The position numbers and the translations under genes were made by a program. A stretch of DNA of 37,389 nt from Gammaproteobacteria bacterium. Its GTDB lineage: Bacteria; Pseudomonadota; Gammaproteobacteria; JAKEHO01. A model generated the notes under the pieces. It was not told the origin of the DNA, searched no databases, and saw only the letters and a program-made list of their open reading frames with translations. Below are positions 1-37,389 of the stretch, one piece after another (within the stretch, counting starts at the first letter, position 1; every line of letters begins with the position of its first letter). The stretch lies in the NCBI GenBank assembly GCA_027296625.1, contig JAPUIX010000101.1:1-37389 (forward strand), given 5' to 3'.

Positions 1-174
1 ATCCGATTGCCACAACAGCCGCTCAACCCTCTCCTCCAAGCCATAATGCATCCCACCAAAAAATACCCCGCTCCCCAACACCACCACCAACAACAATACC
101 CACAACACCGTGCCAAGCCCGACCCCAACCCGTGATGACCGACATTGCGATTTTGATACGACAATGACTTCCAT
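1..174 (-). CDS. M23-family metallopeptidase, N-terminal fragment (partial)
   Basis: An open frame reads leftward from an ATG at 174 to the window edge, giving 58 residues. It begins MEVIVVSKSQ, then has a basic stretch and one strongly hydrophobic segment at about residues 18-40, followed by a charged region. That is the usual N-terminus (cytoplasmic tail, transmembrane anchor, periplasmic start) of the M23 peptidases found beside dciA and secA in pseudomonads and relatives; such proteins cleave or bind peptidoglycan in the periplasm. An AGGA lies 9 nt upstream of the ATG. The catalytic domain is outside the window, so the assignment rests on N-terminal similarity and neighbourhood. It is divergent from dciA. 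Confidence 0.6.
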   Translation of the reverse strand, partial: MEVIVVSKSQCRSSRVGVGLGTVLWVLLLVVVLGSGVFFGGMHYGLEERVERLLWQSD

Positions 175-181
175 TTATAAT
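153..181 (+). promoter_or_regulatory. Sigma-70-type promoter of dciA
   Basis: TTGATA at 153-158 and a perfect TATAAT at 176-181 are separated by exactly 17 bp. Transcription would begin near 188, about 45 nt before the dciA ATG. The element overlaps the first codons of the divergent peptidase gene, so the two genes share control DNA. Confidence 0.7.
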
Positions 182-231
182 TATCCTGACACGATGGCCA
201 ATGACCCCCTAAGCTCAACCTGGACTAATCC

Positions 232-681
232 ATGTCACCGACCCCCACTATCCAACCAACGGACTTAGGTCACCTCCTCGGGCGAAGCTCAGGCCATATT
301 CGCGCGCTTGTCCATCGAGCGCGGCATCTTCAACAGCTCACCACTGAGCTGCAAAACTATATTAAGCCACCACTAAGCCAGCACTGTGCAGTAACGAATA
401 TAAACAACGAAGTGTTGATACTGCACGCGGATTCGCCGGTCTGGGCGGCGCGGCTACGCTATCGTATCCCTGACATTCTAAAGTATATGCAAGATCAATG
501 CGGCCTAAAAACACTGCACTCGATACGGATTAGGGTCCTTCTGCCAGAATGCGGGTCCCGCAACCAGAACGCACGCCGAATGAAGATCACGCCCGATACT
601 GCTAGATTACTCCGCAAGGTTGCAGCTTCCGTGCCGGATCCAATGCTGCGCTCAGTTCTCCTGAGACTATCTCGACACTAA
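232..681 (+). CDS. dciA: DciA (DUF721) replicative helicase loader-like protein
   Basis: A 149-residue protein of the DUF721/DciA family. The central part (about residues 55-105) has the family pattern: a strand reading EVLILHADSPVWAARLRY, then a helix and a strand ending IRIRVLLPE. DciA binds the replicative helicase DnaB and helps load it at origins in bacteria that lack DnaC. The N-terminal helix is basic, as expected of a nucleic-acid-associated protein. It lies between an M23 peptidase and lpxC, as in pseudomonads, and is the only plus-strand gene in the first 21 kb. It has its own promoter at 153-181 and converges on lpxC with a 52-bp gap. The family call is sound; the helicase-loading role is from the family and not visible here. 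Confidence 0.8.
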   Translation: MSPTPTIQPTDLGHLLGRSSGHIRALVHRARHLQQLTTELQNYIKPPLSQHCAVTNINNEVLILHADSPVWAARLRYRIPDILKYMQDQCGLKTLHSIRIRVLLPECGSRNQNARRMKITPDTARLLRKVAASVPDPMLRSVLLRLSRH

Positions 682-704
682 CATCATTGCCGGCACCGCC
701 GCAT

Positions 705-721
705 CGGGCCGTAACGGCCCG
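705..721. terminator. Perfect hairpin between convergent dciA and lpxC
   Basis: A 7-bp perfect stem (CGGGCCG / CGGCCCG) with a TAA loop lies in the 52-bp gap between the two stop codons. There is no T-run on either strand, so it is only a terminator-like structure; its position between convergent genes suggests bidirectional use. Confidence 0.45.
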
Positions 722-733
722 GGATGGCTGCAC

Positions 734-1648
734 TTACCAACTCGCCGCCAATGGTTGCATATAAGAGATGGGTACCTCTACCTCATCCTTGTAACTCACC
801 AGCTCCCAAGCGTCGGCGTCAGCTAATATTGCCTTTAATAAACGATTATTCAGTGCATGGCCGGACTTATATCCGCGAAAGGCGCCGACTAGACCGTGGC
901 CTAACAGATAGAGGTCGCCGATCGCATCCAGAATCTTGTGTTTCACAAATTCGTCGTTATAACGTAGGCCGTCCTCGTTCAATATCCGATAGTCATCGAC
1001 GACCACTGCATTGTCCAAGCTGCCACCTAGTGCAAGATTTCTTTCTTGTAACAACTCCACATCGCGTCTGAACCCAAAGGTACGCGCACGTGACACTTCT
1101 TTTACGAACGACGTCGTTGAAAAGTCGATCTCGGCAAAGCCATCCCTCTCCTTGAACACGGGGTGATCGAACTCAATAGTAAATCCCACCTTGAACCCTT
1201 CAAAGGGCTCAACCATCGCCCACTTGTCTCCGTCCTCGACCCGTACCTTATGCTTGATTCGGATATAGCGCTTAACCGCATTTTGCTCTTCCACGCCAGC
1301 GGATTGAATTAAAAATACAAACGGCCCTGCGCTGCCGTCCATGATGGGTACTTCATCGGCGCTGAGATCGATGTACGCATTATCGATGCCAAATCCCGCA
1401 AAGGCGGAAAGGAGATGCTCAACCGTGGCGATGCGTACGCCATCTTTGATGAGGGTGGTGGCAAGGGAAGTATCCCCGACATTGTCGGGCGTTGCTTTAA
1501 TATCTACGGAGGGCTCCAGGTCGATGCGCCTGAAGACAATACCAGTATTGGCTGGTGCCGGCCGCAGGACCAGGTAAACCTTTTTCCCAGTGTGTAGCCC
1601 GACCCCGGTCGCCCGGATAACATTTTTTAGGGTACGTTGCCTTATCAT
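734..1648 (-). CDS. lpxC: UDP-3-O-acyl-N-acetylglucosamine deacetylase
   Basis: Zinc-dependent cytoplasmic enzyme that removes the acetyl group from UDP-3-O-acyl-GlcNAc, the committed step of lipid A synthesis. The 304 residues match the usual length. The N-terminus MIRQRTLKN and [10 protein letters not shown] are typical. [12 protein letters not shown] contains zinc ligand His78, [15 protein letters not shown] is the substrate loop, and [14 protein letters not shown] (about 237-250) supplies the other zinc His and Asp. It is the last gene of the dcw direction, 153 bp after ftsZ, with its own candidate promoter at 1742-1770. The C-terminus is intact. In enterobacteria LpxC level is set by FtsH proteolysis; whether that applies here cannot be seen. 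Confidence 0.97.
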
Positions 1649-1741
1649 TGGTTATTGGACTTATGCGTGCCCAAATCCCCCCATGACCCCTAACCGTTAC
1701 CGGTGCTCGTACTAGCGGGGCCTCTCGCTTAGTTTCGACAC

Positions 1742-1770
1742 CTTTTACGGGTAAACGTTCCACCTGTCAA
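1742..1770 (-). promoter_or_regulatory. Candidate sigma-70 promoter of lpxC
   Basis: On the minus strand a consensus TTGACA (1770-1765) is followed after 17 bp by TAAAAG (1747-1742, 4 of 6 consensus). Transcription would begin near 1735, leaving a leader of about 87 nt before the lpxC ATG. It would let lpxC be expressed apart from the division genes upstream. Confidence 0.5.
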
Positions 1771-1780
1771 GCGACAAAAG

Positions 1781-1795
1781 CTAGACAAAGTCTAG
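1781..1795 (-). terminator. Weak terminator-like hairpin after ftsZ
   Basis: CTAGAC-TTT-GTCTAG forms a 6-bp perfect stem with a 3-nt loop, 6 nt past the ftsZ stop, followed by CTTTTG on the minus strand. The stem is AT-containing and the U-tract short, so it would attenuate rather than stop transcription into lpxC. Confidence 0.35.
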
Positions 1796-1801
1796 ACCCG
1801 G

Positions 1802-2935
1802 TCAATCGGCCTGACGGCGTAGAAAAGCCGGAATATCCAGATAGTCAGGGTTCGGATCGGGTGGAACAACGTCCTCCGGTGACTGGTTTCGGATAACCGT
1901 CGGCCTATCCAAGACCTTGTAGTCGATCTCCCCACTTGAGCTCTGTAGCAGCTTTACACGACCGGATTCTTCTCTGCTAACCTGGCCGAGACCCGTTGCA
2001 ACAATAGTGACCCGCATCTCTCCGTGCATTTCTGGATCAATGACTGTTCCCACCAAAACTGTGGCATTATCGGACGCAAATTCCTTGACCGTGGTGCCGA
2101 CCTCGTCAAACTCCCCGATGGTCATATCCATTCCGGCGGTGATATTCACCAAAATGCCGCGGGCGCCAGACAGATTAACGTCTTCGAGTAAGGGGCTGGA
2201 GATTGCGGCCTCGGCCGCCACCCTGCATCGATCCTCACCTGTGGCCCTCCCTGAACCCATCATGGCCATACCCATCTCCGACATCACCGTGCGTACGTCC
2301 GCAAAATCCACATTAATCAGGCCGGGACGGGTGATGAGTTCAGCAATACCTTGTACAGCATTCAAAAGGATATCGTTGGCGGCCTTAAAGGCATCTAAGA
2401 GGCTCACGTTCCTTCCGAGCACACTCAGCAGTTTTTCATTCGGGATAGTAATCAGCGAATCGACGTATTCACTGAGCTCCTTGATGCCGTCATCGGCAAT
2501 CTGTGCCCGTTTTCTTCCCTCGAACGCGAAGGGCCGGGTGACCACGGCAACGGTTAGGATCCCCATTTCCTTGGCCGCTTGTGCGACGATGGGTCCAGCG
2601 CCAGTGCCGGTGCCACCGCCCATCCCCGCGGTGATAAACACCATATCAGCGTGCTCAAGGACATCCATGATCCGGTCACGGTCTTCCAGTGCTGCTTGCC
2701 GTCCGATTTCCGGATCGGCACCTGCCCCGAGTCCCTTGGTAACGCTGCTTCCTAACTGGAGCACTGTGTGGGCCGGTGAGTTTTTGAGGGCCTGGGCGTC
2801 AGTATTCGCACAGATAAAATCAACCCCTTCAATACTGACACCCAACATATGGTTGACCGCGTTTCCGCCACCGCCCCCAACCCCGATAACCTTAATGACG
2901 GCAGTCTGGTTATCAACATCCACTAATTGGAACAT
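1802..2935 (-). CDS. ftsZ: Cell division GTPase FtsZ
   Basis: Tubulin-like GTPase that polymerises into the cytokinetic ring. The 377 residues include a glycine-rich loop (GVGGGGGNAVNHM, from about residue 18), the tubulin signature GMGGGTGTGAGP (about 104-115) and the T7-loop synergy region near 205-215 (LINVDFADVRTVM). A linker of roughly 45 residues leads to the conserved C-terminal peptide DYLDIPAFLRRQ, which binds FtsA and ZipA. An AGGAGG lies just upstream of the ATG. It follows ftsA by 36 bp and precedes lpxC. No anomalies seen. Confidence 0.98.
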   Translation of the reverse strand: MFQLVDVDNQTAVIKVIGVGGGGGNAVNHMLGVSIEGVDFICANTDAQALKNSPAHTVLQLGSSVTKGLGAGADPEIGRQAALEDRDRIMDVLEHADMVFITAGMGGGTGTGAGPIVAQAAKEMGILTVAVVTRPFAFEGRKRAQIADDGIKELSEYVDSLITIPNEKLLSVLGRNVSLLDAFKAANDILLNAVQGIAELITRPGLINVDFADVRTVMSEMGMAMMGSGRATGEDRCRVAAEAAISSPLLEDVNLSGARGILVNITAGMDMTIGEFDEVGTTVKEFASDNATVLVGTVIDPEMHGEMRVTIVATGLGQVSREESGRVKLLQSSSGEIDYKVLDRPTVIRNQSPEDVVPPDPNPDYLDIPAFLRRQAD

Positions 2936-2971
2936 GGTGTATCCTCCTAGTTATCAACCCAATCCCTAAGC

Positions 2972-4207
2972 CTAAAAATTGCCTTGGACCCAATGCTTCG
3001 TCCGTTCCCACACGCCCCTTACACCACTATTCATGCGTATCTGCGGCATAGCGTCTTGACGTTGTTTGAGCCCAAACAACACTAGCCCCACTGCGGTTGA
3101 ATAGATGGGATTTTTCACCACATCCGACAGGCCACTGATGTATTGGGGCACGCCAACACGCACGGGCATATGAAAAATCTCCTCTGCCAACTCGACCGCG
3201 CCTTCCATCTTGGCGCTACCGCCTGTTAACACGATCCCGGCGGCGATTAGATCCTCGTAGCCGCTGCGCCTCAGTTCAGCTTGCACCAGCGTAAATAACT
3301 CTTCGTAACGCGGCTCCACAACCTCCGCAAGCGCCTGGCGCGCGAGCCGACGCGGGGGACGCTCGCCCACACTAGGTACCTCGATTGTTTCATCTGCATT
3401 AGCTAACTGGGTCAGGGCGCACGCGTACTTCACTTTGATATCCTCGGCGTGCTGCGTGGGCGTACGTAGTGCCACAGCAATATCGTTCGTCACCTGGTCA
3501 CCCGCAATTGGGATAACGGCCGTATGGTAGACTGCCCCATCGGTAAAGACCGCGATGTCAGTGGTTCCACCCCCGACATCGACCAAGCAGATCCCCAGTG
3601 CCTTTTCATCCTCGCTGAGAACCGCGTAACTAGAGGCCAATTGTTCCAGCATGATGTCATCCACCTCAAGCCCACACCGGCGGATGCATTTGGTTACATT
3701 CTGGGCTGCGCTCACTGCCCCGGTCACCATATGCACCTTCGCTTCTAGCCGCACACCGGACATGCCGACAGGTTCACGAACACCCCCCTGCTTATCGATG
3801 ATGAACTCCTGCGGCAGGATGTGCAGGATCTTCTGGTCAGCCGGAATCGCCACGGCACGGGCAGCGTCGATAACTCTATCAACGTCGCCGAGGACAATTT
3901 CACTATCCCGAATGGCCACAATACCGTGGGAATTGAGGCTACGGATGTGGCTGCCGGCAATGCCTGCAAATACGGAGTGGATCTGACAGCCCGCCATGAG
4001 TTCGGCTTCCTCGATCGCACGCTGTATTGACTGCACCGTGGATTCGATATTCACCACGACGCCTTTTTTGAGCCCTCGGGAACGGTTGGACCCAATTCCG
4101 ATGATCTCGACCTCGCCATCCATGGATTGCTCACCGACAATAGCAGCGACCTTGGACGTACCGATGTCCAAACCAACGATTAGATTCGAATCAGGCTTCT
4201 TCACCAT
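2972..4207 (-). CDS. ftsA: Cell division protein FtsA, actin-like membrane tether for FtsZ
   Basis: Actin-family ATPase that anchors FtsZ filaments to the inner membrane and recruits later division proteins. The 411 residues carry the phosphate-1 loop GLDIGTSKVAAIVG (about 13-26), the SHS2/1C domain insert after it, the phosphate-2 loop LVDVGGGTTDIAVF (about 208-221) and the adenosine motif IVLTGGSAKMEG (about 326-337). The last 14 residues, GVWERTKHWVQGNF, form the expected amphipathic membrane-targeting helix. It lies between ftsQ (15 nt upstream) and ftsZ. Confidence 0.97.
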   Translation of the reverse strand: MVKKPDSNLIVGLDIGTSKVAAIVGEQSMDGEVEIIGIGSNRSRGLKKGVVVNIESTVQSIQRAIEEAELMAGCQIHSVFAGIAGSHIRSLNSHGIVAIRDSEIVLGDVDRVIDAARAVAIPADQKILHILPQEFIIDKQGGVREPVGMSGVRLEAKVHMVTGAVSAAQNVTKCIRRCGLEVDDIMLEQLASSYAVLSEDEKALGICLVDVGGGTTDIAVFTDGAVYHTAVIPIAGDQVTNDIAVALRTPTQHAEDIKVKYACALTQLANADETIEVPSVGERPPRRLARQALAEVVEPRYEELFTLVQAELRRSGYEDLIAAGIVLTGGSAKMEGAVELAEEIFHMPVRVGVPQYISGLSDVVKNPIYSTAVGLVLFGLKQRQDAMPQIRMNSGVRGVWERTKHWVQGNF

Positions 4208-4222
4208 TGCTCTCCCGCTCTC

Positions 4223-4990
4223 TTACCCTTGCGTCTTCGGATTTGCGTGTTTCCAGCGAACCGCAAAACCATTCGTATAGCGCAGATCGACTCGATCGAT
4301 GTCCGCAATCCGGCTGCTCAACGCTGTGGGAAACACCCGGGCAAACCGCCGTACGCGGTCACCAAAGTCCTTGCGCCCGACAATAACCGTAAGGCCATCG
4401 TCCAATTCAAAACTCCACGCACGCCGGTCACTCAAGCTGAGCTTCACCACATCCCTGCCGGCATGACTCAAAGCCACTCTCAATACGCGAAGCCGGTCGA
4501 GCAACTGCGGTCGTGTCCCTTCGGGCCCATTCAATTCCGTAAGGTGTTGCGGAAAGGTATTTTTGTCCGGGCTGAAAAATTCGCCCTCCACGTTCAACAA
4601 TCCTTTCTCCCCCCACCTTGCAACCGCAATGTGCTCCCTTACGTACACAGTCAGACCATCCGGCCATTGCCTACGAACCGACACCTGTTCGACCCAGGGG
4701 TCAGCCAGCAGGGCACGACGGATCGCCTCAACATCCACCGTGAAAAACCCGCCTTGCACATGACTCACCACCAGAGACTGCAGCTCGCCCGGGGACAAAT
4801 GCCGAAACGCGCCCGCGATCCGGACTTGCCGAATCGGCAGCTTATTGGGGTCTGTGAGATGCAAACTGCCCCAACCCGCCGCAACCACCGTAGCGAGCAA
4901 CAATACGATCCCAACCATCGACGGGTGCCTGCCGCCAGACGCTTCAACGCACGGTGCATCGTTCAGTGCATTTGCTTCACTTACAGCCAT
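4223..4990 (-). CDS. ftsQ: Cell division protein FtsQ
   Basis: Bitopic inner-membrane protein that links early division proteins to FtsB, FtsL, FtsW and FtsI. I chose the ATG at 4990 because a GGGA lies 6 nt upstream; an in-frame TTG at 5008 would add six residues. The protein has a short cytoplasmic tail, one membrane segment (MVGIVLLLATVVAAGWGSL), a POTRA domain beginning at PIRQVRIAGAFRHLSPGEL, with DPWVEQVSVRRQWPDGLTV at its end, and the beta domain to the C-terminus. At about 255 residues it is near the usual length. It follows ddl by about 100 nt and is just upstream of ftsA. Confidence 0.93.
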   Translation of the reverse strand: MAVSEANALNDAPCVEASGGRHPSMVGIVLLLATVVAAGWGSLHLTDPNKLPIRQVRIAGAFRHLSPGELQSLVVSHVQGGFFTVDVEAIRRALLADPWVEQVSVRRQWPDGLTVYVREHIAVARWGEKGLLNVEGEFFSPDKNTFPQHLTELNGPEGTRPQLLDRLRVLRVALSHAGRDVVKLSLSDRRAWSFELDDGLTVIVGRKDFGDRVRRFARVFPTALSSRIADIDRVDLRYTNGFAVRWKHANPKTQG

Positions 4991-5095
4991 TGGCAATCCC
5001 GTTCGCAATCTTTCGTTTAATCTCTCCGTTCATCTCGCGATGAGATGACTAATCCCATTTGATCGATCACTGGACGAACCAACCACATACCGTTA

Positions 5096-6046
5096 CTACT
5101 CGACGGTATCCATGGTGGTTTCCAGGATCCGCAACACAAGATCATCGAAATCGATACCGGCGACCCTCGCGGCCATCGGTACGAGGCTGTGCGACATCAT
5201 GCCCGGCACCGCGTTGACCTCGATAAGCCAAGGATTCCCCACGTTATCCAATATCAAATCAACGCGTCCCCAGCCACGCGCCCCCAACAAGGCAAAAGCG
5301 CGAAGGGCGAGTTCTGCCAGGTCCTCCTCCTGGCCAGCATCAAAACCACAAGGGCAGATGTAGCGCGTGTTCTCATCGTTGTACTTCGCCGTATAGTCAT
5401 AAAAGGTACGTGGCGTCTGTACCTTGATGAGCGGCAACACTTGGCCCTTAAGAATTGAAGCCGTGTATTCTTCTCCTTCGATCCAACGTTCAGCCATGAC
5501 CCGATGGTCAAACTGAGCGGCCAACTGCCTGGCTTGATCAAAGCTACCTCGATCGGTGACCTTGCTCGCTCCGAGGCTCGACCCTTCCCGTACTGGCTTC
5601 AACATCAAGGGCAGGCCTAGCGCGTCACACACGGCATCCACATCGGTCTCTGTATTCAACTCGGTAAAGTCTGGGGTCGGTAACCCTGCACTCATCCAAA
5701 TGCGTTTGCTGCGGCATTTATCCATCGTAAGCGCCGATCCAAGTACACCGCTGCCGGTATAGGGCAGACCAATGGTCTCTAACGCACCCTGGATCACGCC
5801 GTCTTCGCCGCCGCGCCCATGCAGAGCGATGAACACCCGGTCGTAACCCGCCCCGTCCAGCATCTTCAGGACACCATCGCCAGCGTCGATAGCATGAGCG
5901 TTGACGCCCTGTCGCTGTAGCGCAGCGAGAACCGCGCCACCACTTTCCAGCGAAATCTCGCGCTCTGCCGATGTGCCGCCCATTAACACCGCCACCTTGC
6001 CGAAGCGAGCCGGCAACGCGCGTCCTTTGCCCACAGCAGCTTGCAC
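5096..6046 (-). CDS. ddlB: D-alanine--D-alanine ligase
   Basis: ATP-grasp enzyme joining two D-alanines to form the dipeptide later added by MurF. It has 316 residues. KVAVLMGGTSAEREISLESG is the N-terminal substrate motif; HGRGGEDGVIQGALETIGLP and YTGSGVLGSALTMDK follow; LKPVREGSSLGASKV is the ATP-grasp central loop, and the C-terminus has LIEVNAVPGMMSHS with the Mg-binding Asn. It starts with GTG at 6046; a GGGATG element lies 5-10 nt upstream. It lies between murB (33-nt gap) and ftsQ, the standard dcw position of ddlB. Confidence 0.95.
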   Translation of the reverse strand: MQAAVGKGRALPARFGKVAVLMGGTSAEREISLESGGAVLAALQRQGVNAHAIDAGDGVLKMLDGAGYDRVFIALHGRGGEDGVIQGALETIGLPYTGSGVLGSALTMDKCRSKRIWMSAGLPTPDFTELNTETDVDAVCDALGLPLMLKPVREGSSLGASKVTDRGSFDQARQLAAQFDHRVMAERWIEGEEYTASILKGQVLPLIKVQTPRTFYDYTAKYNDENTRYICPCGFDAGQEEDLAELALRAFALLGARGWGRVDLILDNVGNPWLIEVNAVPGMMSHSLVPMAARVAGIDFDDLVLRILETTMDTVE

Positions 6047-6079
6047 GCCGTCATCCCATCCTTTTCCCTATCCTGCGCA

Positions 6080-7042
6080 TCATGTGGACTGCGTCTCTCC
6101 AAGAATGATGACCTCCGGTACAAGCTCTATGGCAAAGCGCTCTTTCACCCGTTCACGGATTCGCGTCATCAAAGCCTCAATATCTGTCGCTGTTGCTTGA
6201 CCAAGATTGACAATAAAATTCGCGTGCTTGTCGGAAACGCAGGCATCACCCACACATGCACCCTTAAGACCGCACACCTCAATGAGCCTGGCAGCGAAGT
6301 CGCCGGGGGGGTTACGGAACACGGAACCACAACTCGGTTGACCCAACGGTTGCGCTTTAGCGCGCTTAGCGAGGAGCGCCCGGATCCGTTCGTCACCTCT
6401 ACCCGTCTCATCACGGGTGAGCCTAAAATGGGCTGCAACGAACCACTCGTCGGCGGGTCCTTTCACGGTGCGGTATGCCGGCGTGAACTCAGACACATCC
6501 CGCAAGCGCAGCCGTCCGCGTCGGTCCAGCGTCTGGACCCTATCGACAATGTCCCAAGTCTGGCCACCAAAGGCGCCGGCGTTCATGGCCAGCGCGCCGC
6601 CCACCGTGCCGGGAATACCTGATAAGAATTCGGCACCGGTGAGGCCCTCACCGGCACTAAAGCGAGCCACCTTGGGACAGCCCACGCCCGCCTCAACCCG
6701 CACGGCGCATCGGTCAGTGCGCTCGATCCGCTGCAGCGCACCGGCGGGTGAGACCACGGTCCCCCGGATACCTCCATCGCGCACCAACAGATTGGTGCCC
6801 GATCCGATCCAAATAAGCGGCTCGCCATCTGCCAATTTCGAGACAAACGCGGTGAGGTCATTGAGAGTCGCGGGCACATAGAATCGATCCGCTACGCCGC
6901 CAACCCGCCAGGCGCTGTGGCGCGCCATCGGCTCATTGTGTCTCAATTCTCCCTGGAGATTATTCAGCGTCGCGTCCTCACTCATATTCCATTGGTCCTG
7001 TGGGTACGAGCCCAAAAGGTTCTCACCGCCCATGTCTTGCAT
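6080..7042 (-). CDS. murB: UDP-N-acetylenolpyruvoylglucosamine reductase
   Basis: FAD enzyme that reduces UDP-GlcNAc-enolpyruvate to UDP-MurNAc with NADPH, in the cytoplasm. WIGSGTNLLVRDGGIRGTV is the FAD-binding motif; GAEFLSGIPGTVGGALAMNAGAFG follows; GSVFRNPPGDFAARLIE carries the catalytic serine region; and GDACVSDKHANFIVN is near the C-terminus. It belongs to the shorter type with MARHSAWRVGG near the start rather than the E. coli type. The ATG at 7042 sits 4 nt after the murC stop with a weak Shine-Dalgarno; an internal ATG at 6985 (MSEDATLNNLQGEL) is an equally plausible start. Confidence 0.94.
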   Translation of the reverse strand: MQDMGGENLLGSYPQDQWNMSEDATLNNLQGELRHNEPMARHSAWRVGGVADRFYVPATLNDLTAFVSKLADGEPLIWIGSGTNLLVRDGGIRGTVVSPAGALQRIERTDRCAVRVEAGVGCPKVARFSAGEGLTGAEFLSGIPGTVGGALAMNAGAFGGQTWDIVDRVQTLDRRGRLRLRDVSEFTPAYRTVKGPADEWFVAAHFRLTRDETGRGDERIRALLAKRAKAQPLGQPSCGSVFRNPPGDFAARLIEVCGLKGACVGDACVSDKHANFIVNLGQATATDIEALMTRIRERVKERFAIELVPEVIILGETQST

Positions 7043-7046
7043 CTGA

Positions 7047-8492
7047 TCAGACGCTCTTCAATCGGTATGGGCGGCGAGCCGTTGCCGGAAACGCCTTGAG
7101 CAATCTCTGCGCTACTGTTCCGATCGTGCCGGCACCCAGGGTCAACACCACATCGCCGTCATGTAAAACGCCGGGGAGCATTGATAACAGATCGGATGGT
7201 TGCTCAACGAAGAGTGGATCGACCTTGCCCCGAAGGCGAATTGCGCGGCATAGGGTCCTGCTGTCGGCCCCGGTGAGCGGCGGTTCACCTGCTGCGTAGA
7301 CCTCCAACAACAACAGCACGTCCGCCTCGGATAACACTCGGGTAAAATCCTCGAAGAGATCGCGGGTGCGCGTAAAGCGATGGGGCTGAAATGCCACGAC
7401 CAGGCGCCGATCTGGCCAGCCGTCTCGAATCGCTTGAATGGTCGCGGCGACCTCTCGAGGGTGGTGGCCATAATCGTCAATGAGTAAAGCCGTGACGTGA
7501 GCTAGATTGATCTGCCCGATGACCTGAAAGCGCCGTGCGATCCCCTGGAACTCCGACAAACCCCGACAGATAGCGTCATCGGTAACCCCTAACTCTCTGG
7601 CAACGGCAATGGCGGCAAGTGCGTTGAGAACGTTATGCTTCCCGGGCAAATTAAGATTCACTTCGAGCCAGTCTGCGGCTCCTGGACGCGTTACCCGAAA
7701 CGTCATACGTGATCCATGCTGTCGAAGATGCGCGCCACGGATATCGGCCGGTTCATCCACCCCGTAGGTGAGTGCGGGTCTGGATACTTGCAGCAAAATC
7801 TCTTGCACCCCGGGATCGTCCAAGCACAGCACTGCAAGACCGTAGAAGGGAAGCTGATGGAGAAACTCCACAAAACTCTGGCGCAGGCGCCGGAAATCGC
7901 CGCCGTAGGTTCCCATATGATCGCTATCGATACTTGTCAACACCGCAATAACCGGCTTAAGACGCAGGAACGAGCCGTCGCTCTCGTCCGCCTCGGCGAC
8001 GAGGTACTTACCAGCACCAAGGCACGCATGGGAAGCGGCGCTCGTGAGCTGCCCCCCAATAACGAACGTGGGGTCCAAGCTTCCTTCTGCAAGAAGACTA
8101 GCAATGAGGCTTGTTGTCGTGGTCTTACCATGTGTCCCCGCGACGGCAATACCCTCGCGGAAACGCATCAGTTCCGCCAGCATCTCAGCGCGCGGCACGA
8201 TCGGGATGCGTTGCCGACGGGCGGCGACCAGTTCCGGATTCTCGGGCGGCACGGCGCTGGAGGCCACTACCACATCGGTTCCGTCCACATAGTTCGGATT
8301 GTGCCCAATCAACACAGTCACCCCGAGTTCCCCCAAGCGCTGCGTCATTGCATTGTCCTGCAGGTCCGAACCCGACACGTCATAGCCCAACGTGTGCAAT
8401 ACCTCCGCAATGCCTCCCATGCCGGCCCCGCCGATACCGACAAAATGGACACGCCGCACGCGGCCCATGCCATGACTGTTGGAATCAACCAC
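7047..8492 (-). CDS. murC: UDP-N-acetylmuramate--L-alanine ligase
   Basis: Cytoplasmic ATP-dependent Mur ligase adding L-alanine to UDP-MurNAc. [17 protein letters not shown] is the N-terminal nucleotide-sugar motif, [18 protein letters not shown] the ATP P-loop, [14 protein letters not shown] and [13 protein letters not shown] the Mg/substrate regions, and [16 protein letters not shown] the C-terminal domain signature. The open frame runs further upstream into murG, but that part is not MurC-like. I chose the GTG at 8492: it has a perfect GGAGG 6 nt upstream and overlaps the murG stop by 8 nt, giving 481 residues. The ATG at 8468 ([11 protein letters not shown]) lacks a Shine-Dalgarno but is an alternative. 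Confidence 0.94.
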
Positions 8493-9567
8493 CGATGACC
8501 TCCATACACAACGCTGCGACGTGTTGGGTTGCATCGGGTCGCGCCAGTTCTCGCGCTTTTCTTGCCATCGCAATGAGACGCTTCCGCGACGCGTGAAGAT
8601 CTGCCAGCAATTCAGCGAGGCGGCCTTCATCGAAACCTGGTTGTGGCATGAGCAGCGCCGCACCCGCATCCACAAGGTGACGCGCATTGGCCATCTGATG
8701 GTCGTCGACAGCATACGGGAACGGCACGAGGATAGAGGCAACTCCGGCGATTGACAGTTCCGAGATCGTCAATGCGCCCGCGCGGCACACAACCACATCA
8801 GCCCAAGCATAGGCAGCGGCTACATCATCGATGTAGGCTTCGATTCGGGCTTGGACCCCATTTTCCGCGTACCGCGCCTTTGTCTCGGCATAATGCTTGG
8901 GCCCGCTCTGGTGCCACACCTCGGTACTGAGGGCGGAGCCCTCACGCGCCAGAGCGCTCGGTATCACTTCATTCAAGATACGTGCGCCCTGGCTACCCCC
9001 CAGCACTAAAATGCGCATGACGGGGCGAGTCGGGTCAAGGCGCCTGTCGGGAGGTACAATCGCGGCAATCTCAGCACGAACAGGGTTGCCCGTACAAACA
9101 GCATGGCGGGGTTTGGAAAACGTCCCTGGAAAGGCCTCCATCACCGTGTGCGCAAGTGGTGCGATCCACCGATTGGTTGTACCAACGATGGCGTTCTGTT
9201 CGTGGATTAAGAGCGGTATGCGCATAAGCCATGCGGCAATGCCCCCGGGTCCACCAACGAATCCACCCATACCAAGCACCACAGCGGGCCGACGGCGGCA
9301 CAGGATCAAGAGCGACTGAACGAGGGCCACAGTGAGATAGATAGGCGCCAATAACCAGCTGCTAAATCCTTTGCCTCGAAGTCCAGATATCGTGATCGTC
9401 AATAGACGAAACCCCTTCGCAGGGACAAGGCGCGCTTCCAAGCCGTGACGTGTACCGAGCCACAGTAGGGGCACACCGCACTCGCGTAAGTGCTCTGCTA
9501 CCGCAAGCGCGGGATAAACGTGCCCTCCCGTACCACCAGCCATAATCAGGAGCGGTCTATGTGACAT
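8485..9567 (-). CDS. murG: Lipid II synthase (GlcNAc transferase) MurG
   Basis: Peripheral inner-membrane glycosyltransferase that adds GlcNAc to lipid I, making lipid II. The start at 9567 gives [20 protein letters not shown], the family's glycine-rich acceptor loop at the very N-terminus; upstream in-frame starts only add residues inside ftsW. Other motifs are [42 protein letters not shown] and the nucleotide-sugar site [17 protein letters not shown]. It is 360 residues, near the usual 355. It overlaps the ftsW stop by 11 nt and murC's chosen start by 8 nt, suggesting translational coupling along the operon. Confidence 0.95.
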
Positions 9568-10765
9568 AGCTTGCCGCTGGCCTAGAGATCGGTTGAAACT
9601 CAGCACGGCGTGCTTCATAGCCGACACGCAATAACCAACCGAAGAGAATACAGGTCACCACTACACTGTTGCCGCCATAGCTCATCAGTGGCAGCGTCAA
9701 ACCTTTCGTTGGTAAGACGCCGAGATTAACGCCCATGTTGATAAACGCTTGCAGACCGATGACAAGACCGCACCCGTATGCGAGATAGGCAGCAAATAAC
9801 AGTCCAACCCGCTCGGCTAATTGCCCGATCACGAATGCCCGCCAAACCACAAAGCAAAACAACCCAATCACTAAGGCAATGCCCAGAAAGCCCAACTCTT
9901 CGGCGATCACAGCAAACACAAAGTCTGTGTGGCCCTCCGGCAAATAAAACAGCTTCTGGACGCTGCCGCCAAGTCCAACGCCAAACCATTCACCGCGCCC
10001 GAATGCAATCAGCGCCTGAGTCAATTGAAAGCCGCTGTTGTAGGGGTCTGCCCAAGGATTGATAAAGCTCATTAACCGTTCCAATCGGTAGGGCGCAAGT
10101 GTCGCGATGCTTAACAACGCACCGATCGCGACAATGCCCCAAGCGGCAAAACGAGTAAGTGGTACACCGCCGACAAAGAGCATGCCCAGCGCGGTTGCAA
10201 ACAGGAGCACACCAGCGCCATAGTCCGGCTCCAAGAGGAGCAGACCGGATATGATCGTAAGTACGCCTACAGGCTTGCTGAAACCACCAAAGGTCTCCCG
10301 AACCTGCATCTCATGACGAACAAGATACCCGGCAAGATACGCGATAACGCACAGCTTCACAGGCTCAGAGGCCTGTATTGCGAACGGCCCCATGCCGATC
10401 CAGCGCATGCTGCCGTTCACTTCCCTCCCAACGCCAGGTACCAAGACCATAACCAGGAGCAAAATGCCTACCGAAAGCAGGATGACGCTAACCTTTCGCC
10501 AAAAGACCAGGGGTATTTTCATCACGATCACGGCCAGCACGAGACCAATCAGCACGGAGAACGATTGACGCCAAAAATAGTAAAGGGGCTCGTGAAAACG
10601 GCGCTCGGCGATGGTGATCGACGATGAGGCGACCATCACAAGACCAATTGCAATCAAGAGAAGGACAACACCAATAAGCCACGCATCGTATCCCCCCAAT
10701 AACCCATGCGGCGTTGCTGTCTTTACCATGCCTACCGAGGGATGTCTGTGGCCCGGGCCTGTCAT
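9557..10765 (-). CDS. ftsW: Peptidoglycan glycosyltransferase FtsW (SEDS family)
   Basis: Polytopic SEDS protein that polymerises septal glycan strands with FtsI. It has 402 residues and many hydrophobic segments, about ten, starting with LIGVVLLLIAIGLVMVASSS. Motifs include QASEPVKLCVIAYLAGYL, the catalytic-Asp loop region LLEPDYGAGVLLFATALGMLF, the periplasmic loop with NPWADPYNSGFQLTQALIAF, GHTDFVFAVIAEELGFLG and the C-terminal LPLMSYGGNSV. It lies between murD and murG with a 4-nt ATGA overlap with murD, the standard place of ftsW; together with FtsI nearby this favours FtsW over RodA. Confidence 0.96.
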   Translation of the reverse strand: MTGPGHRHPSVGMVKTATPHGLLGGYDAWLIGVVLLLIAIGLVMVASSSITIAERRFHEPLYYFWRQSFSVLIGLVLAVIVMKIPLVFWRKVSVILLSVGILLLVMVLVPGVGREVNGSMRWIGMGPFAIQASEPVKLCVIAYLAGYLVRHEMQVRETFGGFSKPVGVLTIISGLLLLEPDYGAGVLLFATALGMLFVGGVPLTRFAAWGIVAIGALLSIATLAPYRLERLMSFINPWADPYNSGFQLTQALIAFGRGEWFGVGLGGSVQKLFYLPEGHTDFVFAVIAEELGFLGIALVIGLFCFVVWRAFVIGQLAERVGLLFAAYLAYGCGLVIGLQAFINMGVNLGVLPTKGLTLPLMSYGGNSVVVTCILFGWLLRVGYEARRAEFQPISRPAASYVT

Positions 10766-12111
10766 TCTGCCAACACCTCATGCACGGACGAGACGAAGGC
10801 GTCACCCCGAGCGGCATAGTCGGAGTACATGTCGAAACTCGCACACGCTGGAGACAGCAACACGATATCACCCGTGTGCGCGAGATCGTTTGCCTTGGCA
10901 ACAGCGTCCGTCATGTCCTTTGCACGTTCGACATGGGTGATACCCTTCAATCGTTGTTCGATTAACGATGCATCCCGGCCCATCAGTACCGCCGCACGTA
11001 ACTTTCCTTGCGCGACCGTCACAAGGGGTGAAAAATCCGCGCCCTTCGCATCTCCGCCCGCGATGAGTACGAGTCGGCCCTTGTCCGATAATCCTTTGAT
11101 AGCCGCGCAGGTTGCACCCACATTGGTGCCCTTTGAATCGTTGTACCAATTGACATTCTTTGAACAGAAGACCCACTGACAGCGGTGCGCGAGCCCCTGA
11201 AAGTCGCGCAATGCATCTCGCATGGCAGCAAGGGGAAACCCCATGGCCGTACCAAGGGCTAAGGCCGCCAACGCATTAGCAACATTGTGATAACCTTGCA
11301 TCTGGAGCTCCGCCACCGGCATGAGACAGCGGGATCCGTGTGCTAACCAAGGCTTCCCGCCGCGCATTTTGACACCAAAGTCCGAGTCTCCCGACTCACC
11401 GAGAGTAAATAGGAGCACTTCCCTTCCTTCTTGGCCCATAGCGGCCACCAACGGGTCATCGCTGTTAATGACCAGGGTCCCTGCGCCAACGTAGATGCGC
11501 TCCTTTGCGCGCGCGTACGCACCCACATCGGCGTACCGGTCCATGTGATCGGGCGTGACATTAAGCACGGCCGCAGCGGCTGCACGTAGCGAGTACGTTG
11601 TCTCCAACTGGAAACTCGACAGCTCCAGCACATACAAATCAGGCGGCCGCTCGCCAATCAGATCAACGGACGGCTTGCCAAGGTTGCCACCCACACGCAC
11701 ATCGCGGCCGGCACGGCGTGCCATTTCCGCAAGGAGCGTGGTGACTGTACTCTTGCCATTCGAACCGGTTACCGCGACCACCGGTGCTTCGGCATGATGA
11801 CAAAAGAGCTCCACGTCCCCCAAAGCCGGTACACCGCGCGCAATGGCCTGTTGGATTGCGGGTTCTTTGAGGGACACACCGGGACTGATGAGCAACTGTC
11901 CCGCCTGACCCAGTAGAGCCGGATCAAAACGGCCAAGATACAGGGGGACATCGGGCAACTCCTGCTTAAGCGATGCAAGCGCAGGCGGTTGCTCTCGGCT
12001 ATCCGTCACCGCAAAGTCAACACCTTCGCGGGCTAGCAAACGTGCACAGGCAATTCCAGTCTTACCGAGACCAACGATCACACTGTGATATCGCGTAGCA
12101 CCTTGCTGCAT
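10762..12111 (-). CDS. murD: UDP-N-acetylmuramoylalanine--D-glutamate ligase
   Basis: Cytoplasmic Mur ligase adding D-glutamate to UDP-MurNAc-L-Ala. The sequence has VIVGLGKTGIACARLLA near the N-terminus, the P-loop AVTGSNGKSTVTTLLAEM, VLELSSFQLE and VLNVTPDHMDRY, WYNDSKGTNVGAT and LIAGGDAKGADFSPL in the C-terminal domain, and LLSPACASFDMYSDYAARG at the end. I take the ATG at 12111 (449 residues), which places VIVGLGKTG about ten residues from the start as in pseudomonads; a TTG at 12141 with GGAG upstream would add ten. Four-nt overlap with ftsW downstream. Confidence 0.94.
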   Translation of the reverse strand: MQQGATRYHSVIVGLGKTGIACARLLAREGVDFAVTDSREQPPALASLKQELPDVPLYLGRFDPALLGQAGQLLISPGVSLKEPAIQQAIARGVPALGDVELFCHHAEAPVVAVTGSNGKSTVTTLLAEMARRAGRDVRVGGNLGKPSVDLIGERPPDLYVLELSSFQLETTYSLRAAAAAVLNVTPDHMDRYADVGAYARAKERIYVGAGTLVINSDDPLVAAMGQEGREVLLFTLGESGDSDFGVKMRGGKPWLAHGSRCLMPVAELQMQGYHNVANALAALALGTAMGFPLAAMRDALRDFQGLAHRCQWVFCSKNVNWYNDSKGTNVGATCAAIKGLSDKGRLVLIAGGDAKGADFSPLVTVAQGKLRAAVLMGRDASLIEQRLKGITHVERAKDMTDAVAKANDLAHTGDIVLLSPACASFDMYSDYAARGDAFVSSVHEVLAE

Positions 12112-12154
12112 TTCTGAAATCAATACCTCGGCAACGCCCAAAGTCCAGGCTCCC

Positions 12155-13237
12155 TCAACGAATCTTCAAACTCGACAGACCAATCAACACCAAAATCACC
12201 GTAATAATCCAGAAACGCACAATGACCCTCGGTTCTGGCCAGCCCTTGAGCTCAAAATGATGATGCAACGGCGCCATATGGAAAAGACGCCGTCCGGTCA
12301 GCTTGTAGGAAGTCACCTGTAAGATCACAGATACAGTTTCCATGACGAACACGCCACCCATGATGAGGAGCACGATCTCCTGGCGAACGACAACCGCCAC
12401 AACACCCAGGGCCGCGCCTAGGGACAAGGCCCCGATATCGCCCATGAACACTTGCGCGGGATAGGTGTTGAACCACAAAAAGCCAAGCCCCGCCCCGACC
12501 ATCGCACCACAGAACACGCTCACTTCCCCAACGCCAGGCACATACGGGATCCCAAGGTAATGCGCGATATTAAAGTTACCGGCGACATAAGCAAACATCG
12601 CCAAGGCACCCGCCACCATCACCGTCGGCAGAATCGCCAGCCCATCAAGCCCATCGGTGAGATTCACCGCATTGCTGGTGCCGACAATGACAAAATAGGC
12701 GAGCAAAACAAAGACCCAACCGAGGTCTACCGCGACGGCCTTGACAAAAGGCACAATGAGTTCTGTCTCTGCCGGAACAGTCGCCGTCACAAAAAGAAAG
12801 ACCGCAGCCGCGAGGCCAGCAACGGACTGCCAAAAATATTTATAACGTGGCTTAAGCCCCGTCGGATCTCGTCGCACGAGCTTGCGGTAATCGTCGGCCC
12901 ATCCGATGGCCCCGAACATCACTGTCACTGCGAGCACCACCCATACGAAACGGTTGCTCAGATCGGCCCAACACAAGGTGCTGACTGCAATTGAAACCAA
13001 GATCAGTAACCCACCCATAGTGGGCGTACCAGATTTGGAAAGATGCGTATTGGGACCATCATCGCGGACGCTTTGACTGATTTGATAATGGTTCAGTCTA
13101 CGAATCAGAAACGGTCCAACCAAAAGGGAAATCAATAGGGCTGTTAACGCGCCAAGGATAGTCCTCAGTGTGAGATACTGGAATACATTAAAACCGCTGT
13201 GGAATCGTGTGAGATATTCGGTGAACAGTAGCAACAT
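12155..13237 (-). CDS. mraY: Phospho-N-acetylmuramoyl-pentapeptide-transferase
   Basis: Inner-membrane enzyme that transfers phospho-MurNAc-pentapeptide to undecaprenyl phosphate, giving lipid I. The 360 residues equal the E. coli length. Motifs: [47 protein letters not shown] (Mg-binding aspartates), [13 protein letters not shown] (catalytic region), [20 protein letters not shown] and [19 protein letters not shown] near the C-terminus. About ten membrane segments alternate with these cytoplasmic loops. It starts 3 nt after murF and ends ahead of murD. Confidence 0.98.
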
Positions 13238-13240
13238 GGC

Positions 13241-14587
13241 TCAGTTCCCCTCTGCGAGCGATGCCACCACCTGTTCCATGTGCATCGATCGCGATCCCTT
13301 GATAAGGACGGTAACGTCCTCGTGAAGGCCAGCCGCCAAAGCGGTGATGAGCTGATCGGCCTGCTCATAATGATGGGCGCCTTTGCCGAATGTCTTTGCC
13401 GCAAGGCGGCTCAAATCACCAATGGCGTACATCCGTTCGACGCCGGCTTTGCGCGCAAGTGCGCCCACGGACTCATGCAAGTTCGCGGCTGCCGAGCCCA
13501 ATTCCCCCATATCACCTAACACCAACCAACGCTTTCCCTCGAAATCAGCCAGCACATCCAGCGCTGCCTGCAAAGATGCGGGATTGGCGTTATAACTGTC
13601 ATCTAATAATCGCGAGCCATGCGGCCCGCGTTTGCTTTGCAACCGCCCGCACACTGGCCGCATCGATTCCAATCCTCGCTTGATCAATTCGAGATCAATG
13701 CCCACGGCAAGTGCACAAGCTGTTGCCGCCAAGGCATTCATAACATTGTGTTTACCGGGAAGCGAAAGTGTAATATCTACGGTGCCTGACCCGCTTTTCA
13801 ACACAAAGCGACTTTGCTCGGGGGAACGGTCGATTAAACCGGCCTTAACGTCGGCAGAACCGTTTGAGGCAAAGGTGAGGCATCGGCGCGGTGCGGCCAT
13901 CTTGTACCACAGGCCCGCATAGGCATCGTCCGCATTGATTACGGCAACCCCATCTTCCGGCAGACCTTGGAAGACCTCCCCCTTTGCCCGTGCTACTCCC
14001 TCGATATCACCGAATCCTTCGAGATGAGTTGGGCCACAGTGAGTGATCAGCGCCACAGTGGGTCTCCCTGTCTGACTCAACCATGCAATTTCACCTGCGT
14101 GATTGGCGCCCATCTCGATGACTGCGAAGTGATGGCTGTCGTCAAGATCAAACAGGGTCAGCGGCACACCGATCTCGTTGTTCAGATTACCTTGGGTCGC
14201 TAACACCGGCGCCTTCAACGACAGGATCGAATTCAGCATTTCCTTCACAGTGGTTTTACCGTTGCTGCCTGTGACAGCAATCACAGGTATATCGAAGCGC
14301 ATACGCCACGCGCCAGCGAGTCGCCCCATCGCGACACGTGTGTCATTCACAACCACGGCAGGCAGGCGATCGCTCTCCAAGTATTCCACCATGGCGGCCC
14401 GCGCCCCTCTTTGTTGCGCGTGGGGAACAAACTGATGACCATCAAATCGCTGCCCGCGCAGCGCAATGAAAAGTTCGCCGCTGCATAACGTCCGTGTGTC
14501 CGTACTACACCCGCGAAAATCCACGTCGGTGCCCTGACAGGTTGCATCGAGTGCCTGGGCAGCCTCGGAGAGACGCATGTTGATCAT
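13241..14587 (-). CDS. murF: UDP-MurNAc-tripeptide--D-alanyl-D-alanine ligase
   Basis: Cytoplasmic Mur ligase adding the D-Ala-D-Ala made by DdlB, completing the pentapeptide. The 448-residue sequence has GCSTDTRTLCSGELFIALRG (uridine-binding domain), the P-loop AVTGSNGKTTVKEML, AVIEMGANHAGEIAWLS, CGPTHLEGFGDIEGVARAKGE and LLDDSYNANPASLQAALDVL. Its ATG overlaps the murE stop by 4 nt (ATGA), and mraY follows 3 nt after its stop. Confidence 0.97.
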   Translation of the reverse strand: MINMRLSEAAQALDATCQGTDVDFRGCSTDTRTLCSGELFIALRGQRFDGHQFVPHAQQRGARAAMVEYLESDRLPAVVVNDTRVAMGRLAGAWRMRFDIPVIAVTGSNGKTTVKEMLNSILSLKAPVLATQGNLNNEIGVPLTLFDLDDSHHFAVIEMGANHAGEIAWLSQTGRPTVALITHCGPTHLEGFGDIEGVARAKGEVFQGLPEDGVAVINADDAYAGLWYKMAAPRRCLTFASNGSADVKAGLIDRSPEQSRFVLKSGSGTVDITLSLPGKHNVMNALAATACALAVGIDLELIKRGLESMRPVCGRLQSKRGPHGSRLLDDSYNANPASLQAALDVLADFEGKRWLVLGDMGELGSAAANLHESVGALARKAGVERMYAIGDLSRLAAKTFGKGAHHYEQADQLITALAAGLHEDVTVLIKGSRSMHMEQVVASLAEGN

Positions 14588-16113
14588 TCCATTCCCCGGA
14601 GGAGGCTCTGGATAAGGTCACGGTCACTAAACGGCCGCCGCTCAGAACCGATCTCTTGATAGGCCTCGTGTCCCTTGCCGGCAACGACAACGATGTCCCC
14701 TGCCTTCAACGCGTTCAGCACCTCGCCGATGGCACGGGCTCGATCAGGCTGTATTCGGACACGCGCCTTATCCCGGACACCTGTCAAAATGTCATCGATG
14801 ATGACATCGGGGTCCTCATTGCGTGGGTTATCGCTGGTGAGCACAATATCGTCAGCATACGCCTCGGCCGCCGCTCCCATCATGGGGCGCTTTCCTGGAT
14901 CCCTGTCGCCACCACAACCGAATACACACCAGAGTCTCCCCACGCAGAGGGCCCTAACTGACTTCAAGACCTGTTGGAGCGCCTCGGGTGTATGGGCATA
15001 ATCCACCACCACGAGCGGTTGTCCGTCTGCTTTCCCGAAACGTTCCATGCGCCCGGGAAGACTCGGCGCCGCGCTTAACCTCGTTAGCGCAACGTCAAAT
15101 GGCACGCCGATGGCACACACCGCCGCAAGCGCCGCGAGCAGGTTGTATGCATTAAATTGACCGATCAGATCCGTTTCAAGCAGCCCATCACCCCACGGGG
15201 TGAATACATCTATCGCCACCCCTAGGCGATTTCCAGAGCGTAACCGGCCTAGAACCCTCGGTCGTCGCATGCGCTTCGCGTGTGACACAAACCCATCTAG
15301 CCCGTAGGTCACAGGATTTACCTGCGCAGGCAGCGAATCCACAATCGCCCTGCCGAACTCATCATCCGAATTGCACACCGCATGTTTGAGGGTCATCGTC
15401 TCAAACAACTGGCTCTTGGCTTTGGCATAGCGAGTCATATCACCGTGATAATCCAAGTGATCACGACTTAAATTTGTTAACACCGCGACATCGAAGGCGA
15501 CCCCGTTGACACGTCCTTGGTCCAAGCCGTGGGAAGAAACTTCCAGCACGGCGTAGCGTACGTCTCGATCCACCATGCCAGCCAAGAGCGCGTGCAATGT
15601 CACCGGATCAGGGGTTGTATTGATGCCGGGATGGAGATCACCGTACAACCCATAACCCAAGGTCCCAATGACGCCACAGCGACGATCCGCGGCGTATTTG
15701 CCCCCAAGGGCCTCGCCAAGAAAGTGGCTAACGGAAGTCTTGCCGTTGGTCCCTGTGACGCCAATCACCGTGAGATCGCCCGATGGATGGCCAAAAAATC
15801 GGTCCGCGATGATGCCAGCCTTTTCCCGTAGCCCTGCGACAGGCAGCACAGGCTGGCTTTTCTTTGAAAGCAGCGGTATCCCTTCTGCCTCCACCACAAC
15901 CGCAACGGCCCCGGAACGAATGGCTTCATCAATAAACTGCCACCCATTCTGCCGAGAGCCGCGACAAGCTAGAAAGAGATCGCCCGGGGCTGTGCTGCGA
16001 CTATCCAACGTCAGTCCACTGACAACGATGTCATGCGCCGAATCCACCGGCGAAAGGTCGGCCAAGAGCGTACTCAGACGATGCCCGTCAGACTGAGCCG
16101 GAGCAGCCATCAT
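14584..16113 (-). CDS. murE: UDP-MurNAc-L-Ala-D-Glu--meso-diaminopimelate ligase
   Basis: Cytoplasmic Mur ligase adding the third residue of the stem peptide. The 509 residues contain SRSTAPGDLFLACRGSRQNG, the P-loop VTGTNGKTSVSHFLG, LEVSSHGLDQGRV, LTNLSRDHLDYHGDM, VVVDYAHTPEAL and the motif TSDNPRNEDP. The DNPR sequence is the known mark of meso-diaminopimelate specificity (lysine enzymes differ there), so the wall is predicted to be of the mDAP type. It overlaps ftsI upstream and murF downstream by 4 nt each. Confidence 0.97.
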   Translation of the reverse strand: MMAAPAQSDGHRLSTLLADLSPVDSAHDIVVSGLTLDSRSTAPGDLFLACRGSRQNGWQFIDEAIRSGAVAVVVEAEGIPLLSKKSQPVLPVAGLREKAGIIADRFFGHPSGDLTVIGVTGTNGKTSVSHFLGEALGGKYAADRRCGVIGTLGYGLYGDLHPGINTTPDPVTLHALLAGMVDRDVRYAVLEVSSHGLDQGRVNGVAFDVAVLTNLSRDHLDYHGDMTRYAKAKSQLFETMTLKHAVCNSDDEFGRAIVDSLPAQVNPVTYGLDGFVSHAKRMRRPRVLGRLRSGNRLGVAIDVFTPWGDGLLETDLIGQFNAYNLLAALAAVCAIGVPFDVALTRLSAAPSLPGRMERFGKADGQPLVVVDYAHTPEALQQVLKSVRALCVGRLWCVFGCGGDRDPGKRPMMGAAAEAYADDIVLTSDNPRNEDPDVIIDDILTGVRDKARVRIQPDRARAIGEVLNALKAGDIVVVAGKGHEAYQEIGSERRPFSDRDLIQSLLRGME

Positions 16114-17864
16114 GGCGGGGAACTCCGGACAGGGCCGCCAGCCCCGCCGTCACTGACCTCGTTCACGTAGGCAAGCCGCTGGCGCTTAAGGCCCGTCGTA
16201 TCGTCCGGCGCGATGTTCATCAGCCGCATGGCGCCAGCCATAACCTTGGAAAACACGGGCGCCGCCACCTGCCCACCGAAGTGTTGATGACCCCCGGGTT
16301 CATCGATAACGACCACCATGACCAGCCGCGGGCGGGTCGCCGGCGCCATACCGGCGAACACAGAAACATAACGATCTTCAGCATATCCACCGGCTGTGCT
16401 CTTGTGCACCGTGCCGGTTTTCCCTGCGACGCGGTAACCCGTGATCTGGGCAAGCTGACCTGTACCACCCTCATGGACGACCGCTTCTAGCATGCTTCTG
16501 ACCGCCGCTGCAGTCGACTCCTTCATTACGCGCTGGCCTTGGGGTTTATCTTGCAACTTCTGTAACGTCACGGCGTATAGCAGACCATTGGCAGCGAGGA
16601 CTGTGTAGGCTTGGGCCAGTTGCAGGGCTGTGACTGACAGTCCATAACCGAAAGCCAGCGTGGCATGTTCCACCTCCGGCCAACTCCGATAATCGTCCAA
16701 ACGGCCCGATGCCTCACCCGGAAAGCCGCTATCGGTAATCTGCCCAAAACCCACATTTGTTAACATGGCCCATAATCCCTTGGGATCGAGCGACAGCGCG
16801 ATCTTGCTTGCGCCCACGTTGCTGGATTTTTTGATCACTGTTGCAACATCAATCACGCCGTAGTTTCGGAGGTCGCGAATGGTATGACCACCGACGGAAA
16901 TATAGCCTGGTCGCGTATCGACGACGGTCGCCGGGGTATATTTTCCGGTCTCAATTGCACTGGCAATGGTAAAGGGTTTGATGGCCGAACCTGGCTCGAA
17001 GACGTCCGTGACCGCCCGGTTACGGAAATAATCTCTTTTCAACCCGCCGCGATTATTTGGATTGTAAGAAGGCTGGCTTACCATCGCCAACACTTCCCCA
17101 CTTTTGGCATCGAGCATAACGATCGAACCGCCACGGGCGGCGTTACGCTGTACCGCCGCCTTTAACTCCCGATAAGCAAGATACTGCACGCGCCGATCGA
17201 TGCTTAGTACCAGATCCTGCCCCGGGCTTGAGGGACGGATGCTCTCAACATTCTCGACGATTCTCCCGAGGCGATCCTTCAACACCCGTTTTGCGCCCGG
17301 CGTGCCACGTAGCCATTTATCAAAGGCGAGTTCAATCCCTTCCTGGCCGATGTCATCTACGTTGGTAAAGCCCAAGATATGTGCGGTCACCTCGCTGGCT
17401 GGATAGTACCGACGATACTCCCGCCCGAGCGACACGCCTGGAAGACCAAGTGCCGCGACCCGTTGAGCAAGACCAGGGTCCAACTGGCGTCTAAGGTACA
17501 CGAACTCTCGGCCAACCCGATCCTCCAAAAGAGTCTTGAGTTCCCGCACATCCATATTGAGCAGCTTGGCAAGCTCGGGTAAGCGCCCTTCGCCTGCAAG
17601 AAGCTTACGAGGTGTCGCCCATACCGCATGAACAGGCGTGCTGACAGCCAACGGTTCGCCGTATCTATCTGTAATCATCCCCCGGTGCGCCGGGATCTCC
17701 ACTACGCGCAGTGATCGGGCGTCTCCATGATCTTGCAGGAAGACGTTGCGCATCAGTTGCAGATCAGCCGCCCGCCACAGCAAAGCACCCATACCCAAGG
17801 CAAACAAGCCCATCAATAACCAGCGTCTCGCCGCATAGCGCGTCACTGTGTTCTGCGCAGTCAT
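16110..17864 (-). CDS. ftsI: Septal peptidoglycan transpeptidase FtsI (PBP3)
   Basis: Class B penicillin-binding protein that cross-links septal peptidoglycan, working with FtsW. It has 584 residues: an N-terminal membrane anchor (RWLLMGLFALGMGALLW, about 14-30), the non-catalytic dimerisation domain starting near IPAHRGMITDRYGEPLAVS, and the transpeptidase domain. The three catalytic motifs are visible: SAIK with the nucleophile Ser293 in EPGSAIKPF, SSN in KKSSNVGASK (about 345-354) and KTG in GYRVAGKTGTVHKS (about 477-490). It overlaps ftsL and murE by 4 nt each. No key residue is missing. Confidence 0.97.
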   Translation of the reverse strand: MTAQNTVTRYAARRWLLMGLFALGMGALLWRAADLQLMRNVFLQDHGDARSLRVVEIPAHRGMITDRYGEPLAVSTPVHAVWATPRKLLAGEGRLPELAKLLNMDVRELKTLLEDRVGREFVYLRRQLDPGLAQRVAALGLPGVSLGREYRRYYPASEVTAHILGFTNVDDIGQEGIELAFDKWLRGTPGAKRVLKDRLGRIVENVESIRPSSPGQDLVLSIDRRVQYLAYRELKAAVQRNAARGGSIVMLDAKSGEVLAMVSQPSYNPNNRGGLKRDYFRNRAVTDVFEPGSAIKPFTIASAIETGKYTPATVVDTRPGYISVGGHTIRDLRNYGVIDVATVIKKSSNVGASKIALSLDPKGLWAMLTNVGFGQITDSGFPGEASGRLDDYRSWPEVEHATLAFGYGLSVTALQLAQAYTVLAANGLLYAVTLQKLQDKPQGQRVMKESTAAAVRSMLEAVVHEGGTGQLAQITGYRVAGKTGTVHKSTAGGYAEDRYVSVFAGMAPATRPRLVMVVVIDEPGGHQHFGGQVAAPVFSKVMAGAMRLMNIAPDDTTGLKRQRLAYVNEVSDGGAGGPVRSSPP

Positions 17865-18124
17865 TCTGGCACTAACACTACCGCATTCATCGAGGGTACA
17901 CGCAGGTCGAGTTTTGTATGCGCCAACGACTCAACCCGAGCATCCGTAGCCCACGTACTCTGCTCCAACTGCAAGCGTCCCCATTCTTCATTTAGCGCGT
18001 CGCGTACCCCTTTCAAGTCTTCCAGCCCTACAAACAGTCTGCGACTCTGATGACGTGCGACCACGACTTCAATCGCCGAAACAAGTACTGCAGTAAGTAA
18101 AACTAAAAAAAATAAACGTTTCAT
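17861..18124 (-). CDS. ftsL: Cell division protein FtsL
   Basis: An 87-residue bitopic membrane protein. The N-terminus KRLFFLVLLTAVLVSAIEVVV is the membrane segment; the remainder, with ESRRLF-like periodicity and LKGVRDALNEEWGRLQLEQ, is a leucine-zipper-like periplasmic coiled coil ending with the family's LAHTKLDLRVPSMN. FtsL pairs with FtsB and links FtsQ to FtsW and FtsI. The assignment depends strongly on the position between rsmH and ftsI, overlapping both by 4 nt, since FtsL sequences diverge; the W and RL spacing also fits. Confidence 0.92.
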   Translation of the reverse strand: MKRLFFLVLLTAVLVSAIEVVVARHQSRRLFVGLEDLKGVRDALNEEWGRLQLEQSTWATDARVESLAHTKLDLRVPSMNAVVLVPE

Positions 18125-19062
18125 GCGGCTATCTTCTCGGCGATTCGTAGTCGGGCACTCCGCGAACGCGGGTTTCGCGATTTCTCTTCCTCTGTAGCCC
18201 GGATGACGCGGCCCACCGCCCGTAATGTGGGTCTTAACGCAGTCTGCGTTATGGGAATATCTTGCGGATAGGCATCGCCGCGCGCTTGGTCTCTGATAAA
18301 GCGTTTAACCAAACGATCTTCCAAGGAATGAAAGCTAATCACTAACAACCGACCGCCTGGCGCCAGAATGCGGACTACTTGGGACAGCGCTTCGTTAAGG
18401 TCGTCCAATTCACGATTAATCAAGATTCGGAGCGCTTGGAATGTTCGTGTAGCTGGGTGCTTGTTGCGTTCGCGGGTCGGGCTTGCTGCCACCACAATAT
18501 TTGCTAACTGTCTTGTGCGCGTAATCGGTGAGGTTTTGCGGGCATCTATGATGGCTCGCGCTACTCGCTCTGCATAACGCTCTTCACCATAGTCATGGAG
18601 AACTTCCGCGATCTCATGTTGGGTCGCGGCGTTCAACCATTGTGCAGCAGTTATCCCAGTGTGCCTGTTCATGCGCATGTCCAAAGGCCCGTCTAGGTTG
18701 AAACTAAAGCCGCGGCCTGCATCGGCAAGCTGCGGCGAAGAGACACCAAGATCAAATAGAACGCCATCGACGTTGCCAATATGGCCGTGTTTTTGCACCA
18801 GGGATAACAGCATCGTATATGAGCCTTGTTCGATAGCGAATCGCCCGTCGGATGCAAACTGATCCTGAGCGGCTGCAACCGCCTCAGGATCCTTGTCGAT
18901 AGCCAGCAAATGTCCCTCTTCACCCAGGCGCTTGAGAATCGCCTCAGCATGACCACCGCGCCCAAACGTACAGTCAACATACACGCCGGCAGGGCGGATA
19001 TTGAGACCGTTCAGAACCTCCTGCACCAGTGCCGGTGTGTGTTCACCTCGACCTGCGTCCAT
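18121..19062 (-). CDS. rsmH: 16S rRNA (cytosine-1402-N4)-methyltransferase
   Basis: SAM-dependent enzyme that methylates N4 of C1402 in the ribosomal P site; RsmI, encoded near 20.3 kb, modifies the same nucleotide on the ribose. The 313 residues show HTPALVQEVLNGL, the SAM motif YVDCTFGRGGHAEAIL, LLAIDKDPEAVAAA, GVLFDLGVSSPQLADAGRGF, the DMRMN motif, and LLVISFHSLEDRLVKRF. It follows mraZ by 6 nt and overlaps ftsL by 4 nt, the conserved mraZ-rsmH-ftsL order. Confidence 0.97.
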   Translation of the reverse strand: MDAGRGEHTPALVQEVLNGLNIRPAGVYVDCTFGRGGHAEAILKRLGEEGHLLAIDKDPEAVAAAQDQFASDGRFAIEQGSYTMLLSLVQKHGHIGNVDGVLFDLGVSSPQLADAGRGFSFNLDGPLDMRMNRHTGITAAQWLNAATQHEIAEVLHDYGEERYAERVARAIIDARKTSPITRTRQLANIVVAASPTRERNKHPATRTFQALRILINRELDDLNEALSQVVRILAPGGRLLVISFHSLEDRLVKRFIRDQARGDAYPQDIPITQTALRPTLRAVGRVIRATEEEKSRNPRSRSARLRIAEKIAA

Positions 19063-19068
19063 TCATGC

Positions 19069-19527
19069 CTAGAGGGACAAGGCTCGCAACGCCTCCGTGG
19101 GCGCATCCGAATCCTTGCCAAGTTGTTTTAGCCATTGATCGCGCTGCTGGTTCCAAGCAGTCTCTTCCCATAATTCAAATTTGTTGCCCTGGCCCAGCAT
19201 CACTGTCTGCTTAACGAGTCCCGCATAATCCCGTAACGGCTGCGGTAGCAGTATTCGCCCCTGTGCATCCATCCGACAATCATTTGCATACCCACGCATC
19301 ATCTGTTTGGCACGCCGACTCTGTTTATCAAAGTCAGACAGGTCGGCAAGCTTTGCCTCAATCACCTCCCACTCCGGCAATGGATATAACCATAAGCAGC
19401 GATCCAGCGGGTTCGGGGTTAGTACCAAGAATCCTTCACAGATCGTCGTGAGGCGCTCCCGATAGCGACTCGGAATCGCGATTCGCCCTTTGACATCCAC
19501 ACTGAGTATGCTGGATCCTCGAAACAC
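19069..19527 (-). CDS. mraZ: Transcriptional regulator MraZ
   Basis: DNA-binding repressor of the dcw operon, an AbrB-like double-domain protein that forms rings. The 152 residues start with GTG at 19527 and read FRGSSILSVDVKGRIAIPSRYRE, with the second copy of the motif at CRMDAQGRILLPQPLRDYAG, then VMLGQGNKFELWEE. The two DxxGR(I/L) repeats are the family's DNA-contact motifs. AGGAGG lies 6 nt upstream of the GTG, which fixes the start. Four tandem boxes sit immediately upstream (19540-19579), so autoregulation is likely. It is the first gene of the minus-strand cluster. Confidence 0.96.
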   Translation of the reverse strand: MFRGSSILSVDVKGRIAIPSRYRERLTTICEGFLVLTPNPLDRCLWLYPLPEWEVIEAKLADLSDFDKQSRRAKQMMRGYANDCRMDAQGRILLPQPLRDYAGLVKQTVMLGQGNKFELWEETAWNQQRDQWLKQLGKDSDAPTEALRALSL

Positions 19528-19533
19528 GCGCAG

Positions 19534-19539
19534 CCTCCT
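19534..19539 (-). promoter_or_regulatory. Ribosome binding site of mraZ
   Basis: AGGAGG on the minus strand, 6 nt before the GTG start at 19527. It decides the non-ATG start. It abuts the last MraZ box, so bound MraZ would lie right next to the translation start region. Confidence 0.8.
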
Positions 19540-19579
19540 GTTTTCCTACTTTCAACCACATAGGCCCACTTTTCCCCAC
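19540..19579 (-). promoter_or_regulatory. MraZ operator: four contiguous 10-bp boxes
   Basis: Reading the minus strand, four consecutive decamers follow without a gap: GTGGGGAAAA, GTGGGCCTAT, GTGGTTGAAA and GTAGGAAAAC. Boxes 1 and 2 carry the TGGG core known for MraZ (TGGGN5 repeats in E. coli); boxes 3 and 4 are degenerate. The 10-bp period puts all cores on one face of the helix. The array starts 6 bp downstream of the TATAAT, covering the expected transcription start. Confidence 0.85.
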
Positions 19580-19585
19580 GTTTGA

Positions 19586-19617
19586 ATTATATAAGAACAG
19601 CACTAGGCCAATGTCAA
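19586..19617 (-). promoter_or_regulatory. Main promoter of the dcw operon
   Basis: A perfect TTGACA (19617-19612) on the minus strand is followed by overlapping -10 candidates: TATATA (19593-19588, 18-bp spacer) and TATAAT (19591-19586, 20-bp spacer). Transcription would start inside the MraZ boxes. This is the only strong promoter seen ahead of the cluster. Confidence 0.7.
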
Positions 19618-19628
19618 GAAAACTTTAG

Positions 19629-19646
19629 GATTTCTTTCGAGAAATC
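19629..19646. repeat. Perfect 7-bp inverted repeat upstream of the dcw promoter
   Basis: GATTTCT-TTCG-AGAAATC (plus strand) is a perfect hairpin ending 11 bp upstream of the -35 box. On the minus strand it is followed by CTAAAGTTTTCTT, so it could end read-through from rnpB; a protein-binding palindrome is the alternative. Confidence 0.5.
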
Positions 19647-19719
19647 TGTCTTGTCGAACAGGGACTTAGCGACGAAAAGCTGTGTGAACAGCCAGCAGAC
19701 GGACAAACTTTTCAGAAAT

Positions 19720-19742
19720 AAGTTAATTTATATCATTAACTT
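19720..19742. repeat. Perfect 8-bp inverted repeat in AT-rich spacer
   Basis: AAGTTAAT, a 7-nt spacer TTATATC, and ATTAACTT form an exact dyad of 23 bp. It lies in the gene-free stretch between rnpB and the dcw promoter. It looks like a dimeric regulator site or a weak AT hairpin; nothing identifies the binder. Confidence 0.5.
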
Positions 19743-19808
19743 GTAGTTGTTTATTAAGGTCATTTAGGAGTCAAAAACACTCAAGGTCAACAGGCGCTAA
19801 AGGAGAAA

Positions 19809-20193
19809 GGGAGCCGACCTGTAAGCCGGGTTCTGTTCCGCAATTTGGGCCGCCGCCCTATTACGGTGGCAATCATTCATCTTGGGTGTACGTCGCCGCA
19901 CACCTCTAGCGACCTACCCGGGAACGACGCGGGCCACGTCTCGCCGCAAAGCAGCTGGTTCCCCTATTTGGTCTTGCTCCAGGTGGGGTTTACCTTGCCA
20001 CCGGTATTACTACCGATGCGGTGCGCTCTTACCGCACCTTTTCACCCTTGCCGCCCCAATTGGGGGTAGGCGGTCTCTTTTCTGTGGCACTTTCCGTAGG
20101 CTTGCGCCTCCCAGGCGTTACCTGGCACCTTGCCCTGTGGAGCCCGGACTTTCCTCTGCGCCAAAAGCCACAGCGACTGCCCGGTCGGCTCCC
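19809..20193 (-). ncRNA. rnpB: RNase P RNA (M1 RNA, bacterial type A)
   Basis: The catalytic RNA that removes 5' leaders from tRNA precursors. On the minus strand the 5' end GGGAGCCGACC (20193-20183) pairs perfectly with the 3' GGTCGGCTCCC (19819-19809) as helix P1. Universally conserved blocks are present in order: GAGGAAAGTCCGGGCTCC near the 5' end, GGTGCCAGGTAACGCCTGG, AGGGTGAAAAGGTGCGGTAAG, GAGCAAGACCAAATAGGGG, AGATGAATGATTGCC and ACAGAACCCGGCTTA near the 3' end. Length is about 385 nt, close to the 377 of E. coli. TTTCTCCTTT follows the 3' strand of P1. A weak promoter (TTGCAA at 20230-20225, GAAACT 17 bp on) fits a start near 20195. The L15 region looks unusual (see findings). Confidence 0.97.
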
Positions 20194-20277
20194 TACCCAA
20201 TAGTTTCAGCGAATTGGTAAAAGGTTGCAAGTCACCCTAACCGTCGGCCTGCCGTGAGCGGCTATCCATAAGTGCGC

Positions 20278-21123
20278 TTAGTGATTCCGCTTTAACTTGA
20301 GCGCGAGCGCATACAGATCATTCTTCTTCAAACGCGTGATCTCTTCTGCCAGCAACACAGCCTGTTTCAAAGGCAAGGCACGCAATAACACTTCCAACAC
20401 CCACTGGGCGTTATCGACCGACTCGGCTGCTTTCACAGCACCTTCCACAATTAATACAAACTCCCCTTTCCTTCGTTTCGTGTCTTCTTTCAACCATTCA
20501 AGCAGGCTTCCTAGGGAGTCACAGTGCACATTTTCATATTGCTTGGTTAATTCGCGTGCGATCGCTGCAGGGCGCTCTGGACCAAAACAATCGGCCATGT
20601 CTTTCAAACAGCCGAGAACCCGGTGCGGTGCTTCATAGAACACCATCGTACGTGACTCATTACGCAAGGTTTCCAGATGCCTCTGCCTGGTAGACGCCCT
20701 AGATGGCAGATACCCTTCAAAAACGAACCGATCGGCCGGGGATCCCGCAATCGATAATGCACTCACCAAGGCACACGGCCCGGGCACCGAAACCACCGCT
20801 GCACCCGATCGATGTGCGGCCCGGACCAAGTGGTAACCGGGATCACTAATGAGTGGCATGCCCGCATCCGATATCAAGGCAATGTTGGTGCCTCGCAGGA
20901 GTTTCTCTACCAATGTCGGTGCGAGTTGACGTTCATTGTGATCATGGTAGGCCTTAACCGGGGTGGCTATCCCAAAGTGCTGCAGTAAGCGCCGACTGTG
21001 CCGCGTGTCTTCTGCCAGGATCAAATCAACGTCACCTAAAATCCGCCTTGCCCTCGCACTAAAGTCTTCGAGGTTCCCAATTGGCGTTGCCACGATGTAA
21101 AGGATTCCACGTCTGATTGACAC
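20278..21123 (-). CDS. rsmI: 16S rRNA (cytidine-1402-2'-O)-methyltransferase
   Basis: SAM-dependent tetrapyrrole-methylase-fold enzyme that methylates the 2'-OH of C1402, the same nucleotide that RsmH methylates on its base. The 281 residues begin MSIRRGILYIVATPIGNLED; LILAEDTRHSRRLLQHFGI and YHDHNE follow, then ALISDAGMPLISDPGYHLV, SVPGPCALVSALSIAG and FVFEGYLP. It diverges from lpoA with only 59 bp between start codons, as in many gammaproteobacteria, and lies just upstream of rnpB on the same strand. Confidence 0.96.
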   Translation of the reverse strand: MSIRRGILYIVATPIGNLEDFSARARRILGDVDLILAEDTRHSRRLLQHFGIATPVKAYHDHNERQLAPTLVEKLLRGTNIALISDAGMPLISDPGYHLVRAAHRSGAAVVSVPGPCALVSALSIAGSPADRFVFEGYLPSRASTRQRHLETLRNESRTMVFYEAPHRVLGCLKDMADCFGPERPAAIARELTKQYENVHCDSLGSLLEWLKEDTKRRKGEFVLIVEGAVKAAESVDNAQWVLEVLLRALPLKQAVLLAEEITRLKKNDLYALALKLKRNH

Positions 21124-21182
21124 CCTAGAACCTCACTTGGATACTGTAGCCGTATGCTTAATGTGCTACACACGATATCATT

Positions 21183-23069
21183 ATGTTAGCTCGCCCGTTG
21201 TATCTTCTCGTCTTGCCGATCCTGGTGCTCTCAGGTTGCACCCAATTTCCGCAAGGCGTGGATGAAAAGCGGCCCGATGAAGACGCGCGGGCACGCCAGT
21301 TCGCTGAGGCTGGAAATTATGACGCTGCGGCAAATGAATATCTGCGACTCGCTGCACGAGCCAACCCACCACGAAAGCTGAGCTACCAATTGCAGGCCGC
21401 TGAGGCGTTTCTGAACGCCGAACAATATGAGAAGGGCCACCAGATATTGGACGCTCTGGACCTCGACGGAGCCGATGCACAACCCATCACACAGAAAAAT
21501 GTGCTACTTGCCCGCGTTGCCCTAGCAGACGGCCGACCAGGGGAGGCACTTAATATACTCCGTGCCGAACCACCTCCGGACACGCCAGGCACGCTGCAAT
21601 TGTCCATTCATCAACTGCGCGCTGCTGCCTACGAAGAGACCAGCGCCCCCCTTGAGGCAGCACGGGAGCGCAGCATGCTCGATCTGTGGTTAACGGACAG
21701 CACCGAGATTCAGAAGAACCACGAGAAACTCTGGGAGGATATCAATAACGTCAAGGTACCGGTTCTTCAACAGTCACGAAGTGAGCCACCAGATGTGCTA
21801 TCCGGCTGGATAGAACTCGCCATAATCACCCAGACACAGCTGCACGATCCCAGCACATTCAAACAACAGGTAGCAGAGTGGGCAAGTCGTTACCCCGGCC
21901 ATCCTGCTACTCAGACTACTGTGCCTAAGCTTGTCACATCTAGCGAACAGCTGCACACACGTCCTCGCCAGATCGCCTTACTCTTGCCATTTACAGGTCA
22001 GTTCTCTCAAGCGGCAGCCGCCGTCCGTGACGGTTTCCTGGCAGCATGGTACGTGGATAGCACGGCGGAAGCGAAACCTATCGTCATGGTATACGACGCT
22101 AGCGCATTTAATGTACGCGTAGCGTATCAACGCGCACTCGAACAAGGCGCGGACTTTGTCGTCGGACCGTTGGAAAAGAATGCTGTTGCAGCGCTCGTTG
22201 ATAGCGGTCCGCTGCCGGTGACAACGCTTGCTCTGAATCGATATGAAGGCAATAGTCAGGCAGCGCAGGGCGATCCGTTGGGCCCTGCAATACCAAGGTT
22301 GCTCCAATTTGGCCTCTCACCCGAAGATGAAGCCCGCCAAGTAGCAGAACGCACTTGGTTCGATGGGCATGTTATGGCATTAGTCATCACCCCAGAGGGC
22401 GACTGGGGTGACAGAGTATTCAGTGCATTTAGTGATCATTGGCAAGAACTTGGAGGGAAAGTGGTCGAACATGAAGTCTATGTTAGCGAGGCTTCGGATC
22501 TTTCTGCGCCAATCAAACGCCTATTAAACGTGGACAGCAGTGACAGTCGCATAAAATCTATCAACAACACGCTCAAACAGAACATGAAATCGGAAAGTCG
22601 GCGTCGCCAAGATGTCGATTTTGTCTTCATGGCCGCGGTCCCGCGCAAGGGTCGCCAAATTTGTCCTCAGCTGCGCTTTCACCACGCAGCAGACGTACCA
22701 ATTTACTCCACGTCTCATATCTTTAGCGGCACAACAGATCGTCGAGCCGACAATGACATGAATGGTGTGGCATTCCCAGACATGCCATGGGTTCTCGATC
22801 CAGCGCATTCGCATTCCGATCTCCAAACGTCCCTCGCCAATAATTGGACACAAGAGATGACACGGTACAAGCGACTTTATGCGCTTGGTATTGATTCCTA
22901 CCGAGTCATCCCGCATCTCGGTAAGTTGGCGGTTCAGCGGTTTGCCCGCTTTGAGGGCGAAACGGGAAGTCTACAGATGGACAAAAAGGGCCGTATACAC
23001 CGCCAGTTGATCTGGGCCCAGTTCGTCCGTGGGGAACCACAGCTACTCGACGTAGGCGCGCCAGAATAA
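21183..23069 (+). CDS. lpoA: Penicillin-binding protein activator LpoA (lipoprotein)
   Basis: Outer-membrane lipoprotein that spans the periplasm and stimulates PBP1A. It has 628 residues. A signal peptide MLARPLYLLVLPILVLSGC ends in a lipobox (LSGC, Cys19). The N-terminal part (about 30-250) is helical and TPR-like (ARQFAEAGNYDAAANEYLRL). From about 260 (RQIALLLPFTGQFSQAAAAV) comes the periplasmic-binding-protein-like domain, with FVVGPLEKNAVAAL and DFVFMAAVPRKGRQICPQL. The match to the LpoA/YraM family is clear, and the following yraN-diaA-dolP order is the enterobacterial and pseudomonad one. Confidence 0.94.
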   Translation: MLARPLYLLVLPILVLSGCTQFPQGVDEKRPDEDARARQFAEAGNYDAAANEYLRLAARANPPRKLSYQLQAAEAFLNAEQYEKGHQILDALDLDGADAQPITQKNVLLARVALADGRPGEALNILRAEPPPDTPGTLQLSIHQLRAAAYEETSAPLEAARERSMLDLWLTDSTEIQKNHEKLWEDINNVKVPVLQQSRSEPPDVLSGWIELAIITQTQLHDPSTFKQQVAEWASRYPGHPATQTTVPKLVTSSEQLHTRPRQIALLLPFTGQFSQAAAAVRDGFLAAWYVDSTAEAKPIVMVYDASAFNVRVAYQRALEQGADFVVGPLEKNAVAALVDSGPLPVTTLALNRYEGNSQAAQGDPLGPAIPRLLQFGLSPEDEARQVAERTWFDGHVMALVITPEGDWGDRVFSAFSDHWQELGGKVVEHEVYVSEASDLSAPIKRLLNVDSSDSRIKSINNTLKQNMKSESRRRQDVDFVFMAAVPRKGRQICPQLRFHHAADVPIYSTSHIFSGTTDRRADNDMNGVAFPDMPWVLDPAHSHSDLQTSLANNWTQEMTRYKRLYALGIDSYRVIPHLGKLAVQRFARFEGETGSLQMDKKGRIHRQLIWAQFVRGEPQLLDVGAPE

Positions 23070-23083
23070 CGGGTAATAGGTCA

Positions 23084-23446
23084 TTGCGCAGCAGCCGCGA
23101 ACTCGGACAACAGGCGGAGGAGATCGCGTGGCTTCACCTGCAAGCCCACGGCCTGAAACCCATGACACGGAACTATCACTGCCCGCGCGGCGAGATCGAT
23201 CTCATCATGCAGGACACAGAATTCGTTGTGTTTGTGGAGGTACGCTATCGAGCAACTGACCGCTATGTCCATGCCGTCGAGTCTATTGACGCCCGCAAGC
23301 GATTGCGGATCCTTGCCACCTCTGCCTACTACCTCCAGACGCACAAGAAAGCGGCACGAAGTCCGTGTCGATTCGATGTTGTCATCGTTTCTGGTGAAAT
23401 AGATACCCCAAACATTGAGTGGATCAAAAACGCTTTTCAGGCATAA
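23084..23446 (+). CDS. yraN: YraN family (UPF0102) protein, predicted nuclease-fold
   Basis: A 120-residue protein of the UPF0102 family, which has a restriction-endonuclease-like fold. ELGQQAEEIAWLHLQAHG starts it, then RNYHCPRGEIDLIMQDTEFVVFVEVRYR, the conserved acidic core (GEIDLI...VEV), and the C-terminal RFDVVIVS. The apparent start is TTG at 23084, with AGG 4 nt upstream and no in-frame ATG nearby. It follows lpoA by 14 nt. The family's role is not settled; related proteins have been linked to DNA processing, and I infer only a nuclease-like fold. Confidence 0.9.
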   Translation: MRSSRELGQQAEEIAWLHLQAHGLKPMTRNYHCPRGEIDLIMQDTEFVVFVEVRYRATDRYVHAVESIDARKRLRILATSAYYLQTHKKAARSPCRFDVVIVSGEIDTPNIEWIKNAFQA

Positions 23447-23531
23447 TTGGACCTCAAATCTTGCATCAGCGTAACAGCGAACTGCAGTTCCATGGTAGAC
23501 AATTACCTCATTTCCCAAATGGATTGTTTAG

Positions 23532-24140
<609 letters not shown>

Positions 24141-24145
24141 TCGAC

Positions 24146-24724
24146 ATGGTCAACGTTAACCTGAAGGTTCTCCTGGTACTGCCGGCTCTGGCTGCATTGT
24201 ATGGGTGTCAGGCGGCCTTGTTCGCCGGTGCCGTGGGCGGTGCTGCTGCTGCACACGATCAACGTTCGACCGGTACGATGATTGATGATCAGGGCATTGA
24301 ATTAAAAGCCGCGAAAGCCAACTATGAAGACGACGAGTTAAGGCCGCAAACGCATATTAATGTAACGAGCTTTAACTACATCGTCCTGGTGACTGGGGAG
24401 GCGCCAACTCCGGAGTTGCAGCAGCGCATGATCACAATCGTTGAGAATATTCCAAAGGTCTCCAAAGTCTACGACGAAGTGACCGTTGCTGAACCTACCT
24501 CGATTGTCTCGCGCAGCAGCGATAGCTACATTACCGCTAAAGTGAAGACCAAACTGTTTACCGTACCGGAGTTTGATGCTACTCGGGTAAAGGTGGTTAC
24601 GGAAAAGGGTGTTGTCTATTTGATGGGGATCGTGACGCAGGAGGAAGGGAAAAAGGCTGTCGATGCCGCTCGCACCGTGAGCGGCGTTCAAAAAATTGTC
24701 AAACTCTTCGAGTATACTGACTGA
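24146..24724 (+). CDS. dolP: BON-domain outer-membrane lipoprotein DolP (YraP)
   Basis: A 192-residue lipoprotein. The signal peptide ends ALAALYGC (Cys about 21), a usable lipobox. Two BON domains follow: about 60-110 (RPQTHINVTSFNYIVLVTGE ... IPKVSKVYDEV) and about 125-190 (SDSYITAKVKTKLFTVPEFD ... VYLMGIVTQEEGKKAVDAA). In E. coli DolP binds anionic phospholipids at the outer membrane and supports BAM function. It starts 5 nt after the diaA stop with AGGAAGGG upstream, so the two are likely cotranscribed. It converges on the macro-domain gene. Confidence 0.9.
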   Translation: MVNVNLKVLLVLPALAALYGCQAALFAGAVGGAAAAHDQRSTGTMIDDQGIELKAAKANYEDDELRPQTHINVTSFNYIVLVTGEAPTPELQQRMITIVENIPKVSKVYDEVTVAEPTSIVSRSSDSYITAKVKTKLFTVPEFDATRVKVVTEKGVVYLMGIVTQEEGKKAVDAARTVSGVQKIVKLFEYTD

Positions 24725-24730
24725 CTTATC

Positions 24731-24793
24731 GGGTATAGCGGCGGCGTGCGAGAGGGCAGAAAACTTTCCTTTTCGTTTCCCGGCGCTATGCCC
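24731..24793. terminator. Imperfect long-loop hairpin between dolP and macro-domain gene
   Basis: GGGTATAGCG (24731-24740) can pair with CGCTATGCCC (24784-24793), a 10-bp stem with one G-T mismatch and a loop of 43 nt. It reaches the stop codon of the convergent macro-domain gene. No clear T-run follows, so a bidirectional terminator is only possible. Confidence 0.25.
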
Positions 24794-25280
24794 CGTGAAC
24801 CACTGCTTCGTAGATCCGCCTATCCTCTTCACCAAAACAGCATACAGTAATGCGCTCGAATCGGTCGTCATATTCGCGCATTACGGTCACCGCGATAAGT
24901 GCCGCGTCCTTCTTGGGGTACCCATAGGCCCCTGTGCTGATAGATGGAAAGGCAATCGTGCTGACACCGTGCTGCCGGGCAAGTTGGAATGCTCTGCGAT
25001 AACAGCCTTCAAGTAGACGGGGTTCGCCCGCACGGCCCCCTCGCCACACGGGACCTACCGTGTGAATCACCCTTTTGGCCGGTAGTTGAAACCCTGGTGT
25101 GATCTTCGCTTCTCCGGTCGGGCAACCACCTAACAATCGGCAGGCTTCTCGCAATTCTGGGCCCGCGGCCCGATGCATCGCGCCATCGACACCGCCGCCG
25201 CCAAGCAGTGTACTATTCGCCGCGTTCACAACGGCATCAACATGTAATGTTGTGATGTCAGCTTGTAAAATTTCAATCAT
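24786..25280 (-). CDS. Macro-domain protein, O-acetyl-ADP-ribose deacetylase-like
   Basis: A 164-residue stand-alone macro domain of the MacroD/YmdB type. Motifs: [20 protein letters not shown] (ADP-ribose pocket with the catalytic Asn and Asp), [45 protein letters not shown] and [14 protein letters not shown] (phosphate loop). Such enzymes remove ADP-ribose or hydrolyse O-acetyl-ADP-ribose. The ATG at 25280 has GGAGG upstream, in the 63-bp space after sspB. It is inserted between dolP and sspB, genes that I recall as adjacent in pseudomonads, so it may be an acquired passenger. No toxin partner is visible beside it. Confidence 0.92.
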
Positions 25281-25343
25281 TGCACGCCCTCCGTATCGCT
25301 AGCGTGACATAGGACACGCAGCGCACTTCAACGGACGGACGAC

Positions 25344-25726
25344 TTATTTTTTAAGCCTAAGATGTGGCCGGGACACCTGCTTGTCTTTACGCTCTGAAGA
25401 GCCCGCCTTAGGCTCTTCCTCCGGAAATATCATTCCCCTGCCATTCTCCATCGCGTAAATCGCAAACACCGCATGTACAGGTACGCTGACTTGAAACGGA
25501 GAGCCACTAAATCGGGGGCTGAAATAGATCCATTCGCCCCCAAGTTCTAGATTTACAATAGCAGTCGGAAAAATATTTAGTACGACTTTCCCATCGTTGA
25601 CAAAGTCTCGGGGCACATCGGACTCTTTACCCCCTCCCCCGCGTTAACTAACAAGTACGGCGTCATGTCATTATCCAGAATCCATTCATAAAGGGCTCGC
25701 ACAAAGTAAGGACGGTTTGGCGTCAT
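25344..25726 (-). pseudogene. sspB: ClpXP specificity-enhancing factor SspB, split by a one-base frame disruption
   Basis: SspB delivers ssrA-tagged peptides to ClpXP. From an ATG at 25726 the first frame reads MTPNRPYFVRALYEWILDND, then MTPYLLVNAGEG, the canonical SspB N-terminus, but continues out of frame to a TAA at 25579-25577 (49 residues). The rest (DVPRDFVNDGKVVLNI ... FAIYAMENGRG) is in another frame, ending with RPHLRLKK, the C-terminal ClpX-binding (XB) tail. Adding one G in the run at 25630-25634 restores a 127-residue protein. It sits after sspA (143-bp gap, with a weak promoter TTGCGT/TATAGT). It could be a true pseudogene, a sequencing indel or programmed -1 slippage. Confidence 0.85.
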
Positions 25727-25869
25727 GTTCAATTAGAATTCCTGGTGCGAACTAAAAGTAGTCTCGGTCTAAGGGACAAGCGTGCTTCAGACCAACATCA
25801 AACGCGATTACTATAAAGTGAAGGCGTCTACATAACGCAACGCGTATTCTCAGGACCTACGTTTATAGA

Positions 25870-26496
25870 TCAGCTCCCAAGTTCTTTTTCTACGTCCGAT
25901 AGACTTGCCTGGAACGCGTCCCGTTCAAACAATTTCTCGCCGTAAGTGAACAACGGCTTTGCTGAAGAGGGGAGTTTCACACCATAGTGACCCAGCCGCC
26001 ACAGTAGCGGAGCCATGCAGCAATCCACTAGAGAATACTCATCTGACATAAAATACTGTTTCTGTGAAAACGTTGGTGCAATCGCCGTAAGATTGTCTCG
26101 TAAGGTCTTTCTCGCGTTGGCTGCAGCGATTTCATTTGCGCCAGCCAAATCAGGGACCAGTCCATAAAGATCGCGCATAACGCGGTAGCGCAATTGCCGA
26201 TTGTTAGCCCGCGACACCGGATCCACAGGCATCAATGGTGGGTGCGGAAAACGTTCGTCTAAATACTCCATCATAATCTGGGCGTCATACAGAACCAACT
26301 CACGGTCAATCAATGTCAGTATCGCGTTGTACGGATTAAGATCGACCAACTCTTCCGGACGTACGTCATTGTCAACATATTTGATTTCAACATTGATGCC
26401 CTTATCCGCAAGGACAATGCGCACACTGTGGCCAATCGGGCCACTTGGGTCCGAATACAGCACCATAACGGATCGTCTAGTCGCTACTGTAGCCAT
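25870..26496 (-). CDS. sspA: Stringent starvation protein A (GST-fold)
   Basis: A 208-residue glutathione-transferase-like protein that binds RNA polymerase and alters promoter use under starvation in E. coli. The N-terminal thioredoxin-like half reads VMVLYSDPSGPIGHSVRIVL, then the surface motif DLNPYNAILTLIDRELVLYD and QIMMEYLDERFPHPPLMPVDP; the C-terminal helical half ends at WRLGHYGVKLP. SspA lacks the catalytic residues of true GSTs. It lies between petC and sspB, a common gammaproteobacterial arrangement, and follows petC by 72 bp. Confidence 0.94.
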   Translation of the reverse strand: MATVATRRSVMVLYSDPSGPIGHSVRIVLADKGINVEIKYVDNDVRPEELVDLNPYNAILTLIDRELVLYDAQIMMEYLDERFPHPPLMPVDPVSRANNRQLRYRVMRDLYGLVPDLAGANEIAAANARKTLRDNLTAIAPTFSQKQYFMSDEYSLVDCCMAPLLWRLGHYGVKLPSSAKPLFTYGEKLFERDAFQASLSDVEKELGS

Positions 26497-26568
26497 AGAT
26501 GCTCTTCACCTTGAGGTATTTATTTTGGGCTCGCAAACACACAAAGACAACGACTCAATACGTTCACT

Positions 26569-27312
26569 TTATTTTATATCCTTCCAATACTCCTTATTGA
26601 GTAAATACAATACGACAAAAAATACTCCGAGGAATAATAGTACCCATAGTCCAACACGTTCGCGCTCCGCCCGCGCCGGTTCCCCGAGATAGATAAGAAA
26701 ATTGGTAAGATCCAAGACGGTTCTTTGGTATTCTTCTTCTGTTTGACTCCCCGGTATAGCCAGTTCCAAGGTCTCGATAACCTGCGTACCTGTCCCATCT
26801 TCATGTATCTCGGCCCTGTATTTGGGCTTCTGCCATCCCTGGAGCTCCCAGAGAACATGGGGCATTGCCACATTTTCAAATACGAGATTGTTAACCCCGT
26901 TCGGGCGGGACGGATCGAGGTAGAAACTCAGAAAATATGTGTAAAGCCAATCCGCACCACGAGAGCGACCTACCACGGACAGATCTGGCGGCGTTGCCCC
27001 AAAGAACCAATTCCTCGCATCCTCGACGGGCATTGCAACAACCATTGTATCGCCTAGCTTATCGGCCACAAACATCAAGTTGTCCTTCACCTCTTGATCG
27101 CTAAGCTCCAAGTCTCGCCCGATTCGGTTGAAACGCATGTAAGCCGCAGAATGACAGCTCAAGCAATAGTTCACGAAGATTCTTGCACCCCGCCTCAGCG
27201 ATTCCTTATCATCCAGGTCAATCTTTGCTTGCTGTAATGGTATCTCTCCGGCCGCTCCAAACAGTCGAACAGGAAAGCTGGCAAGCAACAAGGCCAACGC
27301 GATAACCTTCAT
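26569..27312 (-). CDS. petC: Cytochrome c1 of the ubiquinol-cytochrome c reductase
   Basis: Haem c subunit of the bc1 complex; it takes electrons from the Rieske protein and passes them to a soluble cytochrome c. The 247 residues start with a signal peptide (KVIALALLLASFPVRLFGA). The haem motif is CLSCH (Cys50-His54). DVARNWFFGATPPDLS-like and RGADWLYTYFLSFYLDP sequences are family features, and the C-terminal segment GLWVLLFLGVFFVVLYLL is a membrane anchor. It overlaps petB by 4 nt (ATGA). Confidence 0.95.
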   Translation of the reverse strand: MKVIALALLLASFPVRLFGAAGEIPLQQAKIDLDDKESLRRGARIFVNYCLSCHSAAYMRFNRIGRDLELSDQEVKDNLMFVADKLGDTMVVAMPVEDARNWFFGATPPDLSVVGRSRGADWLYTYFLSFYLDPSRPNGVNNLVFENVAMPHVLWELQGWQKPKYRAEIHEDGTGTQVIETLELAIPGSQTEEEYQRTVLDLTNFLIYLGEPARAERERVGLWVLLFLGVFFVVLYLLNKEYWKDIK

Positions 27313-28544
27313 TTATATGTCACCCGATCAGGGACAGGTCGCACTCTATCGATTTTCGAATAAATCGGCATAAACAGAAAGAACGAAAAATAAAGGACTG
27401 AGAAGAATCTCGAGAGAAACGCGGATGTCGGCGTTGGGATCTGCGTACCGAGATACCCAAGTGCAAGAAAGCTTACCGCGAACGTGCCCAATGCCACTCG
27501 AGATATCCACCCCCGATAGCGAATCGATTTGACGGGGCTCCGATCAAGCCACGGCAATAGGAAAAACAAGAACACCGCCGCTCCCATGGCCAGAAAACCG
27601 CCCAAGGGGTGAGGAACCGCACGCAGAATTGCGTAGAAGGGCGTAAAGTACCACAGCGGCTTGATGTGCTCGGGCGTTTGTAATGGATCGGCAGGTACGA
27701 AGTTGTCTGCCTCTATAAACCATCCGCCAAATTCAGGCGCATAAAACACAATGGCTAAAAAGATGATCAAAAACCCCACAGCACCAACCATGTCCTTTAT
27801 GGTGTAGTATGGATGAAACGGGATGCCGTCCAGCGGTACGCCATTTACGTCTCTCTTCTCCTTTATCTCAATACCGTCCGGATTATTGGATCCGACCTCA
27901 TGCAGGGCCAAGAGATGGACCAAGACCAGTGCCAGCAGTATGAGCGGTAAAGCGATCACGTGAAACGCAAAGAAGCGATTCAAGGTTACATCAGAAATGA
28001 CATAATCACCGCGAATCCAAAGAACTAAGCTATCTCCGACGAAAGGGATGACCCCAAACAAAGAGACAATGACCTGAGCGCCCCAGTACGACATTTGGCC
28101 CCAGGGCAAAAGGTAGCCTGTGAACGCCTCAGCCATCAGCGTCAGATAGAGGAGCATCCCAGTTATCCATAACAACTCACGTGGCCGTTTGTAAGATCCA
28201 TACATCAAGGCTCGGAACATATGCAGGTAGACAACGACAAAAAATGCGGAGGCGCCAGCAGCGTGTATGTAACGGATCAGCCAACCCCATTCCACATCTC
28301 TCATAATATATTCTACTGAAGCGAACGCCTGTTCAGCACTTGGCTTGTAATTCATCGTAAGCCAGATGCCCGTCAGGATCTGCAACAACAACACCAGCAG
28401 CGCCAACGACCCGAAGATGTACCAAACGTTGAAATTCTTCGGTGCGTAATATTTGGCGAGGTGCTCGTTCCATAGCTTGGTCAGCGGAAAGCGTGCATCA
28501 ATCCAACTGATGGTGGCATTCATCGATCGAATAAACGAATTCAT
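27309..28544 (-). CDS. petB: Cytochrome b of the ubiquinol-cytochrome c reductase
   Basis: Polytopic membrane subunit carrying two b haems and the quinol oxidation and reduction sites. It has 411 residues. AKYYAPKNFNVWYIFGSLAL starts the membrane part; GWLIRYIHAAGASAFFVVV and HMFRALMYGSYK hold the first haem ligands; FHVIALPLILLALVLVHLLA with HEVGSNNPDG holds the second pair; FIPFVGDSLVL-like and PEFGGWFIEADNF mark the Qo loop region, with YFTPFYAILRAVP following. It shares one base with the petA stop (TAATG) and overlaps petC by 4 nt, so it is coupled with both. Confidence 0.97.
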   Translation of the reverse strand: MNSFIRSMNATISWIDARFPLTKLWNEHLAKYYAPKNFNVWYIFGSLALLVLLLQILTGIWLTMNYKPSAEQAFASVEYIMRDVEWGWLIRYIHAAGASAFFVVVYLHMFRALMYGSYKRPRELLWITGMLLYLTLMAEAFTGYLLPWGQMSYWGAQVIVSLFGVIPFVGDSLVLWIRGDYVISDVTLNRFFAFHVIALPLILLALVLVHLLALHEVGSNNPDGIEIKEKRDVNGVPLDGIPFHPYYTIKDMVGAVGFLIIFLAIVFYAPEFGGWFIEADNFVPADPLQTPEHIKPLWYFTPFYAILRAVPHPLGGFLAMGAAVFLFFLLPWLDRSPVKSIRYRGWISRVALGTFAVSFLALGYLGTQIPTPTSAFLSRFFSVLYFSFFLFMPIYSKIDRVRPVPDRVTYK

Positions 28545-29137
28545 TATGCGACCGCTCCATCGTCGCCGATCAAAAGACGTGTTGTGCTAAGAAAGCGGTA
28601 GGGCGGGACGATCAGATTTGCAGGGGCCGGCCAACCTTTGTAGACGCGACCAGCCAGGTCAAAAAGAGAACCATGGCATGGACAGAAAAACCCGCCAGGC
28701 CAACGGGGACCCAGGTCGCGGGCGCCGCCCCTCGCCACGAGCTTGGGCGAACATCCGAGATGCGTACACAACCCGATCACAACAAGATATTCAGGTGTGA
28801 TCGATCGGTACTCATTCTTAGCATATTCGGGCTGTTGCGCCTCCTCTGAGGTGGGATCAACTAACTTATCATCGAGTGACGGCAATGTAGCCAATGTCTC
28901 CTCACTACGTCTTAGGATCCATACGGGTTTACCACGCCATTTGTCCACCATCAGCTGCCCTGGCTTCAATCTGCTGATATCCACCTCAACTGGCCCACCG
29001 ATCGCTCTGGCCCGCGCACTCGGCTTCATGGACGCAACGAAGGGCACCGCGGCGAATACGATGCCGACGGCGCCTATCAGGGTGCTCAGCGCCGTAAGAA
29101 ATCGCCGCCTGGCGCCGTCTACGGCGTTTTCACTCAT
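28544..29137 (-). CDS. petA: Rieske iron-sulfur subunit of the ubiquinol-cytochrome c reductase
   Basis: The 2Fe-2S protein that oxidises ubiquinol and passes an electron to cytochrome c1. The 197 residues contain an N-terminal twin-arginine-like signal (ARRRFLTALSTLIGAVGIVF), then a soluble domain. The Rieske boxes are CTHLGC (124-129) and CPCHGS (152-157), giving the two Cys and two His ligands. It is the first gene of petA-petB-petC; the divergent degS lies upstream, with a -10 TATAAT at 29211-29206. It is needed only in a respiring cell with a quinone pool. Confidence 0.97.
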   Translation of the reverse strand: MSENAVDGARRRFLTALSTLIGAVGIVFAAVPFVASMKPSARARAIGGPVEVDISRLKPGQLMVDKWRGKPVWILRRSEETLATLPSLDDKLVDPTSEEAQQPEYAKNEYRSITPEYLVVIGLCTHLGCSPKLVARGGARDLGPRWPGGFFCPCHGSLFDLAGRVYKGWPAPANLIVPPYRFLSTTRLLIGDDGAVA

Positions 29138-29205
29138 GTGGTTCTTCCCTCAAATTAGGGTGTAGGTACAATAGGAAAGGCAAAATTATGAATCCAAAAT
29201 TAACA

Positions 29206-29211
29206 ATTATA
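29206..29211 (-). promoter_or_regulatory. Candidate -10 box for petA
   Basis: A perfect TATAAT on the minus strand about 69 nt upstream of the petA ATG, in the AT-rich divergent region shared with degS. No good -35 sequence is seen at 16-18 bp, so the call is tentative. Confidence 0.35.
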
Positions 29212-29293
29212 ACATGATAGATTAGTGCGTCCTGATTACGACCGTTGCACTGGGCAGACCGCCAGTTTGTTCTTCTCCTACAGGATATCGCCG

Positions 29294-30472
29294 ATGCAGT
29301 TTAAAAAAATGCTCACTTTCATTGTCCAGTCGATCACCATCGGCCTCGCCGCAGCGTTTGTGATATTACTGCTTCGATCCCACCTGTCCGTGGACCAACC
29401 AACCATTGCAATGGGTGCTGGGGCGAAGCCCAGCGACACGTTTTTTCGCGCCATTGGTGCGCCACCCATTTCCAAACACGAGGTGGCCTCTTATGCGGAT
29501 GCAGTCGAAGCTGCGATACCCGCCGTCGTCAACATCCATACCGCGAAAATCCTCCCACAGCGGACCAATCCACTCTTTGAAGATCCTTTGTTCCGGCATT
29601 TCTTTGGTGATGCACAAATGTTACCAAGCAAGCGACTTGAGACCAGCTTAGGATCAGGCGTCATTATCGACAATGAAGGATACATCTTAACGAACGTTCA
29701 CGTGATCGAAGGTGCTGATGAAATCAAGGTTACATTAAATGACGGACGCCAAGCGGAAGCGATTATCGTCGGCACAGACCCCGAAAGCGATCTCGCCGTA
29801 CTCCAAATTGGACTTGATGACCTGCCGTCCATCGCTTTCGGCAATTCTGATGCGCTCCGCGTTGGCGACGTAGTATTGGCGATCGGCAATCCCTACGGCT
29901 ATGCACAAACGGTCACCCAAGGTATTGTCAGTGCAACCGGCCGCGATCAGCTCGGCATCAACACTTTTGAAGATTTTATCCAGACAGACGCGGCCATTAA
30001 CCCAGGTAATTCTGGTGGTGCACTGGTTAACGTTCAGGGAGAGCTCATTGGAATCAATACGGTGATTTACTCTAAGACCGGCGCCTCCCATGGAATCAGC
30101 TTTGCCATCCCGATGAGCATCGCCAAGGAAGTGATGGATGAAATCATCCAATTCGGGCGCGTTGTGCGCGGATGGTTGGGTCTCGTTGCTCGGCGCGTCC
30201 CCCCAGAGCTAGCCACGTCCCCTGGTTCATTCGAAAGCGGGGTTTTGGTGGCCGCTGTGCTAACGAACGGACCGGCAGACCAGGCGGGTATTGAGCCGGG
30301 AGATATCGTTACCCATATTAGGGGCCAGCCTGTTACTGACGCCGGGCAGGCCATTCGCACGATCGCTAAGATTGAACCTGGCACCGAAATTACCGTGACC
30401 GTGCGACGTGGAGAAGACCAACTCACCCTTCGGCCAACGGTTGTGCAACGACCACCGGTATCTCCCCGCTGA
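29294..30472 (+). CDS. degS: Periplasmic serine protease of the DegS/AlgW (HtrA) type
   Basis: Membrane-anchored periplasmic protease that, in E. coli and Pseudomonas, cuts the anti-sigma factor RseA/MucA when its PDZ domain senses misfolded porins. Starting at 29294 (MQFKKMLTFIVQSITIGLAA) the protein has 392 residues, with a single N-terminal membrane segment. The trypsin-like triad is His136 (TNVHVIEG), Asp166 (ESDLAVLQI) and Ser240 (NPGNSGGALVN). One PDZ domain follows (GVLVAAVLTNGPADQAGIEPGD), which favours DegS over two-PDZ DegP. An upstream in-frame GTG at 29225 adds 23 non-conserved residues. It converges on hisC. Confidence 0.93.
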   Translation: MQFKKMLTFIVQSITIGLAAAFVILLLRSHLSVDQPTIAMGAGAKPSDTFFRAIGAPPISKHEVASYADAVEAAIPAVVNIHTAKILPQRTNPLFEDPLFRHFFGDAQMLPSKRLETSLGSGVIIDNEGYILTNVHVIEGADEIKVTLNDGRQAEAIIVGTDPESDLAVLQIGLDDLPSIAFGNSDALRVGDVVLAIGNPYGYAQTVTQGIVSATGRDQLGINTFEDFIQTDAAINPGNSGGALVNVQGELIGINTVIYSKTGASHGISFAIPMSIAKEVMDEIIQFGRVVRGWLGLVARRVPPELATSPGSFESGVLVAAVLTNGPADQAGIEPGDIVTHIRGQPVTDAGQAIRTIAKIEPGTEITVTVRRGEDQLTLRPTVVQRPPVSPR

Positions 30473-30494
30473 GCGCCGCATGTCAACTTGGGGT

Positions 30495-31586
30495 TCACAA
30501 GAGCGATACCAACGCACTCAGAAATTGCCTATTCTGCTCAGCGCTCCCTACGGTGACACGGAGACACGCTTGTAACAGCGCGTGAGTCCCATCGAGATTC
30601 TTAATCAGGATCCCTTGTGTTTTAAGGCCCTCGAAGACACCAGTCACCCGATCGCGTCTCGTCTGAAAGAGGATGAAGTTCGTCTGGCTGGGCCACGCCC
30701 TTACCCCATCCAAAGCCGACAGTTCGTCAAGCATGGTGTCCCTGTCTTTACATATTCGCCGCGTCTGCTCATCCAAAACTTCATGTCGAGCCAAGATAAA
30801 CTCCGCGCTGACCTGGGTAAGCATTCCAATATTGTAGGGTAGCCGCACCTTGTCGAACTCGTTGAGCCATTCGCTTCGCCCAGCCAGCATACCGAGGCGC
30901 AACCCTGCAAGACCCAACTTAGATACAGTGCGCATGATAAGGAGGTTATCATACGCCTGTAGATAGCCCATTAAGGTTTCACCAGAAAAAGCGTGATACG
31001 CCTCGTCCACTACAACAAGCCCTGGGGATACGCGAATAATCTCCTCAACAGCCGATAAATCGAACAGATTACCGGTCGGATTGTTCGGCCACGCCAAAAA
31101 CACGGCTGCCGGTTGCGTCTCTTCGATAGTGCCGAGCATTGCGGAGAGATCAAGATTGAAATCTTCCAACATCAAGGGAACACCAACAAAATGCATCCCG
31201 TGCACTTCTGCGCTGGCGCGGTACATTACAAAGGTCGGCTCAGGAGCGAGCAACGACCGTTCAGGTGCCGCGAGCGCCACTATTATGATTTGGATCAATT
31301 CATCGGAACCATTCCCCAGCAAGATATCCACATTCACCGGCACATGCATAACGTCGCGCAGTCGACCTATTAAATCGCGGGGAGCAGGATTAGGATATCG
31401 ATTAAGATTGACTTCCTTGAGACGCTGTAACCACTCATCCTTAAGGTGTTCGGGCCACGTGTATGGGTTTTCCATCGCATCGAGCTTGATAAGCCCCTGT
31501 GGCTCTGGCACATGATAGGCCGATGCCGCGCGCACCTCCGGCCGGATCCAGCGGGCAACCTTTTCCTGTAGCAGCTCTTTGGCCAT
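30495..31586 (-). CDS. hisC: Histidinol-phosphate aminotransferase
   Basis: PLP-dependent enzyme of histidine biosynthesis that converts imidazole-acetol phosphate to histidinol phosphate. It has 363 residues. Conserved features: LDAMENPY at the N-terminus, NRYPNPAPRDLIGRLR, LLGNGSDELIQIIIVAL, FLAWPNNPTGN, VVDEAYHAFSG and the PLP lysine in MRTVSKLGLAGLRLGML (Lys223). The last gene in the hisG-hisD-hisC direction, it ends 22 bp from the convergent degS stop, leaving little room for terminators. Confidence 0.96.
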   Translation of the reverse strand: MAKELLQEKVARWIRPEVRAASAYHVPEPQGLIKLDAMENPYTWPEHLKDEWLQRLKEVNLNRYPNPAPRDLIGRLRDVMHVPVNVDILLGNGSDELIQIIIVALAAPERSLLAPEPTFVMYRASAEVHGMHFVGVPLMLEDFNLDLSAMLGTIEETQPAAVFLAWPNNPTGNLFDLSAVEEIIRVSPGLVVVDEAYHAFSGETLMGYLQAYDNLLIMRTVSKLGLAGLRLGMLAGRSEWLNEFDKVRLPYNIGMLTQVSAEFILARHEVLDEQTRRICKDRDTMLDELSALDGVRAWPSQTNFILFQTRRDRVTGVFEGLKTQGILIKNLDGTHALLQACLRVTVGSAEQNRQFLSALVSLL

Positions 31587-31655
31587 GTTAATAAAAAAGA
31601 ATTTGGCAAAAACGGATGCTGCAGAAGGGGCTGGGTTGCAGTCCGCTCGCTGTTG

Positions 31656-32963
31656 CTACTGTACCTTTCGCTTCATCCGAAACTCTGCCGATCGCGCATG
31701 TGCTGTGAGCCCCTCACCACGCGCCAGCGTCGCAGCCGTTTTGCCCAGATCAGCAGCTGCGCGGGCAGAGCACTTGATCAACGACGAGCGCTTCTGGAAA
31801 TCATAAACGCCAAGCGGAGAAGAGTAACGCGCGGTACGGGACGTCGGCAATACATGGTTTGGGCCCGCGCAATAGTCACCAAGCACCTCAGACGTGTAGT
31901 ACCCCATGAAGATAGCGCCTGCATGACGGACGCTATTCAACAAAGCATCGGGATCGGCAACGGCCAGTTCAAGGTGCTCAGGTGCAATGACGTTCACCAG
32001 ATCGACCGCTTCATCGAGGTTTGCGACGTGAATCAAGGCACCACGCCGATCAAGCGATGTGCGGATGATCTCAGTTCGCTCCATGTCGGGCAAAAGACGT
32101 TCAATACTGGCCGCGATCCGATCTAGAAATTCCGCGTCGGGGGAAATCAGAAGAGCTTGAGCATCTTCATCGTGTTCAGCCTGGGCGAAAAGATCCATAG
32201 CAATCCAATCCGGATCGGCCTGGCCGTCACAGATCACCACCACCTCGGATGGCCCGGCGATCATGTCGATACCCACAATGCCAAACACCAACCGTTTTGC
32301 CTCGGTGACATAAACATTGCCAGGGCCGACAATCTTATCGACTTTGGGCACCGTCTCCGTACCGTACGCCAAGGCCGCCACAGCCTGCGCACCACCCACG
32401 GAAAACGCGCGGTTCACACCTGCAATAGACGCAGCAGCCAGGACGAGTTCATTCGCATCATCATCTGGAATCGGTACAACCATGGTGACATCAACAACGC
32501 CCGCGACCTTAGCCGGGATCACGTTCATAAGGACCGATGACGGGTAGGCAGCCTTGCCGCCCGGAACATAAACGCCTATACGGTCAAGTGGCACAATCTT
32601 CTGGCCCAATAACGTGCCGTCATCATCCGTGTAACTCCACGAAGGTTGCTGCTGGTGTTCATGGTATCTACGTATACGGTCTGCTGCGGTCTGTAAGGCG
32701 TCCCTTAACACAACAGGCAGCCGATCCAAGGCTTCTGCCAGCCGATCATTCGGAATGACGAGGTCAGCTGCGGCGCCGACATGTCGCCGGTCAAACCGGT
32801 TCGTATGACCAATAAGCGCAGCATCCCCTCGGCGGCGCACGTCGTCCACAATCGTTTTGACGATTTGCACCGTTTCAGCATTCTCCTCATCATCCCGCGC
32901 AAGCAGCTCTTCGAGTTGCTCCAGAAAATTTGGGTCGCTATTGTCAAGTTTTCGCATCTTCAT
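31656..32963 (-). CDS. hisD: Histidinol dehydrogenase
   Basis: Zinc-dependent, NAD-linked enzyme that oxidises histidinol to histidine in two steps. The 435 residues contain [96 protein letters not shown] (zinc ligands and catalytic His) and [32 protein letters not shown]-type C-terminal ligands. It lies 15 nt downstream of hisG and 69 bp upstream of hisC. Confidence 0.97.
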
Positions 32964-32978
32964 GTGGCCAGTACGCCA

Positions 32979-33605
32979 TTAGCCTGGTTTCACGACCTGA
33001 GAAAGCTGCTGTATCACCTCCTTGATACGAGCGCGTTTCATTTTCATCGACGCTTTGTTGACAATAACCCAAGAGCTAATATCCGCAATAAGTTCCATAG
33101 GAACCAAGTTATTCGCCCTCAGAGTATTTCCAGTATCAACGAGATCGACAATGCGATCAGCCAACCCCATCAAAGGGGCTAACTCCATGGACCCATAGAG
33201 TCTGATGATCTCGACCTGAATACCCTTTGCCGCAAAGTAACGCCGTGTGGTGTTCACATACTTGGTTGCAACACGTAAGCGCCCAACCACATCTTTGGCA
33301 TCACGAGGCCCTGCTACCATCATTTTGCAACGGGCAACACCCAGATCCAGAGGCTCGTACACCCCATCACCGGCATACTCCATGAGCACATCCTTGCCCG
33401 CGATACCAATATCTGCTGCCCCATATTCCACGTAGGTGGGTACATCGTTCGCCCGAATAATGACAATCTTCATATCCTTTCGGTTTGTGGGAAGAATTAG
33501 CTTTCGGGAGATGTGCGGGTCTGCGACAGGCCGGATATCTATTTCAGCAAGCATTGGCAATGCTTCGTCGAATATGCGGCCCTTCGAAAGGGCGATCGTA
33601 AGCAT
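32979..33605 (-). CDS. hisG: ATP phosphoribosyltransferase, short (catalytic) form
   Basis: First enzyme of histidine synthesis, condensing ATP with PRPP. At 208 residues it is the short HisG form, which lacks the C-terminal regulatory domain and acts with His[58 protein letters not shown], the [20 protein letters not shown] motif and [21 protein letters not shown] (PRPP loop) are visible. hisZ is not in this window and should be elsewhere on the genome. It lies upstream of hisD and just after a possible small ORF following murA. Confidence 0.95.
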
Positions 33606-33608
33606 GTT

Positions 33609-33680
33609 CTACCCAGTCACCGAAGCTGCGGCCACCAGCTCGCGTAACGATACAAAGTATCCGTTGCCCTGTCTGGTCAT
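33609..33680 (-). CDS. Possible small ORF (23 aa) between murA and hisG
   Basis: An ATG at 33680 with GGAG 7 nt upstream opens a 24-codon frame (MTRQGNGYFVSLRELVAAAS, then VTG and TAG) ending 3 nt before the hisG ATG. Position and Shine-Dalgarno suggest a translated leader or coupling peptide, but at this length chance is a real alternative. It has no run of His codons, so it is not a classic histidine attenuator. No function recognised. Confidence 0.3.
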   Translation of the reverse strand: MTRQGNGYFVSLRELVAAASVTG

Positions 33681-33701
33681 CTCGCTGCTCCGGGAGTGTG
33701 G

Positions 33702-34988
<1,287 letters not shown>

Positions 34989-34998
34989 TTAGCTTTTT

Positions 34999-35235
34999 TC
35001 ATCCAGTTAACTTCCAATCGGCGGCTGCACAGGTTTTAAAAGGTAGGGCATGAACGTCAGAGCCCATCCGGTCACGAAGTGTCGTCTTCATTAGTTGATA
35101 TTGTTCAAGGCTTAACCGGGCCTCAAATGCTTCACTGATGACAATCGCCTGAAAATGCATTCCATTGCAGTCCAGGATCTCTTCACAATTCGGGATTCCG
35201 GACTCAGTCATCAAGCAAATCTCACCCGTTTCCAA
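34999..35235 (-). CDS. ibaG: BolA-family protein IbaG
   Basis: A small BolA-like protein (78 residues from the chosen start). GIPNCEEILDCNGMHFQAIVISEAFEARLSLEQ is split by the family's beta-loop; the C-terminus ...DVHALPFKTCAAADW matches the IbaG class (HAV...T..EW). IbaG binds iron-sulfur clusters with monothiol glutaredoxins and supports envelope and acid tolerance in E. coli. I chose TTG at 35235, with GAGGAG 9 nt upstream, so that IP falls at residues 14-15 as in relatives; an internal ATG at 35211 is the alternative. It sits between mlaB and murA, as usual. Confidence 0.85.
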   Translation of the reverse strand: METGEICLMTESGIPNCEEILDCNGMHFQAIVISEAFEARLSLEQYQLMKTTLRDRMGSDVHALPFKTCAAADWKLTG

Positions 35236-35286
35236 CCTGATGCTCTCCTCTAGATAAACCTGGGGCAATTACAGATAAAGTCCTAT

Positions 35287-35292
35287 TTTATA
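35287..35292 (-). promoter_or_regulatory. Candidate -10 box upstream of ibaG-murA
   Basis: TATAAA on the minus strand, embedded in GTATAAAAT, about 52 nt upstream of the ibaG start, in the 159-bp space after mlaB. No good -35 box at standard distance; tentative. A GC-rich imperfect hairpin (about 35307-35333) lies between mlaB and this element and could end the mla transcript. Confidence 0.3.
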
Positions 35293-35394
35293 CGTCTCAA
35301 TACAATGGGGTATCGCACTCTGCATGATCCCCCAAGAATATTAAGCCAGTGCCCCCGAACAAACGGCGGGCGCTCTGTCAACTACAATAAGGTG

Positions 35395-35691
35395 TTAGCG
35401 GGGGAGCAGATAGCCCACACCAGCGACTTTTGCAAGCGCGAGCATTTGAGGAGGCACGTTACGAAAGCGCACCGACACATTGCAATTTTTCGCGGCGCGC
35501 ACCCAGTCAAGAAGCAGCGCCACGCCAGCGCTGTCGATGCGGGTGACCCCTGATAGATCGATCACCTGTGGGGACTGGCCACTGAGTAGCCCGTTCAATT
35601 CCCCAATAATGGTTGGTACAGTTTTAAAGCTTAATTCTCCGTACAGTGCCCACTCGTTATCCGCTCTGCGTTGAAGACAACCCTCGCTCAC
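35395..35691 (-). CDS. mlaB: MlaB, STAS-domain protein of the lipid-asymmetry transporter
   Basis: A 98-residue STAS-domain protein. The strand/helix core VIDLSGVTRIDSAGVALLLDWVR is the STAS signature (IDSAG). MlaB is the cytoplasmic partner that stabilises the ABC transporter MlaFEDB, which moves phospholipids between outer and inner membrane. It overlaps the mlaC stop by 4 nt and follows the gene order mlaE-mlaD-mlaC-mlaB, which fixes the assignment among STAS proteins. Confidence 0.92.
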   Translation of the reverse strand: MSEGCLQRRADNEWALYGELSFKTVPTIIGELNGLLSGQSPQVIDLSGVTRIDSAGVALLLDWVRAAKNCNVSVRFRNVPPQMLALAKVAGVGYLLPR

Positions 35692-36308
35692 GGGGACCCA
35701 CCCGCAGAAGCCACTGAATTGCGCTGTGCCAAGTTGGCGATTAACGTATCGAGCCCGTCCCTGTTGATATCCGAGGCGAATGCAGAGCGGTAGGTGGTTA
35801 CGAGGCTTATACCGCTGACCGCAATGTCATAGACCTTCCAAGCATCCTTCTTTAAATACATCCGGTAGTCAATTGGAATAGACTGTGCGCCCGGCTGCTC
35901 AATCTCGGTTTTCACGATGACCGTCTTGGAGTTGGGATCATTATGCGCCGGCAGATACTTGATCGTTTGGCCAGAATACTCGAACAGGGTCGTCGCATAG
36001 ACCCGAACCAGGAAGGTGCGAAATTCAGCGATGAAAGCCTTTTTCTGGTCTACGCTCGCGGTTCGCCAATACCGTCCTAATACATACTTTGAAATCTTGA
36101 CGAAATCAAAATGAGGAATGATGAGCTCATTCACAAGATCATAAAGCTGTTCCGGATGCGCGTTCAGTGTGGCCTGCTCTGCCTCGATTCGAGCGAGGAC
36201 CTGGTCGGTTGTTGTCATCACAACCTCCTCGGCTGTTGGAGTCGCCTGAACCTTCCCCAAAGCCAATACCAACAGCCAAAACGACGCCCATCGAAAGCAA
36301 CGCTTCAT
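35688..36308 (-). CDS. mlaC: MlaC, periplasmic phospholipid carrier
   Basis: A 206-residue periplasmic protein. The signal peptide is MKRCFRWASFWLLVLALGKVQA. The mature part shows the Tol-Ttg2/MlaC features: ELIIPHFDFVKISKYVLGRYWR, FRTFLVRVYATTLFEYSGQTI, IEQPGAQSIPIDYRMYLK and WKVYDIAVSGISLVTTYRSAF. MlaC ferries lipids between MlaA-OmpC at the outer membrane and MlaFEDB at the inner membrane. It lies 117 bp after mlaD, a larger gap than elsewhere in the cluster; GGAGG lies 12 nt upstream of the ATG. Confidence 0.94.
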   Translation of the reverse strand: MKRCFRWASFWLLVLALGKVQATPTAEEVVMTTTDQVLARIEAEQATLNAHPEQLYDLVNELIIPHFDFVKISKYVLGRYWRTASVDQKKAFIAEFRTFLVRVYATTLFEYSGQTIKYLPAHNDPNSKTVIVKTEIEQPGAQSIPIDYRMYLKKDAWKVYDIAVSGISLVTTYRSAFASDINRDGLDTLIANLAQRNSVASAGGSP

Positions 36309-36425
36309 CAGCCGTTGCCACCTCCTACCGGCGATCCGTTACCCATTACATCCCCCGGAGTTCTTAGCCCTGCGCATAAAAGACGAAGCTAGGTTATGGC
36401 GTTCACGCCCTCAAGCTCGGCGCGA

Positions 36426-36896
36426 TTAACTATCGTCCCCTGCTGCCTTCTGGTATAGAAACTGCCCAATCAGTTGCTCCAGCACCACCGCTGACTGGGT
36501 CAGTGTAATGCGATCTCCATCCTTTAGAAAGGTGTCCTCCCCACCCGGTTCCAAATAAACATATTGCTCCCCAAGCAGCCCCGCTGTGTAGATACTAGCG
36601 GATGTGTCACTTGGAATATTGTCAAACTCGGAAGCGACGGACAAGGTTGCAACCGCCTCGTACGTCTGTTCATCAAGCCGGATATCCTTAACACGGCCAA
36701 CGACGACACCGGCCATCTTTACCGGAGAGCGTACCTTAAGGCCGCCAATGTTGAGAAAACGCGCAGTGATTTCATAACCGTCTTCGCCCCCCAAACTACT
36801 TAAATTGCTGACCTTCATGGCTAATATGAACAAGGCCCCGAGTCCCAGGGCCACGAACAGGCCCACAATCGTTTCCAGAGTCTTCGATTCTAACAT
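36426..36896 (-). CDS. mlaD: MlaD, MCE-domain substrate-binding subunit
   Basis: A 156-residue inner-membrane protein: one N-terminal membrane segment (IVGLFVALGLGALFILAM) and an MCE domain (YEITARFLNIGGLKVRSPVKMAGVVVG). SIYTAGLLGEQYVYLEPGG is the conserved core, and the C-terminal VVLEQLIGQFLY forms the pore-lining helix of the hexamer. It binds lipid in the MlaFEDB transporter. It lies 18 nt after mlaE. Confidence 0.95.
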   Translation of the reverse strand: MLESKTLETIVGLFVALGLGALFILAMKVSNLSSLGGEDGYEITARFLNIGGLKVRSPVKMAGVVVGRVKDIRLDEQTYEAVATLSVASEFDNIPSDTSASIYTAGLLGEQYVYLEPGGEDTFLKDGDRITLTQSAVVLEQLIGQFLYQKAAGDDS

Positions 36897-36914
36897 CGCG
36901 CTTGGCTCCCAGGC

Positions 36915-37389
36915 TTAATCGAACATCAGTGCCGTTAGGATAAAGTCCAGCCCCAATATCGCTAGACTGGAATTTACAACGGTTCGTGTCGTGGCGCGGC
37001 TGATTCCCTCCGAGGTCGGCACGGTATCGTAACCCTCAAAGACGGCAATCCAAGTCACCGCAACCCCGAATACACTGCTTTTGATGACCCCATTGAAAAT
37101 GTCCTCGCGAAGATCCACATTAGCTTGCATCTGCGACCAAAACGCGCCTTCATCAACCCCGAGTAATCCCACGCCAACAAAATAACCCCCAAAGACACCG
37201 ACCGCGCTAAACATCGCGGCAAGCAATGGCATGGAAATGATCCCTGCGAGGAAACGCGGGGCCACCACCCTACGTAATGGGTCAATCGCCATCATCTCCA
37301 TGGCTGAAAGTTGCTCTGTGACCTTCATCAACCCGATTTCGGCTGTCAACGCAGATCCAGCCCGACCAGCAAATAGTAGCGCCGATACC
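36915..37389 (-). CDS. mlaE: MlaE, permease of the lipid-asymmetry ABC transporter (partial)
   Basis: C-terminal 157 residues or so of the MlaE permease; the gene runs off the right edge. The visible frame reads [20 protein letters not shown] at the start, the family's cytoplasmic coupling motif, followed by [20 protein letters not shown], several membrane segments, and the C-terminal [20 protein letters not shown]. With MlaF (expected just beyond) it forms the inner-membrane transporter. Cotranscribed with mlaD. Confidence 0.95.

Follow-up and report, generated by a model that had tools for sequence, protein, structure and literature searches.

The window, that is, the whole stretch of 37,389 nt that was analyzed, contains an mraZ gene at 19069..19527 on the minus strand, which starts with GTG at 19527 and encodes a protein of 152 aa that matches the Pfam family MraZ (PF02381) with 104.9 bits (cut-off, 23). 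The next gene is mraW (rsmH; 18121..19062, minus strand, PF01795). According to Pfam, the gene order is MraZ, MraW, FtsL, a class B penicillin-binding protein, and a Mur ligase, and lpxC is located close to the far end of the window; together, these genes form a dcw cluster. On the same strand, mraZ is immediately preceded by a class A RNase P RNA (19806..20192), the only Rfam match in the window, and farther upstream follow an rsmI-like gene and then a divergent LppC gene. This arrangement fits a gammaproteobacterium, and the wider relatives identified by the search all belong to that class as well. A simple scan of the region from 19500 to 19850 did not find a terminator. The order to which the organism belongs is represented by two genomes among those compared, and neither mraZ nor mraW was found in the other one (G001, 87% complete). 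The two genes were also not found in the genomes G005 (97% complete) and G023 (99%), which reflects either gene loss or an assembly gap.

The MraZ protein consists of two PF02381 stretches and contains the motifs D-x-K-G-R and D-x-x-G-R. The residues D11, K13, G14, R15, D87, G90, and R91 are invariant across 18 aligned MraZ proteins. An AlphaFold2 model of the protein (mean pLDDT 89.3) matched solved MraZ chains of Mycoplasma genitalium with Z values of about 19–20 and an rmsd of 3.0–3.6 over 136–138 residues. This match supports a shared MraZ fold; it carries no information about the mode of binding to the DNA described here.

Ahead of mraZ, the minus strand contains four decamers that abut without gaps from 19579 to 19540, followed by the Shine-Dalgarno motif AGGAGG (19534..19539) and the GTG start codon. 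Read towards the gene, these are box 1, GTGGGGAAAA (19570..19579), box 2, GTGGGCCTAT (19560..19569), box 3, GTGGTTGAAA (19550..19559), and a weak candidate box 4, GTAGGAAAAC (19540..19549). They match the core GTGGG at five, five, four, and four of the five positions, respectively, that is, at 18 of 20 positions in total. The array thus comprises four boxes under a loose 4-of-5 rule and three boxes under the requirement of an exact GTGG. In the number, contiguity, and positions of the decamers, the initial annotation was correct.

It had also placed the array right after the dcw promoter. A putative sigma-70-like promoter is indeed found just upstream, but its spacing is non-canonical and the arrangement is less clean than had been implied. 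TTGACA at 19617–19612 (minus strand) would be a perfect −35 hexamer, and the −10-like element TATATAAT (19586..19593, minus strand) offers two choices, namely TATATA after a spacer of 18 nt or the better hexamer TATAAT after a spacer of 20 nt. The promoter of the window was not called by a simple scan that allowed a spacing of 16–18 nt and required T at the last base of the −10 element. One relative (L078) likewise has a spacing of 18 nt, which ends in TATAGT, and therefore TATATA is the likelier homologous −10 element. Box 1 begins 6–8 nt past the −10-like element of this predicted promoter, and transcription would start at about 19581–19579, at the edge of box 1.

The four-decamer array is beyond chance. 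A score of 18/20 was observed at a single site on either strand of the window, the next best score being 15. Dinucleotide shuffling of the 278-nt gap, repeated 20,000 times, gave no score above 15, and among 100 shuffled versions of the entire window the highest score was 17. Other periods (7–9 and 11–14) gave a best score of 16. Throughout the genome of 2.42 Mb, the exact pattern GTGG-N6-GTGG-N6-GTGG occurs at one place, namely before mraZ. When at most one mismatch was allowed, the three-box pattern was found at 13 places in this genome, versus 14 in a backwards control, and no further target stands out. The corresponding values for a two-box GTGGG pattern were 62 forward and 77 reverse, versus 70 and 102 in the backwards control. 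Because neither the two-box nor the three-box counts exceed those of the controls, no MraZ regulon is visible in this genome, and the expectation that a motif search would reveal further MraZ targets was not borne out by these counts.

To what extent the array is shared was assessed across the class, in which 318 of 369 genomes, including that of the window, had a match to MraZ. Upstream regions were taken for 127 of the other matches (29 loci and 98 that were fetched), the best of those listed; therefore, the sample leans towards the closer MraZ proteins. A further 44 genomes, from a set in which 45 of 56 had a match, and 73 loci were added, and these sets overlap. Altogether, 245 upstream regions were collected and 184 were kept, including that of the window, after removal of 54 near-duplicates, five regions that were too short, and two that belong to divergent, low-scoring mraZ loci (L076 and L077). 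The latter two, which do not enter the counts, have no array upstream of mraZ. A strong three-box array, with at least 12 of 15 matches, was present in 153 of the 184 non-redundant regions, again including the window, as compared to four of the 184 reversed and none of the 184 shuffled regions. The remaining 31 regions scored below 12 of 15 and thus lack a strong array. The number of consecutive boxes under the 4-of-5 rule varies among the 153 arrays, with one box in seven, two in 20, three in 80, four in 39, and five in seven arrays.

The nearest relatives were represented by 15 non-redundant regions with MraZ proteins that are 57–72% identical to that of the window. For one of them (L080), the best triple of which began with a promoter-side GTGCG, the register was moved by one box by hand. 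In this set, box 1 is GTGGG in all 15 regions, box 2 is GTGGN in 14, and box 3 is GTGGN in all 15 and GTGGA in 12. An alignment of related upstream regions had been proposed as a check, and for boxes 1–3 it revealed conservation almost throughout, with one exception at box 2.

The same check had a different outcome for the fourth box, the lack of which in relatives had been named in advance as an observation that would speak against the proposal. Of the 15 nearest relatives, 14 have no in-register 4-of-5 match at the position that corresponds to box 4. The exception is L166 (58% identity), which contains five in-register boxes (GTGGG, GTGTC, and three GTGGA) that extend into the assigned reading frame. 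Because these boxes run into the assigned start, both the true start codon and the leader of L166 are uncertain. In another region, L157, a GTGGA is found 31 bases past the first box and thus one base off register, possibly representing an 11-bp step. A core identical to that of box 4, GTAGG, is present in L015.

Given this absence from most of the nearest relatives, box 4 is either a weak, lineage-specific addition or partly a product of chance. According to the second possibility, the operator would consist of three boxes only, and box 4 would be a GTAGG that arose by chance in the purine-rich sequence ahead of the Shine-Dalgarno motif. We take this possibility seriously, although at somewhat less than even odds. 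In addition to the pattern in the relatives, it is consistent with the situation in E. coli, where the third box is also trailed by a purine-rich in-register decamer, GGGGTGAGGC, with three of five matches, and with the frequency at which a 4-of-5 match arises at random, which is about 1.4% at one in-register position and about 3% over both flanks. The class-wide counts argue against chance. For all 153 arrays, the number of downstream 4-of-5 matches hinges on the rule by which ties are broken, with 11 matches when the latest triple is taken versus 38 with the earliest. Downstream of an exact GTGG triple, the next in-register decamer is a 4-of-5 match in 26 of 101 regions, including the window, whereas off-register matches account for 24–25 of 1,836 positions, the source of the value of about 1.4% per position. 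In-register downstream fourth boxes are thus about 18 times more common across the class than off-register matches. On the strength of these counts and of the GTAGG in L015, we are inclined to view box 4 as a real, if weak, box that would provide an extra contact gained in this lineage.

A further claim of the initial annotation was that the boxes grade from consensus to degenerate towards the gene, and that this gradation suggests cooperative binding nucleated at box 1. The trend over boxes 1–3 was recovered as a trait of the near clade, in which box 1 is uniformly GTGGG and box 3 is mostly GTGGA, but it is not general across the class. For the 68 arrays that were scored as four boxes, the mean core matches were 3.68, 4.51, 4.51, and 4.18 of five. 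The first box is the weakest in these arrays and reads GTGT in 56%. Thus, the trend does not point to the first box as a site of nucleation. Binding that starts at a consensus box 1 and spreads cooperatively to the weaker boxes would fit the box sequences of the nearest relatives, and yet we consider it improbable, since, across the class, box strength is frequently lowest at the first box and since a pre-formed ring that sits on several boxes at once, to which the titles of PDB entries and passages of PMC5282649 point, would not need any spreading. As a rule for the whole class, nucleation at box 1 appears unlikely from the distribution of box strengths. For MraZ of Mollicutes, a passage of the same source states binding “as a single octamer” (PMC5282649). 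The simpler picture would be a single ring bound to several boxes together.

The regions of the relatives also revealed a relationship between the array and the promoter. In 97 regions with recognisable −35 and −10 elements, the fifth place of the −10 element is G in 85 cases, and in 70 regions the −10 element ends exactly 8 nt ahead of the first GTGG box. In 57 of these 70 regions, GT follows immediately, as compared to three of the 27 regions with other spacings (Fisher P of about 2e-10), but the rows are non-independent by descent, and kinship inflates the GT count. The sequence TATAGTGT is frequent as a −10 element in relatives (for example, L095, L168, L170, and L171), and the GTGT within it falls in phase with the 10-bp repeats of the array. 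The window itself does not have such a promoter-fused box. The MraZ literature that was searched, which did not extend to the 2014 study on E. coli, contained no mention of a promoter-fused box, and novelty is not claimed. A tentative and rather doubtful generalization would be to view the operator as a register of 10-bp boxes that can slide. In many Gammaproteobacteria, the last two bases of TATAGT would open a GTGT box, so that repressor and polymerase would share bases, whereas in the lineage of the window the promoter-side box may have been lost and a fourth box gained on the side of the gene, with the number staying at about four.

Taken together, the results indicate that the array is most probably the operator at which MraZ acts as a repressor of mraZ itself and of the dcw cluster for cell division and the cell wall, with boxes 1–3 as its conserved part; we assign a probability of roughly 0.92 to this reading. 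The original proposal of an MraZ operator before mraZ, at the expected transcription start, is thereby supported at the level of the DNA sequence. According to the proposed mechanism, MraZ, as a ring of double AbrB-like subunits, would contact the GTGGG cores. With one core per 10 bp, all of them would point to the same side of the double helix over a stretch from roughly +1 to +30 or +40, and a ring bound at the start site would block RNA polymerase. The sequence and register of the boxes, the identity of the genes, and the conservation were observed directly, whereas binding, repression, the geometry of the ring on this DNA, and the transcription start are what we infer.

The repeats would also be located in the 5′ leader and adjoin the Shine-Dalgarno motif, as might be expected of an element that acts at the level of the RNA, for example a repeated GUGGG leader that influences the translation of mraZ. 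Rfam yielded no family match over the repeats. The helical period of 10 bp and the association with mraZ across the class are instead in line with DNA binding, and in many relatives the array starts within the untranscribed −10 element, and hence we regard an RNA element as very improbable. Under the operator reading, the window adds one more case of the autorepression of the cell-division cluster, a switch that is already well described, from an order that is represented here by two genomes, and the class-wide variation in the number and position of the boxes bears on the question of how a ring of eight subunits reads three to five boxes.

The closest well-known counterpart is the dcw operator of E. 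coli. The E. coli K-12 control comprises GTGGGAAATT GTGGGGCAAA GTGGGAATAA, 12–41 nt before the ATG of mraZ, and thus, as in the window, contiguous GTGGG decamers, three in number, with a 10-bp period just upstream of the gene. The two differ in that box 3 of the window is weaker (GTGGT) and is followed by the weak GTAGG decamer, whereas E. coli has GGGGT at that place. Burkholderia cenocepacia and the organism of the window belong to the same phylum but to different classes. The B. cenocepacia operator is described, in passages of PMC7761207, as four 7-nt repeats with 3-nt spacers across the start site, and in a gel shift MraZ shifts the fragment that holds them. It resembles the array of the window in the four repeats, the 10-nt period, and the location downstream of the −10 element and over the start site.

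In Mycoplasma, the MraZ operator is given as (AAAGTGKN3)3 in a passage of PMC5282649, and two structures from Mycoplasma genitalium are available, the titles of which read “MraZ in complex with 4 box promoter” (PDB 9sz7) and record MraZ “with its promoter” (PDB 9r4j). As far as these sources go, Mycoplasma shares with the window direct repeats with a GTG core and a 10-nt unit before mraZ, and a four-box complex has been solved (9sz7); it differs in that it belongs to a distant phylum and has the consensus AAAGTGK instead of GTGGG. The initial annotation had contrasted the four boxes with the known operator. Four boxes are not new, because 46 of the 153 arrays run to four or five boxes and because four-box operators are already recorded for B. 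cenocepacia and M. genitalium (9sz7). The array in the window is a further instance of the known type of MraZ operator.

Follow-up and report, generated by a model that had tools for sequence, protein, structure and literature searches.

Does a sspB gene written in two reading frames reflect a real loss of the ClpXP adaptor SspB, a flaw of the draft genome or some way of making the protein across the break? The question is raised by a locus in the 37,389-nucleotide stretch analysed here (the window), in which the SspB gene (PF04386) lies on the minus strand, flanked by sspA and a macro-domain gene, and is divided into two halves that use different frames. The sequence-only reading had offered a sequencing indel, a phase-variable G tract or programmed frameshifting. 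It was right that the halves are well kept and that their loss would remove an adaptor for ssrA-tagged proteins, but its three suggestions leave out the sspB pseudogene of a sister species, which makes a recent and real inactivation of the window copy the leading reading.

The split gene and its neighbours

The locus is made up of the following features:

25870..26496, minus strand: sspA, intact, the upstream neighbour, with 87% identity to SspA of the congener G001
25617..25726, minus strand: N-terminal part of sspB, starting MTPNRPYFVRALYEWILDNDMTPYLLVNA... from ATG 25726 and matching PF04386 positions 2-43
25630..25640, minus strand: frame disruption GGGGGAGGGGG, in a short loop ahead of a conserved VP
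25577..25616, minus strand: out-of-frame tail of the N-half reading frame, up to the stop at 25577, with no SspB resemblance past the junction
25344..25639, minus strand: C-terminal sspB part, read in the second frame, PF04386 positions 41-124, with a putative ClpX-binding-type tail (SRPHLRLKK)
24786..25280, minus strand: macro-domain protein gene, intact, the downstream neighbour, conserved in G001

The N-half reading frame codes for 49 residues from ATG 25726 to the stop at 25577, and its match to the PF04386 profile scores 22-26 bits; the C-half, an open frame that overlaps it and ends at 25344, scores 64.5 bits. The whole domain is matched, but in two pieces (2-43 and 41-124), and the window lacks the single intact open reading frame that almost all of the 249 class genomes with SspB possess. 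The separate profile matches bear out the earlier description of two SspB-like halves one base out of frame, and the join falls exactly at the minus-strand positions 25630-25640 that had been given for it, where the codons of the N-half frame read GCG GGG GAG GGG GTA AAG. The C-half also matches solved SspB structures (e.g. 1ox8, 1ox9, 1yfn and 8et3), and its last residues, SRPHLRLKK, set beside the RPxLxVVK of its relatives, would represent the ClpX-binding (XB) tail that had been recognised there. A chance origin of the split gene is excluded by its distribution, since SspB was found in 249 of the 276 class genomes and two SspB matches are listed for just two genomes, that of the window included. 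A match is absent in 27 of the 276, so that genomes without one are no rarity. Relatives of the C-half were sought in viral contigs as well, and none was found among those searched.

At the right end of the window, mlaE (36918-37388) runs off the stretch and apparently continues on another contig (G000:C110, L119, 5488-6102); the two contigs are therefore probably adjacent.

Preservation, loop length and the copy of the congener

How old the break can be was approached by leave-one-out profile scoring, for which 40 intact SspBs were aligned with the window halves and an X was placed at the junction. The N-half ranked 14 of 41 from the bottom and the C-half 9 of 41, and the two halves deviate at three conserved columns, within the range of 0-5 found in intact genes. 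Under simulated neutral substitution, a divergence of only 5% lowered the C-half score from 103 to ~88, a loss of ~15 bits. Since both halves score like intact SspBs, any break should be recent, and the gene, if dead, would have died very recently; the view that the preserved downstream half rules out an old decay of the window copy is thus upheld.

The lesion lies in a loop whose length is almost fixed. Between the strand ending in ..PYLLV and the conserved VP, 63 of 65 gammaproteobacterial SspBs have eight residues and the other two have seven, and the window loop has 29 nt (counting the first asparagine codon) against the 24 of the family, a net gain of five, more than a single misread base can account for. 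It had been proposed that one added G restores a protein of 127 residues. The arithmetic holds, but the repaired loop would have 10 residues, a length found in none of the 65 relatives, and neither a single-G error nor a single slip yields the loop length of the family. The lesion can be explained by +5 in one step, or by +6 and -1 in two.

Comparison of the same site in close relatives, which had also been suggested, showed that the G run is not conserved, that the loop length is nearly constant, as described above, and that the copy nearest to that of the window is decayed. G001 is the sole representative of the same genus among 56 genomes searched for relatives, and the order has no other, so that this genome set holds no close outgroup with an intact sspB. 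Over 17.4 kb around the locus the two genomes are collinear with 75% DNA identity, and the G001 remnant is likewise flanked by sspA and the macro gene. After ~27 SspB-like codons it runs into an in-frame TGA, and its alignment with the window shows gaps of 6, 18, 5 and 1 bases. It matches at only 39%, over part of the C-half, in contrast with the 87% identity of SspA, and its end, RGHLTLIA, reads as a degraded ClpX-binding tail. The G001 copy is dead, a pseudogene, and on this evidence the genus is losing sspB.

The pattern of substitutions points the same way. In 11 flanking genes the mismatches between the two genomes fall 476/344/1377 on the three codon positions (63% at the third), whereas in sspB they fall 45/32/46 (37% at the third) and are evenly spread (chi-square p = 1.5e-7 for the contrast). 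Such a flat pattern implies that at least one of the two copies has escaped selection, and the lost constraint may sit wholly on the G001 branch. The G001 loop, with 23 nt, is one base shorter than that of the family, by an indel that differs from that of the window in the same loop. Modulo three the two loops deviate equally from the family length, so that one shift inherited from a common ancestor is formally conceivable; the well-kept C-half of the window, however, argues against its dating back to the species split.

Error, alternative translation or loss

An intact sspB in the organism, with a G-rich run mis-rendered by the draft, is the most serious competing reading, though it appears rather unlikely to us. 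It would account for two halves and a tail that score as functional SspBs normally do, for a join at GGGGGAGGGGG, which occurs just once in the window, and for a break in a draft genome of 188 contigs. Yet after a one-base repair the loop would exceed the longest one among the 65 relatives by two residues, the ten G or C runs of 6-7 that the window also holds, longer than those at the join, lie outside any gene found broken, and G001 independently shows that sspB is dispensable. Moreover, 53 other, non-overlapping genes (17,408 residues), compared over portions sampled from each genome, revealed no frameshift, which weakens the case for an assembly error without excluding it. Three multi-part gene matches in this comparison corresponded to stretch or contig ends and to a paralogue. 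Seven apparent two-frame matches were discarded, one as a paralogue pair and the others examined as shadow frames over intact genes (two of them within the syntenic stretch already aligned, and judged from that alignment); once shadow frames were removed, no two-frame match was left. A pair of paralogous reading frames ~3.8 kb apart (L112, 6231-7523 and 10046-11338) matches the same G001 protein with 61% and 85% identity.

Some full-length SspB could still be made if the ribosome or the polymerase slipped back by one base, in a programmed or tolerated way, on the G-rich run, where re-pairing by one base backwards is conceivable for the P-site GGG (glycine) codon and beyond which the frame is preserved. 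As in the programmed -1 frameshifting of dnaX, the second frame overlaps the first with a backward offset of one base, and there is a purine-rich run. The window differs from dnaX in that no canonical slippery heptamer (X XXY YYZ) was found at the sspB junction, no stimulatory RNA fold above chance was found downstream of it (z -0.23, -0.66 and +0.50) and the arrangement is not conserved, being absent in G001, where sspB is dead and the G run is missing, and in the 65 class relatives, none of which has the 10-residue loop of the product. With neither a conserved site nor structural support nor a conserved downstream product, programmed frameshifting did not hold up, and slippage of any kind seems very unlikely. 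A partial SspB of 90 residues could alternatively be translated from GTG 25616, by reinitiation aided by the purine-rich run. This open frame does start with GTG and has a GGAGG-containing run ~14 bases upstream, but the spacing is long, the product would lack profile positions 1-40 and with them the opening helix and strand of the SspB fold, and the arrangement occurs in no relative (56 genomes searched; 276 class genomes), all of which renders it highly improbable. A phase-variable sspB, ON in some members of the population and OFF in others, would depend on slipped-strand switching, for which runs of five G are short. The junction does lie in a G-rich tract, but it holds just two such runs, and the net offset of +5 from the family and the decayed G001 copy point to plain loss. 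Nothing beyond the run speaks for the phase-variable tract first suggested, and we regard it as scarcely credible.

A recent and real loss of function of the window sspB is thus the probable explanation. That the organism itself carries the indel, and that it makes no full-length SspB, is our inference. In a genus where SspB has become dispensable, the gene would have been freshly inactivated by a small frame-shifting indel in the G-rich stretch of the first loop; the ribosome would read ~30 SspB residues and then a meaningless frame up to the stop at 25577, and no SspB with both a substrate-binding core and a ClpX-binding tail would be produced. What we find, a frame-breaking lesion within an otherwise conserved gene, has no difference in kind from recent pseudogenes generated by small frame-shifting indels, with one lesion, the rest well kept and a sister copy further decayed. 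With known SspBs (PF04386; 1ox8/1ox9 and 1ou8/1ou9) the gene shares the sequence of both halves, its place beside sspA and the ClpX-binding-type tail, and it differs in its broken frame and in a read-through loop of 10 residues rather than the 7-8 of the 65 relatives. The counterpoint to loss is that, judging from the state of the halves, the break must be very recent, a coincidence that needs explanation.

A literature search for sspB decay in such a genus turned up nothing. Neither a fresh inactivation nor an assembly error is novel in kind, and the most likely account is the ordinary loss of a dispensable gene, caught early. As a single broken gene the case is ordinary, and it serves mainly to warn that good preservation around a frameshift does not by itself indicate programmed slippage. 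If real, the loss offers a snapshot of an adaptor disappearing while the core of a protein quality-control pathway (tmRNA and ClpXP) stays intact, and it opens the question whether tag sequence and adaptor go together.

ClpXP, tmRNA and the ssrA tag

The window genome has a tig-clpP-clpX-lon cluster, two further clpP genes and a tmRNA, with clpX and the three clpP genes open. Since ClpXP and tmRNA remain, ssrA-tagged fragments would still be degraded, minus the adaptor. In G001 no match to clpX or clpP was found, and the idea that loss of ClpXP caused the death of its sspB was considered and rejected: its contig C58 starts beside the expected tig-clpP-clpX-lon operon, which, with a completeness of 87%, makes an assembly gap the likelier cause of the missing clpPX.

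The tmRNA genes of the two congeneric species (G000:C158:60588-60940, L066, and G001:C66:26161-26514, L065) specify the tag (A)ANEDNYALAA, whereas (A)ANDxxY is the form that prevails in the class. The fourth tag residue is a contact in SspB-ssrA structures. SspB binds degrons containing AANDENY (PMC8512704). Across the class, a tag lacking D at the fourth position is commoner in genomes without a SspB match (Fisher p = 0.025, uncorrected for kinship and with ambiguous tags coded by hand), so that a link between this residue and the presence of SspB is suggestive only. One genome, G022, carries both SspB and E at this position, which indicates that the D-to-E change does not by itself abolish the use of SspB. 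That SspB-dependent disposal of ssrA-tagged proteins is being abandoned by the genus as one unit, with (A)ANDDNYALAA turned into (A)ANEDNYALAA within the SspB-read AAND part in both species and sspB dead in one and freshly broken in the other, is an idea that we consider unlikely.

The three clpP genes of this 2.4-Mb gammaproteobacterial genome lie at G000:C134:3998-4537, G000:C176:1917-2456 and G000:C170:63666-64205 (L183-L185), the two extra copies being located away from clpX.
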